A stretch of DNA of 64,000 nt, taken from assembly GCA_000756795.1 (NCBI GenBank), contig CCSI01000004.1, positions 62,001 to 126,000 of the forward strand, written 5' to 3'. Shown here in pieces: positions 1-64,000 of the stretch. A model generated the notes under the pieces. It saw only the letters and a list, made by a program, of their open reading frames with translations. It was not told the DNA's origin and did no database searches. The stretch's first letter is position 1; every line of letters starts with the position of its first letter. The DNA is from Qipengyuania vulgaris (GTDB lineage Bacteria; Pseudomonadota; Alphaproteobacteria; Sphingomonadales; Sphingomonadaceae). The position numbers and the translations under genes were made by a program.

Positions 1-1431
1 GACTATGCTTCGGGCATCCTTGGTGCGGCAGTGACCGCAAGCGGGGCGACCGGCGGCGTGCCGGTGTTCAGGCCTACTCCGTTCTTCCGCAGCAATTCGC
101 CGCGGCTTGACCTGACTAGTTACGGCGTGTTCGGGGAACTCTACTTCCAGGCGACCGACCGGCTCAAGCTGACGGCGGGTATTCGCTACAACAATGACGA
201 GAAGTTCCTGCGCGCGCGCACCACGCTGCTCAGCGATGGCAACTCCTCCGAATTCAGCGGCGGCGATGCCATTCTCGCAGCTTACGGCACGACCAATATT
301 GAGGGCGCACTCAACTACGCGACCGCGGATTTCGACCAGGCCACGCCCGGTGCGCAGGAATTCCAGGAACGCGAAGTAAGCTTCGACCGGATTACCGGCC
401 GCTTCGTCGCCGACTTCGAGCTCACGCCTGACAATTTGCTCTATGCCTCCTATTCGCGCGGCTACAAATCGGGCGGTATCAACCCACCGCTTTCGGTGGG
501 CTCGGTCCAAGAGTTCTTCGCTCCCGAGGATGTCGATGCCTTCGAAATCGGTTCGAAGAACGTCTTTGGAAACGGCGATCTCGTCCTCAACCTCACCGGC
601 TTCTATTACAAATACAGCGGGCTCCAACTCAGCCGCATCATCTCGCGCACCTCGGTGAACGACAATATCGATGCCAATATCTGGGGCCTCGAAGCGGAAG
701 CCATCGTTTCACCTGCAGCAAACGTGCTGGTGAATTTCAACGCCAGCTATCTCAACACCGAAGTGTCGGAGAGCAAGCTGCTGATCAATCCGCGCGATGT
801 CTCTGCAGGACGCGACGATACAGTCATTATCAAGGACATCACTCTCGGCAGTAACTGTGCGGTGACGTCCGATAGTGGCAGTGCAGCGCTCGCCAATGCC
901 TTCGTCTCCGCAATCAATGTCGGTGTGCTGGGGCTTCAGGGCCCGACCCCGATACCCTCGACCAACACCACGGGCGCTTTCTCGATCTGCCAGGTGCTGT
1001 TCGACCAGGCAGCGGCGATAGGCGCCGGCTTCGGCGGCATCACGGTTTCCTCGGGCATTCCGGTCGACATCCAGGGCAGCCAGCTGCCGCAGGCACCGGA
1101 GTTCAAGTTCTCGGTAGGTGCGCAGTACACGCACGAATTCAGCAATGGCATGAGCCTCGTGCCGCGTTTCGACGTATCCTATCAGGGCGAAAGCTACGGG
1201 AGCATCTTCAACGACAATATCAACCGCATTCAGGGCTATGAAATCGTCAACGCCCAGCTGCAGCTGAACGGTCGTGACGAGCGCTGGTACCTGCGCGGTT
1301 TTGTCCAGAACATGTTCGACAGCGATGCAGTGACCGGTCTTTACGTGACCGACCAGTCCTCTGGCCTGTTCACCAATATCTTCACCCTCGATCCGCGCCG
1401 TTACGGCGTAGCGGTGGGCGCGAAGTTCTAG
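1..1431 (+). CDS. TonB-dependent receptor, C-terminal part (5' end outside window)
   Basis: The frame is open from the first base to a TAG at 1429-1431, so about 476 residues of the C-terminal beta-barrel are seen and the signal peptide, TonB box and plug domain lie before the window. The barrel is recognisable by alternating aromatic/polar strands, by the segment YASYSRGYKSGG (typical of sphingomonad iron- or glycan-complex receptors) and by the terminal phenylalanine (VGAKF) used for outer-membrane insertion. It probably takes up a siderophore or other large ligand using energy from TonB-ExbBD. The substrate cannot be told. The gene ends in a strong hairpin shared with the convergent transporter gene. 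Confidence 0.93.
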   Translation, partial: DYASGILGAAVTASGATGGVPVFRPTPFFRSNSPRLDLTSYGVFGELYFQATDRLKLTAGIRYNNDEKFLRARTTLLSDGNSSEFSGGDAILAAYGTTNIEGALNYATADFDQATPGAQEFQEREVSFDRITGRFVADFELTPDNLLYASYSRGYKSGGINPPLSVGSVQEFFAPEDVDAFEIGSKNVFGNGDLVLNLTGFYYKYSGLQLSRIISRTSVNDNIDANIWGLEAEAIVSPAANVLVNFNASYLNTEVSESKLLINPRDVSAGRDDTVIIKDITLGSNCAVTSDSGSAALANAFVSAINVGVLGLQGPTPIPSTNTTGAFSICQVLFDQAAAIGAGFGGITVSSGIPVDIQGSQLPQAPEFKFSVGAQYTHEFSNGMSLVPRFDVSYQGESYGSIFNDNINRIQGYEIVNAQLQLNGRDERWYLRGFVQNMFDSDAVTGLYVTDQSSGLFTNIFTLDPRRYGVAVGAKF

Positions 1432-1457
1432 GCCAGACCTGATTAAAGGGGAGGGAG

Positions 1458-1480
1458 GGGGCGGCCTTGCAGGTCGCCCC
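1458..1480. terminator. Bidirectional intrinsic terminator between convergent genes
   Basis: A 9-bp stem (GGGGCGGCC / GGTCGCCCC, one G-T pair) with loop TTGCA is followed by TTTTCC on the plus strand. It lies between the stop codons of the TonB receptor and the queuosine transporter and could end both transcripts. The same stem core recurs after rpsO. Confidence 0.8.
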
Positions 1481-1485
1481 TTTTC

Positions 1486-2244
1486 CTATGTGTGGGCCGC
1501 GGATTTGGCAAAGGGCGAAAAGTCCGTGTCGGTATCGAAAATTTCGACACCCTCGGCCTGTTTCAACCTGCCGACCACGAGATAGGTGACCGGTGTCAGC
1601 ACCGCTTCCCAAAGTACCTTCAAGGCCCAATTGGTGACCATCACGGTCAGCACTGCGCTGGTTTCCCATATGCCGAGAAACGCCACCGGATAGAAGATCG
1701 CGCTGTCGACAGCCTGCCCGAACACGGTTGAACCAATTGTGCGGCTCCACAGGGCCTTGCCCCGCGTCCAGATTTTCATCCGCGCAAGGACATAGGAGTT
1801 GACGAACTCGCCCGCCCAGAAGGCGATGATGGAGGCGAGCACGATGCGCGGGACGAGGCCGAAGACGCTTTCGTAAGCATCCTGGCCGCCCCAGCCATCC
1901 GCCGGGGGCATGGCAACGACCGCCCAGCTCATCAGTGCCATGAACACCATCGCGGCAAAGCCGGTCCAGATAACCCGCCGGGCCCGGGGATAGCCATAGA
2001 CCTCGGTCAGCACGTCGCCGATGACGTAACTCACCGGGAAGAACAGGATGCCCGCCCCGAAAATGAACATTCCCTCGGGCGCGGGCCACAAGCCTTCCGG
2101 CCAGAAATCCACGGGTATAGCGGACAGCTTCGCAGCGCCGATGATGTTGGACAGCAGCAGCACGGTCACGAATGCAGCCATGACGAGGTCGTAATAGCGG
2201 AAATGAGGCTGGGTCTTCGTTTCCGGGCGTGTGGGCTTTTCCAT
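1486..2244 (-). CDS. yhhQ: Queuosine precursor transporter, YhhQ/VUT family
   Basis: The 252-residue protein is very hydrophobic with about six membrane segments. It carries the family signature near residues 28-44 (FVTVLLLSNIIGAAK), a region close to GDVLTEVYGY, and the conserved tail region around WALKVLWEAVLTPVTY. The family imports preQ0 or preQ1 for queuosine modification of tRNA. QueF, which reduces preQ0 to preQ1, is encoded in the same window at 39.2-39.7 kb, which fits salvage. The start ATG at 2244 gives a soluble N-terminal tail of about 20 residues. Family assignment is secure; the exact substrate is inferred. Confidence 0.9.
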   Translation of the reverse strand: MEKPTRPETKTQPHFRYYDLVMAAFVTVLLLSNIIGAAKLSAIPVDFWPEGLWPAPEGMFIFGAGILFFPVSYVIGDVLTEVYGYPRARRVIWTGFAAMVFMALMSWAVVAMPPADGWGGQDAYESVFGLVPRIVLASIIAFWAGEFVNSYVLARMKIWTRGKALWSRTIGSTVFGQAVDSAIFYPVAFLGIWETSAVLTVMVTNWALKVLWEAVLTPVTYLVVGRLKQAEGVEIFDTDTDFSPFAKSAAHT

Positions 2245-2304
2245 AATTGGCTGCCTATCGCCGATTGGCCTGCACGCAAAGGCACGTTATGGGCGAGGCA
2301 GAGC

Positions 2305-2381
2305 GCGCCCGTAGCTCATCTGGATAGAGCGCGAGACTTCTAATCTTGAGGCAGCAGGTTCGAGTCCTGCCGGGCGCGCCA
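2305..2381 (+). tRNA. tRNA-Arg (anticodon TCT)
   Basis: A complete cloverleaf can be drawn: acceptor GCGCCCG (2305-2311) with CGGGCGC (2371-2377), D stem GCTC/GAGC, anticodon stem CGAGA/TCTTG with loop CTTCTAA, and T stem GCAGG/CCTGC around TTCGAGT. The anticodon TCT is at 2339-2341. Discriminator G is followed by an encoded CCA. No integrase or duplicated 3' end is seen nearby. The 219 bases after it, up to the SulP start, show nothing I can identify. Confidence 0.97.
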
Positions 2382-2600
2382 CCGGTAGCGGGAAAAGCCG
2401 AACCGATGTGTGGCCCGCCACCATTCAGCGCGAAAAGGTGCTAGCCGGTTTCCCCGCCATCTCTCAAAACACGATATCCCGTTCTGGATGAACCGGTTGG
2501 ATGGCTTGCCGCGGTGACAGAGGATCGCCATGCTCAACGAAGCGCGCGTGGCTTGCCGGACGGGGTCAGTGCATCGCGCAATTAGGGAAGGCTAAAGTCC

Positions 2601-4358
2601 ATGCTCTCGCGTTACCTGCCGATCCTCGAGTGGGGGCGGGCGTATAATCGGTCGGTCCTGACCAATGACCTGGTGGCAGCGGTGATCGTGACGATCATGC
2701 TCATCCCGCAAAGCCTCGCGTATGCCCTGCTTGCTGGCCTGCCGCCGGTGGTTGGCTTGTATGCCTCTATCCTCCCCTTGGTTCTCTATGCGATTTTCGG
2801 GACAAGCCGCACGCTGGCCGTAGGACCGGTGGCGGTCATCTCGCTGATGACGGCAAGCGCGGCGGGGGCCGTTGCCGCGCAGGGTACCGCCCAATATCTC
2901 GAAGCCGCGATTACGCTTGCGATGCTTTCCGGCGTGATGTTGGCGGTGCTGGGGTTCTTGCGCGCGGGATTCCTGGCCAATTTGCTTTCCCATCCCGTCA
3001 TAAGCGGCTTCATAACCGCCAGCGGCATTCTGATCGCGACGAGCCAGCTGAAGCATATTCTCGGGATCGCCGCAGGAGGCGAAAATTGGCCCGAAATGCT
3101 CGGTTCGCTCGCGCGATCAATCGCTGAGACGAACCCGTGGACCCTCGCGATCGGGATCCCTGCGACGCTGTTCCTTTTTTGGGTGCGCAAGGGGGGCAAG
3201 CCTGCCCTTGTGGCATTGGGCCTCGGACCGCGCGCCGCCGAAATGACCGCCAAGGCCGGCCCGGTAGCCGCGGTCGCCTTGACTATTCTTGCGGTGATAG
3301 CATTCGATCTGGGCGAGCGCGGAGTGAACCTCGTCGGAGCAATCCCCCAAGGCTTGCCGCCATTTGCCCTGCCCTCGACCGACCTCTCGCTAATCGAAAA
3401 ACTGTGGGTCCCGGCACTGCTTATCTCGATTATCGGTTTCGTCGAGAGCGTGTCGGTTGCGCAGACATTGGCCGCCAAGCGGAGGCAGAGGATTTCGCCC
3501 GATCAGGAATTGGTCGGGCTTGGCGCCGCCAACATCGCCAGTGCATTTTCCGGCGGCTATCCGGTCACGGGTGGCTTCGCCCGCTCGGCAGTTAATTTCG
3601 ATGCTGGCGCGGAAACACCGGCTGCGGGTGCATTCACCGCTGTGGGCATCGCGCTGGCGACGTTATTCCTCACCCCGCTGCTCTATAGCCTGCCGATCGC
3701 CACGCTGGCGGCAACCATCATCGTCGCTGTCCTCAGCCTCGTCGACCTGAAGACGCCCGGGCAGCTGTGGCGTTATTCCAAGGCTGATTTCGCGGCCCAT
3801 GTTGCGACGATTACGATTACCTTGCTGGCTGGGGTCGAACTGGGAGTGATTGCCGGGGTCGCGGTAGGCCTGCTGCTCTATCTATATCGCGCCAGCCGCC
3901 CGCATGCTGCGATCGTGGGGCGGGTCCCCGAAACCGAACATTTCCGCAATGTCGAGCGGCACAAAGTCCTCACCGTCCCCCATGTCCTTTCGATCCGCAT
4001 CGACGAGTCGCTGACATATCTCAATGCGCGCTGGCTGGAGGAATATGTACTCGAGAGCGTTGCCGAGCGGCCTCAACTGCGCCACGTCATCCTGATGTGC
4101 AGCGCGGTCAACGAGATCGACGCTTCGGGGCTGGAAAGCCTGGAAGCCATCAATCACCGGCTCGGCGATGGCGGTATCGGCATGCATTTATCGGAAGTGA
4201 AGGGGCCGGTCATGGATCGCCTCAAGCGCACCCACTTTCTCGAAGAACTCAACGGAAAGGTGTTTCTTTCGCAGGAACGTGCCTTTCGCGAACTTTCACG
4301 CGACAACGGAGAGCCTGAACCCCCTCACGATCATTACCACGCGCGCGGCATGATCTGA
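2601..4358 (+). CDS. SulP family inorganic anion transporter with STAS domain
   Basis: The 585-residue protein has the SulP core of 12-14 membrane segments. The N-terminal consensus region reads IPQSLAYALLAGLPPVVGLY at residues 36-55, followed by FGTSRTLAVGPVAVISLMTA. A soluble C-terminal STAS domain spans roughly residues 445-565 (IRIDESLTYLNA, then ASGLESLEAI). Members carry sulfate, bicarbonate or other anions. Sulfate is plausible here because assimilatory sulfate reduction genes occur at 44-48 kb, but no carbonic anhydrase or cys gene is adjacent, so the substrate stays open. Confidence 0.92.
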   Translation: MLSRYLPILEWGRAYNRSVLTNDLVAAVIVTIMLIPQSLAYALLAGLPPVVGLYASILPLVLYAIFGTSRTLAVGPVAVISLMTASAAGAVAAQGTAQYLEAAITLAMLSGVMLAVLGFLRAGFLANLLSHPVISGFITASGILIATSQLKHILGIAAGGENWPEMLGSLARSIAETNPWTLAIGIPATLFLFWVRKGGKPALVALGLGPRAAEMTAKAGPVAAVALTILAVIAFDLGERGVNLVGAIPQGLPPFALPSTDLSLIEKLWVPALLISIIGFVESVSVAQTLAAKRRQRISPDQELVGLGAANIASAFSGGYPVTGGFARSAVNFDAGAETPAAGAFTAVGIALATLFLTPLLYSLPIATLAATIIVAVLSLVDLKTPGQLWRYSKADFAAHVATITITLLAGVELGVIAGVAVGLLLYLYRASRPHAAIVGRVPETEHFRNVERHKVLTVPHVLSIRIDESLTYLNARWLEEYVLESVAERPQLRHVILMCSAVNEIDASGLESLEAINHRLGDGGIGMHLSEVKGPVMDRLKRTHFLEELNGKVFLSQERAFRELSRDNGEPEPPHDHYHARGMI

Positions 4359-4412
4359 CGGCCGCTTCGCAGCAGGCGCGGCGTCATTCCCCCGTCTCGC
4401 GCAGCAGGCCAG

Positions 4413-5195
4413 CTAACCGCGCGCGACGGTTTCCAGCGGCTCGCCCGTGACCGGGTATCCAAGATCCTCGCCAATCTCGAGCCAGGTCTTCCCTTCGCGC
4501 TCGCCCATGTGGGGCGTAATGGTGCGTACAGGGATGCGCTCGGCCTGCTCTTTCGCTGCGGCGAAATCATCGAACAGCGCGAGACGTTCCAGATTGCGGC
4601 GGGTGGGGAAGATAACCTTGATATCCCCCTTGTCCGCCGCCTCGAGTGCGCCCTTCGCCGTGGTCCAGAACAGGTGCGTGTTCTCCGACAGGTCGGCCTC
4701 GATTTCGACCGCGCCCGTGCCGAGGTCGGCGATGTAGAAGCGGGTATCGTAGACGCGCGGGATGCGTTCGTTCTTGGGATACCAGCGCGCGAAGGGGGTG
4801 AGCTGGGCGAGGTCCAGCTCCCAGCCGAAGTGGTCGAGGACACTCGCAAGGTCGCCGGTCTGCATCAGGTAATGGCGCGCTGCGCGTGCCTTGTCGGCAT
4901 CGATGTCGCCCGACAGGCCGATAACGAGGCCGGTCTCTTCCAGCGTCTCGCGTACGACGGCAATCTGGTGCGCGGCTTCTTCAGGGTCGAGCGGACCGCC
5001 CATCATTGCGCCGAGCTCGAAATCGGCCGGGTCCACGCGCCCGCCGGGAAAGACCGCCATGCCGCCAGCGAACACCATTTCGCGGCTGCGGATGGTCATT
5101 AGGATCTCGGGCGGACCGCCATCTTTTGCATTCCGGAAAATAACTACGGTTGCCGCGGGGATGCCCTCGGGCGCGTCTGCGTGGTTGATGCTCAT
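4413..5195 (-). CDS. NUDIX hydrolase (NUDT19-like)
   Basis: A 260-residue protein starting at ATG 5195; a TTG 36 bases upstream would add 12 unlikely residues. Metal-binding NUDIX core RETLEETG is at about residues 83-90, and FPGGRVDPAD precedes it. The extended length and the C-terminal alpha-helical region resemble the NUDT7/19 acyl-CoA diphosphatase branch rather than short MutT. The likely reaction is hydrolysis of a nucleoside diphosphate linked to another moiety, possibly CoA derivatives. It is convergent with the SulP gene (54-base gap) and stands alone. Confidence 0.88.
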   Translation of the reverse strand: MSINHADAPEGIPAATVVIFRNAKDGGPPEILMTIRSREMVFAGGMAVFPGGRVDPADFELGAMMGGPLDPEEAAHQIAVVRETLEETGLVIGLSGDIDADKARAARHYLMQTGDLASVLDHFGWELDLAQLTPFARWYPKNERIPRVYDTRFYIADLGTGAVEIEADLSENTHLFWTTAKGALEAADKGDIKVIFPTRRNLERLALFDDFAAAKEQAERIPVRTITPHMGEREGKTWLEIGEDLGYPVTGEPLETVARG

Positions 5196-5334
5196 GCGCG
5201 CCCTTGTGACCGCAAGCCGCGCGCCTGCCAAGGTGCAAAGGTTAACGCGATGCGTCGGGATTTTTTACAAGCGCGACGGGCTGCAAGCCGGTGTTAACCA
5301 TTGAGATGCGCCGCAGCGCTCCGGAAAGCGATTT

Positions 5335-5350
5335 TGGCACGCGCTGTGCA
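5335..5350 (+). promoter_or_regulatory. Candidate sigma-54 promoter upstream of a small-RNA candidate
   Basis: TGGCAC (5335-5340) and GTGCA (5346-5350) place GG and GC exactly ten bases apart, as sigma-54 requires. The match to TGGCACG-N4-TTGC has one mismatch, T to G, in the -12 element. The predicted transcript would start near 5360. Chance occurrence is possible; the psp promoter at 16772-16787 is a better match. Confidence 0.4.
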
Positions 5351-5359
5351 TATCCGTGG

Positions 5360-5459
5360 ATGTCCCAATCGGTAAAAGCAGGCGGACCACTCCTGGTCTC
5401 GTGTCCGCCTCCCCGAAACAAGAAACCCGCCCGGTCGTCCCACCGGGCGGGTTTTTGTT
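5360..5459 (+). ncRNA. Candidate small RNA with CTCC loop and strong terminator
   Basis: No gene is annotated in the 404 bases between the Nudix start and the grxD stop. The predicted plus-strand transcript contains hairpin GACCA-CTCC-TGGTC (5385-5398) inside a longer inverted repeat AGGCGGAC/GTCCGCCT (5380-5387 and 5403-5410). An exposed CCTCCCC follows at 5408-5414, then a perfect 13-bp terminator. CUCC loops that can pair with ribosome-binding sites are known in several alphaproteobacterial small-RNA families. Expression and ends are inferred, not seen. Confidence 0.4.
5423..5454. terminator. Strong intrinsic terminator, 13-bp perfect stem
   Basis: AAACCCGCCCGGT (5423-5435) pairs perfectly with ACCGGGCGGGTTT (5442-5454) around a 6-base loop. 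On the plus strand a TTTTTGTTT run ends it, which is better than the minus-strand tail, so it mainly serves a plus-strand transcript. It may also stop grxD transcription coming from the other side. Confidence 0.85.
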
Positions 5460-5490
5460 TGGGTAAGTATCCAGGTAGAGCGATGGAGAA

Positions 5491-5586
5491 CCGGGCCGAC
5501 GGAGGCCCGGCAAGGCCGACCGGCCGCCCGCAGCGGGTGCGGCTTGCCGCACATCTAGCGAGGACGAACTCGCGGAGGCGGGTTCG
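5491..5586. repeat. Cluster of adjacent GC-rich hairpins downstream of grxD
   Basis: Several inverted repeats lie side by side: CCGGGCC/GGCCCGG (5491-5510), GGCCG/CGGCC (5514-5525), CCCG/CGGG (5527-5537), GTGCGGC/GCCGCAC (5537-5552) and CGAACTCGC/GCGGGTTCG (5565-5586). In the grxD transcript, which runs on the minus strand, the last one has a CTCC loop. The stretch is the 3' untranslated region of grxD and has no plausible ORF. Confidence 0.55.
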
Positions 5587-5599
5587 CAAACAAAAAACC

Positions 5600-5932
5600 T
5601 TAGCTTTCGGCTTTGGCGACCTGCTTCTCGTCCATCAGCTGCTGGAGCTCACCGGCCTCGTACATCTCCATCATGATGTCGCTGCCGCCGAGGAACTCGC
5701 CCTTTACGTAAAGCTGGGGGATGGTCGGCCAGTCGGAATAGGCCTTGATGCCCTGGCGGATTTCCATGTCCTGCAGCACGTCGACGCTGTCATAGGCGAC
5801 GCCGCAATGGTCGAGGATGGCCACCGCGCGGCTGGAAAAGCCGCATTGCGGGAAGAGGGGGGTGCCCTTCATGAAAAGGACGACATCGTTCGCTTTGACG
5901 ATGTCGGAGATACGCGTGTTTACGTCGGACAT
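5600..5932 (-). CDS. grxD: Monothiol glutaredoxin, Grx4 family
   Basis: The 110-residue protein has the monothiol active site CGFS at residues 30-33, the WPTIPQLYVKGEFLGG glutathione-binding segment, and normal length for single-domain Grx4/Grx5. It binds a [2Fe-2S] cluster with glutathione and works as an Fe-S carrier, commonly with a BolA partner. BolA is encoded immediately upstream in the same direction (39-base gap), followed further upstream by DUF1476, so the three are probably co-transcribed. Confidence 0.96.
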   Translation of the reverse strand: MSDVNTRISDIVKANDVVLFMKGTPLFPQCGFSSRAVAILDHCGVAYDSVDVLQDMEIRQGIKAYSDWPTIPQLYVKGEFLGGSDIMMEMYEAGELQQLMDEKQVAKAES

Positions 5933-5971
5933 GTTTGCCCTGCCTTTGGAAATTGCTGAATCTGGTGAGGT

Positions 5972-6205
5972 TCAGTTGGGGGCTTGGGTGGTGAGTTGCA
6001 AGGCGTGGAGTTCGCCGCCCATTCGTTCACCCAGCGCGTCATAGACCATCTTGTGCTGCGCGACGCGGGTCTTGCCTGCGAATTGCGGCGCAGTGACCTT
6101 GGCCGCCCAATGGTCGTTATCGCCTGCAAGGTCGCGCATTTCGACAACCGCGCCCGGGAGCGCGGCCTCGATGAGGGCGACGATGTCTTCGGCTGGCATC
6201 GGCAT
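5972..6205 (-). CDS. bolA: BolA family protein
   Basis: A 77-residue BolA-fold protein, chosen to start at ATG 6205 just after the stop of the upstream gene (5-base gap); longer upstream frames overlap DUF1476. The conserved segment AQHKMVYDALGERMGGELHA contains the helix and His used with glutaredoxin for [2Fe-2S] binding. Pairing with the neighbouring grxD supports a role in Fe-S cluster sensing or trafficking in the cytoplasm. Confidence 0.93.
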   Translation of the reverse strand: MPMPAEDIVALIEAALPGAVVEMRDLAGDNDHWAAKVTAPQFAGKTRVAQHKMVYDALGERMGGELHALQLTTQAPN

Positions 6206-6210
6206 GGCGG

Positions 6211-6537
6211 TTACTTCTGGTCGCTCATGAACTGGCGGCGCGCTTCGACGCTGCATTCTTCCAGCTTGGCGCGGATGTCGGCTTCGCTCACATCGCATTC
6301 GGCAGCGGTCAGGTCGCCAAGCAGCTTGCGGATGACGTCTTCATCGCCGGCTTCCTCGAAATCGGCCTGCACGACGGCCTTCTTGTACGCGTCGGTTTCT
6401 TCCTCGGTCAGGCCCATGAGGCCGGCTGCCCATTCGCCCAGCAGGCGGTTGCGGCGCGCGGCAATCTTGAACTCGGTTTCCTGGTCGAAAGCGTATTTGG
6501 TTTCTTCGCCGCGTTCGCGGTCCTTGAAGTCGGTCAT
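6211..6537 (-). CDS. DUF1476 protein, F1-ATPase inhibitor zeta-subunit type
   Basis: The 108-residue alpha-helical protein begins MTDFKDRERGEETKYAFDQE, the hallmark of the alphaproteobacterial DUF1476 family, whose Paracoccus member is the zeta subunit that inhibits ATP hydrolysis by F1FO-ATP synthase through its N-terminus. Four helices with conserved RRNRLLGEWAA are visible. No ATP synthase genes lie here; the family is often found beside bolA/grxD, as in this window. Confidence 0.92.
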   Translation of the reverse strand: MTDFKDRERGEETKYAFDQETEFKIAARRNRLLGEWAAGLMGLTEEETDAYKKAVVQADFEEAGDEDVIRKLLGDLTAAECDVSEADIRAKLEECSVEARRQFMSDQK

Positions 6538-6612
6538 GTCCTGTCCCTTTGGATAGAAGTTTCATGCTCGAATAGGGATGCACGCTCCCAGCGGCAAGGG
6601 CGCGTGGTTGCT

Positions 6613-7611
6613 TTAATCCATCGTCACCACGAGCTTGCCGATGGCGCCGCGGTTTTCGAGCTTGGCAATCGCTTCATGCGCGCGCTCGAGCGGATAGGTT
6701 TCGGAGACCAGCGGGCTAATCTTGCCCGCCTGCCACAGGTCGAAGAGCTCGGCGATGTTGGCGTTGTTCTTCTGCGGCTCGCGCGCGGTGAAAGCGCCCC
6801 AGAAGACGCCGCGGATGTCGCAGCTTTTGAGGAGGGTTAGGTTCAAGGGCATCTTGGCGATACCGGCGGGGAAGCCAATGACGAGGAAGCGTCCCTCCCA
6901 CGCAATCGAGCGCAAAGCGGGCTCCGAATAATCGCCGCCGACGATATCGTAGACGATGTCCGCGCCGTTCGGGCCGACTGCCGCCTTGAAGTCATTGGCG
7001 AGCTGCTTCGAGGTGTCCTTGTCGAAGGGCGCGCGGGGATAGATTACGACTTCATCGGCACCGGCCTTCTTCGCCACTTCGCCTTTTTCTTCGGTCGAGA
7101 CAGCAGCAACCACGCGGCAGCCATAGGCCTTGGCGAGTTCGACTGCCGAGAGACCCACGCCGCCCGCTGCGCCAAGCACGAGGACGGTCTCGCCTTCCTT
7201 GATGTCGCCGCGGTCCTTGAGGCCATGGATGGTCGTGCCGTAGGTCATCAGCAGCGCCGATGCCTGCACGAGGTCGATACCCTCGGGCACTTTGAAGAGG
7301 CGCGCTGCGGCCACCGCGACTTTTTCCTGCAGGCCGCCATTTCCGACGCCGCAGATTACGCGGTCGCCGACTTCGAACCCTTCGACGTCTTCGCCCAGCG
7401 CCTCGATCGTGCCGGAAATTTCCCCGCCCGGCGCGAAGGGGCGGGGCGGCTTGAACTGGTACATGTCACGGATGATGAGCGTGTCCGGGAAATTGATGGC
7501 GCAGGCCGCCACATCGATAAGCACCTCGCCCTTGCCGGGGGTGGGGGTTTCGATGTCCTCGACTACGAGGGTTTCGGGGCCGCCGGTCTCTTTCGACAGG
7601 ACTGCTTTCAT
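6613..7611 (-). CDS. NADPH:quinone oxidoreductase family MDR protein
   Basis: The start is ATG 7611, which overlaps the leuD stop as ATGA, giving 332 residues; a longer upstream frame reads back into leuD. The protein has the GroES-like N-terminal domain and the Rossmann motif [17 protein letters not shown] typical of zinc-free quinone oxidoreductases. No structural zinc cysteines are seen. It likely reduces quinones or enoyl substrates with NADPH. Coupling to leuD suggests co-expression rather than a known leucine role. Confidence 0.9.
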
Positions 7612-8219
7612 GCGTGTTCTCTCCGGTTTCGTGTCGGCGTGTCGAGCCATGGCAGGCTGTCGGCGCGCACTCTCTCATGTGTTTCGATAGCCGCATCGCG
7701 CTCCAGCGTCAGGCCGATTTCGTCGAGGCCATTCAGGAGGCAATGCTTGCGAAAAGGGTCCACCTCGAAGGGGAAGCGGTCCTGGAAGGGGGTGGTGACG
7801 ACCTGGTTTTCGAGGTCGATGGTGATGGGATGGTCTTTGGCCACCTCGAGCAGCCGGTCGACCTGCTCCTGCGGCAATTCGACCGCAAGAATGCCGTTCT
7901 TGAAGGCATTGCCCGAGAAGATGTCCGAAAAGCTCGGCGCGATGACCGCGGTCAGCCCCATGTCGAGCATCGCCCATGCGGCGTGTTCACGGCTAGAGCC
8001 GCAGCCGAAATTGTCGCCCGCAATCAGGATGGGCGCGCCGGCGAAATCCTCGACATCGAAGGGATTGCCGGGAGCCTGCCGGATGGTCTCGAAAGCGCCC
8101 TTGCCAAGCCCCTCGCGGCTGACGGTCTTCAGCCAGTGCGCGGGAATGATGACGTCGGTGTCGACATTTTTGAGGCCCAGCGGGATTGCGCGGCCCGAAA
8201 TGGTCGACACCTGTTTCAT
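7608..8219 (-). CDS. leuD: 3-isopropylmalate dehydratase small subunit
   Basis: The 203-residue swivelling subunit starts at ATG 8219, which shares one base with the stop of the tiny gene upstream (TGATG). Characteristic segments are [14 protein letters not shown] near the N-terminus and [17 protein letters not shown]. With LeuC it isomerises 2-isopropylmalate to 3-isopropylmalate in leucine synthesis. It lies in the order leuC, small membrane protein, leuD, MDR, all on the minus strand. Confidence 0.97.
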
Positions 8220-8377
8220 CAATCGGTCTCCGGATTCTCGCCCGAGGGGATCGGCCCCGGCTGGTCGGGCTTGTTCTTCTTTTCGCGGCGCTTGTTTGCA
8301 TAGAGCAGCGCTGCGGCGATGGCGGCGGAGCCGATTGCTCCGGCGATGGCGGCCTTGCCTTTGGGAAGTTTGGTCAT
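8219..8377 (-). CDS. Small single-pass membrane protein between leuC and leuD
   Basis: A 52-codon gene: [10 protein letters not shown], then an Ala/Ile-rich helix of about 18 residues, then a basic and Pro-rich tail ending NPETD. A good ribosome site (AGGGA, 8 bases) precedes ATG 8377 and its TGA overlaps the leuD ATG. The topology is one membrane span with a positively charged cytoplasmic side (NKRREKKNK). No family is recognised. Its tight coupling and normal codon use argue that it is real. Confidence 0.75.
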
Positions 8378-8416
8378 GCTTCCCTCATGGGATGGCGCGC
8401 GGGGAAGGGCAAGGGG

Positions 8417-9853
<1,437 letters not shown>

Positions 9854-9943
9854 GCCGTGTGGTGTGGCCCCACATCGGGACACACGCAAAAAGGCAAATC
9901 CAGAGTCTTCCAAACTTCATCTTTCTATGCTTTACTTACACTC

Positions 9944-10366
9944 ATGTCAGCAAAGCCCTTCTCCTTTCCTATCAAGGTCCTGCCCGCGGATATCGATTTC
10001 ATGGGGCATGTGAACAATGCGCGCTACCTGAACTGGGTGCAGGACACGGTCCTCGCGCATTGGCAGAAACTCGCCCCTGCCGAGGAGGTGGCGAGCAAGG
10101 CGTGGGTCGCGCTCAAGCACGAGATTACCTATCGCAAACCGGCTTTCCTCGACGATGACGTGATTGCCGAGACGGTGCTGGAAAAGATCAAGGGCGCGCG
10201 CAGCTTCTACAACACGGTGATTCGCCGGGGCGAGGATGTGCTGGCCGAAGTGAAGAGCATGTGGTGCTGCCTCGACAGCGACACGCACCGGCCCGCGCGC
10301 ATCAGCGCTGAAGTGGCCGAGAAATATTTCGGTATTTCCCGGAAGGGTGAGACCGCTCCAAGCTGA
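9944..10366 (+). CDS. Acyl-CoA thioesterase, 4HBT hotdog family
   Basis: The 140-residue protein starts at ATG 9944. The hotdog-fold signature DIDFMGHVNNARYLNWVQDT (about residues 15-34) contains the catalytic Asp and the HVNN turn of the YbgC/FcbC branch. It should hydrolyse an acyl-CoA or acyl-ACP thioester. It is 41 bases upstream of crtW in the same direction and could share a transcript with the carotenoid genes, although no pathway link is known. Confidence 0.9.
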   Translation: MSAKPFSFPIKVLPADIDFMGHVNNARYLNWVQDTVLAHWQKLAPAEEVASKAWVALKHEITYRKPAFLDDDVIAETVLEKIKGARSFYNTVIRRGEDVLAEVKSMWCCLDSDTHRPARISAEVAEKYFGISRKGETAPS

Positions 10367-10407
10367 GCGGCCTTTCCAAGCAGGGCCGCGATCCTTATAT
10401 TGTAGCA

Positions 10408-11169
10408 ATGGCCAAAATGTCGTCTTCAGTCGCTCCTGTGCGCGGGCAGGCGACCATCGGTTTGCTGTTGGCCTTCTTCGTGGTCGCAGGCTGGGCGAGC
10501 CTTCATTTCTTTTCGATGTTCGTTTTCGACCTCAGCTGGTCGAGCCTGCCCATCGCGCTCGGCATCGGGCTTCTCCAATGCTGGCTTTCGGTCGGACTGT
10601 TCATAGTCAGTCACGACGCCATGCATGGATCACTTATCCCCCGGGGCGGCGGGGCCAATGACGCCATCGGCGCGGTCTTGCTGTTTATTTACGCTGGCTT
10701 TTCATGGAAGCGCATGCGCGATGCACATTTCGCGCATCACCGCGCACCTGGAAGTGCGACGGACCCGGATTTCAGCGTGAGCCATCCGACCAGCTTCTGG
10801 CGCTGGTATGGCGAATTCCTGCGGCGCTATTTTGGCTGGCAGTCGATCGCGTTTGTTTTCACCGTGGTGCTCACTTACTGGCTGCTTCTTGGCGTGCCCG
10901 TGGAGAAAATCGTGCTGCTTTACGGCGCTCCTGCAATCGCATCTTCCATGCAGTTGTTCTATTTCGGCACCTTTCGGCCGCATCGCCACTCGGGCGAGGC
11001 CTTTGTTGATCGCCACAATGCGCGAACAGACGATTTCGGCTGGCTGAAGTCACTCGCCACCTGCTTCCATTTCGGTTATCATCACGAACATCACCTCGCG
11101 CCGCATATCCCCTGGTGGAAGCTGCCCGGGGCTCGCCGCAAGATCCGCCAATCACAGGTTGCAGCATGA
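10408..11169 (+). CDS. crtW: Beta-carotene ketolase CrtW
   Basis: A 253-residue integral membrane di-iron enzyme with the three histidine clusters of the family: HDAMH at residues 69-73, HFAHH at 107-111 and HHEHH near 226-230, plus FYFGTFRPHRH. It oxidises C4 of the beta-ionone ring to a keto group, giving echinenone or canthaxanthin. Its stop overlaps the crtZ start (ATGA), so the pair is coupled and could yield hydroxylated ketocarotenoids. Upstream steps (crtE, B, I, Y) are not in the window. Confidence 0.94.
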   Translation: MAKMSSSVAPVRGQATIGLLLAFFVVAGWASLHFFSMFVFDLSWSSLPIALGIGLLQCWLSVGLFIVSHDAMHGSLIPRGGGANDAIGAVLLFIYAGFSWKRMRDAHFAHHRAPGSATDPDFSVSHPTSFWRWYGEFLRRYFGWQSIAFVFTVVLTYWLLLGVPVEKIVLLYGAPAIASSMQLFYFGTFRPHRHSGEAFVDRHNARTDDFGWLKSLATCFHFGYHHEHHLAPHIPWWKLPGARRKIRQSQVAA

Positions 11170-11666
11170 GCGTATCCGCCATCCTATTGACCGTTTTCCT
11201 CTCGATTGTGGGAATGGAAATCTTCGCCTGGTGGGCGCACAAATACATCATGCATGGCTGGGGCTGGGGATGGCACCGCGACCATCACGAGCCGCACGAC
11301 AAGAAGCTGGAAAAGAACGACCTCTATGCCGTGACCTTCGGTACAATCGTGTTCGGGATGTTCGCTGCAGGATATGTGTGGTCCGACCTGCTGTGGTGGG
11401 TCGCTTTCGGAATTACCTGTTACGGCGTGATATACACGCTGGTCCACGATGGCCTTGTTCACCAACGCTATTGGAAATGGGTTCCGAAGAAAGGCTATGC
11501 CAAGCGGCTGGTGCAGGCGCACAAGCTGCACCATGCGACAATCGGCAAGGAAGGCGGCGTCAGCTTTGGCTTTGTCTTTGCGCAGGACCCGGCCAAGCTG
11601 AAGGCGGAATTGAAGCGCCAGCGCGAAGCGGGCGAGGCCGTGGTACGCGAAAGCGCCGGAGCATAG
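11166..11666 (+). CDS. crtZ: Beta-carotene 3-hydroxylase CrtZ
   Basis: The 166-residue membrane protein has four His clusters expected for CrtZ: HKYIMH, HRDHHEPH, HDGLVHQRY and HKLHH. It hydroxylates C3 of the ionone rings using a di-iron centre. The start at ATG 11166 overlaps the crtW stop by four bases. Together with CrtW the products would be adonixanthin or astaxanthin-type xanthophylls, as in coloured sphingomonads. Confidence 0.95.
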   Translation: MSVSAILLTVFLSIVGMEIFAWWAHKYIMHGWGWGWHRDHHEPHDKKLEKNDLYAVTFGTIVFGMFAAGYVWSDLLWWVAFGITCYGVIYTLVHDGLVHQRYWKWVPKKGYAKRLVQAHKLHHATIGKEGGVSFGFVFAQDPAKLKAELKRQREAGEAVVRESAGA

Positions 11667-11681
11667 GCTGCCCCGGCGCTT
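11651..11681 (+). terminator. Hairpin at the end of crtZ
   Basis: AAGCGCCGG (11651-11659) pairs with CCGGCGCTT (11673-11681) across the crtZ stop codon. The following T-run is poor, so it may be a weak terminator or an mRNA 3' stabiliser. Confidence 0.4.
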
Positions 11682-11703
11682 CCCGAATTTCAGATCCGAA
11701 AAC

Positions 11704-11862
11704 CTAGCGCGCAAAATTCACATAGAGACCGTGGATCAGGCCCGGGATGAAGCCGAGCAGGGTCAGCACGAGGTTGATCAGCGTGGTCTTGCCGAGGCCG
11801 TGCTTGGCTGCAACGCCGAGCGGGGGCAGCAGGATGGTCGCGATCAGGATGAGAATTGCCAT
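11704..11862 (-). CDS. YqaE/Pmp3 family small membrane protein
   Basis: The 52-residue protein starting at ATG 11862 has two membrane helices and the Pmp3 consensus: an ILLPPLGV motif in helix one and TLLGFIPGLIHGLYV in helix two. Family members are stress-induced proteolipids that affect membrane potential. An AAGGA ribosome site precedes it, and a near-perfect EcfG promoter lies about 45 bases upstream, so general stress control is likely. Confidence 0.9.
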   Translation of the reverse strand: MAILILIATILLPPLGVAAKHGLGKTTLINLVLTLLGFIPGLIHGLYVNFAR

Positions 11863-11904
11863 TGAGAGTGTCCTTTCGTTCACCCTCCCGTCGTATGACA
11901 AATC

Positions 11905-11929
11905 AACGGCTTGAAAGGGATCCAGTTCC
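11905..11929 (-). promoter_or_regulatory. EcfG (general stress sigma) promoter
   Basis: On the minus strand GGAAC (11925-11929) and CGTT (11905-11908) are separated by 16 bases, matching the alphaproteobacterial EcfG consensus GGAAC-N16/17-CGTT exactly. It lies between the ybaN stop and the Pmp3-family start, giving a leader of about 35 bases. Confidence 0.75.
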
Positions 11930-11935
11930 GGCAGG

Positions 11936-12283
11936 CTATTCGTTGCGCGTCGCGATCCAGCCGCCCGCGATGACGAGGATGGCAATCGAAATATAGTACC
12001 AAGGATCGCCCAGCGTGTACCATGTGACCACTGCGCCTACGCTCATCGCGCCGATTGCCATGGTCTTGGAACTGCGACTGATTGCGCGGCGTTCGCGCCA
12101 GTCTTTTACTTGCGGGCCCCAATGCGGGTGGTCGAGAATTTTTTGCTCCAGTTCCGGGCTCGAGCGGGCGAAGAAATAGACCGCCAGCAGCAGGAAGGGG
12201 ACCGTCGGCATGATGGGCAGGAAAGCGCCGATCGCGCCGAGGCCTACCGCGATATAGCCAAGGACGCGGTAAAGCAGGCGCAT
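11936..12283 (-). CDS. YbaN family (DUF454) membrane protein
   Basis: The 115-residue protein begins MRLLYRVLGYIAVGLGAIG and has the DUF454 motif LPIMPTVPFLLLAVYFFARSSP, followed by a cytoplasmic segment (HPHWGPQVKDWRERRAI) and two more membrane helices. The function of the family is unknown. It starts one base after the sufE stop, so the two are co-translated. Confidence 0.9.
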   Translation of the reverse strand: MRLLYRVLGYIAVGLGAIGAFLPIMPTVPFLLLAVYFFARSSPELEQKILDHPHWGPQVKDWRERRAISRSSKTMAIGAMSVGAVVTWYTLGDPWYYISIAILVIAGGWIATRNE

Positions 12284-12284
12284 T

Positions 12285-12692
12285 TCAGGCCACCGCAATC
12301 CGGGCAGCGTGTTCCTTCACCAGCGCAATCATGTTGGGCACGCCCTGCGTGCGATTGCTCGACAGTTGGTTCTTGAGGTCGAAGGGCGCGAGGGCCTCGT
12401 GAATATCCATCCCGGCCACTTCTTCAGCGGGCTTGTCCTGCACGGCCGAAATGACCAGCGCGACGATACCCTTGGTGATGGCGGCATTGCTGTCGGCGAG
12501 GAAGTGGAGCTTGTCGGCCTCGACCGTGGGGTAGACCCAGACCTGTGCCGAACAGCCGCGCACCAACGTCGCATCGGTTTTCAGCGCGTCTGGCATGTCG
12601 TCGAGTTCGCGGCCCAATTCGATGAGCAGGCGATAACGTTCGTCGCCTTCGAGAAACTCGTATTCTTCGCGGATGTCGTCGAGGGGTCGCAT
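12285..12692 (-). CDS. sufE: Cysteine desulfuration protein SufE
   Basis: A 135-residue SufE-fold protein starting at ATG 12692. The persulfide-accepting cysteine is C47 in LVRGCSAQVWV, and the family segments ITKGIVALVISAVQDK and SSNRTQGVPNMI are present. It takes sulfur from the desulfurase SufS for Fe-S cluster assembly. It is 41 bases downstream of the last Psp-array gene and may be read through from there. Confidence 0.95.
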   Translation of the reverse strand: MRPLDDIREEYEFLEGDERYRLLIELGRELDDMPDALKTDATLVRGCSAQVWVYPTVEADKLHFLADSNAAITKGIVALVISAVQDKPAEEVAGMDIHEALAPFDLKNQLSSNRTQGVPNMIALVKEHAARIAVA

Positions 12693-12733
12693 GGCTGCGC
12701 CCCTAGCGGGCAAAATGGCATGCGTCCATCGCG

Positions 12734-12907
12734 CTATACGCCGAGGCCGCCGGGGCGGGTGAAGGCATGGTAGATGACGTAAATCCAGCTGATGAAGCCG
12801 TGGAATATGGCCCACAGGATGGACTGGTTCTGGCTCCATGAAATCGCAACCGCGATGGCGCTGCCGAGACCGATGCCGGCCTTGGCTGCATCGCCGCCAC
12901 CGCTCAC
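12734..12907 (-). CDS. Small membrane protein at the distal end of the psp operon
   Basis: A 57-residue gene starting at GTG 12907, which overlaps the stop of the previous gene as GTGA. It reads MSGGGDAAKAGIGLGSAIAV, continues with SWSQNQ and a second hydrophobic helix (LWAIFHGFISWIYVIYHAF), and ends RPGGLGV. Unlike the genes before it, it has no charged coiled coil. No family is recognised. Strict coupling to the array makes it likely the last member of the psp transcript. Confidence 0.75.
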   Translation of the reverse strand: MSGGGDAAKAGIGLGSAIAVAISWSQNQSILWAIFHGFISWIYVIYHAFTRPGGLGV

Positions 12908-13140
12908 AGGTCCACTCCGCTGGCGATGGCTTCGAGTTTCTTGATGCGCTCTTTCAGGTCCGCGATTTCGATACGCGCAGCGCCCATTGACGAGCCTTCC
13001 TCGGCGCGTGGACCCGAATGGCCCTCAAGCTCCGTGCGCTTGAGTTCCAGCCATTCGTGCCAGCCGCGCAGCATGGCGGCGGCCACGATGAGCAGGCCGG
13101 TCAGGCTTGCTGCTGCGATGATGATTGTCGGATCGAACAT
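12904..13140 (-). CDS. PspB-like single-pass protein, array member 7 (degenerate module)
   Basis: A 78-residue protein with an N-terminal membrane helix (residues 5-24) and a charged helical region. The C-terminal module is still readable as KERIKKLEAIASGVDL but stops before the EIEALRD half seen in its siblings. GGAGG lies about ten bases before ATG 13140. It follows member 6 after 41 bases, the only real gap in the array, and is coupled to the next gene. Confidence 0.82.
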   Translation of the reverse strand: MFDPTIIIAAASLTGLLIVAAAMLRGWHEWLELKRTELEGHSGPRAEEGSSMGAARIEIADLKERIKKLEAIASGVDL

Positions 13141-13181
13141 TTCCCCATGTCCTCCTTGAACCGGTGTTATTCCCTTGCCCC

Positions 13182-13457
13182 TCAATCAGCCTGCTTGTCG
13201 CGCAGTGCTTCGATTTCGGCGGCAATTCTCTTTGTTTCCTGGGCGTCGAGTGAATTGCCGTCGGTGGCGATGCGCTCGAGCACCCTGATGCGCTCGCGTA
13301 ATTCTTCGATTTCGCGCTGGGCTTCTGCATCAGTCTCGTTGAGCACTCTGTCGTTCTTGCCGACTATGCCATTTTCCCTGCGATGCTTAGCCTTGCCTGA
13401 CTGGACGATACCCCAGACGATGATGGCAACAATCGCGACAATGACCCAACCACTCAT
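13182..13457 (-). CDS. PspB-like single-pass protein, array member 6
   Basis: The 91-residue protein has a membrane helix at residues 4-20, a basic stretch, and a coiled coil ending in the shared module RERIRVLERIATD (55-66) and IAAEIEALRDKQ. Seven extra residues (from GNSLDAQETK) separate the two module halves compared with its neighbours. Its ATG overlaps the stop of member 5 as ATGA. Function unknown; inferred membrane partner of the Psp system. Confidence 0.85.
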   Translation of the reverse strand: MSGWVIVAIVAIIVWGIVQSGKAKHRRENGIVGKNDRVLNETDAEAQREIEELRERIRVLERIATDGNSLDAQETKRIAAEIEALRDKQAD

Positions 13458-13759
13458 GACGTAGCCTCCGAGCGGTCCTCCAGCGCGTCCAGCGCGCGCA
13501 GTTCCTCGATTTGTGAGGCAAGCGCATGATTGCTGTCGGTCGCGATGCGTTCGAGCACGCGGACGCGCTCTTCCATTTTACTATAGTCGCCGTTCGAATA
13601 GCGCAGTTGTTCAGCTTTCGCTTCCTCGGCGCGTGCCTGCAATTCAAGTTTGCGTTCCTGATGCTCGTGCTCCCGCCTGTTGATTGCGTAAGCAAAGGGG
13701 AAGACGATGGTCAGAACGACGAGGATAAAGCCGAAAATCAGCATGAGATCGGCGTCCAT
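13454..13759 (-). CDS. PspB-like single-pass protein, array member 5
   Basis: The start is taken as ATG 13759, whose A is shared with the previous stop (TGATG); an in-frame TTG just before it is less likely. The 101-residue product has a membrane helix (residues 4-25), a long charged helix rich in Glu, Lys and Arg, and the module EERVRVLERIATD followed by LASQIEELRALD (about 64-91). It belongs to the ERIATD subgroup with members 4 and 6. Confidence 0.86.
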   Translation of the reverse strand: MDADLMLIFGFILVVLTIVFPFAYAINRREHEHQERKLELQARAEEAKAEQLRYSNGDYSKMEERVRVLERIATDSNHALASQIEELRALDALEDRSEATS

Positions 13760-14010
13760 CAATTTGTCTCCTCTGTCTTGCGCAGCTTCTCGATTTCGTC
13801 AGCGAGGTCCAGCGACCGGTCGGTGGCAATTCGCTCCAGCACCTGAACCCGCTTTTCCAGAGTTCCGCTTTCAAGGGCGGGCTTGCGGTCTTCGCCCTTG
13901 GCCTTGCGCACGCGCAGGAAGGTGAAAGCGAGGCCCATGCCGCCCGCGACAGCGAGCGCGGCGATGATCACCGCGTCCTGCACGAGTTGTGCGTCGGGTC
14001 CGGAGAACAT
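13759..14010 (-). CDS. PspB-like single-pass protein, array member 4
   Basis: An 83-residue protein, the shortest with a complete module. The membrane helix covers about residues 12-33, followed by a basic stretch (RVRKAKGEDRK) that would stay in the cytoplasm. The C-terminal module reads EKRVQVLERIATDRSLDLAD and EIEKLRK. Its ATG at 14010 shares a base with the stop of member 3 (TGATG). Longer upstream frames run into member 3 and are not real. Confidence 0.85.
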   Translation of the reverse strand: MFSGPDAQLVQDAVIIAALAVAGGMGLAFTFLRVRKAKGEDRKPALESGTLEKRVQVLERIATDRSLDLADEIEKLRKTEETN

Positions 14011-14324
14011 CAGTTTGCCTCCCGCTTGTCGCGCAACTGCTCGATTTCGCTGGTCAGCTGGTAGCCGCTGTCGGTCACGATGCGTTCGACATTGGCCATG
14101 CGGTCCTTGATGGAACCGAGCTCGGCGCGAAGTTCGGCATTTTCCTGCGTGAGCAGCTTGACCCGTTCGACCGCCTGGTCGTTTTTCGGGTAGACTGCCT
14201 TGCCCCAGCTGTTTTCGAGCGGGTAGCCGTGCTTCACGCGTATCCAGGTGTTCGCTACCCAACCCACCGCAATGAGCGCAGACGGGATCGCAAGGGCGAG
14301 GACGGGAATTTCCGAAATGTCCAT
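14010..14324 (-). CDS. PspB-like single-pass protein, array member 3
   Basis: The 104-residue product starts at ATG 14324 (TGATG coupling; a GTG one codon earlier also fits). It is a close paralogue of member 2 along its length: the helix end VANTWIRVKHGYPLENSWGK matches VVNNWIRAKNGYALEDEWGG. The module KDRMANVERIVTDSGYQLTS, EIEQLRDK is at residues 73-100. The middle is a predicted coiled coil (ENAELRAELGSIKDRM). Confidence 0.87.
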   Translation of the reverse strand: MDISEIPVLALAIPSALIAVGWVANTWIRVKHGYPLENSWGKAVYPKNDQAVERVKLLTQENAELRAELGSIKDRMANVERIVTDSGYQLTSEIEQLRDKREAN

Positions 14325-14659
14325 CACGCTTTCTCCGAAGTCTTGATGTTCAGCGGCACTCCGTTGCCCTGAGGGCGGTCACGCAGTGCTTCGATTTCGT
14401 CGCTCAGCGAATAGCCGCGGTCGGTGACGATCTTTTCCAGCACCACCATGCGGTCCTGCATCGTGTCGAGTTTGTCGTGCAATGCGCGATTTTCCTCGCG
14501 CAGCCGCTTCGCTTCACCAGTGTCAGCTTTTTCCGTCTTGCCACCCCATTCGTCTTCAAGCGCATAGCCATTCTTGGCGCGTATCCAGTTGTTGACGACC
14601 CACGCGCCATAGCTGAGCGCGATGATGGCGATGACAAATTCCGGGCTTCCGAAGTCCAT
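14324..14659 (-). CDS. PspB-like single-pass protein, array member 2
   Basis: The 111-residue protein has an N-terminal helix (residues 6-24), the WIRAKNGYALEDEW juxtamembrane motif shared with member 3, a coiled coil, and the module QDRMVVLEKIVTDRGYSLSD, EIEALRDR at 68-95. Its tail GNGVPLNI resembles the GSGVPLEM tail of member 1. ATG 14659 shares its A with the stop of member 1 (TAATG). Confidence 0.87.
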   Translation of the reverse strand: MDFGSPEFVIAIIALSYGAWVVNNWIRAKNGYALEDEWGGKTEKADTGEAKRLREENRALHDKLDTMQDRMVVLEKIVTDRGYSLSDEIEALRDRPQGNGVPLNIKTSEKA

Positions 14660-14967
14660 TATACTCGCTCCCCCTTGTTCATTTCGAGCGGAACGCCGCT
14701 CCCTGTGTCCTCGACCCGGCGCTCATCGCGCAGGGCTTCGATCTGCGTCGCCACGTCATAGCCCTTGTCGGTCACGATGCGTTCGAGGACGCGGACCCGC
14801 TGTTCCAGTTCGGAGACGCGGCTGACATGCTGCGCGGTCTGCTCGGCAGTCTGCGCGGCGGTGGCTTCGATGCGTTTCTCCTCCAGCGCGCGCTGGTTCT
14901 TGGACCAGACGATGAAGCCTACCATCAGGAAAGGCGCCAGCGGGATGAGATAAGCCCAGTCGAACAC
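14659..14967 (-). CDS. PspB-like single-pass protein, array member 1
   Basis: The start is taken as GTG 14967, 9 bases after AAGGGGG; TTG 14973 would add two residues. The 102-residue protein has a membrane helix at about residues 5-22, an Ala/Gln-rich helix, and the clearest module copy: EQRVRVLERIVTDKGYDVAT, QIEALRDE at 55-82. It directly follows pspC (28 bases) and is the first of seven similar genes. Confidence 0.86.
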   Translation of the reverse strand: MFDWAYLIPLAPFLMVGFIVWSKNQRALEEKRIEATAAQTAEQTAQHVSRVSELEQRVRVLERIVTDKGYDVATQIEALRDERRVEDTGSGVPLEMNKGERV

Positions 14968-14995
14968 GTTCAAATTCCCCCTTGAGATTCAGTTC

Positions 14996-15370
14996 TTAGC
15001 GAAGCCGCTCGATTTCGGCGGTGAGGCGCGGGTTGCTGCTGACGTAATAGGTCTCGACCTCGGCCAGGCGGCGGTCCACGTCCTTCATCTTGGCGCGGAT
15101 TTCGCGAGCGGTGCGCTTCGGATTCTGGCGCACGCCCTGCCAATATTTCTGCTCGGCAGGTTCCGAATAGAGGTGGGCGGGCTTCTTGTTGAGCAGCAGG
15201 CCGGCAGCGAAGTAGGCGATGATTGGCCAGCCCATCATGATGGTCATGGCGATAAAGCCGAGGCGCACCCAGAAGGCATCGACGCCGGTGTAGTCCGCGA
15301 TGCCCGAGCACACGCCCAGCAGCTTCGCATTTGTCTTGTCGCGATAGAGGGTGGTGCGGGGGCTGTTCAC
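14996..15370 (-). CDS. pspC: Phage shock protein C
   Basis: The 124-residue protein has the PspC domain at residues 6-62: LYRDKTNAKLLGVCSGIADY followed by two hydrophobic stretches. GTG 15370 overlaps the pspB stop as GTGA. PspC is an inner-membrane sensor partner of PspA and PspB. The cytoplasmic C-terminus ends RRLAEVETYYVSSNPRLTAE, IERLR, which is the same module that closes the seven genes downstream. Confidence 0.95.
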   Translation of the reverse strand: MNSPRTTLYRDKTNAKLLGVCSGIADYTGVDAFWVRLGFIAMTIMMGWPIIAYFAAGLLLNKKPAHLYSEPAEQKYWQGVRQNPKRTAREIRAKMKDVDRRLAEVETYYVSSNPRLTAEIERLR

Positions 15371-15663
15371 TTTACCATTCCTTTCTTCTCGGCAATCAGC
15401 TGTTCGAGTTCGCGCAGCTGCTGGTTGTCTTCCTCGCTGTCGTGGACGAGGCGGGCGGGACGGAAATCGGGATTGTCGGAAGCGACCAGGCGCTCGACCG
15501 TGTCCATGCGTTCGTCCAGCCGCTTGGCGAGGTTGTAGAGCTCTTCGAGCAAGGCCTCGTCATCCGTGGTTATCGTCGCCGAAGTCTTCCACTTGGTGAT
15601 GTAGTGAAGGACGATCCACGGCAGCGCGATAAAGATCGAAACAATTGCAAAAATCTCGTCCAT
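15367..15663 (-). CDS. pspB: Phage shock protein B
   Basis: A 98-residue PspB: short periplasmic N-terminus, membrane helix at residues 5-22 (IVSIFIALPWIVLHYI), and a cytoplasmic leucine-zipper-like helix (DEALLEELYNLAKRLDERM). It is longer than the 74-residue E. coli protein because of an acidic C-terminal tail. RMDTVERLVASDNPDFR looks like a divergent copy of the array module. It starts 3 bases after the pspA stop. Confidence 0.93.
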   Translation of the reverse strand: MDEIFAIVSIFIALPWIVLHYITKWKTSATITTDDEALLEELYNLAKRLDERMDTVERLVASDNPDFRPARLVHDSEEDNQQLRELEQLIAEKKGMVK

Positions 15664-15666
15664 GGA

Positions 15667-16359
15667 TCAGTCCTCATTCTTCGCGGCGTCGTGGGGCTTG
15701 CCGAGCGCCTTTTTCATTTCTGCAAGTTCGTCATCGATGGCATCGGCGCCTTCCAGCGCTGCAATCTCATCGGCGAGCGAAGGCTTGCCCTTGTCCTCGA
15801 TGGCCAGCGCGTCGGCGCGGCCTTCTGCATAGTCGACCCGGCGCTCGAGCTGGTCGAAGCGGCTCAAGGCATCGTCCACCCGGTCCTCGGTCATCAGGCT
15901 GCGCAGCTTGACGCGGTTCTCCGCGCTTTCGAGACGTGCCGCGATGGCGGTCTGGCGGCTGCGGGCTTCGCGCAGGCGGTTCTGCAGCTTGTGGATGTCC
16001 TGCTCGTAAGCGCGCAGTGCATCGTCGAGCACGGCGATTTCCTGCTTGAGCTGGTCCGACATGTCGGCCGCCTTCTTTTTCTCGACCAGCGCTGCACGGG
16101 CGAGGTCCTCGCGGTCTTTCGACAGCGCGAGCTGCGCCTTCTCGCCCCAGTCGGCCTGGAGCTTGTCCAGCTTGACGGTGTGGCGGTGCATTTCCTTCTG
16201 GTCGGCAATGGTGCGGGCAGCACTGGCGCGGACTTCGACGAGGGTTTCCTCCATCTCGAGGATGATCATGCGGATCATCTTCTGCGGGTCGTCCGCCTTG
16301 TCGAGCATATCGTTGAAATTGGCCGCGATGATGTCGCGGGTACGGCTGAAGATTCCCAT
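15667..16359 (-). CDS. pspA: Phage shock protein A
   Basis: The 230-residue ESCRT-III-like protein starts at MGIFSRTRDIIAANFNDML, the canonical PspA N-terminus with amphipathic helix, and continues as long alpha-helical coiled coils. GGAG lies 8 bases before ATG 16359. PspA binds stressed inner membrane and, in its free state, inhibits PspF. The reading frame stays open for 74 more codons upstream to GTG 16581, so an N-terminally extended form is possible (see separate entry). Confidence 0.97.
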   Translation of the reverse strand: MGIFSRTRDIIAANFNDMLDKADDPQKMIRMIILEMEETLVEVRASAARTIADQKEMHRHTVKLDKLQADWGEKAQLALSKDREDLARAALVEKKKAADMSDQLKQEIAVLDDALRAYEQDIHKLQNRLREARSRQTAIAARLESAENRVKLRSLMTEDRVDDALSRFDQLERRVDYAEGRADALAIEDKGKPSLADEIAALEGADAIDDELAEMKKALGKPHDAAKNED

Positions 16360-16581
16360 CAAAGGTGCTCCACTGGAAAAAAAGTCCTGTCCCTTGGCTG
16401 CCCAGTTACGATTTGGGCCTCGGGTCGGAGTGGGTGAGCGGCGAAGCCGTTCTACCTCACTGTCGAGCCGCGACAAGGCCGGACGGGAAGGGCGGGCCGG
16501 AGCGTCCATTGCGCGGGGAGCGCTAGGGGGACTGTCGGGACTGCGACGCTCCGGCCCAAGGGGGTTGTTGTGATCGGTCAC
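16360..16581 (-). other. Open in-frame extension upstream of pspA
   Basis: From GTG 16581, which overlaps the stop of the leader gene as GTGA, 74 codons run without a stop straight into PspA. The extension is Pro/Arg-rich (GPERRSPDSPPSAPRAM) and contains ALSRLDSEVERLRRSP, which resembles the LxSEIExLR half of the array module. It could give a 304-residue PspA variant or be untranslated spacer. It is not a separate ORF because no stop separates it from pspA. Confidence 0.4.
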
Positions 16582-16730
16582 GCGATTTCCACTTGTTCGT
16601 AAGATGCGAGCGCCGGCATCGGCGTCGTCACCGCGATCTGCGAGCTCAGCGAGACCAGTGCGACCATCGCAGCGATGCTGACGAGGGCTGCTTGTCCAAG
16701 CCGGGTGCCGAAGAATTTGCGGTCGTACAT
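16578..16730 (-). CDS. Small membrane protein, first gene of the psp operon
   Basis: A 50-residue gene beginning MYDRKFFGTRLGQAALVSIA with one membrane helix and the tail ASYEQVEIA. GGGAGGA is ideally placed before ATG 16730, and the gene lies about 30 bases after the predicted sigma-54 transcription start. It is therefore the first product of the stress-induced transcript. No family is recognised. Confidence 0.78.
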   Translation of the reverse strand: MYDRKFFGTRLGQAALVSIAAMVALVSLSSQIAVTTPMPALASYEQVEIA

Positions 16731-16771
16731 GTGTGTCCTCCCTGGACGGTGTTTGTTGTTGTCTCCTGTTC

Positions 16772-16787
16772 AGCAAGGGGCGTGCCA
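16772..16787 (-). promoter_or_regulatory. Sigma-54 promoter of the psp operon
   Basis: Minus strand TGGCAC-GCCCC-TTGCT is a perfect -24/-12 element with GG and GC ten bases apart. It points into the small leader gene and pspA. The divergent gene is pspF, the matching sigma-54 activator, whose binding sites should lie in the 100 bases between promoter and pspF. Confidence 0.93.
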
Positions 16788-16887
16788 AACTTGAAAAGCG
16801 GGAGAAATCCTTAAGTTCGCGACATATGGACAAACAACCTCATGGTGGGGATTGCCAAGCCTTGGTGAAAATTCCTATATATTGGCC

Positions 16888-17913
<1,026 letters not shown>

Positions 17914-17958
17914 CGCAGCGTCTTCAATATGTCGCCCAGCTGCACTAGAGGCGCGGTC

Positions 17959-18633
17959 ATGAACGATACGCCGCCAATTCCCCTGTCCCGCCAGCTCGGT
18001 GCCGAAGCGCTGGGCAGCTTCTTCCTGTTCGCGACCGTTGTCGGCTCGGGCATCATGGGCGAGACGCTGGCGGACGGGAATATCGCAGTGGCCCTGCTCG
18101 GCAACACTATCGCGACGGGCGCCATCCTCTTCGTCCTTATCGCAGCGCTGGCGCCGGTTTCGGGCGCGCACTTCAATCCGGCGGTGACATTGGTCTTCGC
18201 TCTTCGGCGCGAGATTGCTCCTGCAGCGGCGCTCGCATTCGTGGTCGCGCAGCTGGTGGGTGGGCTGCTCGGGGTGTGGGCCGCGCATCTCATGTTCGAA
18301 GCGCCCGTGTTCCAATTCTCCGAGAACATCCGCACCGGGCAGGGGCAGTGGCTGGGCGAGGGCATCGCCACATTCGGCCTCGTCTTCACCATCCTTGGCT
18401 GCCTGCGCTCGCGACCCGACTGGGTGGCGCCGGCAGTCGGGCTCTACATTACCGCGGGCTACTGGTTCACCAGTTCTACCAGCTTCGCCAACCCCGCGAT
18501 CACTGTCGGCCGCGCCTTCACAAACAGCTTCTCGGGTATCGCGCCGGACAATGTCCTCGGCTTTATAACAGCGCAGTTTGCCGGAGCGGTCCTCGCATGG
18601 CTCGCATGTCGCTGGCTGTTTGGCGAAAAATGA
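17959..18633 (+). CDS. MIP/aquaporin family channel
   Basis: The 224-residue protein has six hydrophobic segments and two NPA boxes: HFNPAVTLVF near residue 73 and FANPAITVGRAF near 176. ATG 17959 gives a short N-terminus; the upstream frame has no good start. The arginine after the second NPA (TVGR) is the selectivity-filter position. Sequence features such as GSFFLFATVVGSGIMGE match the bacterial AqpZ/AqpS group; water, glycerol or metalloid substrate cannot be decided. Confidence 0.9.
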   Translation: MNDTPPIPLSRQLGAEALGSFFLFATVVGSGIMGETLADGNIAVALLGNTIATGAILFVLIAALAPVSGAHFNPAVTLVFALRREIAPAAALAFVVAQLVGGLLGVWAAHLMFEAPVFQFSENIRTGQGQWLGEGIATFGLVFTILGCLRSRPDWVAPAVGLYITAGYWFTSSTSFANPAITVGRAFTNSFSGIAPDNVLGFITAQFAGAVLAWLACRWLFGEK

Positions 18634-18637
18634 GCGA

Positions 18638-18666
18638 TTGCAAATTCGCAGACTCGCTCCTATATC
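18638..18666 (+). promoter_or_regulatory. Likely sigma-70 promoter of the rimP-nusA operon
   Basis: TTGCAA (18638-18643), a 17-base spacer and TATATC (18661-18666) form a good housekeeping promoter that starts right at the end of the aquaporin gene. The expected leader is about 94 bases and contains the hairpin below. Confidence 0.55.
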
Positions 18667-18681
18667 GCCCCCAATCCCGAC

Positions 18682-18747
18682 ATCGTCGCAACTTTGATGG
18701 GGCTGGCGCCGCAAGGGGCCGGCACGAAACCTCGTTGCTGCGACGAT
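18682..18747 (+). promoter_or_regulatory. Structured leader upstream of rimP
   Basis: ATCGTCGCA (18682-18690) pairs perfectly with TGCGACGAT (18739-18747), closing a 66-base structure whose interior is GC-rich with a GCAA loop. Its 3' arm ends 19 bases before the rimP ATG. It could modulate the nusA operon; no ligand or regulator is implied by the sequence. Confidence 0.45.
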
Positions 18748-18766
18748 ATGTGAAACCGGAGTATGA

Positions 18767-19324
18767 ATGGCAGATATTGACCGCTTGAACGAAGTTATCG
18801 AACCCGAAGCGCAGGCGCTGGGTTTCGAGCTCGTGCGCGTCAAGATGATGCCTTCGGAAGCCGGTGACGGCGGGCAGGCGCTGCAAATCATGGCCGAGGA
18901 CCCGGCGACGGGCCAGCTGGTCATCGAGCAGTGTGCCGCGCTCTCGCGCCGCGTTTCGGACAAGCTCGACGAGCTGGAAGAGCAGGGCGAGGTGCTTGTG
19001 CCCGGCGCCTATCACCTTGAGGTTTCCAGCCCCGGCATCGACCGCCCGCTGACCCGCGCGAAGGATTTCGAGAACTGGGCTGGTTACGAAGCGAAGGTTT
19101 CGCTGACCGAGAAGGTCCACGGTAATCGGAACCTCAAAGGCGAACTCAAGGGACTTGATGGCGACATGGTCACCATCGAAGACCATAAGGCCGGCGAGGT
19201 TTCCTTCCCCCGCAATCTCATTCATTCGGCGAAGCTCGTCTTGACCGACGAACTGATTGCCGCCACCCAGCCGCTCGACACGAGCGGTGCCGACGACATC
19301 GAAGAAGAAAAGGCAGACGACTGA
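18767..19324 (+). CDS. rimP: Ribosome maturation factor RimP
   Basis: A 185-residue RimP needed for late 30S assembly. The family segments GFELVRVKMM near the N-terminus, SRRVSDKLDE and VSSPGIDRPLTRAKDFENWAGYEAKV are present, followed by the SH3-like C-terminal domain and an acidic tail. It is the first gene of the rimP-nusA-ylxR-infB operon, and its TGA overlaps the nusA ATG (TGATG). Confidence 0.96.
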   Translation: MADIDRLNEVIEPEAQALGFELVRVKMMPSEAGDGGQALQIMAEDPATGQLVIEQCAALSRRVSDKLDELEEQGEVLVPGAYHLEVSSPGIDRPLTRAKDFENWAGYEAKVSLTEKVHGNRNLKGELKGLDGDMVTIEDHKAGEVSFPRNLIHSAKLVLTDELIAATQPLDTSGADDIEEEKADD

Positions 19325-20985
19325 TGGCCAGTGCCATTTCCGCCAACAAGGCTGAACTCCTTGCAATCGCGAACGCGGTCGCATCGGAAAAGATGATCGA
19401 CAAATCCATCGTAATCGAAGCGATGGAAGAGGCGATCCAGAAGTCCGCCCGCAACCGCTACGGTGCGGAGAACGACATCCGCGCGAAGCTCGACCCGCAG
19501 ACCGGCGACCTTCGCCTGTGGCGCGTCGTCGAGGTCGTCGAAGAGGTCGAGGACTATTTCAAGCAGGTCGACCTGAAGGCCGCGCAGAAGCTCGAAGCTG
19601 ATGCGAAGATAGGCGACTTCATCGTCGATCCGCTGCCCCCGGTCGATCTCGGCCGCATCGACGCACAGTCGGCCAAGCAGGTCATCTTCCAGAAGGTCCG
19701 CGATGCCGAGCGTGAACGCCAGTTCAACGAATTCCAGGACCGTGCAGGCGAAGTCATCACCGGCGTCATCAAGTCGGTCGAATTCGGTCACGTGATCGTC
19801 AACCTTGGCCGCGCCGAGGGCGTTATCCGCCGCGACCAGCAGATCCCGCGCGAAGCTGCCCGTGTCGGCGAGCGTGTCCGCGCGCTCATCACCAAGGTCG
19901 AGCGTAACAATCGCGGTCCGCAGATCTTCCTTTCCCGCGCGCATCCCGACTTCATGAAGAAGCTGTTCGCGCAGGAAGTTCCCGAAATCTACGACGGCAT
20001 TATCGAAATCAAGGCCGCCGCCCGCGACCCGGGCAGCCGCGCCAAGATTGGCGTCATCAGCCACGACAGCAGCATCGACCCCGTGGGCGCCTGCGTCGGC
20101 ATGAAGGGTAGCCGCGTCCAGGCTGTCGTGCAGGAACTGCAGGGCGAGAAGATCGACATCATTCCCTGGTCGGAAGATGGCGCGACCTTCATCGTGAATG
20201 CGCTCCAGCCCGCCACCGTCAGCCGCGTCGTTCTCGACGAGGAAGATGGCCGCATCGAAGTCGTCGTTCCCGACGACCAGCTGTCGCTCGCCATCGGTCG
20301 CCGCGGCCAGAACGTGCGCCTCGCCAGCCAGCTGACCGGCAACCAGATCGACATCATGACCGAGGAAGAAGCCTCGGAGAAGCGCCAGAAGGAATTTGCC
20401 GAGCGCTCGAAGATGTTCGAAGAGGAGCTCGACGTCGACGAAACGCTCTCGCAGCTGCTCGTCGCCGAAGGCTTCGCCGAGCTCGAGGAAGTCGCCTATG
20501 TCGAGCTGGAAGAGCTCGCCAGCATCGAAGGCTTCGACGAGGAGCTGGCCGAAGAACTCCAGAGCCGTGCACAGGAAGCGCTCGACCGCCAGGAAGCTGC
20601 GCATCGGGAAGTGCGTAAGGAACTGGGTGTCGAAGACGCTCTGGCAGAACTGCCGCACATGACCGAAGCGATGCTCGTCACGCTTGGCAAGGCAGGTCTC
20701 AAGACGCTGGACGATGTGGCCGACCTCGCCACCGACGAACTCATCGCCAAGAAGCGCGAAGCACCGCGTCGCCGCAACAATGCCGACGGCCCGCCGATGC
20801 GCCGCGATCGTCCGCAGCGCGAGCAGGACAAGGGCGGCGTGCTTGGTGAGTATGGCCTCACCGAAGAGCAGGGCAACGAGATCATCATGGCTGCCCGCGC
20901 GCACTGGTTTGAAGATGAAGGCGAGGCGGCTCCGGCTGCTTCGGCAGACACTCAGGAGGCCGCCGATGCGGACTCCACACAATGA
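19324..20985 (+). CDS. nusA: Transcription termination/antitermination protein NusA
   Basis: The 553-residue protein shows the N-terminal RNA-polymerase-binding domain, the S1 domain (GEVITGVIKSVEFGHVIVNLG), two KH domains with GMKGSRVQAVVQEL and IGRRGQNVRLASQL, and a C-terminal helical repeat region (LLVAEGFAELEEVAYVEL, then LGKAGLKTLDDVADL). A basic stretch and acidic tail end it. It overlaps the next gene by 20 bases. Confidence 0.97.
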   Translation: MASAISANKAELLAIANAVASEKMIDKSIVIEAMEEAIQKSARNRYGAENDIRAKLDPQTGDLRLWRVVEVVEEVEDYFKQVDLKAAQKLEADAKIGDFIVDPLPPVDLGRIDAQSAKQVIFQKVRDAERERQFNEFQDRAGEVITGVIKSVEFGHVIVNLGRAEGVIRRDQQIPREAARVGERVRALITKVERNNRGPQIFLSRAHPDFMKKLFAQEVPEIYDGIIEIKAAARDPGSRAKIGVISHDSSIDPVGACVGMKGSRVQAVVQELQGEKIDIIPWSEDGATFIVNALQPATVSRVVLDEEDGRIEVVVPDDQLSLAIGRRGQNVRLASQLTGNQIDIMTEEEASEKRQKEFAERSKMFEEELDVDETLSQLLVAEGFAELEEVAYVELEELASIEGFDEELAEELQSRAQEALDRQEAAHREVRKELGVEDALAELPHMTEAMLVTLGKAGLKTLDDVADLATDELIAKKREAPRRRNNADGPPMRRDRPQREQDKGGVLGEYGLTEEQGNEIIMAARAHWFEDEGEAAPAASADTQEAADADSTQ

Positions 20986-21694
20986 GCGCCTAAGCCCCGA
21001 CATCGCTGAAGCCCCCAAGGCACGGAAAGCTTCCGAGCCCGAACGGCGCTGCATCCTTACCGGAGAGACGGACTCGCGTGATGCGCTGGTCCGCCTCGCC
21101 GCGTCACCCTCCGGCCTCGTCCTGCCCGATGCGCAGGAAAAGGCGGCGGGACGTGGCGCTTGGGTCTGCTCCTCGCGCGCTGCAATCGAGGAAGCGCAGG
21201 GCAATGGGAAGCTGAAGGCGGGCCTCTCGCGCGCTTTCAAGACCGGCGACCTCGAAATCCCTGAAGAGCTGCCCCAGAAAATCGAAGATGCACTCAAACG
21301 CGTGTTTCTTGATCGGCTGGGTCTCGAAATGCGCGTCGGAGCCCTTATCTTGGGAACGCAGCGCATTGCCGAAACGGCCCGCATGGGCGGCATCTCGGCC
21401 CTGTTCCATGCCAGCGATGCCAGCGAGGACGGGCGCAAGAAGCTTGACCAGGCATGGCGCGTAGGTCGCGAGGCGGAGGGTAGCGGAGAGCGCGGCTGGA
21501 CGCTCCCACTGGACCGCGACGCTCTGTCTGTGGCATTGGGCCGCGACAACGTGGTCCATCTGGGCCTCGCCAACGATGCGGCAGCCGCTCGGGTGATGAA
21601 ACCCTTGAAGCGGCTGATGCATTATCTGGGGCACGAAATCCCTGACGAATTCGGGCGCGTTCTTGCGCGCCGCAACGACGATACAACTGATTGA
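20966..21694 (+). CDS. YlxR-domain (DUF448) RNA-binding protein
   Basis: The start is ATG 20966, with AGGAG before it, inside the 3' end of nusA; the 242-residue product begins MRTPHNERLSPD. The YlxR motif RRCILTGETDSRDALVRLA, then GRGAWVC, covers about residues 26-75. The rest (KVGALILGTQRI-like RVGALILGTQ) resembles an L7Ae-type RNA-binding fold. Such fusions are usual in alphaproteobacteria between nusA and infB. Role in RNA metabolism is inferred from family and context. Confidence 0.9.
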   Translation: MRTPHNERLSPDIAEAPKARKASEPERRCILTGETDSRDALVRLAASPSGLVLPDAQEKAAGRGAWVCSSRAAIEEAQGNGKLKAGLSRAFKTGDLEIPEELPQKIEDALKRVFLDRLGLEMRVGALILGTQRIAETARMGGISALFHASDASEDGRKKLDQAWRVGREAEGSGERGWTLPLDRDALSVALGRDNVVHLGLANDAAAARVMKPLKRLMHYLGHEIPDEFGRVLARRNDDTTD

Positions 21695-21716
21695 ACGCGA
21701 AGAGAAACGAGCAAGA

Positions 21717-24236
<2,520 letters not shown>

Positions 24237-24250
24237 TTGGAGACGGGTGA

Positions 24251-24682
24251 ATGGCCAGGATTTACGAAGGTCAGCGCTCGCCCTCTGCCGTCCTTATGGG
24301 TTCGGAGTTCGTCTCTTTCGATGAGGAAAGGGGCGAACTCACTACCCGTTTCACCCCTCCGCCAAGCTTCGCCTCTCCACGTGGCGCGGTGCAGGGCGGG
24401 CTGATTGCGGGCTTTCTCGATGAAGTCATGGGCGGCGCCTTGCTCGCGGTGACGCAGGCGCAGTTTGGCGACGAGGGCATTCGCCTGCCGCTCAATCTCG
24501 ACATGAACCTGACCTTCCTGCGCATGGTACCGCTCGAAACCATCACGGCCAAGGGCCGCGTGGTGAAAGCGGGCAAGCGCGTGGCCTATCTCGAGGGCGA
24601 ATTGCTCGACAGCGAGGGAAATGTGCTCGCCCGTGCAACATCGACCGCGCTGCCTACACCAATGCCGGATGGCATGGCATGA
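24251..24682 (+). CDS. PaaI-type hotdog thioesterase, first of a tandem pair
   Basis: A 143-residue hotdog protein with GAVQGGLIAGFLDEVMGGALL, the PaaI active-site helix (catalytic Asp/Glu after the QGG turn), and the final strand RATSTALPTP. It should hydrolyse acyl-CoA thioesters; the substrate is unknown. The next gene is a diverged duplicate and starts inside its stop codon (ATGA). The pair sits between infB and rbfA, unlike the usual gene order. Confidence 0.87.
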   Translation: MARIYEGQRSPSAVLMGSEFVSFDEERGELTTRFTPPPSFASPRGAVQGGLIAGFLDEVMGGALLAVTQAQFGDEGIRLPLNLDMNLTFLRMVPLETITAKGRVVKAGKRVAYLEGELLDSEGNVLARATSTALPTPMPDGMA

Positions 24683-25092
24683 TCGAGAGGCCGCACAACG
24701 CAGATGCCGCGCATGCGGAGTTGATGGGTGTCGAGTTCGAGCAGTTCGACGAGGAGCGTGAGGAAATCACCCTGCGCTTCACCGCTCCCGACAGCTTCAT
24801 CACACCTCGCGGGACGGTTCAGGGTGGGCTTGTGGCGGGCTTTCTCGACGAAGTGATGGGCTGGGCGCATGTCTGGGCCACCAAGCACGAGGAGGCGCCG
24901 CTCAATCTCGACATCAACATGACGCTGCTGCGTCCGGTCATGGCCGGGCCGCTTGTGGGCAAGGGCCGCGTCATCCGGCGCGGGCGGCGTGTGATTTTCC
25001 TCGAAGGCGAATTATTCGACGAGAACGGCAACCTGCTTGCCCGTTCGACAAGCACGGCCATCCCGACACCGCGTCCGGGCAGCGAGAAATGA
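24679..25092 (+). CDS. PaaI-type hotdog thioesterase, second of a tandem pair
   Basis: The 137-residue product mirrors its neighbour: LMGVEFEQFDEEREEITLRF, GTVQGGLVAGFLDEVMGWAH and RSTSTAIPTPRPG. The shared segments show a tandem duplication, and the differences around the pocket (WAHVWATKHEEA against GALLAVTQAQF) suggest different substrates or a heteromer. It overlaps both neighbours by ATGA. Confidence 0.87.
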   Translation: MIERPHNADAAHAELMGVEFEQFDEEREEITLRFTAPDSFITPRGTVQGGLVAGFLDEVMGWAHVWATKHEEAPLNLDINMTLLRPVMAGPLVGKGRVIRRGRRVIFLEGELFDENGNLLARSTSTAIPTPRPGSEK

Positions 25093-25634
25093 CGACACGG
25101 CTCGCCCTGCTGGGCAGCATCAATATCGGCGGCAACCGTATCAAGATGGCCGACTTGCGCGAACGGTTGGCGAAGCGCGGTTTCGGCAAGGTCGAAACGG
25201 TCGCGGCCAGCGGCAATGTCATTTTCGCGAGCGACGAAGCCGACGACGAACTGGCTGATCGCATCGCTTCGCTCATCGAAGACGAGTTCGGCATCAGTGG
25301 TTTTGCCGTCGTTCGGTCGATGGGCGAGGTGCGCTCGGCCATCGAGGACAATCCCTTTCACGGCGATGGATCGGACAAGATGGTCCATACGATCTTCCTA
25401 CGCCAAGCTCCCGTCGAAGGCGGCTTCGAGGCGCTTCTGCAGGCGCACCGTGACCGCGGCGCCGAACGCCTCGCATTGGGTGATCGTGTGCTCTATCTCG
25501 ACTATGTCCACGGCGTGGGCGTATCGGACCTCACCGGACGGTTCATCGAAAAGCGCCTCGGCTGCCGGGGCACCGCGCGGAACATGGCCTCGCTCAAACG
25601 CATTCTGGCAAAAATGGAAGAATTCGCCGGTTAG
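25089..25634 (+). CDS. DUF1697 family protein
   Basis: The 181-residue protein begins MTTRLALLGSINIGGNRIKM and has the DUF1697 features GFGKVETVAASGNVIFAS and the C-terminal GTARNMASLKRIL (usual family form: RNWNTVxKL). The molecular function of the family is not established. It is coupled to the thioesterase pair by an ATGA overlap, so the three form a unit after infB. Confidence 0.9.
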   Translation: MTTRLALLGSINIGGNRIKMADLRERLAKRGFGKVETVAASGNVIFASDEADDELADRIASLIEDEFGISGFAVVRSMGEVRSAIEDNPFHGDGSDKMVHTIFLRQAPVEGGFEALLQAHRDRGAERLALGDRVLYLDYVHGVGVSDLTGRFIEKRLGCRGTARNMASLKRILAKMEEFAG

Positions 25635-25699
25635 TGCTGGCCTGTCCTGCGTAAATGTCGAGCAGGTAACTGAAAGCTAACAGGTTTAGCCTTAGAACC

Positions 25700-25717
25700 C
25701 CTCCGAAGAAGTGGAGG
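25700..25717 (+). promoter_or_regulatory. Hairpin that covers the ribosome-binding site of the next gene
   Basis: CCTCC (25700-25704) can pair with GGAGG (25713-25717), the only ribosome site before GTG 25726, with an 8-base loop. Five GC-rich pairs could lower translation unless opened by heat, a helicase or another RNA. Confidence 0.4.
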
Positions 25718-25725
25718 AATTTACA

Positions 25726-25944
25726 GTGCAGGATGATGACCCGACTGTCGGCAAGGCCATCTGGAGACGGCTCAGCACAAACGCGCGTGAAGAGTGGCCG
25801 AATGCCAAGCGTAATTTCATTCAGGAGGAGGTCGATCACCAGCTTCTGGAGGTGGGCATTCCGTGGTTCGGTTCGTTCAAGGCGACCCGCTATTATTTCC
25901 TCGGTCTTTTCGTGTTCATGGCGTTCTGCGTCATCCTGATATAA
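25726..25944 (+). CDS. Small hypothetical protein with C-terminal membrane helix
   Basis: A 72-residue product read from GTG 25726 (GGAGG 8 bases upstream). The N-terminal two thirds are charged (WRRLSTNAREEWPNAKRNF) and the C-terminus is a membrane helix (YYFLGLFVFMAFCVIL), so it is a tail-anchored-like inner-membrane protein. An upstream in-frame GTG at 25711 lacks a ribosome site. No family recognised. It lies alone between DUF1697 and rbfA. Confidence 0.7.
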   Translation: MQDDDPTVGKAIWRRLSTNAREEWPNAKRNFIQEEVDHQLLEVGIPWFGSFKATRYYFLGLFVFMAFCVILI

Positions 25945-26000
25945 ACCGTCAGGCGCTACTGCGCTTGCGTAGGTGACTACTTGCCGCCTATGGGCGCGCG

Positions 26001-26402
26001 ATGGCAAAGCACCAGCAATCGACCCCCGAACAGCAATCGGTCCGCGTCCTCAAGGTGGGCGAGCGGGTGCGGCATATCCTGTCCGAACTGCTCGCGCGCG
26101 GCGAGGCGCATGACGATACGCTGCGTGCGTCGAACATCTCCGTCACCGAGGTGCGGATGACGCCCGACCTGCGCAACGCCAAGGCCTATGTGAAGCCGCT
26201 CCTGGGGCAGGACGAGGCGGCCGTGCTCAAGGCGCTGCGCACCAACACGGCATTCTTCCAGAAGGAAGTCGCCAAGCGGCTGGGCCTGAAATTCGCGCCC
26301 AAGCTCGCCTTCCAGCCCGACGAGAGCTTTGACGAGGCGGACCGTATCGAGCAGCTTCTCTCCGACCCCAAGGTCGCGCGCGACCTCGAGGACGAAGACT
26401 AG
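26001..26402 (+). CDS. rbfA: Ribosome-binding factor A
   Basis: The 133-residue KH-fold protein begins after a short Gln-rich tail with [20 protein letters not shown] and has the family core [12 protein letters not shown] and [20 protein letters not shown]. It acts in 16S rRNA 5' maturation on the 30S particle. Normally next to infB and truB, here it is separated from both; its stop is 3 bases from the convergent abgT-like gene. Confidence 0.96.
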
Positions 26403-26405
26403 GAC

Positions 26406-28058
26406 TTACTGCGCAATCGCAGGCGCGGCCATTTCGGGCAGGGCGTAGCCCACCGGTGCGTCCGGCCCCAACGGGATGCCGAGATAGAACCACAGCACGA
26501 TCAGCACCGTGCCCGAGATGAGCAGCCACACCGAATAGGGCAGCATCATCGCGGTCAGGCTGCCGAGCCCGAAATCCTTCTGCCAGCGCTGCGCGAAGAC
26601 GAGGATGAGCGGGAAGTAGACCATGAGCGGCGTGATGATGTTGGTCGCGCTGTCACCCACGCGGTAGGCAGCGGTCGCGCCTTCCGGGCTGATGCCGAGC
26701 AGCATGAGCATCGGCACGAGGATGGGGGCAAGCAGCGCCCACTTGGCCGATGCCGAGCCGACGAAAAGGTTCAGCAGCGCTGCAAACAGCACCATCAGGC
26801 CGAGCACGATGGGCAGCGGCAGGCCGGTGCTCTCGATACCCGCGGCGCCATGGACGGCGGTGATGAGGCCAAGGTTCGACCAGTTGAACATTTCGACGAA
26901 ATGCGCGGCGGCAAAGGCGAGGACGAGGTAATAGCCCATGTCCTTCATGCTCTCGGCCATCATGTTCACGAGGTCGCGGTGGTCCTTGATGGTGCCCGCC
27001 GCGCGGCCATAGGCCCAGCCGGTCAGAAGGAAGAGCAGGAAGAAGCCGGCAACGAGGCTGCGATAGAGCGGGGCGAGCTGCGTGTGGATGGAGCAATCGG
27101 CAATCGCCGAGCCGTCCTCTGCAAGGCATGCGGCCTCATCGACCAGCGGGGTGCCGGGGGCGAAGACCATCACCAGCCACAGCGCGACCACGCCCAACGC
27201 GGCAAGGCCCGCTGCACGCAGGCCCTTGGAGGCTGCGGCATCGTCGATTTCGGCCGGGTCGGGGCTGGTGTCCGAAGCGTCGACACCGGCGGTTGCACCG
27301 CCCTTCCACGGGCCGAGGCGCGGCTCGATGACCTTGTCGGTGACATACCAGATGATGGGCAGGAACAGGAAGGTCATCGCGCTGATGAAGTACCAGTTGC
27401 CCGCGATATTGGCGGTCCATGTGGGGTCGATTGCGCTCGCGCCCACGGCTTCCTCGGTAATCCCGAACAACAGCGCGTCGAGCTGGCCGGGCGAGATATT
27501 GGCCGAGAAGCCACCCGATACGCCCGCAAATGCGGCTGCGATGCCGGCAAGCGGATGGCGTCCGGCGGCAGCGAACAATATGCCTGCGAGCGGGATAAGG
27601 ACGACATAGCCTGCGTCCGCTGCGTGGTTGCCGAGCATGGCGACCAGCGCGACTACGGGGGTGAGGAGCGATGTGGGCGCAGCTTTCACTGCCTTCGACA
27701 TGCCGGCAGCAAAGAAACCCGAACGCTCGGCAACACCGGCGCCGAGCATCACCACCAGCACATAGCCGAGCGGATGGAAGTGAGTGAAGGTCGCAGGCAT
27801 CTCGACCCACAGGCGCTGGATATTTTCGGGTGACAGCAGGCTGACCGCTTCGATGACGAGCGCACCGCCGGTGCTCTCGTCGAGCGCAGTCGGGTGCAGG
27901 GCGGACACACCGGTCATCGATGCGATGACCGAAATCACCACCAGAGCGATAATCAGGTAGAAGAAGATGAAGACCGGGTCGGGCAGCTTGTTGCCCGTCC
28001 TTTCCACCCAGCCGAGGATGCCGGTCTGCGTGCTTGCTGCGGTTTGCGCTTCTGCCAT
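26406..28058 (-). CDS. AbgT family transporter
   Basis: The 550-residue protein has the AbgT signature: N-terminal ERTGNKLPDPVFIFFYLII, then GVAERSGFFAAGMSKAVK, NHAADAGYVVLIPLAG, and the C-terminal SASAKWALLAPILVPMLM and RVGDSATNIITPLMVYF. About 11-12 membrane segments are present. The family imports p-aminobenzoyl-glutamate or exports sulfonamides by proton motive force. It lies on the opposite strand inside the rbfA-truB region, so it interrupts an ancestral order. Confidence 0.93.
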   Translation of the reverse strand: MAEAQTAASTQTGILGWVERTGNKLPDPVFIFFYLIIALVVISVIASMTGVSALHPTALDESTGGALVIEAVSLLSPENIQRLWVEMPATFTHFHPLGYVLVVMLGAGVAERSGFFAAGMSKAVKAAPTSLLTPVVALVAMLGNHAADAGYVVLIPLAGILFAAAGRHPLAGIAAAFAGVSGGFSANISPGQLDALLFGITEEAVGASAIDPTWTANIAGNWYFISAMTFLFLPIIWYVTDKVIEPRLGPWKGGATAGVDASDTSPDPAEIDDAAASKGLRAAGLAALGVVALWLVMVFAPGTPLVDEAACLAEDGSAIADCSIHTQLAPLYRSLVAGFFLLFLLTGWAYGRAAGTIKDHRDLVNMMAESMKDMGYYLVLAFAAAHFVEMFNWSNLGLITAVHGAAGIESTGLPLPIVLGLMVLFAALLNLFVGSASAKWALLAPILVPMLMLLGISPEGATAAYRVGDSATNIITPLMVYFPLILVFAQRWQKDFGLGSLTAMMLPYSVWLLISGTVLIVLWFYLGIPLGPDAPVGYALPEMAAPAIAQ

Positions 28059-28152
28059 CTTTCGTCCCTGTAATGCGTCTGTCGGGGCGTCATCCCCAAT
28101 CCTGTCTGTCGCCCTGCTTAACAGCCCTGCCGCTTGAGGCTAGTCCTGCGGT

Positions 28153-28731
28153 ATGGCCAAGCTCTATTTCTATTATGCCAGCATGAATGCGGGGAAGAGC
28201 TCGACGCTGCTCCAGACCGCGTTCAACTATGGCGAGCGCGGGATGAAGGTCTCGCTATGGACCGCCGCGCTGGACGACCGGCCCGGTTTCGGCGCGATTT
28301 CGAGCCGCATCGGCCTTGCCAGCGATGCGCATCGCTACGAGGCCGACACCGATATCGAGGCGCGCGTGCTGGAAGAGCACAAGGAAACCGAGCTCGCCTG
28401 CGTGCTGGTGGACGAGGCACAGTTCCTGACGAAAGAACAGGTGTGGGGGCTCGCGCGGCTGGCCGACGAGGCTGGTATTCCCGTTCTCTGCTACGGCCTG
28501 CGCACCGATTTCCAGGGCGAGCTCTTCCCCGGCTCGGCAGCATTGCTGGGGATTGCCGATGCGCTGGTCGAGATGAAGGCAGTGTGCGACTGCGGGCGCA
28601 AGGCGACGATGAACCTGCGCGTCGATGCGAACGGCAAGGCGGTAAGCGAAGGCGCGCAGACCGAAATCGGCGGCAACGACCGCTATGTCGCCATGTGCCG
28701 CAGGCATTTCAGCGAGGCGCTGGAGGGTTAG
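28153..28731 (+). CDS. tdk: Thymidine kinase (type II)
   Basis: A 192-residue thymidine kinase: P-loop MNAGKSS at residues 11-17, the DEAQF motif in LVDEAQFLTKEQV, lasso region, and zinc cysteines in VCDCGRKA and near the C-terminus (MCRRHF). It phosphorylates thymidine for salvage. ATG 28153 is used. The gene starts 94 bases from the divergent AbgT gene. Confidence 0.95.
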   Translation: MAKLYFYYASMNAGKSSTLLQTAFNYGERGMKVSLWTAALDDRPGFGAISSRIGLASDAHRYEADTDIEARVLEEHKETELACVLVDEAQFLTKEQVWGLARLADEAGIPVLCYGLRTDFQGELFPGSAALLGIADALVEMKAVCDCGRKATMNLRVDANGKAVSEGAQTEIGGNDRYVAMCRRHFSEALEG

Positions 28732-28769
28732 GGGATGCGCCGAGGCCTTGCCCTCCCTACATAGCCGCC

Positions 28770-29459
28770 ATGTTCGAAACTCTCACGCTGGCACTGATAC
28801 TCGTGCCTTGCCTCATCATCGCCATCGTCTTCCATGAGGTCGCGCATGGCTGGACCGCGCTGGCGCTTGGCGACACCACTGCGCGCGATATGGGGCGGTT
28901 GACGCTCAACCCCATCAAGCACGTCGACCCCGTCGGGACGCTGCTCGTGCCGGGCGCTTTGGCGCTGTTCGGCGGGCCGATTTTCGGCTGGGCCAAGCCT
29001 GTGCCGGTCAATGCGCGCAGGCTCGACAATCCGCGCTACGGCATGATGGCAGTCGCTGCCGCGGGGCCGGGGACGAATATCCTGCTCGCGCTCATCGGGG
29101 CGGTGGTGTTCGGCATCATTGCCGGCTTCACCATCAACTGGGGCGGGACGATACCCGAGTGGATGATGACGTCTTTCGCTTTCTTCATCCTCATCAACAC
29201 CTTCCTCGCGCTGTTCAACATGCTCCCCATTCCGCCGTTCGACGGCTCGCACATCGTCGGCGGATTGCTCCCACGCAGCTGGGCGGCGGGTTGGCAAAAG
29301 CTGCAGGCCATGGGCATGCTGCTCATCCTCGTGCTGATTGCAGCAACGTGGGCCTTCCCCGATGCGCGCTGGGTGGAGCGCGTTTTCTTCGGCCCGGTCA
29401 CGTGGCTCGTCGAGCAGTTCTACGAGGTCTCGCAAGCCGTCTCGCGGCTGATTGCATGA
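28770..29459 (+). CDS. Site-2 protease family (M50) membrane metalloprotease
   Basis: The 229-residue protein has the zinc motif HEVAHG at about residues 22-27 in the first membrane region and NMLPIPPFDGSH, the second metal-ligand Asp, near residue 155. It belongs to the short M50B group (Rv2869c-distinct, often called FpsC/YwhC-like). The start is ATG 28770. It is coupled to truB by ATGA. The substrate is unknown. Confidence 0.92.
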   Translation: MFETLTLALILVPCLIIAIVFHEVAHGWTALALGDTTARDMGRLTLNPIKHVDPVGTLLVPGALALFGGPIFGWAKPVPVNARRLDNPRYGMMAVAAAGPGTNILLALIGAVVFGIIAGFTINWGGTIPEWMMTSFAFFILINTFLALFNMLPIPPFDGSHIVGGLLPRSWAAGWQKLQAMGMLLILVLIAATWAFPDARWVERVFFGPVTWLVEQFYEVSQAVSRLIA

Positions 29460-30451
29460 CCGAGCGGACCAAACCCGCACCCCATGGCTGGCTGCTGCTC
29501 GACAAGCCGCGCGGGCTTGGCTCGACGCAGGCGGTCGGCCTGGTGAAGCGCGTGCTGAGGCAAGGCGGCTACAAGAAAACCAAGGTCGGGCATGGCGGCA
29601 CGCTCGACCCGCTGGCGGAAGGTGTGCTGCCCATCGCGCTGGGCGAGGCGACGAAGCTGGCCGGGCGGATGCTCGATGCGAGCAAGATCTACGACTTCAC
29701 GATATCCTTCGGGACGCAAACCGATACTCTCGATACCGAGGGTGAGGTGGTCGCCAGTTCCGACCACATGCCGACCGGTGAGGACATCGCGGCCATCCTG
29801 CCGCAGTTCACCGGTCCCATCGAGCAGGCCCCTCCCGCCTATTCCGCCATTAAGATCGACGGAAAGCGCGCCTATGACCGCGCGCGGGCGGGCGAGGACT
29901 TGGAGATGAAGCTGCGCGCGACGACCATCCATGAATTGACCATCCTCCCCGGTACGGGGAGGGGGACCGTCGAAGACGGTGGAGGGGATCCGCCACTACA
30001 TGCCGGGGATGGTCCCCCTCCCCCGGCGGGGGAGGATAGCGTCACCCTTCGCGCCCATGTCTCCAAAGGCACATACATCCGTTCGCTTGCACGGGACATC
30101 GCGCTGGCCCTTGGAAGCGTGGGCCACGTCACCTATCTCAGGCGCATCAAGGCTGGCCCTTTCGCCGAGGAACAGGCGATTTCGCTGGACTCGGCAGAGG
30201 AAATCGCTAAGGGCGCGCCAATCGAAAACCTTCTCCTGCCGCTAGAGGCCGGACTGGACGACATCCCGGTCCTCAACCTCGAACCCGACAGCGCGCAGGC
30301 GGTCCGCCAGGGCCGGGTATTGTCGGACCTGCCCCATAGCGACGGGCTCCACCTTGCGAAGCTGGGAGAAACCCCGGTGGCACTGATGGAACTCGAAGCT
30401 GGCTCGGCCAAGGTCGTGCGGGGTTTCAACCTACCGGATGTCGCGGAGTAA
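29456..30451 (+). CDS. truB: tRNA pseudouridine-55 synthase TruB with inserted element
   Basis: A 331-residue TruB with catalytic Asp51 in [12 protein letters not shown], the [17 protein letters not shown] segment and [13 protein letters not shown]. It makes pseudouridine 55 in the T loop. Between the strand ending ATTIHELTI and the strand starting [13 protein letters not shown] there are about 31 extra residues ([19 protein letters not shown] and following) that correspond exactly to a palindromic DNA element, still in frame. Whether the protein tolerates it is inferred from intact motifs on both sides. Confidence 0.94.
29943..30036. repeat. 94-bp palindromic element inserted inside truB
   Basis: The element is bounded by inverted TCCTCCCC (29943-29950) and GGGGAGGA (30029-30036). 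Internally GGGGGACC (29961-29968) pairs with GGTCCCCC (30011-30018), ACCGTC/GACGGT forms a hairpin, and CCTCCCC/GGGGAGG another. The CTCCCC...GGGGAGGGGGACC...GGTGGAGGGG style matches intergenic palindromic repeats common in sphingomonads and Caulobacter. Only this copy occurs in the window. Confidence 0.8.
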
Positions 30452-30455
30452 ATGC

Positions 30456-30725
30456 ATGTCGGTTACCGCCGAAAAGAAACAGGAAATCATCAAGGACAAC
30501 GCCCAGGCAAAGGGCGACACCGGTTCGCCGGAAGTCCAGGTTGCAATCCTCACCGAGCGTATTCGCAACCTCACCGACCACTTCAAGGCCAACCACAAGG
30601 ACAACCACTCGCGTCGTGGTCTCCTCATGATGGTCAACAAGCGCCGTAACCTGCTCGCCTATCTCAAGAAGAAAGATGTCGAGCGTTACAACGCCCTGAT
30701 CGCGAAGCTGGGTCTTCGTAAGTAA
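30456..30725 (+). CDS. rpsO: 30S ribosomal protein S15
   Basis: The 89-residue S15 starts at [20 protein letters not shown] (ATG 30456) and has the universal segments [14 protein letters not shown] and [20 protein letters not shown]. It binds 16S rRNA helices 20-22. It follows truB after 4 bases and precedes pnp, the standard order. Confidence 0.98.
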
Positions 30726-30735
30726 GAATTTCTCG

Positions 30736-30761
30736 GAGGGGCGGCCAAGAGGTCGCCCCTC
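30736..30761 (+). terminator. Terminator after rpsO
   Basis: GAGGGGCGGCC (30736-30746) pairs with GGTCGCCCCTC (30751-30761) around AAGA, followed by TTGCTATTT. The weak T-run suggests partial read-through into pnp. The stem core equals that at 1458-1480. Confidence 0.7.
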
Positions 30762-30858
30762 TTGCTATTTGGCACCCGTGCAATCCGGCGCGGCCTGCCA
30801 GTAAAGGGGGCTAGAAAAGCCCGAACCGGACCGGGACGGTATACCCGGCACTGTAGGC

Positions 30859-30884
30859 CCCGCACCGCAATAAGGCCGTGCGGG
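30859..30884 (+). promoter_or_regulatory. Leader hairpin upstream of pnp
   Basis: CCCGCAC (30859-30865) pairs with GTGCGGG (30878-30884) 17 bases before the pnp ATG. PNPase in many bacteria represses itself through a processed leader stem-loop; this hairpin is in the expected place, but the mechanism here is inferred. Confidence 0.4.
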
Positions 30885-30901
30885 CTATCCAAGGAAAATA
30901 C

Positions 30902-33187
30902 ATGTTCGACAAGAAAACCGTATCGATTGAATGGGGCGGAAAAACCCTCACTCTCGAAACCGGTCAGATCGCCCGTCAGGCTGACGGCGCCGTGCTGGCC
31001 ACCTACGGCGAAACCGTGGTGCTGTGCGCCGTGACCGCCGCCAAGAGCGTCAAGGAAGGCCAGGACTTCTTCCCGCTGACCGTTCACTACCAGGAAAAAT
31101 TCTCTGCCGCGGGCCGTATCCCGGGTGGCTTCTTCAAGCGCGAAGGCCGCGCCACGGAGAAGGAAACGCTGAGTTCGCGCCTGATCGACCGCCCCGTGCG
31201 TCCGCTCTTCCCCGAAGGCTTCTACAACGAAATCAACGTTATCTGCCAGGTTCTCTCGTTCGACGGTGAGACCGAGCCCGATATCGTCGCGATGATTGCT
31301 GCATCGGCCGCGCTGACCATCTCGGGCGTGCCTTTCATGGGACCGATCGGCGCTGCACGCGTCGGCTTCCGCAATGGCGAATACGAACTGAACCCCAGCC
31401 TTGCGACCGCGCTCGACGAAGAAGGTCGTCTCGACCTCGTCGTCGCCGCCACGCAGGACGCGGTGATGATGGTCGAATCCGAAGCCAAGGAGCTGACCGA
31501 AGAGGAAATGCTCGGCGCCGTCATGTTCGCGCATGACGAAAGCCGCAAGGTCATCGGTGCGATCATCGACCTCGCCGAACAGGCCGCCAAGGATCCGTGG
31601 GAAATCGATACTTCGGACGACACCTCGGCCATCAAGGAAAAGCTTCGCGGCATCATCGGCGACGATATCGCCGCTGCCTACAAGCTGACCGACAAGTCGG
31701 CCCGCTCGGACGCGCTCAACGCAGCACGTGCAAAGGGCAAGGAAGCCTTCGCCGACGAAGAAGCGCAGACGCAGCTCGTCGCCAACAAGGCGGTGAAGAA
31801 GCTCGAAGCGGAAATCGTTCGCGGCGCCATCATCAAGGACGGCACCCGCATCGACGGCCGCAAGCTCGACCAGGTTCGCCCGATCGAGGCGATGGTCGGC
31901 CTGCTTCCGCGTACGCATGGTTCGGCGCTGTTCACCCGCGGTGAAACGCAGGCGATCTGCACCACCACGCTGGGCACCAAGGATGCCGAGCAGATGATCG
32001 ATGGTTTGGAGGGTCTCTCCTACAACCACTTCATGCTGCACTATAACTTCCCGCCGTATTCGGTCGGTGAAGTCGGCCGTTTCGGTTTCACTGGTCGCCG
32101 CGAAACGGGTCACGGCAAGCTCGCGTGGCGCGCACTGCACCCCGTCCTGCCCGACCACGAGGACTTCCCCTACACGATCCGCGTTCTGTCGGACATCACC
32201 GAGTCCAACGGCTCGAGTTCGATGGCGACCGTTTGCGGTGGCTGTCTGTCGATGATGGACGCAGGCGTTCCGATCGAACGTCCGGTTTCCGGCATCGCCA
32301 TGGGCCTGATCCTCGAAGGCGACGACTTCGCAGTCCTGTCGGACATCCTGGGTGACGAAGATCACCTCGGCGACATGGACTTCAAGGTCGCGGGTTCGGA
32401 AGCTGGTATCACCACCATGCAGATGGACATCAAGGTTGCCGGCATCACGCAGGAAATCATGGCCAAGGCGCTGGAACAGGCGAAAGCCGGTCGCCAGCAC
32501 ATCCTCGGCGAGATGGCCAAGGCTCTCGGCTCGGCACGTACGGGCGTTTCCAAGCACGCTCCGCGCATCGAGACCATGCAGATCGACAAGTCGAAGATCC
32601 GTGACGTCATCGGTACGGGCGGCAAGGTGATCCGCGAGATCGTCGCTGAAACCGGCGCCAAGGTCGACATCGACGACGAAGGCGTGATCAAGATTTCGTC
32701 GAGCAATGCCGACGAGATCGAAGCCGCGAAGAAGTGGATCGAAGGCATCGTCGAAGAGGCGGAAGTCGGCAAGATCTACACCGGCAAGGTCGTCAACATC
32801 GTCGACTTCGGTGCATTCGTGAACTTCATGGGCGGCAAGGACGGTCTCGTCCACGTCAGCGAAATGAAGAACGAGCGCGTCGAAAAGCCGACCGACGTCG
32901 TGTCGGAAGGCCAGGAAGTGAAGGTCAAGGTCCTCGAGATCGACCAGCGCGGCAAGGTCCGCCTGTCGATGCGCGTGGTCGACCAGGAAACCGGCGAAGA
33001 ACTGGAAGACACTCGCCCGCCGCGCGAACCGCGCGGTGATCGCGGCCCGCGTGGCGGCGGTCGTGGCGGTGATCGTCGTGGCGGTGGCCGTGGCCCGCGT
33101 GGTGGCGGCCGTGACCGCGGCGGCGATCGCGGTGGCAACAACGACGGGGGCGGCGAAGCCCACGTGCCGGACTTCCTGAAGGACTAA
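30902..33187 (+). CDS. pnp: Polyribonucleotide nucleotidyltransferase (PNPase)
   Basis: A 761-residue PNPase with two RNase PH domains ([22 protein letters not shown]; later [13 protein letters not shown]), a helical linker, a KH domain ([15 protein letters not shown]), and an S1 domain ([28 protein letters not shown]). After the S1 domain comes a tail of about 50 residues rich in Arg-Gly-Gly, ending AHVPDFLKD. It degrades RNA 3' to 5' and may bind RNase E. ATG 30902 is used. Confidence 0.98.
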
Positions 33188-33212
33188 GTCTTTCGGACTG
33201 AACACATGAAGA

Positions 33213-33238
33213 GGGGCCGCGGGTTATCCTGCGGCCCC
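33213..33238 (+). terminator. Terminator after pnp
   Basis: GGGGCCGC (33213-33220) and GCGGCCCC (33231-33238) form the stem, with GG/CC extending inside the 10-base loop, followed by TTTTTTT. A strong factor-independent terminator. Confidence 0.9.
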
Positions 33239-33367
33239 TTTTTCGTGCGCGGCTGCGATCATGTTAGAATGGCGCTCCAACCGAAGGCCGCCATCGAAGA
33301 GCCGAGTCGCGGGAGAAAGCAGAGACGGATCGCCGGTGTCGCTTGTCCAGCACGAGGGAGAGCGAAA

Positions 33368-34429
33368 ATGATCCAGCAAATCGACATGCAGAAAGTGGAG
33401 GAATTCTCCGGCAAGGTTATCGGCGATGTGGCCGGGGCGCTAAGCCTGTTCATGGCCTATATAGGTGACCAGGCGGGTCTGTTCGATGCGCTCGATGGCG
33501 AAGGGCGCATGAGCCTTGAGCAACTGTCAGACAAGACGGGCTACAATCCGAAATACCTCCACGAATGGCTCGGCTCGGTCAGCGCGGCCGGCTACATCAC
33601 CTTTCACCCGGAAGACGAAACTTTCTCGATATCGCCCGAACAGGCACTCGTCATGGCGCGGGAGGGTCAGCCGGCATGCATGCAAGGCTTCATCCAGGCG
33701 GTGGTCTCGCAATATGAAGAGCACGAAAAATCGGTCGAGACCTTCACATCCGGCCAGGGCAGGGCGTGGGGAGAGCATTCGCAATGCCTTTTCTGCGGGA
33801 CCGATCGCTTCTTCCGTCCCGGCTATCAGGCCAATCTCGTCGACAGCTGGATACCGTCTCTCGAAGGTGTCGAGGCGAAACTGAACGAAGGTGCCAAGGT
33901 GGCCGACATCGGCTGTGGTCACGGCTCATCGACCGTCCTGATGGCCAAGGCCTATCCCAATTCGATCATTCACGGCTTTGACTTCCACGAACCCTCGATC
34001 GCGGAAGCCCGCCAGAAGGCGAAGGATGCGGGCGTGTCCAATGTCGAGTTCCACGTGGCGACGGCGCAGGACTTCGATGGCGAGGGATACGACTTCGCCT
34101 GCATCTTCGACGCCTTGCATGACATGGGCGACCCGGTCGGCGCGGCAAAACATATCAGGGAGGCGTTGAAACAGGATGGGACCCTGATGCTGGTCGAACC
34201 CATGGCGGGGGATTCCATGGCCGAGAACATGCATCCGCTCGGCCAGATCTTCTATGCCTTCTCGACCACCGTTTGTACGCCCGCGTCGCTCTCGCAGCCG
34301 GTCGGCCTGGGTCTCGGGGCGCAGGCAGGCCAGGAACGTCTGACCGAAGTTCTGGAGGAAGCAGGCTTTGACAACGTGCGCCGCTCCGCCGAGACCCCGA
34401 CTAACATGGTCTTGGAAGTCACAGGCTGA
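33368..34429 (+). CDS. SAM-dependent methyltransferase with N-terminal winged helix
   Basis: The start at ATG 33368 has a GGGAGAG ribosome site and gives 353 residues. The N-terminal part (residues 20-90) looks like the dimerisation/winged-helix domain of plant-like O-methyltransferases. The class I SAM motif VADIGCGHGSSTVLMAKAYP is near 178-197, then GFDFHEPSI and FDALHDMGDP. The family includes Rv2258c-like proteins of unknown substrate. It is a single gene downstream of the pnp terminator. Confidence 0.87.
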   Translation: MIQQIDMQKVEEFSGKVIGDVAGALSLFMAYIGDQAGLFDALDGEGRMSLEQLSDKTGYNPKYLHEWLGSVSAAGYITFHPEDETFSISPEQALVMAREGQPACMQGFIQAVVSQYEEHEKSVETFTSGQGRAWGEHSQCLFCGTDRFFRPGYQANLVDSWIPSLEGVEAKLNEGAKVADIGCGHGSSTVLMAKAYPNSIIHGFDFHEPSIAEARQKAKDAGVSNVEFHVATAQDFDGEGYDFACIFDALHDMGDPVGAAKHIREALKQDGTLMLVEPMAGDSMAENMHPLGQIFYAFSTTVCTPASLSQPVGLGLGAQAGQERLTEVLEEAGFDNVRRSAETPTNMVLEVTG

Positions 34430-34490
34430 CTATCGCGCGCGGGCCGGGACGGCTAACGGGTCACTCGTAGCTGCAAATTCAGGATTGCCC

Positions 34491-35171
34491 ATGCTCCCGC
34501 GCGAAGAACTAGCCAAAGCCCAGATACCCGGAGGCGACACGCTGACGCTGGTCAGTCACGGGCGCGATTTCATCATCATGCTCGGCCGGAACGAGCTGAT
34601 GGGCACGCGCATGCAGTTCAGCGAGGAACAGCTTGCCGAACTGACCCTGGCCGAATTGCGCACAAGCGCGCCGCGCGTCCTCATCGGCGGCTACGGGATG
34701 GGCTTCACTTTCCGCAAGGCCCTGGAGAAATGCGGGGCCAAGGGCGAGGTCGTGGTTGCCGAAGTGGTGCCCGAAATCCTCGAATGGGCCGAGTGGCCGC
34801 TGTCGCACCTGACCGGCGACACGCTCAAGGACCCGCGCGGCGAGGTTGTGCTGTGCGACGTGGCGGCGCTGATCGACGATGCCAATGACGGAACTTGTGC
34901 GAAATGGGATGCCATCCTGCTCGATGTCGACAACGGACCTGACGGCATCGTGCGCGATGGCAACGAGCGGCTCTACTCGCGCACCGGCCTCGGCAAGGCG
35001 CGCGATGCCCTCAATCCCGGCGGCGTACTGGCGGTGTGGTCCGCCGCGCCCGACCACAGGTTACGTATCCGCCTCAAGGAAGCAGGCTTTGATGTCGAGG
35101 AACGGACCGTGCGTGCACGGCCCAACAACAAGGGGCCGCGCCACACCATCTGGTTCGCCCGCAAGGGCTGA
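34491..35171 (+). CDS. Spermidine synthase-like methyltransferase-fold protein
   Basis: A 226-residue Rossmann-fold protein with LIGGYGMGFTFRKALEK (nucleotide motif), VAEVVPEILEWAE and WDAILLDVDNGPD, typical of the spermidine synthase/SpeE-like group often annotated in alphaproteobacteria. The N-terminal beta domain of true spermidine synthases is reduced, so polyamine synthesis is not assured. ATG 34491 is taken. It is convergent with the GGDEF gene, with stop codons 3 bases apart. Confidence 0.82.
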   Translation: MLPREELAKAQIPGGDTLTLVSHGRDFIIMLGRNELMGTRMQFSEEQLAELTLAELRTSAPRVLIGGYGMGFTFRKALEKCGAKGEVVVAEVVPEILEWAEWPLSHLTGDTLKDPRGEVVLCDVAALIDDANDGTCAKWDAILLDVDNGPDGIVRDGNERLYSRTGLGKARDALNPGGVLAVWSAAPDHRLRIRLKEAGFDVEERTVRARPNNKGPRHTIWFARKG

Positions 35172-35174
35172 CGG

Positions 35175-36362
35175 TCAGCTGGCCGCGACTTCACTCAGCG
35201 AAGCAGAGGGCCGGAATTCGCTCAGCGTGAGGCTGCGATTGCGACCGCTTTCCTTGGCCGCATAGAGCGCGCGGTCGGCCCGCTTCATGGCTGACTGGAG
35301 AGTGTCTTCGGGTTGCATGGCCGAAAGCCCTGCGCTGGCGGTTACCGGATAGGGCAGGTCCGCAACAGCGTCGCGGATGGCGATGGTCAGGCGGCGGCGT
35401 GCCGTTTCTGCCACGTCCTGCCAGTTGTCAGCATAGACCAGCAGCACGAACTCCTCTCCGCCGAGGCGCGCGACGAACAGGTCTTCACCCTGAAGGCCAT
35501 TAGCCGCTGCCACGAGCACCTTGTCGCCGACATCGTGTCCGAAGCTGTCGTTGATCTGCTTGAAATGGTCGCAGTCGACGATGGCGATTCCGTCCGGGCG
35601 CCTGTTCACGCTGCTATTGAAATGCTGTTCCAGCCCGCGGCGGTTGGCGATGTTGGTAAGCGGGTCGAGCGCGGTTGCCAGCTTGGCCGCGCGCATGTCG
35701 GCCAGCGCACGGTCGCGTTCGTCCTTCACGCGCATGAACCCATCGGCAACGCCCATGGTCGTGACAACGAATTCCAGCATGACGGCAAATACCATCGCAG
35801 TCAGGTAATAGTGCATCATGCCCCCGACGATCAGCTCGTGCAGCAATGCCGCGAACCCGACCGAAAGCGCGGGCGTCCAGGCCATCGCTTGAAAAAGAGC
35901 AGCACGGCTCCCCTTGCGGATACTTTCGAACAGGGCCCAGACGAGCATGCCGGCGAAGCCGAGCAATACGAGATCGTGCAGCCAATCGAGCTTGCCAGCG
36001 AAAATGACTGCGGGAAGAAGCGCGATTGGTATGAGACTGACCGGAAGCATCAGGCGCAACAAGCGCCGGGCCTGGCGCACGACCACGCGCCGCTCGATGT
36101 AGGACGCCAGCAGGGGGCCACATACGGCAAGGCTGATATCGGTCGCTACCGCGCCTGCCAGCAAGCGCTCGGCTTCGCCAATTCCGAGCAAATTGGGAAG
36201 TAGCGGCGAAAGCGCCCAGACCATGACGGTCAGGGCGGTTATACGCGCTACAAGCCAAAGCAGGAACTGCTGGCGCATGATCGCAAACAGCGCCGCAGCG
36301 GTGCCGCCGAAGATAAATGCGCTTGCAAAGAAGGCGCCAAGAGTGGCGCTCGTCCAATCCAT
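35175..36362 (-). CDS. Membrane-bound diguanylate cyclase (GGDEF)
   Basis: The 395-residue product (ATG 36362; a GTG eight codons earlier is also open) has six to seven N-terminal membrane segments, then a GGDEF domain from about residue 225. It includes DPLTNIANRRGLEQHF, DCDHFKQINDSFGHDVGD and the active-site ARLGGEEFVLL. It makes cyclic di-GMP. No EAL or PilZ domain is attached. The membrane part probably senses an unknown signal. Confidence 0.94.
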   Translation of the reverse strand: MDWTSATLGAFFASAFIFGGTAAALFAIMRQQFLLWLVARITALTVMVWALSPLLPNLLGIGEAERLLAGAVATDISLAVCGPLLASYIERRVVVRQARRLLRLMLPVSLIPIALLPAVIFAGKLDWLHDLVLLGFAGMLVWALFESIRKGSRAALFQAMAWTPALSVGFAALLHELIVGGMMHYYLTAMVFAVMLEFVVTTMGVADGFMRVKDERDRALADMRAAKLATALDPLTNIANRRGLEQHFNSSVNRRPDGIAIVDCDHFKQINDSFGHDVGDKVLVAAANGLQGEDLFVARLGGEEFVLLVYADNWQDVAETARRRLTIAIRDAVADLPYPVTASAGLSAMQPEDTLQSAMKRADRALYAAKESGRNRSLTLSEFRPSASLSEVAAS

Positions 36363-36555
36363 TTTTCGCCCCAATTGCCATGGCACAAAAGCGTGCCGGT
36401 CCCTGGTGCCCCCTGTTTGACATCAAGGCATGACAAGCTGGTCAACCGACGTAGTAACCAGCAATATAAGAAATATCGGGAAACCCCATGATTCCCGAAG
36501 CTTGGCCGGGTTAAGGAATGACGGCAGAATTGTAAATAATTACGGCCTGAATCAG

Positions 36556-36590
36556 AAAACCCGCCCGCTTCCTGATAGGATGCGGACGGG
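36556..36590 (-). terminator. Terminator-like hairpin after gcrA
   Basis: On the minus strand GCGGACGGG and CCCGCCCGC arms (36582-36590 and 36560-36568, one mismatch) enclose TCC/GGA and are followed by TTTT. It lies 37 bases past the gcrA stop. The other bases from 36363 to 36555 hold no convincing gene; a 66-codon plus-strand frame there lacks a ribosome site. Confidence 0.6.
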
Positions 36591-36626
36591 CTTTCGCAAT
36601 TCTCACGAAGTGGCTGGTCGTTCGCC

Positions 36627-37307
36627 TTAGCGTACGCGCGGACCACCGAAAGGCAGGGGCGGAGGGGGACGGCGCGCACCGCGGGGCAGCTGTGCCTGAT
36701 AGGCGCGCCCGCAATGTTCGACACAATAGGGGAAGCCGGGGTTCACCGCTTCGCCGCAGAAATGGAAATCGGGTTCGCCCGGGTGGCCCATCGGCCAGCG
36801 GCAGACCTTGTCCGACAGGTCGAGCAGGCTGGTCTTGTCGGCAATCGACGGGTCGGGCTTGGCCGGCACTAGACGGCGCGGCGGTGCGGGCGGAATGGGC
36901 GGCTGCTGGTCGCCGGGACCCTGGCGCAGGAAGCCGCCAGGGCCGACCGAAACGATTTTCGGCAGGTCGGGGCGCTTGTCGGGAAGCGGCTGCGACGGGA
37001 TTGCCGCGTCGGGCTTCATCGCAGGCTTGGCCGCGGGCTGTGCAGGCGCGGGCGCCGGGGCGGGTGCAGCCGCGCGCGGCGCGACCTTTTTCGGAGCGGG
37101 CTTGGGCGCGGGCTTGGGCTTGGGCGCTGCCTTCTTCTTTTCCGCCGCCTTCACGGGAGAGGGGCGCGATTTGAGACCAAGGCGGTGGGCCTTGCCGATG
37201 ACCGCATTACGGCTGACGCCGCCCAGTTCCTCGGCAATCTGGCTGGCGGTCGAGCCGCCTTCCCACATTTTCTTCAGCGTCGCGATCCGTTCGTCGGTCC
37301 AGCTCAT
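36627..37307 (-). CDS. gcrA: GcrA cell cycle regulator
   Basis: The 226-residue protein begins MSWTDERIATLKKMWEGGST, the GcrA helix-turn-helix that reads GANTC methylation, followed by SQIAEELGGVSRNAVIGKAHRLGL. A Lys/Pro/Ala-rich linker occupies residues 48-120. The C-terminal RNA-polymerase-binding region has conserved CRWPMGHPGEPDFHFCG and YCVEHC. It acts with CcrM in alphaproteobacterial cell-cycle control. ATG 37307 is used; upstream residues in the frame are not GcrA. Confidence 0.97.
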   Translation of the reverse strand: MSWTDERIATLKKMWEGGSTASQIAEELGGVSRNAVIGKAHRLGLKSRPSPVKAAEKKKAAPKPKPAPKPAPKKVAPRAAAPAPAPAPAQPAAKPAMKPDAAIPSQPLPDKRPDLPKIVSVGPGGFLRQGPGDQQPPIPPAPPRRLVPAKPDPSIADKTSLLDLSDKVCRWPMGHPGEPDFHFCGEAVNPGFPYCVEHCGRAYQAQLPRGARRPPPPLPFGGPRVR

Positions 37308-37382
37308 GCGAATCAAATATCCTTCGTGTTTCCGCCCTTGGCCGTCTTGCCAGCGGAAGTGCTTGGCCCTAGGCGCACGCCC

Positions 37383-38288
37383 ATGGCCGATCAAGTCCAA
37401 CCCGCTCCCGCAAACCTGTCCGGCAGCGACGATGCCTCTTTCACCGATAATACGGGTAAGGGGAGGGGCAGTTTCCCGAAACGCGGAGAGCCTGTGATTA
37501 CGGGCATCAACCGCGTGGGGCTATGGAGTCTCTATATTAAGGAGGTGCGGCGGTTTCTCAAGGTCCAGACGCAGACAATCTGGGCCCCTGCCGTTACCAC
37601 GCTGCTGTTTCTGGTGATTTTCACCGTCGCACTGGGCCGCGAGGGGCGCGAGGTGCTGGGCGTAAACTTCGCCACCTTCGTTGCGCCGGGCCTCATCGTG
37701 ATGGGCATGATGCAGAACGCCTTTGCCAATTCCAGCTTCTCGCTGCTCTCGGGCAAGATACAGGGCACCATCATCGACTTGCTGATGCCGCCGCTTTCAA
37801 CCGGCGAATTGTTGACCGGCATCGTTGCGGCCGCCGTCACGCGGGCGGTCGCTGTCGGCTGTGCGGTGGCGCTGGCGATGACGTTCTATCCCGGCGTGGA
37901 CCTGGTACTTGCGCACCCGTGGGCGGTGGCATGGTTCGGCCTGATGGGCGCGGTGATGCTGGCGCTGATGGGGCTGCTCGCGTCGATCTGGGCGGAGAAG
38001 TTCGACCATAACGCGGCCGTCACGAACTTCGTGATAGCCCCGCTCAGCCTGCTGTCGGGCACCTTCTACGTCATCGACAACCTCGCGCCGCTGTTCCAGG
38101 TTATCAGCCGGTTCAATCCGTTTTTCTACGTCATCAGTGGCTTCCGCTTCGGCTTTCTCGGCCAAAGCGACATCGGCGATACCAATGCAGCGCTCGTCCA
38201 GAGCGCCATAGGGCTCGGCGTTTTCAACCTCGTCTTTGCCTTCGTGGTCTACCGCATCCTCGCCTCGGGCTGGAAAATCCGCAGCTAG
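37383..38288 (+). CDS. ABC-2 type transporter permease
   Basis: A 301-residue product from ATG 37383; GTG 37494 (GGAG upstream) would remove 37 residues and is a real alternative. Six membrane helices are visible and the ABC-2 signature is near YVIDNLAPLFQVISRFNPFFYVISGFR. Typical partners are an ATPase encoded next to it, but none is here, so the ATPase must be elsewhere. Substrate may be a lipid, polysaccharide or drug. Confidence 0.88.
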   Translation: MADQVQPAPANLSGSDDASFTDNTGKGRGSFPKRGEPVITGINRVGLWSLYIKEVRRFLKVQTQTIWAPAVTTLLFLVIFTVALGREGREVLGVNFATFVAPGLIVMGMMQNAFANSSFSLLSGKIQGTIIDLLMPPLSTGELLTGIVAAAVTRAVAVGCAVALAMTFYPGVDLVLAHPWAVAWFGLMGAVMLALMGLLASIWAEKFDHNAAVTNFVIAPLSLLSGTFYVIDNLAPLFQVISRFNPFFYVISGFRFGFLGQSDIGDTNAALVQSAIGLGVFNLVFAFVVYRILASGWKIRS

Positions 38289-38305
38289 CGGGGCTAGCTA
38301 GCTGC
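38281..38305. terminator. Palindrome joining two convergent stop codons
   Basis: GCAGCTAGC (38281-38289) and GCTAGCTGC (38297-38305) form a perfect 9-bp stem with a 7-base loop. Both TAG stops, of the permease and of the DUF1499 gene, lie within it. There is no T-run. Confidence 0.5.
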
Positions 38306-39203
38306 CGAGGCGGTCGATGATGGCTTCGCGCAAATCCTCCACCCGTTCGGCATTGTAGCCGAGGTCGGATACGCCGACGCGGCTTACCGAGCGCAGGTCG
38401 ATCTGCCCGTCGGCGACGCGTGCCACGACATCGTCCTTGAAACCAAAGGCGAAGGTCTCCGCGACGCCTTCGATGGTGTTCGAGCCTTCGACGCGGCGAA
38501 TATCCTGCAGGCCGATTTCGCCCATCGCGGCGAGGATGGCATCGTAGGCCTGCTCTTCGCTCGCACTGCCGAGGATGATCGGCTGGAGGTCGTCATATTC
38601 CTCGGCAATGATATCGGCGTGGTTCTTGGCCTTGAGCGCCTCGTTATCCGAGCCCTCCCACATGGGCAGCTGGCCGAGAGGTATGCCGTAGTCGTTGACC
38701 GGATTGGCTTCGAGCCTTTCGCGCAAGGCCATTGTCTCGGCCGAGAAGGTAGGCGGGTCCCTGAGGTCGGTCGAAACATCATGGATGGGCGGGACCGCTT
38801 CCGCCTGCGCGCGCATGGAAAGCAGGCCGAGGAAGAGAACGGCAGGTATGGCAAAAGCCAGTGCTGCCTTCCACCAGGGGCCGCGCGGCGTCTTGAAGAA
38901 AGCGAACAGGAAAGCGAGCACGGCGAACAGCGCCGCTGCGCCGAGCAGGATGATGCCCGCGTCGCGGATCATGAAGCCCAAGCCGGTGCGCCAGTCGATC
39001 AGGCCGAATTTCGGACCGAAAGCCGCCAGCGCGAACCAGAGCAGGACACCCAGCGAAAGCCACAAGGCCCACTTTGGCAGACTGCGCCGCCATTCGCGTG
39101 GTGGCGCAGCGATCCCGGTTTCTGTCTGGTCAGGCGTGTGCGTTGTTTCGCCTGCGATATCGTCGGGACGCTCCACGGGCCCGGTGTTCTCGTTATCCTG
39201 CAT
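38298..39203 (-). CDS. DUF1499 family membrane protein
   Basis: The 301-residue protein from ATG 39203 has an acidic N-terminus, three membrane helices (residues 45-135) and a soluble C-terminal DUF1499 domain (about 155-300), with EEQAYDAILAAMGEIGLQ and RVADGQIDLRSVSRVGVSDLGYNAERV. The domain occurs in many proteobacteria and chloroplasts without a known activity. It is coupled to queF (TAATG). Confidence 0.88.
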   Translation of the reverse strand: MQDNENTGPVERPDDIAGETTHTPDQTETGIAAPPREWRRSLPKWALWLSLGVLLWFALAAFGPKFGLIDWRTGLGFMIRDAGIILLGAAALFAVLAFLFAFFKTPRGPWWKAALAFAIPAVLFLGLLSMRAQAEAVPPIHDVSTDLRDPPTFSAETMALRERLEANPVNDYGIPLGQLPMWEGSDNEALKAKNHADIIAEEYDDLQPIILGSASEEQAYDAILAAMGEIGLQDIRRVEGSNTIEGVAETFAFGFKDDVVARVADGQIDLRSVSRVGVSDLGYNAERVEDLREAIIDRLGS

Positions 39204-39661
39204 TATCCTCTCCCCCTGTATGACGACACGCCCTGATCGGGCACCCACAGTCCATTCGGCACAGCGCCGCTTTGCCAGAAGACGTCGATCGGGATGCCCC
39301 CGCGCGGGTACCAATAGCCGCCGATGCGCAGCCATTGCGGCTTCATTTCGTCGAACAGGCGCTGGCCGATGCCGACCGTCACGTCCTCGTGGAAACCGCA
39401 ATGGTTGCGGAAAGAACCGAGAAAAAGTTTCAGGCTCTTCGATTCGACGATTGTCTCGCCCGGCGCATAATCGATGACGAGATGCGCGAAATCGGGTTGG
39501 CCGGTAACCGGGCACAGCGAGGTGAATTCGGGCGCGGCGAAGCGGACCATGTAGAGAGAACCCTTGCGCGGGTTCGGGACATAATCGAGTTCGGCCTCTT
39601 CCGGCGAGGTTGGAAGCGGGCTGTTTTCGCCAAGAAACTTGGGGGCAGGTGTGTCGCTCAT
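39203..39661 (-). CDS. queF: NADPH-dependent preQ0 reductase QueF
   Basis: A 152-residue unimodular QueF starting at ATG 39661. Catalytic Cys50 in [14 protein letters not shown] and Asp57 are present, as is [20 protein letters not shown] for NADPH binding. It reduces 7-cyano-7-deazaguanine to preQ1 in queuosine synthesis. A preQ-type transporter lies 37 kb away in this window. Its stop overlaps the DUF1499 start. Confidence 0.97.
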
Positions 39662-39763
39662 GCAGCGCATCTGCCGCGAACCGCGCTTCGGCGCAAGGCG
39701 GGGCTTTCAAGAGCGTGCTTCAGTGCCTATTCAGCGCGGCCTACCAATCAGGCCCCTTTGCCC

Positions 39764-40861
39764 ATGCTTACCCGTTTTCGCCTCCCCCTCGTCGCGCTGA
39801 TTCTAGCCGCGCCCGCCAGCCTTGCCGCGCAAAGCGTGCGGGACTTCCAGCTGCCTCCCAATCCGACCCCCACTGCGAGTCCCAATGTCCAGGGGCCGGT
39901 CGATTCCGAGGGCGTTGTACCGGTGAGTCCGCGCGTCATTGCCACGCCGACCCCGACGCCTGCACCGCGCCCTACGCCGAGTGCGACCGTGCAGCCGGTT
40001 CCGACCCCGACGCCCACTGCGAATCCTACCCCCCGCACTGCGTCTCCGCAGCCTGCGACCCCGAGAGTGTCGACCCAGCCGCGCTCGCTTCCGACCGCTC
40101 AGGAGCGCCTGCCGCTCGACCCGGGCGAGACTGCGCCCATGGTCCCTGCGCCGGTGCCAACGGGCGAGACAACGCCCATTTCCACACCAAGTGCGACTGC
40201 CAGCGAGCCCGTCGCGACACCTGCAGTCGAAGAAAGCGCCGAGGGTATCGACTGGCTCTGGCCCGCTGTGGGAGGAGGCCTGCTGGCTCTGCTTGGTCTG
40301 GGCTATTTCGTCTCGCAGCGCCGCCGCAATGCTCCGCCGCCCGAGATAGAGCGGCCCGTTGTGGCGCGCGCATCGGGTAAGGCAGCCCCACACGAGATCC
40401 AGATCAGCGCGGAAGCCATCAAGCTGACGCGTTCGGTGATGAATGCAACGCTGCATTACCGCGTCTCGCTCATCAACCGCTCTTCGGGCGCGCTTAAGGA
40501 TGTCGACCTTGGCGCCGATATCGTCTCGGCGCATGGCGGCTTGCCGGTGGAGCAGCAGGTCGCAAGCGCCGCACAGCCGCTCGAGAAGCGCCACAGCTTC
40601 TGCCGCATCGCGCCGGGGCAAAGCGTGCGTTACGAAGGGCAGCTCACCATCCCGTTGTCGCAGGCTCGCGTTATCCGCCAGGGCAATGCGGCGCTCTTCG
40701 TGCCGCTGCTGCGCGTGCGGCTGGACGGCGCGAGCGAGGAGCCGCTGGTGAAGACTTTCGTGGTCGGTCTCGGCGTGCCGAATGGCGGACGCGTAATGCC
40801 CTTCCGCATCGACGAAGGTCCGCGCAGCTACGAACCGATTGCGGCCCGCGCGCTCGACTGA
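39764..40861 (+). CDS. Pro/Thr-rich single-pass membrane protein of unknown function
   Basis: A 365-residue protein with a signal peptide (MLTRFRLPLVALILAAPASLAAQ), a long low-complexity periplasmic stretch with repeated PTPTP/PTPSA units (residues 30-155), a membrane helix near 166-185 (WPAVGGGLLALLGLGYFVSQ), a basic stop (RRRN), and a cytoplasmic C-terminal beta-rich domain of about 150 residues. No family recognised with certainty. The design resembles a cell-wall-spanning tether with an internal domain. Confidence 0.75.
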   Translation: MLTRFRLPLVALILAAPASLAAQSVRDFQLPPNPTPTASPNVQGPVDSEGVVPVSPRVIATPTPTPAPRPTPSATVQPVPTPTPTANPTPRTASPQPATPRVSTQPRSLPTAQERLPLDPGETAPMVPAPVPTGETTPISTPSATASEPVATPAVEESAEGIDWLWPAVGGGLLALLGLGYFVSQRRRNAPPPEIERPVVARASGKAAPHEIQISAEAIKLTRSVMNATLHYRVSLINRSSGALKDVDLGADIVSAHGGLPVEQQVASAAQPLEKRHSFCRIAPGQSVRYEGQLTIPLSQARVIRQGNAALFVPLLRVRLDGASEEPLVKTFVVGLGVPNGGRVMPFRIDEGPRSYEPIAARALD

Positions 40862-40897
40862 ATCGACAGGAACCCGAGCGCTCGCTAGCAAGCGGAT

Positions 40898-41731
40898 ATG
40901 GACAAGCTCGTTTCGACCAAATGGCTCGCTGCCCGTCTCGGGACGGACAATCTCGTAATCCTCGATGCGACCATGCATTTGCCCGATAGCGGGCGCGATG
41001 CGCGTGCCGAATACGAAGCCGGCCATATACCCGGGGCCCGGTTCCTCGACCTGGCGAGCCTTGTCGACGACACGTCCGATACGCCGCGCGCCATCCCGAC
41101 GGTCGACCAGTTTTCCGACCGCATGGACGCATTGGGCATTGCTCCGGGCAGCCGCATCGTCATTTACGATGACAGCGCCATCCATTCCTCCGCACGCGCC
41201 TGGTTCATCCTCGACCACTATGGCGACGACAAGATTGCCATCCTCGACGGCGGGCTGGCCAAATGGCGAGCAGAAGGCCGCGAACTTTCGCAGCGCGTCA
41301 TCGAACATTCGCCGCGCCTGCGCTCGGACAATCATGCCTGCCGTGAAATCATGAGCAAGGCCGAGATGCTGGAGAACCTCGACCATCCGCTCTGGCAGGT
41401 GGTCGACGCGCGGGACGAGGCGCGCTTCGAGGGCCGCGCAGGAAGCGGGTCGGAAGGCCATATCCCGGGCGCACGAAACCTGCCCTTTAACCGCCTCCTT
41501 AACGAAGACCGGACCTACAAATCGCCTGAGGAAATTCGGACCGAATTCCAACAGGCGGGGCTGGACCTATCGAAACCGATCGTTACCAGCTGCAACAGCG
41601 GGGTGACGGCCTGCGTGCTGTCCTTCGGGCTGGAACTGCTCGGCCAGGAAACCAGCGCGCTCTACGATGGCAGCTGGCTCGAATGGGGCGGGGACCCCGA
41701 TACGCCCAAGGAAGCAGGGGAGGCGCGCTGA
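40898..41731 (+). CDS. sseA: 3-mercaptopyruvate/thiosulfate sulfurtransferase
   Basis: The 277-residue protein has two rhodanese domains. The C-terminal one holds the active-site loop CNSGVTA (Cys about residue 232); the N-terminal one is structural. Typical motifs YEAGHIPGARFLDL and EGHIPGARNLPFN are seen. It moves sulfane sulfur to a thiophilic acceptor. The metC-like gene follows after 2 bases, so they are one operon. Confidence 0.94.
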   Translation: MDKLVSTKWLAARLGTDNLVILDATMHLPDSGRDARAEYEAGHIPGARFLDLASLVDDTSDTPRAIPTVDQFSDRMDALGIAPGSRIVIYDDSAIHSSARAWFILDHYGDDKIAILDGGLAKWRAEGRELSQRVIEHSPRLRSDNHACREIMSKAEMLENLDHPLWQVVDARDEARFEGRAGSGSEGHIPGARNLPFNRLLNEDRTYKSPEEIRTEFQQAGLDLSKPIVTSCNSGVTACVLSFGLELLGQETSALYDGSWLEWGGDPDTPKEAGEAR

Positions 41732-41733
41732 GC

Positions 41734-42939
41734 GTGGCCGGGAAGGGCAAGCAATCTCCTGCCACGCGGCTGGTGACCACCGGTCGCTCCGGCGAATTTG
41801 CGGACCACGTGGTGAACCCGCCCGTCTGGCGCGCGAGCACGCATCTTTACGAGGATTGCGCGGCTCTGCGCGAAGGCGTGAAGTCTAACAAGGACGGCCA
41901 ATTCTTCTACGGCCGCCGCGGCGCGCCGACGCAATGGGCGCTGGCTGAGGCGCTGACAGAACTGGAGCCGGGCGCAGCAGGCACCGTGCTCTATCCCAGC
42001 GGCGTGGCGGCGTTGGTCGGCGCCCTGATGGCAGTTTTGCGCGCAGGTGATGTGCTGCTGGTGCAGGACAATTGCTACGACCCGACGCGGGGTGCCGCGA
42101 TGGGCATATTGAAGCGCTACGGTGTGGCACACCGATTCTTCGACCCGCTCGATATTGAGAGTTTCGAGGGCGCGTTTTGCGACAAGACCAAAGCCGTCAT
42201 GCTCGAAAACCCGGGCAGCCTGACGATGGAAGTTTGCGACATCCCTGCGCTGGCCCGGATTGCACGCGAGAGGGGCGTTGTCAGCCTCGTCGACAACACG
42301 TGGGCAACCTCGCTCGGATTTGCGGCGCTGGAGCACGGATGCGATATCGCCATCACCGCGCTCACCAAGCATGTCGGCGGCCATTCGGACCTGATGATGG
42401 GCGCGGCGAGCGCGGGCGAAAAGTGGCACCGTCGCCTGCGGCAGACCTCGCAGCAACTCGGTCATGTGGTCTCGCCCGATGATGCGGCGCTCGCCTTGCG
42501 CGGGCTGAGGACCATGAGCGTGCGACTGCGCCAAGAAGCCGAGAGCGCTCTTGCCATCGCCGAGTGGCTGCAAAGCCGTGACGACGTGGCGCACGTCCTA
42601 TGCCCCATGCTGCCCGGCTCGCCCGGTCACGATTTCTGGCAGCGTGACTTCACTGGCGGCTGCGGTCTCTTCAGCTTTGTCCTGAAGGGCGGCGACGATG
42701 CGGCGCGCTGCCGCCTCGTCGATGCGCTCGAACTGTTTGGCATTGGCTACAGCTGGGGCGGCTTCGAAAGCCTCGCCCTGCCGTTCGATGTCGAGCCGGT
42801 GCGCGCAAAAATGCCGTGGCCGAAAGAGGGATGGGGGGTTGAGGACCGCTTCGCAATTCGCCTATCCATCGGTCTGGAAGACACCGGCGATCTCATCGCC
42901 GACCTCGAACAGGCCTTCGCGGCAATGAACGAAAGATAG
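41734..42939 (+). CDS. metC: Cystathionine beta-lyase (PLP-dependent)
   Basis: Starting at GTG 41734, the 401-residue enzyme begins with SPATRLVTTGRSGEFADHVV, typical of the alphaproteobacterial MetC group. The PLP lysine is about K212 in ALTKHVGGHSD and the substrate region YGRRGAPTQWALAEAL is clear. It cleaves cystathionine to homocysteine in methionine synthesis. It follows sseA and is followed by an MscS gene after 2 bases. Confidence 0.94.
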   Translation: MAGKGKQSPATRLVTTGRSGEFADHVVNPPVWRASTHLYEDCAALREGVKSNKDGQFFYGRRGAPTQWALAEALTELEPGAAGTVLYPSGVAALVGALMAVLRAGDVLLVQDNCYDPTRGAAMGILKRYGVAHRFFDPLDIESFEGAFCDKTKAVMLENPGSLTMEVCDIPALARIARERGVVSLVDNTWATSLGFAALEHGCDIAITALTKHVGGHSDLMMGAASAGEKWHRRLRQTSQQLGHVVSPDDAALALRGLRTMSVRLRQEAESALAIAEWLQSRDDVAHVLCPMLPGSPGHDFWQRDFTGGCGLFSFVLKGGDDAARCRLVDALELFGIGYSWGGFESLALPFDVEPVRAKMPWPKEGWGVEDRFAIRLSIGLEDTGDLIADLEQAFAAMNER

Positions 42940-42941
42940 AC

Positions 42942-44006
42942 GTGCAAGGCGAAACCGCACCCACCGACGCGCCCACTCCCGAGCCGACCCCTGTCGAACA
43001 GGCGTGGAGCCTTGCTGAAGATGCGCCCGAGGAAAGCAGCGTTGCGGCCGCCGAAGGCATCAAGGAGGCAGTCAGCGGCCAGAACGAGACCGTCGGTTCG
43101 CTGGTCGAGGGGCTTGATGCCGTCGCCCTGAGCCTGGGCGACATCCGCATTTCGCTGTTCGACGTGCTGATTGTCGCGGTCATCGTCATGGGCGTGCTGT
43201 TCGGCGCATGGCTGGTCAGCAAGCTCGGGCGGCGCGGCGTGCGGCGCTTTACCAAGCTCGATGATACGCAGCAGCTGCTCGCCGAGAAAATCCTCACCAT
43301 CATCGTCTGGGCGGCCGCCTTCTTCCTCGGCATCGACCTGCTCGGTATAGATTTGACCGCGCTGGCGGTGTTCTCCGGCGCCTTCGGTCTTGCCATCGGT
43401 TTCGGCCTCCAGAAGACCTTCGGTAACCTCATCGCCGGCATCATCCTGCTGATGGACAAATCCATCAAACCGGGCGACGTGATTGCCGTAACCGACATGG
43501 CGGGTAACGAGAGCTTCGGGCAAATTCGCAAGATTGGCGTGCGCGCAGTTTCCGTGACGACGCGCGACCAGCGCGAATACCTCATCCCGAACGAAAACCT
43601 GATGATCAACCAGGTCGAGAACTGGTCCTACTCGTCCAAGAACGTGCGCATGCAAGTGCCCGTGGGGGTCAGTTACGAAGCTGATATGAAGCTGGCCGAA
43701 GACCTGATGCTGGAAGCGGCCAAGAGCTGCGAACGCGTGCTGAAGGCTCCCCCGCCAACCGTGTGGATGAGCGAATACGGAGACAATTCGGTCAATTTCG
43801 TCATCCATTGCTGGATCAAGGATCCCGAAGACGGGGTCGGCAATGTGCGCAGCGCCGTCCTCAAGAAACTGTGGTGGCTGTTCAAGGAGAACGACATCGA
43901 GATCCCGTTCCCGCAGCGCGATATCCATATCCGCTCCTCGGACCAGCTGGACCGCTGGTTCGCGGCGATGGCGAAAGAGAGCGGCGGCGAGGTTACAAAA
44001 GAATAG
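42942..44006 (+). CDS. Mechanosensitive ion channel, MscS family
   Basis: The 354-residue protein starts at GTG 42942 with a Pro/Glu-rich N-terminal region, then three to four membrane helices. The pore helix AVFSGAFGLAIGFGLQKTFG (residues 143-162) and the beta domain (KSIKPGDVIAVTDMAGNESFGQIRKIG) match MscS. It releases osmolytes under osmotic downshift. The tail ends QRDIHIRSSDQL, common in the YbdG/MscM-like short group. Confidence 0.93.
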   Translation: MQGETAPTDAPTPEPTPVEQAWSLAEDAPEESSVAAAEGIKEAVSGQNETVGSLVEGLDAVALSLGDIRISLFDVLIVAVIVMGVLFGAWLVSKLGRRGVRRFTKLDDTQQLLAEKILTIIVWAAAFFLGIDLLGIDLTALAVFSGAFGLAIGFGLQKTFGNLIAGIILLMDKSIKPGDVIAVTDMAGNESFGQIRKIGVRAVSVTTRDQREYLIPNENLMINQVENWSYSSKNVRMQVPVGVSYEADMKLAEDLMLEAAKSCERVLKAPPPTVWMSEYGDNSVNFVIHCWIKDPEDGVGNVRSAVLKKLWWLFKENDIEIPFPQRDIHIRSSDQLDRWFAAMAKESGGEVTKE

Positions 44007-44103
44007 GTTCACGCGCAGACAGCGTGGATTTCAAAATGAACGCTTCTTTGCCGCACACGCATTCTGATTGGCGCAATCGCGGCGGTGTCCGCATTTTCAC
44101 GGC

Positions 44104-44859
44104 ATGCGAAATGCCGGAACCATCTATCTCGTCGGAGCCGGGCCGGGCGATCCCGACCTTCTGACGCTTCGCGCCGCGCGGCTTATTGAGACTGCGCGGG
44201 TTATCGTGCACGACGGTCTTGTCGACCCGGCCGTGCTCGCGCTTGCGCATCCCGATGCGGAACTCGTTTCGGTGGCGAAGCGCCGATCGAAGCACACCAT
44301 GGCGCAGGAGCACATCAATGCGCTGCTCGTGCGCGTGGCGCAGTCCGGGCGCGATGTCGTGCGGCTGAAGGGCGGCGACCCTTTCATCTTCGGGCGCGGC
44401 GGCGAAGAGGCCGAGGCGGCGCGTGCAGCAGGTGTCCCGGTCGAAGTCGTGCCGGGCATCAGCGCAGCCAATGGCGCGGCAGCAGCGGCGCAAATTGCGC
44501 TCACCCACCGCGAGGCATCCTCCATCGTCAGTTTCGTGGCGGGCCAGTGCAAGGGCCTCGCCGAGCAGGATTGGGCCGGGCTCGCGGGCAATGGCCGCAC
44601 GCTGGTCATCTACATGGGCGTGAAGACCGCGCCGCAGATTGCCGAAAAACTGATGGAAGACGGGCTTGCGCCTGAGATGCCGATTGCCGTTATCGAGAAC
44701 GGCGCGCGGCCCGAAATGCGCGTGTTGCGCGCCCCGCTAGCCGGACTTCCCGAGCTCGTGACACGCGAAAACGTCGTCAGTCCCGCCCTTATCGTCATCG
44801 GCGAAGTGACCGCGCGCGAAGACGCGCTTGTCGCGCTCGCGAGAGAGGCAGCCTTATGA
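44104..44859 (+). CDS. cobA: Uroporphyrinogen-III C-methyltransferase
   Basis: The 251-residue SUMT has the motifs IYLVGAGPGDPDLLTLRAARLI and VVRLKGGDPFIFGRGGEEAEAA, the GISA loop and the C-terminal IGEV. It makes precorrin-2 from uroporphyrinogen III, here for siroheme. The ATG 44104 start is 97 bases after the MscS gene. It is the first gene of the cobA-DUF2849-cysI-DUF934-cysH unit and overlaps DUF2849 by ATGA. Confidence 0.95.
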   Translation: MRNAGTIYLVGAGPGDPDLLTLRAARLIETARVIVHDGLVDPAVLALAHPDAELVSVAKRRSKHTMAQEHINALLVRVAQSGRDVVRLKGGDPFIFGRGGEEAEAARAAGVPVEVVPGISAANGAAAAAQIALTHREASSIVSFVAGQCKGLAEQDWAGLAGNGRTLVIYMGVKTAPQIAEKLMEDGLAPEMPIAVIENGARPEMRVLRAPLAGLPELVTRENVVSPALIVIGEVTAREDALVALAREAAL

Positions 44860-45152
44860 GAATTCTTACCGGAAACGACCTCAAGAGCGGCGCGGTCACG
44901 TGGTGGACCGGACAGGATTGGTCGCTTCACGTCGAAGACGCGGTCGATGTCAGCGGGAGCGAGGATGAAATCGCCAGCCGCGAGGAAGCCGCCCGCCGCG
45001 TCAACGTACCCTATGCAATCGATGCCGAGCTTCACGATGGCAAGCCGCGACCAGCGCACATCAAGGACCGCGTGCGCGCTCTCGGGCCGACAGTGCGCCC
45101 CGATCTCACTCTCAAACCGGCCGATCCCGATATCGGCAACTGGGTAATCTGA
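44856..45152 (+). CDS. DUF2849 family protein
   Basis: A 98-residue protein beginning MRILTGNDLKSGAVTWWTGQ, the DUF2849 family found beside sulfite reductase genes in alphaproteobacteria. The function is unknown; conserved position between cobA and cysI suggests a role in siroheme handling or reductase assembly. Its stop overlaps the cysI start by one base (TGATG). Confidence 0.9.
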   Translation: MRILTGNDLKSGAVTWWTGQDWSLHVEDAVDVSGSEDEIASREEAARRVNVPYAIDAELHDGKPRPAHIKDRVRALGPTVRPDLTLKPADPDIGNWVI

Positions 45153-46783
45153 TGTATTTATACGACCAATACGACCAGGCGATGGTCGACGCCCGTGTCG
45201 AGGAATTCCGCGACCAGGCGCGTCGCCGCCTCGAAGGCAAGCTCTCTGAAGACCAGTTCAAGCCGCTGCGGCTGATGAACGGGCTCTATCTCCAGCTCCA
45301 CGCCTACATGCTGCGCGTCGCCATTCCTTATGGCACGCTCAACAGCCGGCAGATGCATGCATTGGCCGACATCGCGGACAAGTATGACCGCGGCTACGGG
45401 CACTTCACCACGCGCCAGAACATCCAGTACAACTGGATTAAGCTGGAAGAGGCCGCGGACCTGTTGGCAGACCTCGCCAAGGACGAGATGCATGCCATCC
45501 AGACGAGCGGAAATTGCATCCGCAACATTTCTTCGGACCATTTCGCGGGCGCTGCGGCAGACGAGCTGGTCGACCCGCGCCCCTATGCCGAATTGCTGCG
45601 CCAGTGGTCGAGCTTCCACCCGGAATTCAGCTATCTGCCGCGCAAGTTCAAGATTGCCGTCATCGCCAGCGATACCGACCGCGCAGCCATGCGCCTCCAC
45701 GATATCGGCATCCAGGTTGTCGAGCAGGACGGCGAACTGGGCGCGGCTTTCTATGTCGGCGGCGGTATGGGCCGCACCCCGATGATTGCGCCGTGCATCA
45801 AGGACTTCGTCCCCCTCGACCGGCTGGTGACCTATTCGGAAGCCATACTGCGGGTCTACAACCGCTTCGGACGACGCGACAACAAGTACAAGGCGCGCAT
45901 CAAGATCCTCGTCCACGAGATGGGCAAGGACTCTTTCACTCAAGCCGTGGACGAAGAGTTCGCCCGCATGCTCGATGAAGGTATCGAGCCGCCCTTCGCC
46001 GAACTCGAGCGCATCCGGACCTTCTTCGAAGACCCGCTGTTCGAAACCGGCGCGAGTGAGGATATCGACCGCAGCGACCCCGACTTCGCGCTCTGGGTCG
46101 ACCGCAACACCGTGGCGCACAAGGCATCGGGCTATGTCTCGGCAGTCATCAGCCTCAAGCCCGTCGGCGGCATTCCGGGCGATGCAACGTCGGAACAGAT
46201 GCGACTGATGGCGGACCTCGCGAAGGACTACAGCTTCGACGAACTGCGCGTGATGCACACGCAGAACATCGTCCTGCCACATGTCCGCAAGGCTGACCTC
46301 CACGCGCTGTGGACCGCGCTCGACGAGGCAGGGCTGGGCAGTCCCAACCTTGATACCATCGAGGACATCATCGCCTGCCCCGGCCTCGACTATTGCAGCC
46401 TCGCCAATGCGCGCTCGATCCCGGTCGCCCAGAAGATTTCCGAGCGCTTCGCTGCCAATGGCAAGACCGAGGCCCTCGGCCAGCTGAAGCTCAAGATCTC
46501 GGGCTGTATCAACGCCTGCGGCCATCACCACGCGGGGCACATCGGTATCCTCGGCGTCGATAAGAAGGGTGTCGAGAACTACCAGCTCCTGCTTGGGGGC
46601 AGCGAGGCCGAAGACGTCAGCCTCGCCAAGATTACCGGCCCCGGCTTCGACGAGGCCGGCATCGTGAACGCGGTGGAGACTGCCGCCGACGTCTACCTGC
46701 GTGAACGCGAGGATGGCGAGCGCTTCCTCGACACCTACCGCCGCATCGGCATGGCCCCATTCAAGGAGGCGCTTTATGGATAA
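45152..46783 (+). CDS. cysI: Sulfite reductase, siroheme hemoprotein subunit
   Basis: The 543-residue NiR/SiR enzyme ligates the 4Fe-4S-siroheme centre by CPGLDYC (Cys about 409, 415) and SGCINACGHH (about 452, 456), and has the two ferredoxin-like halves with YDRGYGHFTTRQNIQYNWI. It reduces sulfite to sulfide with six electrons. No flavoprotein CysJ gene is nearby, so a ferredoxin or other donor is likely. Gene context with cysH supports sulfite over nitrite. Confidence 0.95.
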   Translation: MYLYDQYDQAMVDARVEEFRDQARRRLEGKLSEDQFKPLRLMNGLYLQLHAYMLRVAIPYGTLNSRQMHALADIADKYDRGYGHFTTRQNIQYNWIKLEEAADLLADLAKDEMHAIQTSGNCIRNISSDHFAGAAADELVDPRPYAELLRQWSSFHPEFSYLPRKFKIAVIASDTDRAAMRLHDIGIQVVEQDGELGAAFYVGGGMGRTPMIAPCIKDFVPLDRLVTYSEAILRVYNRFGRRDNKYKARIKILVHEMGKDSFTQAVDEEFARMLDEGIEPPFAELERIRTFFEDPLFETGASEDIDRSDPDFALWVDRNTVAHKASGYVSAVISLKPVGGIPGDATSEQMRLMADLAKDYSFDELRVMHTQNIVLPHVRKADLHALWTALDEAGLGSPNLDTIEDIIACPGLDYCSLANARSIPVAQKISERFAANGKTEALGQLKLKISGCINACGHHHAGHIGILGVDKKGVENYQLLLGGSEAEDVSLAKITGPGFDEAGIVNAVETAADVYLREREDGERFLDTYRRIGMAPFKEALYG

Positions 46784-47222
46784 TATGGCAACCGAAAACG
46801 ACCGCCTCATCCGTTATCGCGAGGACGAAGCCGTCGACCACGCTGCTGTGACCGTCGATAGCTTCCTCGACCAGTCTTCGGCCAGCGCCGTGCGCGTGGA
46901 ACCGGGCGACGATGCGCGCGAACTCATTCCCCATCTGGAACGCCTTGCGCTGGTCGAAGTGAACTTCCCCGCCTTCGGCGACGGACGCGGCTATTCTTCG
47001 GCCCGTCTCCTGCGCGAAGCAGGCTACGAGGGCGAATTGCGCGCGGTTGGCGACGTTCTGGTTGACCAGGTCGCCTATATGCGCCGCTGCGGTTTCGACG
47101 CCTTCGACCCTGACGCGCCGCTGGACGAGAGCGACCTCGAAGCAGCACTCGACCGCTGGCCCGAGGTCTACCAGCCTGCGGCCGACAGCCGCACGCCGAT
47201 CTGGACCAAGCGCCACGCATGA
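46776..47222 (+). CDS. DUF934 family protein
   Basis: A 148-residue protein that starts at ATG 46776 within the cysI end (GGAGG 6 bases upstream). It contains LALVEVNFPAFGDGRGYSSA and MRRCGFDAF, the DUF934 hallmarks. Members are always coupled with cysI/cysH in alphaproteobacteria and beta-proteobacteria but lack a proven activity; a role in sulfite reduction is inferred. Confidence 0.9.
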   Translation: MDNMATENDRLIRYREDEAVDHAAVTVDSFLDQSSASAVRVEPGDDARELIPHLERLALVEVNFPAFGDGRGYSSARLLREAGYEGELRAVGDVLVDQVAYMRRCGFDAFDPDAPLDESDLEAALDRWPEVYQPAADSRTPIWTKRHA

Positions 47223-47974
47223 ACGAGGCGCGCGCCATCGACCGGCTCGACACGGGGCCGCGCTTTACGGAGCATGATGCCATCAGGCTTAATCGCATGT
47301 TCCGTGGCAGCGATACGGACGAGTGGCTGCGCGCGGTCATCGAAGGTGGCCTCGCGGGCGACATGGCCATCGTCTCCAGCTTCGGCGCAGAGAGCGCGGC
47401 GCTGTTGCACCTCGTGTCGCAGGTCGATGCGAGTGTGCCGGTGCTCTTCCTCGACACCGGCAAGCATTTCCCCGAAACGCTCGCCTATCGCGATGAACTG
47501 GCCGAGCGGCTGGGGCTGAACCTCGTCAATGTCTATCCTGACCTTGCCGACATGCAGCAGCGCGACGAGACCGGCCTGCGCTGGTCCTACGACCCCGACG
47601 GATGCTGCGATCTGCGAAAGGTTCGCCCGCTCGAAAAGGCGCTCGCCGGTTTCGATGCCAGCCTTACCGGGCGCAAGGCGTTCCAGTCATCCACCCGCGC
47701 CAACCTCCCGCGTTTCGAACTCGACACCTCGGACGCGCAGGGACGCCTCAAAATCAACCCGCTCATCGACTGGGACGCGGATCGCATCGCCGCCTATTTC
47801 GAGGAACACGACCTTCCGCGCCACCCGCTGGTGGAACGCGGTTTCGCCTCCATCGGCTGCTCACCCTGTACGCGAGAGACCAAGCCCGGCGAAGATCCTC
47901 GCGCGGGCCGCTGGGCCGGCTGGGACAAGGTCGAATGCGGCATCCACAAGCCCGGCGAGGAGCCGTTCCTGTAG
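47219..47974 (+). CDS. cysH: (Phospho)adenylyl-sulfate reductase
   Basis: The 251-residue reductase has the PP-loop-like SSFGAESAALLHL, the 4Fe-4S-type cysteines GCCDLRKVRPL and GCSPCTRE, and the catalytic ECGIH at the C-terminus. Cysteine pairs mark the iron-sulfur, APS-using class. It reduces APS (or PAPS) to sulfite with thioredoxin, feeding CysI. ATG 47219 overlaps the DUF934 stop. Confidence 0.95.
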   Translation: MNEARAIDRLDTGPRFTEHDAIRLNRMFRGSDTDEWLRAVIEGGLAGDMAIVSSFGAESAALLHLVSQVDASVPVLFLDTGKHFPETLAYRDELAERLGLNLVNVYPDLADMQQRDETGLRWSYDPDGCCDLRKVRPLEKALAGFDASLTGRKAFQSSTRANLPRFELDTSDAQGRLKINPLIDWDADRIAAYFEEHDLPRHPLVERGFASIGCSPCTRETKPGEDPRAGRWAGWDKVECGIHKPGEEPFL

Positions 47975-47992
47975 GGTCTATTTGGCGGGCTG

Positions 47993-49072
47993 CTATGCCT
48001 TGGCGTCGGCCTGCGCTGCCAGCTTGTCGAGATTCGCCTCGCGAACGGCCTTGGCTTCCTCGTCATAGAGGAAGGGCAGGAAGGCATAACGCTTACCCTT
48101 GGTCACCGGCGTCGCCTCGTGCAGCAGCGAGCAGGAGAAGACGACCGCCCCGCCGGTCGGTGCGCGGTAGGTGCGCGGCCCGAATTCGGGGAAGCGCAGG
48201 TTGCCACCTTCATATTCCTCGGCATTGAGGTTGATGGTGACGGCGAAACGGCGATGCGCGGTGCCGAAGGTCGTGTTGTCGCGGTGCGGGCGGAAGTGGC
48301 CCTTGCCCGCCTCGTAACAGGCGACGATATGCCGCTCGATACGCGTCGCTTTGAAGGCGAAGGCGCGCTCGATGGCTGGCGCGACACGGCGCGCGATGCG
48401 CTGCGAGAGCGCCTGGATGAGCTTCGGGTCGGCAATGGTCGTATCGCGGCGCTGCTTGAAGCCGTCGTCGAGGATATGCGTGGTCTTGCCGTTCACATCG
48501 CGCATGAAGCCCGACGCGGTCCCGCCATCGGCCTCGTAAAGCGAGATGAGATGCTTACACAGCGCCTCGTCGAAGACACCGGGCACGGTGAGCACGGGTG
48601 CCCAGCTGTCGGGTGTGACGGCGGTGCGGCGCTTCAACTCGGCAATCGCTTCCTCGCCCTGCGCCAACGGATACTTTCCGACAATGCGCAATTCGCGGTC
48701 CATCAGCAGCCAGAAGGGCTCGTAGCGCTGGTCCTGATGCGCCGCGCCGTAGAGGCGGCTGACCGCGCGGTCGTAATCGAGGAAATGCCGGACGCCCGGC
48801 AGGCTCTGCGCGATGCGTTTTTGTGCGACATCACTCGGGTCGACGGTAACGCCGAAGAAGATTGCATGTTCGTCGTCGAACAGCTTGCGATGCTTTTGCA
48901 CGACATCGAGTGCGGCCTTGGCACCCGGCTGGCTCGCCGTGCCGAAGAACAACATCAGCACATGCCGTCCGCCGACCGAATGAAAGGCATAGCGGTCCGA
49001 CCCGTCGAGGGCCTTGGCATGGAACCACGGCGCGTAATCGCCGGGCAGGGTAGGGGCAGGTTGGGCTGTCAT
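47993..49072 (-). CDS. Peroxiredoxin-like domain fused to 2OG-Fe(II) dioxygenase
   Basis: The 359-residue protein has an N-terminal thioredoxin/peroxiredoxin-like domain (residues 8-150, APWFHAKALDGSDRYAFHSV) that lacks the peroxidatic Cys; the place of TxxC is FFGTASQPG. The C-terminal prolyl-4-hydroxylase-type domain holds Fe ligands H263 and D265 (HRDNTTF), H318 (LLHEATPV) and the 2OG-binding R328. It may hydroxylate a protein or small molecule. It is convergent with cysH and divergent from the C13-like gene. Confidence 0.88.
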   Translation of the reverse strand: MTAQPAPTLPGDYAPWFHAKALDGSDRYAFHSVGGRHVLMLFFGTASQPGAKAALDVVQKHRKLFDDEHAIFFGVTVDPSDVAQKRIAQSLPGVRHFLDYDRAVSRLYGAAHQDQRYEPFWLLMDRELRIVGKYPLAQGEEAIAELKRRTAVTPDSWAPVLTVPGVFDEALCKHLISLYEADGGTASGFMRDVNGKTTHILDDGFKQRRDTTIADPKLIQALSQRIARRVAPAIERAFAFKATRIERHIVACYEAGKGHFRPHRDNTTFGTAHRRFAVTINLNAEEYEGGNLRFPEFGPRTYRAPTGGAVVFSCSLLHEATPVTKGKRYAFLPFLYDEEAKAVREANLDKLAAQADAKA

Positions 49073-49189
49073 ATTGCGTTTCGTCTCGGGTTCGCTGCGA
49101 ACAGTATTGGGTCACTGGCGAGGTTGCCCGGTTGTCCTAGGCCCTTGTGGTTTACGCCAAATTTAGAAGGCGTGGAATAGGTGAACGCG

Positions 49190-50551
49190 ATGACGACGAG
49201 TGTGCCCTCCATCACGAAAACGAGCCCGGATGGCGAGGCTGAGTCTTCGTGCGAAGTGACTGAGGATATCGCAGACGACGAGGCTGATATCGTATACTCG
49301 CGCTCGCTGCTGGCACCTCTGGTCGCGACGTGGTTCGCAGCCGTTGTCCTGAGGCTTCTTTGTGCAGCTCAAAGCGAGGAGCCTTGGGTTGAGGTCCAGC
49401 TCGCCTTCGAGGTGCCCGCGGTCTATGTCATGGCAGCGTGCCTTGCGGGATGGATCTACCGCAGCGTACCGGCCGCGCTCCAACTGGCGAAACACGCGCT
49501 GAGCGTCATGGCAGCTGTGACCCTCGTACGATTGGTCCTGATGCAATTCGGACCGGCGCTGGATGTCGTGGACACCGATATCATCGTGGCGTTCGGCGCA
49601 TGTATCAATGCGCTGGTCTACCTCTTCATGAACCGCACCTATTTCACGCACCGCCTGCGCGCGGTCCTGATGCTAATCGCGTTCGGTCTGGGCGCCGTGG
49701 CTTCGGTCTGGACGGCGGAATTGCACATGAAGGTGACGCTGTACGCCCTCTCGCACGGGGCCGAAGAGCAGCAAGCCCGCGAAATTGAAAGCATAGCACC
49801 CGACCGGCTCTGGCAATCGCAACATGGCCTAGTCGAGCAGTCAGCAAAGCTGCTCTCGGCCGCGTCGAGCGAGGAGGGCCGGGTTTACCTCATCGCGGTA
49901 GCACCCGACGGCACGCAGGAATTGTTCGTACGTGAAAGCAGGCGGGCGCTGGAAGCCTTCGGAAGCCGATTCGGGGCCAACCTGCGCATGAGCGTACTCC
50001 TGTCCAACGACGGGGCCAGCCCGACCGAGGTGCCACTGGCGACCAACCCCAACCTCGAACAAGTCGTGCAAATAATTGCCGAAGACGCCGACCCGGCACG
50101 TGACATGGTGGCAGTCTACCTCACTTCGCACGGCAGCGAGGATGCCGCGCTGAGTACCTACCTGCCCGACTATACGGCGCTTGAAGGCATAACGGCCCCG
50201 CGGCTTCGCTCGGTTCTGGCAAAAACCGGTGTCGCCAGGCGTCTGGTCGTCGTCTCGGCCTGTTACTCGGGCAGCTGGATCGCGCCGCTCGCCACCGACG
50301 ACAGCATCGTCATCACCGCAGCGCGCAAGGACCGTACCTCCTATGGATGCGACGACAGCCGCGAGATGACGGTCTTCGCCGAGATGTTCTTCAAGGGCGA
50401 TGCCGTCGAAACCAAGCCGCTAGAGCATGCTTTCAACGAAGCGCGGGAGCGCATCGCAGCCGATGAGGCGGAGATGGCGATTACGCCGTCTGAGCCGCAG
50501 GTGCATGTCGGCAGGAACATGCGCTCAGTGTGGGAAGCGCAGCCCGAGTAG
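49190..50551 (+). CDS. Membrane-anchored peptidase C13/caspase-fold protein
   Basis: Starting at ATG 49190 (AGGTG upstream; GTG 49181 is an alternative), the 453-residue protein has five membrane helices at residues 40-190, then a caspase-hemoglobinase domain. The His is about residue 314 (LTSHGSED) and the Cys about 358 (VVSACYSGSW), as in legumain-like C13 peptidases. DDSIVITAARKDRTSYGCDD is a typical following segment. Asn/Asp-specific cleavage is inferred. No obvious substrate gene adjoins it. Confidence 0.85.
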   Translation: MTTSVPSITKTSPDGEAESSCEVTEDIADDEADIVYSRSLLAPLVATWFAAVVLRLLCAAQSEEPWVEVQLAFEVPAVYVMAACLAGWIYRSVPAALQLAKHALSVMAAVTLVRLVLMQFGPALDVVDTDIIVAFGACINALVYLFMNRTYFTHRLRAVLMLIAFGLGAVASVWTAELHMKVTLYALSHGAEEQQAREIESIAPDRLWQSQHGLVEQSAKLLSAASSEEGRVYLIAVAPDGTQELFVRESRRALEAFGSRFGANLRMSVLLSNDGASPTEVPLATNPNLEQVVQIIAEDADPARDMVAVYLTSHGSEDAALSTYLPDYTALEGITAPRLRSVLAKTGVARRLVVVSACYSGSWIAPLATDDSIVITAARKDRTSYGCDDSREMTVFAEMFFKGDAVETKPLEHAFNEARERIAADEAEMAITPSEPQVHVGRNMRSVWEAQPE

Positions 50552-50554
50552 CGG

Positions 50555-51460
50555 CTAGAGCCAGCCTTCGCGCTCGTACCAGCGGGCGGTCTGTTCGAAG
50601 CCTTCGGGGCCTGGAATGCGCGGCTGCCAGATGTCGGGCGGAACGGCGTGTTCGGGGCTGCAGACCCAGTCTGGATGGACCATGTAACCTACGCGGTCTG
50701 CAGTCAGCTTGGCTTGGTCTCCGCGCACCATCCGGTCGATTCTTGCGCCGAGGCTCAGTACGAAATCGGGGAGATGCGGGGCGAAGACACGCTTGCCCAT
50801 CGCCTTGCCGATGAGTTTCGCCATCTGGGCGTGCTCATAGCCGCCCTCGCGCCCGTCATCGGGTTCGAGTAGCGCGCCGCTGGCCGTTCCGGCTGGCGCG
50901 AGTGCGAGCAGACACTCGGCCAGGTCGTCGACATGGATGATCGAGGTGTAGCCTTTGGGCGGGACCGGAACGATGCCGTATTGCGCTGCGCGGAACAGCT
51001 CGAACATGTCCTTGTCGCGCGGGCCATAGACTGCAGGCGGGCGGACGATGGTGTAATCGAGGCCGCTATTACCGACCCATTTCTCCGCCTCGAATTTCGA
51101 TTTTCCGTACAGCGAGAGGCCGGGCTTTCGCGCCGAAAGCGAGGAGACGAATACGAAGCGCCGCACGTCCTTGTCCTGCGCCGCGCGCATCACATTGCGC
51201 GTGCCGACGACGTTTGCCTCGTGGAATTCGGCGGGGTCGGGGGCGTTGGTCAGGCCCGCCACATGGATGACCGCATCGGCGCCATCGACCAGTTCGAGCA
51301 GGGCGGATTTCTTGTGGAGGTTGCCTTCGACCCACTCGACGCCCTCGCGCGCCGCCTTGTGACTGCGGGTGAGGGCTCGAACCTTGATGCCCGAACGCGC
51401 CGCTACATCGAGCACCGCTTGCCCCACGAAACCGGTAGCTCCCGTCAGCGCGACAATCAT
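50555..51460 (-). CDS. NAD-dependent epimerase/dehydratase family protein (atypical SDR)
   Basis: The 301-residue protein begins MIVALTGATGFVGQAVLDVA, the SDR glycine motif, and has the catalytic YGKSK motif within LSLYGKSKFEAEKWV. The C-terminus (DRVGYMVHPDWVCSPEHAVP) resembles NDUFA9-like or sugar-epimerase-type extended SDRs. Substrate unknown. It overlaps the proB stop by ATGA, so it is coupled to proB. Confidence 0.87.
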   Translation of the reverse strand: MIVALTGATGFVGQAVLDVAARSGIKVRALTRSHKAAREGVEWVEGNLHKKSALLELVDGADAVIHVAGLTNAPDPAEFHEANVVGTRNVMRAAQDKDVRRFVFVSSLSARKPGLSLYGKSKFEAEKWVGNSGLDYTIVRPPAVYGPRDKDMFELFRAAQYGIVPVPPKGYTSIIHVDDLAECLLALAPAGTASGALLEPDDGREGGYEHAQMAKLIGKAMGKRVFAPHLPDFVLSLGARIDRMVRGDQAKLTADRVGYMVHPDWVCSPEHAVPPDIWQPRIPGPEGFEQTARWYEREGWL

Positions 51461-52578
51461 GCGCGCACCATGTGGTCGCGATGGACGACGGCAGCGCGCG
51501 GCGCGTAGCCAAGCTTTGCTGCCTGCTCGTCTTCGCGCAAGCCAAGGATGCTGCGGCATTCCTCGGCCGTGTATTCGACGAGGCCCTGCCCAAGCCGCTC
51601 GCCCTTCGCGCCGAAGATGGTGACGAGGTCGCCGCGGCGGAAATCGCCCTCGACCTCGGTCATCCCGGCGGCAAGCAGGCTCGCTCCCCTGGCCAGTGCT
51701 TCGGTGCAGCCCGCATCGACGGTGAGCACGCCGGCAGGCGCGAGGCGGCCCGACAGCCACGCCTTGCGTGCGCTCTCGTCGCCCTGTGGCAGGAACAGCG
51801 TTCCGCGTCCTCCATCGAGCGCACTGGCAATCGGTGCGTCATGCTTCCCATTGATGATGGCAAGCGCGATACCGGCGCGCTCGGCAATCCGCGCGGCCTG
51901 CAATTTGGCGAGCATCCCGCCCGAACCGAGGCCGGAAGTGCTCTCGCCCGTCGCCATCGCGATGATTTCGGGAGTGACGCCTTCTACAGTCTCGACAAGC
52001 TTCGCGTCCGTATCCTCGGGGTTGCGGTCGTATAGCCCGTCTACGTCCGACAGCAGCAGCACACCTTCGGCCTGAGCGGCCTGCGCCACGCGCGCAGCGA
52101 GGCGGTCGTTGTCGCCGAAGCGGATTTCCTCGGTCGCCACGCTGTCGTTCTCGTTGACCACCGGTATCGCGCCCGCCTCGATGAGGCGCTCCAGCGTGGC
52201 CGAGGCGTTGAGATAGCGGCGGCGGTCTTCAAGGTCGTCGAGCGTTACGAGCATTTGCGCTGCGATGAGGTCATGACGCCCGAGCACTTCGGACCACAGC
52301 CGCGCCAGTTCGACCTGGCCGACCGACGCAGCCGCCTGCGCATCGGCAAGGCTCCCGCGACCGCCCTTGGCAAGCCCCAGCTTCGCCGCGCCCAGCGCAA
52401 TCGCGCCCGAGGACACGATGATGACCTCGGTCCCGCCCTTGCGCAGCGCGGCGATTTCTGCGGCGAGTGTCGCTAGCCAAGCCTCGCGCGCCCGGCCCTG
52501 TTCGATCAGCAGCGCCGAGCCGACCTTTACGACCAGCCGCTTTGCCGCGCGCAATCCGGATAGGGTGGTGACCGTCAT
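51457..52578 (-). CDS. proB: Glutamate 5-kinase
   Basis: The 373-residue enzyme has an amino acid kinase domain with VVKVGSALL, IIVSSGAIALGAAKLGL and VNENDSVATEEIRFGDNDRLAA, plus a C-terminal PUA domain (about 280-365, GCTEALARGASLLAAGMTEV). It phosphorylates glutamate in proline synthesis. ATG 52578 is 5 bases after obgE, so obgE-proB-SDR are one transcript, the usual arrangement in many bacteria. Confidence 0.97.
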   Translation of the reverse strand: MTVTTLSGLRAAKRLVVKVGSALLIEQGRAREAWLATLAAEIAALRKGGTEVIIVSSGAIALGAAKLGLAKGGRGSLADAQAAASVGQVELARLWSEVLGRHDLIAAQMLVTLDDLEDRRRYLNASATLERLIEAGAIPVVNENDSVATEEIRFGDNDRLAARVAQAAQAEGVLLLSDVDGLYDRNPEDTDAKLVETVEGVTPEIIAMATGESTSGLGSGGMLAKLQAARIAERAGIALAIINGKHDAPIASALDGGRGTLFLPQGDESARKAWLSGRLAPAGVLTVDAGCTEALARGASLLAAGMTEVEGDFRRGDLVTIFGAKGERLGQGLVEYTAEECRSILGLREDEQAAKLGYAPRAAVVHRDHMVRA

Positions 52579-52583
52579 GAAGG

Positions 52584-53639
52584 TCAGATGGGCGACCAGT
52601 CGGGCTCGTCGCCCTCGTCCTCGACCTCTTCGGCCTGAGTTTCGGTGGAGGTGCGGTCGGGCAGGTAGGACAGGACGCCATCGAGCAATTCCTCGATGCC
52701 TGCGCCGGTCGCACCAGAAATGCTGAACACCTTGTCCGCGCCTGCCGCCAGCAGTTCGTCGGCAAAGGCTGCGCCCAGTTCCTCGTCGGCAAGGTCGAGC
52801 TTGTTCAGCGCGACCAGCTGCGGCTTTTCGGCGAGGCCTGCGCCATAGGCTTCCAGCTCTGCATTCACCGCCTTGTAGGCATCGGCCGGGTCTTGTCCGG
52901 CGATGTCGATGAGGTGGATGAGCACGCGGCAGCGTTCGATATGGCCGAGGAAACGGTCGCCGATGCCAGCGCCATCCGCCGCGCCTTCGATGAGGCCTGG
53001 AATGTCCGCAAGCACGAATTCGCGGGACTTGTGGCGTACCACGCCGAGCTTTGGCACCAGTGTGGTGAAAGCGTAATGGCCGACCTTGGCCTTGGCATTG
53101 GTGACCTGGTTGATGAAGGTGCTCTTGCCCGCATTGGGAAGGCCCAGCAGGCCGACATCGGCGAGCAGTTTCAGCCGCAGCCAGACCCACATTTCTTCGC
53201 CCTGCTCGCCCGGCTGGTGCTGGCGCGGGGCGCGGTTGGTGCTGCTCTTGTAGCTGGCGTTGCCGCGGCCGCCCATGCCACCTTCGAGGAAGACGACTTC
53301 CTGGCCCACCTCGGTGAAATCGGCGAGCACCTCTTCCTTGTCCTCCGACAGGACCTGCGTGCCCACGGGCACATCGATGATGAGATCGGGCGCGCCGGCT
53401 CCGGTCTTGTCCTTGCCCTGTCCGTGCATCCCGCGCTTGGCCTTGAAGTGCTGCGCGTAGCGGAAGTCGATGAGCGTGTTGAGGCCCTGCACGGCGCGGA
53501 AGACGATGTCGCCGCCCTTGCCGCCATTGCCGCCGTCGGGTCCGCCATATTCGATATACTTCTCGCGCCGGAAGCTGACGGCGCCGGGGCCGCCCGCACC
53601 GGACTTGAGATAGATTTTGGCCTGGTCGAGAAAATGCAT
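52584..53639 (-). CDS. obgE: GTPase ObgE/CgtA
   Basis: The 351-residue protein has the Obg glycine-rich domain (residues 1-158, FLDQAKIYLKSGAGGPGAVSF) and the G domain with GLPNAGKSTF, LADIPGLIEGA and NKLDL. It acts in ribosome maturation and stress control. The C-terminus is a short acidic tail (EEVEDEGDEPDW) without an OCT domain. Divergent from the winged-helix gene with 142 bases between starts. Confidence 0.97.
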   Translation of the reverse strand: MHFLDQAKIYLKSGAGGPGAVSFRREKYIEYGGPDGGNGGKGGDIVFRAVQGLNTLIDFRYAQHFKAKRGMHGQGKDKTGAGAPDLIIDVPVGTQVLSEDKEEVLADFTEVGQEVVFLEGGMGGRGNASYKSSTNRAPRQHQPGEQGEEMWVWLRLKLLADVGLLGLPNAGKSTFINQVTNAKAKVGHYAFTTLVPKLGVVRHKSREFVLADIPGLIEGAADGAGIGDRFLGHIERCRVLIHLIDIAGQDPADAYKAVNAELEAYGAGLAEKPQLVALNKLDLADEELGAAFADELLAAGADKVFSISGATGAGIEELLDGVLSYLPDRTSTETQAEEVEDEGDEPDWSPI

Positions 53640-53720
53640 GGAAGCGCCCCTAATCGCTTTTCGCGCGCAAAGCGAGGCGCTTGGTATGAATCAAATGCCA
53701 CGATCGAATATAGCTCAAAC

Positions 53721-53749
53721 TTGACTCATTCCGCATTTGTTCTCATCTT
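53721..53749 (+). promoter_or_regulatory. Probable sigma-70 promoter of the winged-helix gene
   Basis: TTGACT (53721-53726), a 17-base spacer and CATCTT (53744-53749). The -35 is good, the -10 is weak. The SOS box below overlaps the -10 region. Confidence 0.5.
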
Positions 53750-53753
53750 GTTC
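53739..53753 (+). promoter_or_regulatory. LexA-type SOS box
   Basis: GTTC-TCATCTT-GTTC is an exact match to the alphaproteobacterial LexA consensus GTTC-N7-GTTC. It overlaps the -10 of the predicted promoter 29 bases before ATG 53782, the right place for repression. Around two such matches are expected by chance in a window of this size, so position is the main support. Confidence 0.55.
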
Positions 53754-53781
53754 TTAACGAATAGGTGAGGAGGCCGATTCC

Positions 53782-54771
53782 ATGCAGGCGGATTTCGCAT
53801 ACGAGCCGGTTTATGATGGCGCGGGGCTGCAGCTTTCGGTGAGCGTGCTCGCCGACCGCGGGACAGTGCGCGACCAGATGCGTTGCGATGCGAAGGCGGC
53901 GGGTTTCCGTGTGCTCGAATGCTGCGGTCTCGATGAGTTCGGCAGCGGCTCGGGCAGCGCGCTGGGTGACCTCATCCTTGTCGACTGCGCCGATGCTGAT
54001 GCAAGCGCCATGGCCTTGCTGTCGCGGCTGGACATGCGCGCGGGCAAGTCGGGTGCGCAATTGGTGGTGTCCACCACGATGGATGCACTCGATGCCGTGT
54101 TCGGCTGCTTTGCCATGTCGGGCGCGCAGATATTGGTCGAGCCGGGGCGGGCAGACCGCATCATCGCCATCGGCCGCGTGCTGGCTCACGTACCGAACCT
54201 GCGCCTGCGCGAGCTCGCGGAGGAAGACCGGCTGATGCTGCTGCGGCTGACCGAGCAGGTCGGTTCGATTGCGCAGAGACTTGAAGGCCTTTCGCCGGGT
54301 ATCGGCGCGGGCCAGCGTGAAGGGGGCGGGGCCTTTCGGCTCGAGTCCCCGGCGCAGGGCTGGCACGCGCAGGGCGATGAATATGTGGTCGACCAGGGCA
54401 AGGCTGCGCCCCGGCTTCCCGATGGCGCGCTTATTCGCAAGCTCATCCGCCAGCGGCAGGCGCGCTCGCAATTTTTCGATGTCGAGCTGTTTGCCGACCC
54501 CGCGTGGGATATCCTTCTCGACCTCTCGGCAGCGCGGGCAGAGCGGCGGCAGGTCTGCGTGACTTCGCTATGCATTGCAGCCGGTGTGCCTGCGACGACT
54601 GCGCTGAGGTGGATTTCGCAGATGGTCGATGCCGATTTGCTGGTCCGCATCCCCGACCCGCATGACCGCCGCCGCGCGCATATTGCGCTTGCCGATGCGA
54701 CTGCCGATGCGATGGCGCGCTATTTCGCAGCTATCGGAATTGGGGAGGCATGCGAGTTGGCTGCAGCTTAG
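53782..54771 (+). CDS. Winged helix-turn-helix regulator with N-terminal receiver-like region
   Basis: The 329-residue protein has an N-terminal alpha/beta region (residues 15-150) with a receiver-like order (LILVDCADADASAMALLSRL, then VLAHVPNLRLRELAEEDRL). The C-terminal MarR-like winged helix (about 235-320) reads VTSLCIAAGVPATTALRWIS and RIPDPHDRRRAHIALADAT. A GAGGAGG ribosome site precedes ATG 53782. DNA binding is inferred from the fold. Its end overlaps the convergent sirC gene by 4 bases. Confidence 0.82.
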   Translation: MQADFAYEPVYDGAGLQLSVSVLADRGTVRDQMRCDAKAAGFRVLECCGLDEFGSGSGSALGDLILVDCADADASAMALLSRLDMRAGKSGAQLVVSTTMDALDAVFGCFAMSGAQILVEPGRADRIIAIGRVLAHVPNLRLRELAEEDRLMLLRLTEQVGSIAQRLEGLSPGIGAGQREGGGAFRLESPAQGWHAQGDEYVVDQGKAAPRLPDGALIRKLIRQRQARSQFFDVELFADPAWDILLDLSAARAERRQVCVTSLCIAAGVPATTALRWISQMVDADLLVRIPDPHDRRRAHIALADATADAMARYFAAIGIGEACELAAA

Positions 54772-55538
54772 CGGTTGCGGCGCAGAACGACTGTTAGCCC
54801 TTCGGCTGGCGGTTCGCCGGGAAGTTCTATCCTGCGGGCATCGGCGCGGGCGCGGACGAGGATAGCCTCGGGAATATCCGGATGATGCAGGACGGTATCT
54901 GCCATACCGAGCAGGCGTGCCTGTTTGATTGTCAGATCGTCGGGGTCGTCGCTGGTGAGCGTGAATTCTTCGGTTGAAGCAACGAGTTTATCGCTTCCAC
55001 CTTGTAGCCATTTGTCGACCTGCCCATGCGAACGGACCTCGAGAACATCGAGCGGTCCGCCCTCGGCTAGCGCCTTGTCGAGCGCTTGCCGCCGCGCTGC
55101 CCCATCGGGAAACCGCGAGCGCAATGCATCGCGCGATGCTGCCAGCCTGTCTGCCAAGCGCCCGATGGTTTCCGGAATGAGCGCTTCGAGCCGCAGACGC
55201 AGGTGCTTGGCGAGGCCCGCCGAAGCGCCCCCGGTGCTCACCGCCACCAGCACCGGTTCGCGGTCGAGCACGCTCGGTAAGGTAAAGTCGCACAGGTCCG
55301 GACGGTCGGCGACATTCACCAGCAGGCCGAGCCGCTTCAAACGCAAGGCCGCAGCTTCCGCCTTGCGTTCGTTCTCCAGCGCCACGAAACCCAGCCGCGC
55401 GTGATGCGCCTCGGTCTCGGCGCAAGGTATCCCGCCCGCGCGTGTCACCAGCCGCGCCTTGGCTTCGGCCATGTCGCCGCTGCCTACGACGACCACGCGC
55501 TCGCCGGCGATGCGGTGGAAGAGGGGGAGCGAATGCAT
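54768..55538 (-). CDS. Siroheme synthase, precorrin-2 dehydrogenase/ferrochelatase part
   Basis: A 256-residue Met8p-type protein: SLPLFHRIAGERVVVVGSGD, then ADRPDLCDFTLPSVLDREPV and STGGASAGLAKHLRLRLEAL, followed by the dimerisation region. It turns precorrin-2 into siroheme by NAD-dependent oxidation and iron insertion, completing the pathway started by CobA (44.1 kb). The ATG 55538 overlaps the lysA stop by one base. The C-terminal methylase domain of CysG is absent, as expected with a separate cobA. Confidence 0.92.
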   Translation of the reverse strand: MHSLPLFHRIAGERVVVVGSGDMAEAKARLVTRAGGIPCAETEAHHARLGFVALENERKAEAAALRLKRLGLLVNVADRPDLCDFTLPSVLDREPVLVAVSTGGASAGLAKHLRLRLEALIPETIGRLADRLAASRDALRSRFPDGAARRQALDKALAEGGPLDVLEVRSHGQVDKWLQGGSDKLVASTEEFTLTSDDPDDLTIKQARLLGMADTVLHHPDIPEAILVRARADARRIELPGEPPAEGLTVVLRRNR

Positions 55539-56803
55539 TAGCCTTCCAGCCAGTCAGGCACGCGCTCGGCATCCATGATGGCGCTGGCAGCAATGCGGTC
55601 TGCGACGATCGCGTATTTGTCGCCGTCGACGAGGACTTCTGCCACGAAGCCGCGCGAGTTGTAGCTCGATGCCATGGTCGCGCCATAGGCCCCGGCGGTG
55701 CGGAAAACGGCGAGGTCGTCAGCGGCCAGAGCATCGCATTCGCGGTCCATGGCGAAGGTGTCGCCGGTCTCGCAGATCGGGCCGACGATATGCTGGACGG
55801 CCTTCTGTCCGGTCGGTTCGACCGCTTCGAAATCATGCCACGCTCCATACATGGCGGGGCGGGCGAGGTCGTTCATGGCTGCATCCACCACGAGGAAGGG
55901 TGGGCCATTGCCGCTGCGCTTGGAGCGGATGACGCGGGTCAGCAGCACGCCGGCATTACCCGCGATTACGCGGCCGGGCTCGAACATCAGCTGGACATCC
56001 CAGTCCTTGGTGACGCGCGCAACCATTGCGCCATATTCGGATGGCGGTGGGAATTCTTCACCCGCCTTGTAGGGTACGCCCAGACCGCCGCCGAGGTCGG
56101 CGTGGGTCACGCTGCATCCGGCCTCGCGCAATTCGGCAATCAGCGCGCCGACCTTGCCGAAAGCGGTTTCAAGCGGTTCCAAGTCGCCCAACTGGCTCCC
56201 GATATGCACTGCGATGCCGCGCATATCGAGGCCGTCCTCCTTGGCCAGCGCGGCATAGATTTCGGCCGCTCGGTCGAGCGGGACGCCGAACTTGTTCTCG
56301 CGCTTGCCGGTGGAGATTTTCTCATGCGTGCGCGCATCGACATCGGGGTTCACCCGCAGTGCGCAGGCCGCGCGCTTGCCGAAGCGGCGGGCGATGGCGG
56401 CGAGTTCGTAGCCCTCTTCCTCGCTCTCGATGTTGAACTGGCCGATGCCTTCTTCGAGACCCTGCTGCAGTTCCGCATGCGTCTTGCCGACACCGGAGAA
56501 CACGATGTCTTCCGCCTTCATCCCCGCCTTCAGCGCGCGCGTCAGCTCGCCTCCCGAGACGACATCGGCACCATAGCCTTCGTTCGCAAGCACGCGCAGC
56601 ACGGCGAGGTTCGGGTTGGATTTGACGGCAAAGGCGATGTGCGGGTTTTTCAGCCCCGCCAGTGCTTCGCGGAACACCCGCGCATGGCGCACCAGGGTGG
56701 CGCGCGAATAGACATAGACCGGCGTGCCGACTTCCTCGGCAATGGTCGGCAGCGGGACATCCTCTGCGTGGAGGACGCCGTCACGTAGCTGGAAATGGTC
56801 CAT
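55538..56803 (-). CDS. lysA: Diaminopimelate decarboxylase
   Basis: A 421-residue PLP enzyme from ATG 56803. The PLP lysine lies in HIAFAVKSNPNLAVLRVLAN, and the conserved HADLGGGLGVPYK, FEPGRVIAGNAGVLL and CETGDTFA segments are present. It makes lysine from meso-diaminopimelate. Together with lptM and argH upstream and sirC downstream it is in a minus-strand operon of the standard alphaproteobacterial order. Confidence 0.97.
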   Translation of the reverse strand: MDHFQLRDGVLHAEDVPLPTIAEEVGTPVYVYSRATLVRHARVFREALAGLKNPHIAFAVKSNPNLAVLRVLANEGYGADVVSGGELTRALKAGMKAEDIVFSGVGKTHAELQQGLEEGIGQFNIESEEEGYELAAIARRFGKRAACALRVNPDVDARTHEKISTGKRENKFGVPLDRAAEIYAALAKEDGLDMRGIAVHIGSQLGDLEPLETAFGKVGALIAELREAGCSVTHADLGGGLGVPYKAGEEFPPPSEYGAMVARVTKDWDVQLMFEPGRVIAGNAGVLLTRVIRSKRSGNGPPFLVVDAAMNDLARPAMYGAWHDFEAVEPTGQKAVQHIVGPICETGDTFAMDRECDALAADDLAVFRTAGAYGATMASSYNSRGFVAEVLVDGDKYAIVADRIAASAIMDAERVPDWLEG

Positions 56804-56875
56804 GCTGCGCCCCATGCCGTTCGCACCGGCCCAAGTCGAGACAGCTTAGGTTCTCACCTGAGAAACTGGCCTTGG

Positions 56876-57136
56876 TCAGGCGCCGTCAGGTCCGTCGGCT
56901 TCCTCGGGCGGCAAGTCGAAGGGGTCGTCCTCGCGTTCCTCGCTGCGCGTGCGTAGTTCCACCGAGCGGTCGGGCGCGGCCTGCGGGTCGAGCGCGAGCA
57001 GGTCCTGCGCATCGGGCTGCACCTCCGCGCCATAGGGCTTGGGCGGCAGGGTCTGTCCCGCAACCGGCGTCAGCGCAGCCTTCTGCCCGCATGCGGCGAG
57101 CGCGAGAAACGCAGCGAGAACAAGGGTAGCGCGCAT
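56876..57136 (-). CDS. Small lipoprotein (LptM-like)
   Basis: The 86-residue protein begins with a signal peptide and lipobox LALAACGQKA (Cys about residue 17), then a Pro/acidic-rich tail. Lipoproteins of this size in the argH-lysA interval are commonly annotated as LptM-like (YifL). It starts at ATG 57136 overlapping the argH stop (TGATG), with GGAGG before it. Role in the outer-membrane LPS translocon is inferred only from family context. Confidence 0.85.
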   Translation of the reverse strand: MRATLVLAAFLALAACGQKAALTPVAGQTLPPKPYGAEVQPDAQDLLALDPQAAPDRSVELRTRSEEREDDPFDLPPEEADGPDGA

Positions 57137-58512
57137 CAATCCTCCATGCCCAGCCGCTGGCGCGCGGCTGCGACCTGCTCCCTTACACGCGCAGGTGCGG
57201 TTCCGCCATAGGAGGTGCGCGCGGCGACCGAAGCATCGACCGAAAGCACGTCGAACACGCCTTCGCCGATGCGTTCGTCGATGGAATGGAAATCCTCGAT
57301 GGTGAGACCGTCCAGAGCTACGCCCTTGTGGTCGGCCAGCTTCACGGCAGCGCCGGTGATGTGGTGCGCTTCACGGAACGGGATGTCCGCCTGCCGCACC
57401 AGCCAGTCGGCAAGGTCCGTGGCGGTGGCATGACCTGCTTCGGCGGCCTTGCGCATACGGGCGGTGTCGAATGTGCTCTTCGCCACCATGCCCTCCATCG
57501 CGGCAAGGCACAGGTCGAGCAGGCCGGCAGCCTCGAAGACGGGCGGCTTGTCGTCTTGCATGTCCTTCGAATAGGCGAGCGGCAGGCCCTTCATGCTGAT
57601 GGAAAGCGCGGTCATCGCACCGATGATGCGCCCCGCATGCCCGCGCACCAGTTCGGCAGCATCGGGGTTCTTCTTTTGCGGCATGATGGAGCTGCCCGTG
57701 GACAGCGCATCGGGCAGTTTGATGAAGCCGAAGGGCTGGCTGGCCCAAAGTATCATCTCTTCGGCGAGCCGCGAGAGGTGGATGGCGCAGGTGCTTGCCG
57801 CTTGCAGGTAATCGAGCGCGAAATCGCGGTCGGACACGGCATCGAGGCTGTTGCGCGTGGGCCGCGCGAAACCGAGCGCTTCGGCCGTCATCTCGCGGTC
57901 GAGGTCGAAGCCGGTGCCTGCCAGCGCCGCGCTGCCGAGCGGACATTCGTCCAGCCGCGCCCGCGCATCGGCGAACCGGCCGCGGTCGCGCTCGAACATC
58001 TCGAAATAGGCGAGCAGGTGATGGCCCAGTGTCACCGGCTGCGCGGTCTGAAGATGGGTGAAACCGGGCATGACGCTGTCCGCATGCTCGTCGGCGCGCG
58101 TCACCAGGGCCCGCATCAGCGCCGCGAGGCCATCCTCGGCGCGGCTCATCGCGCTGCGCACCCACATGCGGAAATCGGTCGCTACCTGGTCGTTGCGGCT
58201 GCGGGCGGTGTGGAGGCGGCCTGCTGCGGGACCGACGATTTCCGTAAGGCGCGATTCCACCGTCATGTGGATGTCCTCGAGGTCCCAGTCCTCGGGCACG
58301 CCGTCGCGCTCATACTCGGCGGCGACCTGTTGAAGCCCCTCGTCGATGGCTTTCGCGTCGGCCTCGCTCACGATCCCCTGCTTCGCCAGCATGGCGACAT
58401 GCGCGCGGCTGCCCGCGATATCCTCGCGCCAGAGCGCCTTGTCGAATGGGATGGAAGCGTTGATTTCGCGCATGATGGCGCTAGGTCCTTCGGCGAACCT
58501 GCCGCCCCACAT
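57136..58512 (-). CDS. argH: Argininosuccinate lyase
   Basis: The 458-residue enzyme begins [20 protein letters not shown] (ATG 58512) and has the superfamily signature [20 protein letters not shown], with catalytic Ser, plus [18 protein letters not shown]. It completes arginine synthesis. Its start lies only 16 bases from the divergent tlpA-like start codon. Longer frames upstream overlap that gene and are rejected. Confidence 0.97.
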
Positions 58513-58528
58513 CGCATTGGAGCCCTGA

Positions 58529-59086
58529 TTGTCCCGCTTCTCGCTCACGCTCGTAACTATCCTCGGTCTGACTGTTGCCGCCTGCGATAGGGATGCGCCG
58601 GGTGAGGCGCAAGAAAGCGGTGCTTCGGCAGCGGCAACCAGCGAAATCGATGCGTCGAATGCGGGTGAACTCATGCCCGCGCTGAATGTGAAGGACAGCG
58701 ATGGGCGTGAACTGAACCTCGGCGCCTTGCAGGGCGAGCCGGTGCTGCTCAACCTCTGGGCCACATGGTGCGCGCCCTGCGTCAAGGAAATGCCTCTGCT
58801 CGACGAGCTTGCGGGCGATTACGAAGGGCGCCTTCGCGTCGTCGCGGTCAGCCAGGACATGGGCGACCCCGCCAAGGTCACAGCGTTCTTCGAGCAAGGC
58901 GGGTTCGCCCATCTCGAACCCTGGCTCGACCCGCAGGCCGAACTGGGCTTCGCATCGGGCGACACCTTGCTGCCCACCACCGTGCTCTATGACGCGAGCG
59001 GTCTGGAAGTCTGGCGCGTGCGCGGCGACTTCGACTGGGCGGGCGAGGAAGCACGCAGTGCCATTGACGCCGCGCTGACTGATTGA
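58529..59086 (+). CDS. TlpA-family thiol-disulfide lipoprotein
   Basis: The 185-residue protein starts at TTG 58529 (GGAG 6 bases upstream); no ATG or GTG is available before the lipobox LTVAACDRD (Cys19). The redox active site WCAPC is in [18 protein letters not shown]. It is a periplasm-facing, membrane-anchored thioredoxin-like protein, possibly for cytochrome c maturation or general thiol reduction. It is followed by the bd oxidase genes after 71 bases. Confidence 0.9.
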
Positions 59087-59095
59087 TGCGTGGCT

Positions 59096-59111
59096 TGCAC
59101 CAGATGGTGCA
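59096..59111. promoter_or_regulatory. 16-bp palindrome upstream of the bd oxidase operon
   Basis: TGCACCA-GA-TGGTGCA is a perfect 7-bp inverted repeat 47 bases before the cydA ATG. It could be an operator for a dimeric regulator. No matching known motif is assigned. Confidence 0.45.
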
Positions 59112-59157
59112 CAGCTTTCATCGCGGTTTTCTGCGAATGCCGGTATAGGGTCCGGCC

Positions 59158-60615
59158 ATGCTCGAGAACGCCGACGCGCTGCTGCTCGCCCGTATCCAGT
59201 TCGCCTTCACGGTGAGCTTCCACTTCATTTTCCCGGCCTTTTCCATCGGCCTTGCGAGCTTTCTCGCAGTGCTGGAGGCGCTGTGGCTGAAAACCGGCAA
59301 GCAGGTTTACCAGGACCTGTTCAAATACTGGCTCAAGATATTCGCCATCGCCTTTGCCATGGGTGTCGTGTCGGGCATCGTGATGAGTTACCAGTTCGGT
59401 ACCAACTGGGCGGTGTTCTCCGACAAGACCGGCCCCATCCTCGGCCCGCTGATGGCTTACGAGGTGTTGACGGCCTTCTTCCTCGAAGCGGGATTCTTGG
59501 GCGTGATGCTGTTCGGGATGAACCGGGTGGGCAAGGGGTTGCACTTCACCGCGACCTTCATGGTGGCGCTGGGTACTTTCATCTCGGCCTTCTGGATTTT
59601 GTCGGTGAACAGCTGGATGCAGACACCTGTAGGCTGGACCGAGGCGGCGAACGGGCAGCTTCTCCCGGAGGCCGACTGGTTCGACATCGTCTTCAACCCG
59701 AGCTTTCCCTACCGCCTCGTCCACACGGTCATCGCAGCCTATCTAACCACTGCCTTCGTGGTCGGCGGGGTGGGGGCGTGGCACCTCCTCAAAGACCGCA
59801 CCAACCAGCATGCCCGCAAGATGTTCTCGATGGCGATGTGGATGGCCGCGCTGGTCGCGCCGGTGCAGATATTTGCTGGCGACATGCACGGGCTCAACAC
59901 GCTCGAGCACCAGCCGGCCAAGGTCATGGCGATGGAGGGGCATTACGAAAGCTATCCCGACGGCGCGCCGCTCTACATATTCGGCATCCCCAATGACGAG
60001 GAGCAGCGGCTCGACTACGCGGTGGGCATCCCGAAGCTGTCGAGCCTCATCCTGAAGCACGACCTCGATGCGCAGCTGGAAGGCCTCGACACTATCCCCG
60101 ACGAGGACCAGCCGCCGGTCTTCCTACCTTTTTGGGCGTTCCGCGTGATGGTCGGCATCGGTTTCCTGATGCTCGGCATCGGTGCGTGGAGCCTGCTCGC
60201 GAGGGCGCGCAAGAAGCTTTACGACTGGAGCTGGTTGCACAAGGCAGCGGTCGTGATGGGGCCATCGGGCTTCGTTGCGGTCATCGCCGGATGGATTACC
60301 ACCGAGGTCGGTCGCCAGCCTTGGACCGTCTACGGCGTGCTCCGCACCGCCGACAGCGCCAGCCCGCTCGACGCGCCCGCCGTGGCGATGTCGCTAATTG
60401 CCTTCGTCATCGTCTATTTCGCGGTCTTCGGCGTCGGCACCTGGTATATCCTGCGCCTGATGAGCCACCCGCCGCATCTTGGCGAGAAGGGCGTCAAGCG
60501 CACCGAAAAGGGACCGGTGCGCACCGCCGGTATCACCCCGGGACCGACGCAGAACCCGGGACACGACCCCGATGTCCTGCCCGAAAGCAAGGAGGAGGCG
60601 ACCGATGGGCGTTGA
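59158..60615 (+). CDS. cydA: Cytochrome bd-type ubiquinol oxidase subunit I (CIO type)
   Basis: The 485-residue subunit has nine membrane helices and heme-ligand His22 (VSFHFIFPAF). The Q-loop is short, as in the cyanide-insensitive oxidase branch (cioA). GRQPWTVYGVLRTADS is the conserved quinol-site motif near the C-terminal helices. It reduces oxygen to water with quinol. The Pro/Glu-rich C-tail ends 11 bases inside cydB. Confidence 0.95.
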   Translation: MLENADALLLARIQFAFTVSFHFIFPAFSIGLASFLAVLEALWLKTGKQVYQDLFKYWLKIFAIAFAMGVVSGIVMSYQFGTNWAVFSDKTGPILGPLMAYEVLTAFFLEAGFLGVMLFGMNRVGKGLHFTATFMVALGTFISAFWILSVNSWMQTPVGWTEAANGQLLPEADWFDIVFNPSFPYRLVHTVIAAYLTTAFVVGGVGAWHLLKDRTNQHARKMFSMAMWMAALVAPVQIFAGDMHGLNTLEHQPAKVMAMEGHYESYPDGAPLYIFGIPNDEEQRLDYAVGIPKLSSLILKHDLDAQLEGLDTIPDEDQPPVFLPFWAFRVMVGIGFLMLGIGAWSLLARARKKLYDWSWLHKAAVVMGPSGFVAVIAGWITTEVGRQPWTVYGVLRTADSASPLDAPAVAMSLIAFVIVYFAVFGVGTWYILRLMSHPPHLGEKGVKRTEKGPVRTAGITPGPTQNPGHDPDVLPESKEEATDGR

Positions 60616-61612
60616 TTTCGACCTCACCACCATCTGGGCCTTCATCATCGCCTTCGCGGTCTTCGCCTATGTCGTGATGGATGGCTTCGACCTCGGCATC
60701 GGCATTCTCTTCCCGACATTCCAGCCGGGACAGGAGCGCGACCAGGCAATGAACTCCATCGCGCCCGTCTGGGACGGCAACGAGACATGGCTGGTGCTGG
60801 GCGGGGGCGGGCTCTTTGCTGCCTTTCCGCTGGCCTATGCGGTTATCCTGCCCGCGACCTACCCACTGGTCATCGCCATGCTGCTGGGCCTCGTCTTTCG
60901 CGGCGTGGCTTTCGAATTCCGCTGGCGCGACAAGGCGCATGAGAAGTTCTGGGACATCAGCTTCACTGCCGGGTCCTTCGTCGCTGCGATGGCGCAGGGG
61001 ATGATACTCGGCGCGCTGCTGCAGGGCATCGAGGTGCAGGACCGCGCCTATGCCGGTAGCTGGTGGGACTGGCTGACGCCTTACACGCTGCTGACCGGCG
61101 TGGGCACGGTGGCAGGCTATGCGTTGCTGGGTGCGACTTGGCTGATCTGGAAACTGGAAGGCGCGTCGCAGGCCCATGCGCGCACGCTGGCCAAGAAAGC
61201 CTTCCTCGCGACGCTCGCGCTGATGGGTGCGGTGAGCGCCTACAACCTCGCGCTCAATCCCGTATATGCCGACCGCTGGCTGTCCGCGCCGGAAATCTAT
61301 CTCACCGCATGGGTGCCAATCGTCACGGGCATCATCGCGCTGTCGCTGCTCGGCGCGCTAAGGAAAGAGCGCAACAGCAAGCCCTTCTGGCTGTCGATTG
61401 CGCTGTTCTTCCTCGGCATGGCGGGGCTGGGGGCGACAATCTGGCCCAATGTCATCCCGCCCGATGTCACCATCTGGGAAGCCGCTGCGCCCGAGAAGAG
61501 CCAGGCCTTCATGCTGATCGGCGTCGCCATCACCATGCCGCTCATCCTTGCCTACACCGGCTGGGCCTATTGGGTGTTTCGCGGCAAGGTCGGGACGGAA
61601 GGATACCATTGA
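60605..61612 (+). CDS. cydB: Cytochrome bd-type ubiquinol oxidase subunit II
   Basis: The 335-residue subunit begins MGVDFDLTTIWAFIIAFAVF and has the conserved DGFDLGIGILFP and DGNETWLVLGGGGLFAAFPLAYA. Eight or so membrane helices are present. It partners CydA; ATG 60605 overlaps the cydA 3' end by 11 bases. Its stop shares one base with the next gene (TGATG). Confidence 0.96.
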   Translation: MGVDFDLTTIWAFIIAFAVFAYVVMDGFDLGIGILFPTFQPGQERDQAMNSIAPVWDGNETWLVLGGGGLFAAFPLAYAVILPATYPLVIAMLLGLVFRGVAFEFRWRDKAHEKFWDISFTAGSFVAAMAQGMILGALLQGIEVQDRAYAGSWWDWLTPYTLLTGVGTVAGYALLGATWLIWKLEGASQAHARTLAKKAFLATLALMGAVSAYNLALNPVYADRWLSAPEIYLTAWVPIVTGIIALSLLGALRKERNSKPFWLSIALFFLGMAGLGATIWPNVIPPDVTIWEAAAPEKSQAFMLIGVAITMPLILAYTGWAYWVFRGKVGTEGYH

Positions 61613-61755
61613 TGGCGTTCGACCCGCTTTCCGGCTCGGACGAGGCGCAAGGCAAGCCCTTGTGGCAGCGACTGGCGTGGATGGTGCTCATATGGCTCGC
61701 CAGCGTGATGGTGCTGGGAGCGGTGGCCTATGGCCTGAGGCTGTGGCTGAAGTAG
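61612..61755 (+). CDS. DUF2474-type small subunit of the bd oxidase operon
   Basis: A 47-residue protein with a polar N-terminus (MAFDPLSGSDEAQGKPLWQR) and one membrane helix (MVLIWLASVMVLGAVAYGL). DUF2474-like proteins follow cioAB in many proteobacteria and are thought to act like CydX. It is coupled to cydB (TGATG) and is too short for usual ORF calling. The assignment rests on position and the W-x-R-L-x-W pattern. Confidence 0.8.
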   Translation: MAFDPLSGSDEAQGKPLWQRLAWMVLIWLASVMVLGAVAYGLRLWLK

Positions 61756-61778
61756 GAGACCCTTCGCTGCCGCTCGGG

Positions 61779-61826
61779 AGTTTCGACGCAAAACCATCCC
61801 CCGGATGGTTTTGTCGAGTCGAAACT
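61779..61826. terminator. Two-arm palindrome after the bd oxidase operon, touching tRNA-Val
   Basis: AGTTTCGAC (61779-61787) pairs with GTCGAAACT (61818-61826), and AAAACCATCC (61790-61799) pairs with GGATGGTTTT (61803-61812). It may terminate the oxidase operon on one strand and tRNA-Val transcription on the other. The outer arm ends in the last base of the tRNA's encoded CCA. Confidence 0.6.
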
Positions 61827-61901
61827 GGTGGGCGATGACGGGCTCGAACCGCCGACCCTCTCGGTGTAAACGAGATGCTCTACCAACTGAGCTAATCGCC
61901 C
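61826..61901 (-). tRNA. tRNA-Val (anticodon TAC)
   Basis: On the minus strand the acceptor GGGCGAT pairs with ATCGCCC, the D arm is GCTC/GAGC, the anticodon stem TCTCG/CGAGA surrounds TTTACAC with anticodon TAC, and the T arm holds GTTCGAGC. Discriminator A and encoded CCA follow. It reads GTA valine codons. Confidence 0.97.
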
Positions 61902-61970
61902 CGACCAGCATCGGGTGAAGCGCCACATAGCGCGGCTGACACATAAATCAATTGTCGCTAACGCGCGAGG

Positions 61971-62948
61971 ATGACGAAAAAGCTCACAGTCCTCGCCACG
62001 GGCGGCACAATCGCAGGTATCGCGGGCTCCGCCATTGCGCCCGAATATTCCGCGGGCGAGATTTCCATCGAGGACTACCTCGAAAAGGTCGGCGGGCTGG
62101 GCCTCGAGGCAGAGCTGTCGGGCAGGCAAATCGCCAATATCGATTCGGCGGATATGGGGCCTGCGGTCTGGAATGCGCTTCATCCCGCCATCCTCGATGC
62201 ATTGGGGCAGGAAGACTGCCACGGCGTCATCGTCACCCATGGCACCGATACGCTCGAAGAAACCGCATTCCTGCTCGACCTGACCCTGCCAGCAGACAAG
62301 CCGGTGGTGGTGGTCGGAGCGATGCGCCCCGCCGACGCAGTGGGCTATGATGGCCTTCGCAATTTCGCCAATGCTGTGCGCGTCGCCAGCGACGCTGAAG
62401 CGGCCGGGCGCGGAACGCTGGTGGTGATGGGCGATCGCGTCTTCGCCGCGCGCGACGTGCGCAAGGTTCGCACTCGCGGGACCGAGGCGTTTCGCGGTTT
62501 CCCGCGCGAATCCATCGGGCTGGTCACCCCGTCGTCGCTCGAATGGTTCGGTGCGCCGTGGCGGCAGGATGATGGCGCGGGTTTCGCGTGGTCGGACGAC
62601 TTGCCCGAGGTGGTCATCCTCTATGTCCACGCCGCCCTATGCGCCGAGGAACTGCTCCGGCTGGTCGGCGAGGAAACGCGCGGTATCGTGGTTGCGGGCG
62701 TGGGCGAGGGTAACATGCCCGAACGCGTGCGGCAGGAACTGGCACTGATGGCGCAATCGGGCATACCCGTGGTCCGCGCCAGCCGCGCCGACGAGGGGCT
62801 GGTAGACCGCGAGGGCGAGGACGAGGCCAATCGCTTCGTCGCCGCCCGCGCGCTCAATCCGCAAAAGGCGCGGATACTCCTGCAATTGCTGCTGGCAGGC
62901 GGGGTAACCGACCCCGCCGCCATCCAGAGGTCTTTCGACGGCCGCTAG
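61971..62948 (+). CDS. L-asparaginase (type II fold)
   Basis: The 325-residue protein has TGGTIAG (first nucleophilic Thr, residues 10-16), the second motif THGTDTLEETAFLLD and VGAMRP. It deamidates asparagine to aspartate. No clear signal peptide is seen at the N-terminus (MTKKLTVLATGGTIAG), so it is likely cytoplasmic. It starts 69 bases from tRNA-Val and is convergent with the last gene. Confidence 0.93.
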   Translation: MTKKLTVLATGGTIAGIAGSAIAPEYSAGEISIEDYLEKVGGLGLEAELSGRQIANIDSADMGPAVWNALHPAILDALGQEDCHGVIVTHGTDTLEETAFLLDLTLPADKPVVVVGAMRPADAVGYDGLRNFANAVRVASDAEAAGRGTLVVMGDRVFAARDVRKVRTRGTEAFRGFPRESIGLVTPSSLEWFGAPWRQDDGAGFAWSDDLPEVVILYVHAALCAEELLRLVGEETRGIVVAGVGEGNMPERVRQELALMAQSGIPVVRASRADEGLVDREGEDEANRFVAARALNPQKARILLQLLLAGGVTDPAAIQRSFDGR

Positions 62949-62949
62949 T

Positions 62950-64000
62950 TCAGCCGTGCGGCGTGACGAGGTATTTCTCGCCCGTCTTCATCTGGCGATA
63001 GTCGAGAATGGCATCCTTGGTCAGCATGCCTTCGAGGTCGACCTTCGTCTTGTAGCTGCTGGCAAAAGTGGTGGTGAGGTTGTCGAGCACGCGCTTCCTC
63101 ATCCGCATCACAGTTTCCATGCCCGCATTCTGAAGAAACGGCGTCAGCAGCCAGCCTGAGAGCGTCCAGCCGAAGCCATAGGCAGGCGTCAGCACGGTCG
63201 GCCCGAAATCGAGGCGGCCGTAGATGAACATCCGCTTCGCCTGGTTCGAGCCGTAGCGCGAATATTCGGTCATCTTCGACACGGCGACCTGCTCCATTGC
63301 CTTGAAGCAGCTATCGACCATCTGGCCGCCGCCGATGGGGTCGAAGCCGTAGAAAGCGTCGGTGGTGTCGATGGCGCTGCGCAGCTGGTCCATGAAGTCA
63401 TCGTCGGAGGAATTCACGACATGCTTCGCGCCCTGCGACTTGAGTAGCTCCGCCTGCTCGTCCTTGCGCACGATGTTGACGAGGTCCATCCCGTCTTCGA
63501 GGCAGATGCGGTTGAGCATCTGGCCAAGGTTCGATGCGCCGACGGTGTGGAGGATGGCCTTCTGGCCGTCCGCCTTGGCGTTCTCGACAAAGCCCAGCGC
63601 GGTCATCGGATTGACGAAGCTCGAAGCGCCGGTTTCCGCGCTGTGGTCGCCGAGCGGCAGGCACATGGCCGCATCCGCAATGGCGTACTGGCTGAAAGCA
63701 TTGCCCGGCACGCAGGCGACGCGCTGGCCCATTAGCGCTTTGGCCATGTCGCTATCACCCGTGGCGACGACCGTGCCCGCGCCTTCGTTACCGGCGGGCA
63801 GTTTCTGGCCATGGCGCGCCTTGCTGCCCGAATTGAACGGTTCGGGCATCTTGGCGACGACCTTGCCGGGGGAGTATTCCGCATTCTCGAAATCCGCCGC
63901 GCCGGTCAGGATGGCGAGGTCCGACGGGTTGATAGGCGCGGCCTCCATCTTGACCAGCACCTGGTTGCCGGTCGGCTCGGGGAAGACGACATCCTCCAGT
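62950..64000 (-). CDS. Zinc-binding dehydrogenase / quinone reductase-like MDR (N-terminus outside window)
   Basis: The frame is open to the window's right edge, so the N-terminal start is not seen; 349 residues are present. The GroES-like part has APINPSDLAIL and NEGAGTVVATGD, and the nucleotide domain follows with ASNLGQMLNRICLEDG and later VVNSSDDDF. Zinc ligands are not obvious. This variant of the MDR family, with a hydrophobic C-terminal part, resembles mitochondrial-type enoyl reductase homologues. Its stop is 1 base from the asparaginase stop. Confidence 0.86.
   Translation of the reverse strand, partial: LEDVVFPEPTGNQVLVKMEAAPINPSDLAILTGAADFENAEYSPGKVVAKMPEPFNSGSKARHGQKLPAGNEGAGTVVATGDSDMAKALMGQRVACVPGNAFSQYAIADAAMCLPLGDHSAETGASSFVNPMTALGFVENAKADGQKAILHTVGASNLGQMLNRICLEDGMDLVNIVRKDEQAELLKSQGAKHVVNSSDDDFMDQLRSAIDTTDAFYGFDPIGGGQMVDSCFKAMEQVAVSKMTEYSRYGSNQAKRMFIYGRLDFGPTVLTPAYGFGWTLSGWLLTPFLQNAGMETVMRMRKRVLDNLTTTFASSYKTKVDLEGMLTKDAILDYRQMKTGEKYLVTPHG

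Follow-up and report, generated by a model that had tools for sequence, protein, structure and literature searches.

An in-frame palindromic doublet in truB of Qipengyuania vulgaris, at a recurrent landing site of palindromic repeats, and a DUF559 protein as its likely mobiliser

Introduction

How does a long palindrome come to lie in frame within truB of Qipengyuania vulgaris, and what could have moved it there? The question arose from the 64-kb window, the whole stretch of DNA analysed here, in which the first-pass annotation had marked a 94-bp palindromic repeat (29943-30036) within the gene. Palindromic repeats inside genes have precedents. REPs were found in 2013 inside truB of S. maltophilia, Erythrobacter litoralis, and S. 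alaskensis (Di Nocera et al., PMC3733652), and also in dnaE2, recB, tRNA synthetase and pseudouridine synthase genes; the authors found no transposase that goes with CGTC repeats, and recB is their only case of a shared insertion site. The Rickettsia palindromic elements (RPEs; Ogata et al. 2000, 2002) measure about 100-150 bp and lie in frame within conserved genes, and the one RPE-bearing guanylate kinase that was tested was enzymatically active (PMC10969869, PMC2229807, PMC3733652). Furthermore, Coxiella QMITEs lie in frame in hypothetical ORFs (PMC5896051). REPINs are inverted doublets with a variable spacer, whose enzyme genes stand beside the repeats, different repeat classes going with different RAYTs (PMC3116915).

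The element in truB and the encoded loop

The gene, the element and its parts are located as follows.

29456 to 30451, forward strand: truB, tRNA pseudouridine(55) synthase, an intact open reading frame of 331 aa
29942 to 30037, forward strand: type A palindromic element, a REPIN-like doublet of 96 bp in frame, recognised by its inverted arms, its fold, its genome matches and its absence from truB of the closest relative
29944 to 29962, forward strand: stem 1 of the left unit, CCTCCCCGGTACGGGGAGG, with seven pairs CCTCCCC/GGGGAGG identical in all 34 aligned units
29966 to 29980, forward strand: stem 2 of the left unit, ACCGTC/GACGGT, which varies between copies with compensatory changes
29990 to 30007 (approximate limits), forward strand: spacer between the two inverted units; spacers differ even at one site across species
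30008 to 30037, reverse strand: right unit, inverted, with a decayed second stem and the terminal stem CCTCCCCCG/CGGGGGAGG at 30017-30035

The arms of the inverted repeat (29942-29971 and 30008-30037) are 83% complementary. The palindrome of the first-pass annotation is thus real, but its ends have to be moved to 29942 and 30037, which gives 96 bp or 32 codons. Folded as RNA, it reaches -65.8 kcal/mol, whereas shuffled sequences average -49.2 (z -4.3), and none of 200 dinucleotide shuffles folds as low. In the comparative loop test described below, one of 200 shuffles of the whole truB loop (L009) was equally palindromic. A palindrome scan of the window ranked the truB palindrome third; the two stronger ones lie at 5413-5463 (terminator-like) and 61779-61826 (AGTTTCGAC...GTCGAAACT). 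The element unites traits of three kinds of repeats, having terminal inverted repeats like a MITE of a DDE insertion sequence, two inverted palindromic units and a spacer that form a single long hairpin like a REPIN, and an in-frame position within a conserved protein gene like a Rickettsia palindromic element.

The encoded protein matches the profiles TruB_N (PF01509) and TruB_C_2 (PF16198) as well as the equivalog TIGR00431, and the GGTLD motif, which presumably surrounds the catalytic Asp, is invariant in 30 of 30 aligned TruB sequences. In the AlphaFold model (mean pLDDT 84.7) the TruB fold is kept and the element-coded residues, about 163-194, are placed between the strands 154-163 and 195-202, in agreement with the position between two strands that had been proposed from the letters. 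Since residues 168-187 have a pLDDT below 50, what the element encodes is, according to this model, the disordered tip of a beta-hairpin.

A dispersed family of two-stem units

The first-pass annotation had advised counting genome copies, and a BLAST search of the 94 bp against the own genome (G000) returned 12 matches at seven loci, truB included, which excludes a chance palindrome. Judged by eye from the translations, one locus is truB itself and another an error-prone DNA polymerase gene; a third is a DUF559 cassette, which has a copy at either end, and the other four are intergenic. Altogether 14 of the 61 genomes searched contain matches, and 12 of these 14, G000 among them, belong to the genus.

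Among 34 aligned type A units, which are about 46 nt long and read NATCCTCCCC...GGGGAGGGGGACC, the stem CCTCCCC/GGGGAGG is invariant. In the second stem (ACC.../...GGT), three of the six pairs are changed on both sides with pairing kept, in 12, 19 and 7 of the 34 units. The invariant stem together with the covarying second stem identifies the element as a doublet, in which a spacer separates two units with two stems each. None of the 34 aligned units has the GTAG consensus at its ends, and type A units do not show a CGTC tag beside an 8-9 bp stem starting with AT. Moreover, 25 of the 34 units are free of stops in all six frames (a count without composition control), and this should make survival inside genes easier. 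A sister type B (GGTGGCAG...CTGACGGAGGGG) forms hybrids with type A, namely doublets in which a type A unit is joined with a unit of type B (L006, L008, L054, L149, L157), which suggests that the units recombine or that one enzyme moves both.

Type A copies also lie in frame in other genes. In dnaE2 (NF004225), G000 (L082/L005, C1:943752-943883) and G021 have type A copies at one shared site that differ in their spacers, and the site is empty in G011, G012, G013, G014, G016 and G020, the relatives read there. These data come from seven parsed loops out of 11 loci, with G011 added; the unparsed G005 match, nearly as long as that of G000, is left out of the count. In trmD of G002 and G026 (L041, L052) type A copies occupy a single shared site, and glyS of G001 (L051) contains a further in-frame insertion. 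No target-site duplication was seen when filled and empty dnaE2 sites were aligned, loops that are too diverged for a firm statement.

Filled and empty truB sites in the genus

A truB match is present in 35 of the 37 genus genomes, and all 35 loops were read. In the closest relative G025, as well as in G012, G006, G032, G020, G033 and G011, the loop is short and measures 44 residues, compared with 69 in G000 by the same cut. In the presence/absence check proposed at the outset, the element is absent from the closest relative, and the matches elsewhere in the genome together with the element-free truB of close relatives establish the in-frame insertion of a dispersed palindromic element. Of the native loop sequence, about 18-21 nt (about 6 codons) are missing in G000, and the net gain relative to G025 is for this reason 25 residues, below the 32 inserted codons and also below the 31 extra residues that the first-pass annotation had counted. 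Direct alignment of filled and empty truB sites (five pairs) revealed no target-site duplication, the sites having diverged so far that trimming may have gone unseen. In most of the other genus genomes the native loop measures 71 and bears a conserved SAFATTAGRPDPYDPQAPLELAD extension.

The same loop has been entered more than once. Type A is found at the G000 position in G008 and G024 on a long-loop background; G014 and G018 have a different palindrome (HPREGGDP...), for which the close relative G016 is empty; and G004 has a third kind (RPELAEG...). In total, six of the 35 genus truB genes contain palindromic inserts.

The TruB hairpin tip in the bacterial family

The family was sampled evenly with 119 genomes from 96 genera, 118 of which have truB. 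The 114 loops read are those of G000 and G030, those of 60 loci at which the truB match was split in almost every case, and those of 52 out of 53 loci where it was unsplit or partial; G076, G082, G141 and the unparsed L281 of G080 lie outside this set. By inspection, palindromic inserts of at least five repeat families occur at the TruB hairpin tip in 34 of the 114 genomes, namely at 33 of the 60 mostly split-match loci and in G000, and none was assigned among the 52 other loci. The 33 inserts belong to the families A, H, P, M and C, to two unnamed palindrome families (L188, L211) and to one composite, all assigned by eye from DNA motifs and palindromes. In the composite (L215, truB of G128) two palindrome families, M and P, follow each other in one loop. 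In L170 (truB of G175) the GTYIR motif is lost from the frame after a C-type insert; the gene may be damaged, or this fragmented genome may be misassembled there.

Loop self-complementarity was compared with 200 dinucleotide shuffles at 91 of 95 loci (L026, L029, L170 and L192 left out). All 200 shuffles were beaten by 22 of the 37 assigned insert loops, by none of the 54 other loops and by none of 91 control windows of equal length taken from these genes. At a threshold of at most two shuffles as good, the numbers are 27 of 37, 0 of 54 and 0 of 91, and the remaining ten assigned loops had more than two of 200 shuffles equally palindromic. Since the assignment by eye used these very sequences, the test is not independent of it. 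In an earlier run (100 shuffles, 87 of 98 loci parsed), 25 loops and also one of 87 control windows (L021) had no shuffle as high. None of the 52 added family loops beat all 200 shuffles; the lowest, L297, had two of 200 as good in a loop without extra length. A count of insert families by regular expressions was too loose, since the motifs, mostly of P, also matched the rest of the gene in ten of 52 loci, and the family calls therefore rest on palindromicity and inspection.

On a TruB tree of 94 rows, a quick tree with many weak branches from which the insert columns were dropped and in which five unclear rows were uncounted, the distribution of each insert family is close to random (A 12 changes in 14 rows, P 6 in 6, H 4 in 4, M 4 in 4, C 6 in 7), with 28 changes of the family label in all. 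The presence or absence of an insert is clustered (17 changes versus a shuffled mean of 27.8), so that lineages differ in proneness or inherit inserts. Furthermore, the P and H insert sequences are dispersed repeats themselves, with 0-48 BLAST matches for P in seven genomes and 2-25 for H in six, counts in which palindromes can match both strands and for which only 40 candidates were scored in three genomes.

As a control, pnp (PNPase) gave a single match without an insert split in each of the 119 family genomes, apart from G175 (contig break) and from G072 and G127 (fragments). The class-wide TruB search matched 70 of 76 genomes, and with G000 and G150 set aside, the 68 genomes of other alphaproteobacterial families gave one unsplit match each and no insert-split one. 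In these families the G237 match stops before the loop, the largest computed net length excess is 18 residues (G216), and no insert was present in the four parsed loci, G216 included, out of seven fetched. The truB loop is a recurrent landing site for at least five palindrome families in this bacterial family.

A DUF559 gene between inverted palindromes

In G000, two inverted type A copies flank an ORF of 156 aa with a DUF559 domain (PF04480, E 3e-31). A PF04480 profile search in the 61 genomes gave a strong class of 39 loci, 37 of which have both flanks. At 33 of these 37 loci in the relatives, the inverted palindromic flanks scored above all 200 dinucleotide shuffles, the misses being L094, L124, L098 and L102. 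A strong DUF559 is present in 19 of the 76 genomes of a class-wide sample, counting G000. Of the 38 additional loci there, 29 (two of them from the same-family genome G150) were tested, and 24 of the 29 have inverted palindromic flanks of this kind. Together this amounts to 57 of 66 tested loci, the other nine being without significant palindromic flanks. The genus also contains a weaker-scoring core DUF559 paralogue, present in most of its genomes (e.g., L141, G000 C2:198495-198797), which serves as internal control and had palindromic flanks at none of 11 tested loci.

The type of the flanking palindrome, labelled by eye, follows the DUF559 clade, with ten label changes compared to 24.6 after shuffling and none of 200 shuffles as low. 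When the 37 loci of the relatives are grouped by the flanking ORFs that they share, only 15 site clusters result, so that this coupling is partly the inheritance of one site; the A/B clade spans five of them. At a carA-carB-like site the genus has type D and two further families have type F; at a pntAA-pntAB-like site G000 and G005 have type A, and type B is found in G025 and G028. One carA-carB-like gap is filled by cassettes of varying type in several alphaproteobacterial families (L095, L097, L099, L126, L100, L103, L104, L128), and further cassette gaps were read as trpB-trpA, recN-ligA, pntAA-pntAB and E2-lpd. The flanking names carA, carB, pntA, trpA, trpB, recN, ligA, accD, folC, ubiE, ubiB and guaB were recognised by eye from translations.

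The predicted DUF559 model (pLDDT 86.6) matches 3hrl, the domain of the homing endonuclease I-Bth0305I (3r3p) and Vsr (1vsr), and the residues D74, E85 and H91 are invariant in 34 sequences. For the Caulobacter DUF559 protein VsrA a role in mismatch repair has been proposed (PMC12907096). Type A matches without a type A DUF559 occur in G008 (nine matches) and G002 (three). The CGTC-like truB inserts H and M showed no link to any DUF559 in the genomes used here. A profile search for PF01797 (RAYT/IS200) found nothing in G000 and nothing in 23 of the 24 other genus genomes G001-G024, the exception being G022.

Discussion

Taken as a whole, we consider it probable that a type A doublet was inserted into truB, that it is tolerated there at a recurrent landing site, and that DUF559 is its likely mobiliser. 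A gene-less copy of the doublet entered truB, and about 18-21 nt of the native loop were replaced or trimmed in the process; DUF559 would nick or cut at the hairpins or at the target, whereupon the doublet would be copied in trans; and within genes only in-frame, stop-free insertions in tolerant loops would survive. The truB element presumably survives since its length is a multiple of three, it brings no stop, and it sits at a beta-hairpin tip where extra disordered residues leave the enzyme undisturbed. The position of the gene between two inverted type A units and its Vsr/homing-endonuclease fold make DUF559 the likely mobiliser, although no transposition event of type A was observed. Extended to the whole class, the idea that DUF559 proteins are dedicated mobilisers of a set of palindromic doublets in Alphaproteobacteria is more tentative, yet it deserves serious consideration. 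They would then be to these doublets what RAYTs are to REPINs, with a nuclease of the Vsr/homing-endonuclease type in the place of an HUH or DDE transposase, gene-less copies would write protein inserts, and the TruB hairpin tip would be especially tolerant.

One alternative, close to a doubt that the first-pass annotation had itself raised, is that the insert could be an old protein loop of biased composition that is merely palindrome-like. A native loop of similar length (SAFATTAGRPDPY...) is indeed common, occurring in most TruB proteins of the genus, but the nearest relatives of G000 are short-looped and thus provide empty sites, the fold has a z of -4.3, and among the 54 loops to which no insert was assigned, none beat all shuffles. 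The genome matches, the empty sites and the palindromicity test rule this reading out, and we give it practically no weight. Once an insertion is accepted, the recurrence at one place could be due to active targeting, with the elements recognising the truB site, for example through a tract (ATCCTC or GAGGAT) that corresponds to their own ends. This would agree with inserts starting at nearly the same residue in many species, with an ATCCTC in the native site of G025 that resembles the element end, and with the dnaE2 and trmD sites, each entered in two species. However, the families A, H, P, M and C share the truB site, which a sequence-specific target would not explain, and the conserved 27-aa extension beside it is uninterrupted in the loops read, as selection predicts. 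Targeting is therefore unlikely in our opinion, and we infer that tolerance rather than targeting makes truB a hot spot.

As to the enzyme, the architecture of an inverted palindromic doublet with spacer is the same as in the REPIN definition (PMC3116915), and would fit mobilisation by a RAYT, an HUH tyrosine transposase, as in Pseudomonas REPINs. Such a mobilisation is nevertheless very improbable here, because G000, G001, G002, G004, G005, G007, G008, G016, G021 and G024 have element matches but no PF01797, and the aligned type A units lack the GTAG tag; with PF01797 in G022 only, a RAYT as mobiliser was rejected for the genus genomes searched (G000-G024). A more substantial competitor is passive hitchhiking, in which another enzyme moves the palindromes and the DUF559 genes are tolerant or favoured neighbours whose flanking has no function. 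We regard it as possible, though on balance doubtful. DUF559 cassettes often lie in gaps between apparently conserved operon genes, which are possible repeat collectors, and type A elements exist in genomes without a type A DUF559. Against this stand the close inverted flanks on both sides at 57 of 66 loci, in the relatives and in other alphaproteobacterial families, compared with none of 11 for the core paralogue, and the palindrome type that follows the DUF559 clade, the A/B clade across five site clusters. The reading with DUF559 as mobiliser accounts for the element with the help of a partner whose role is predicted from its fold and position.

How does this compare with known systems? REPs within truB and dnaE2 have been on record since 2013 (PMC3733652), so that an insertion inside the gene is a further case of a known phenomenon. 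The statement of the first-pass annotation that the element is direct evidence of protein insertions in this group holds for the insertion, but not as a first instance, as a REP in truB of E. litoralis is already described in that report. The insert families H and M at the truB site fit the CGTC class of intragenic REPs (tag read by eye), whereas type A has neither the GTAG nor the CGTC tag and is linked to DUF559; moreover, one truB site is common to several families here, read in 114 genomes of one bacterial family. The parallel to Rickettsia drawn at the outset turned out closer than claimed, because truB of R. conorii itself carries RPE-1 (PMC3733652). In both cases in-frame palindromes occur in conserved genes, truB included, a likeness by description for which no shared ancestry is claimed; the element here differs by its GC-rich free-living host, its doublet of two-stem units and its DUF559 partner. 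With REPIN/RAYT systems it shares the inverted doublet with variable spacer, and the DUF559 gene stands between type A units as a RAYT does between REPs, but G000 is without an HUH/Y1 transposase and has the PD-(D/E)XK/Vsr-like DUF559 in that position, and there is no GTAG tag. Compared with Vsr and the EDxHD homing endonuclease I-Bth0305I, DUF559 has a similar predicted fold and invariant D, E and H, but it is a single small domain between palindromes with a predicted nuclease role. The hot-spot count and above all the partnership of DUF559 and palindromes appear to be new; a search by title or abstract opening, with subscription papers mostly outside its scope, gave no literature linking the two.

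A known enzyme for palindromic repeats without RAYT has been lacking so far, and for CGTC repeats PMC3733652 leaves this question open. A small nuclease gene between inverted repeat copies in many alphaproteobacterial families is a concrete and testable candidate for such a mobiliser. Furthermore, the TruB loop is a natural record of many in-frame insertions in one conserved enzyme, and thus the rules by which selfish DNA becomes protein are open to comparative study.
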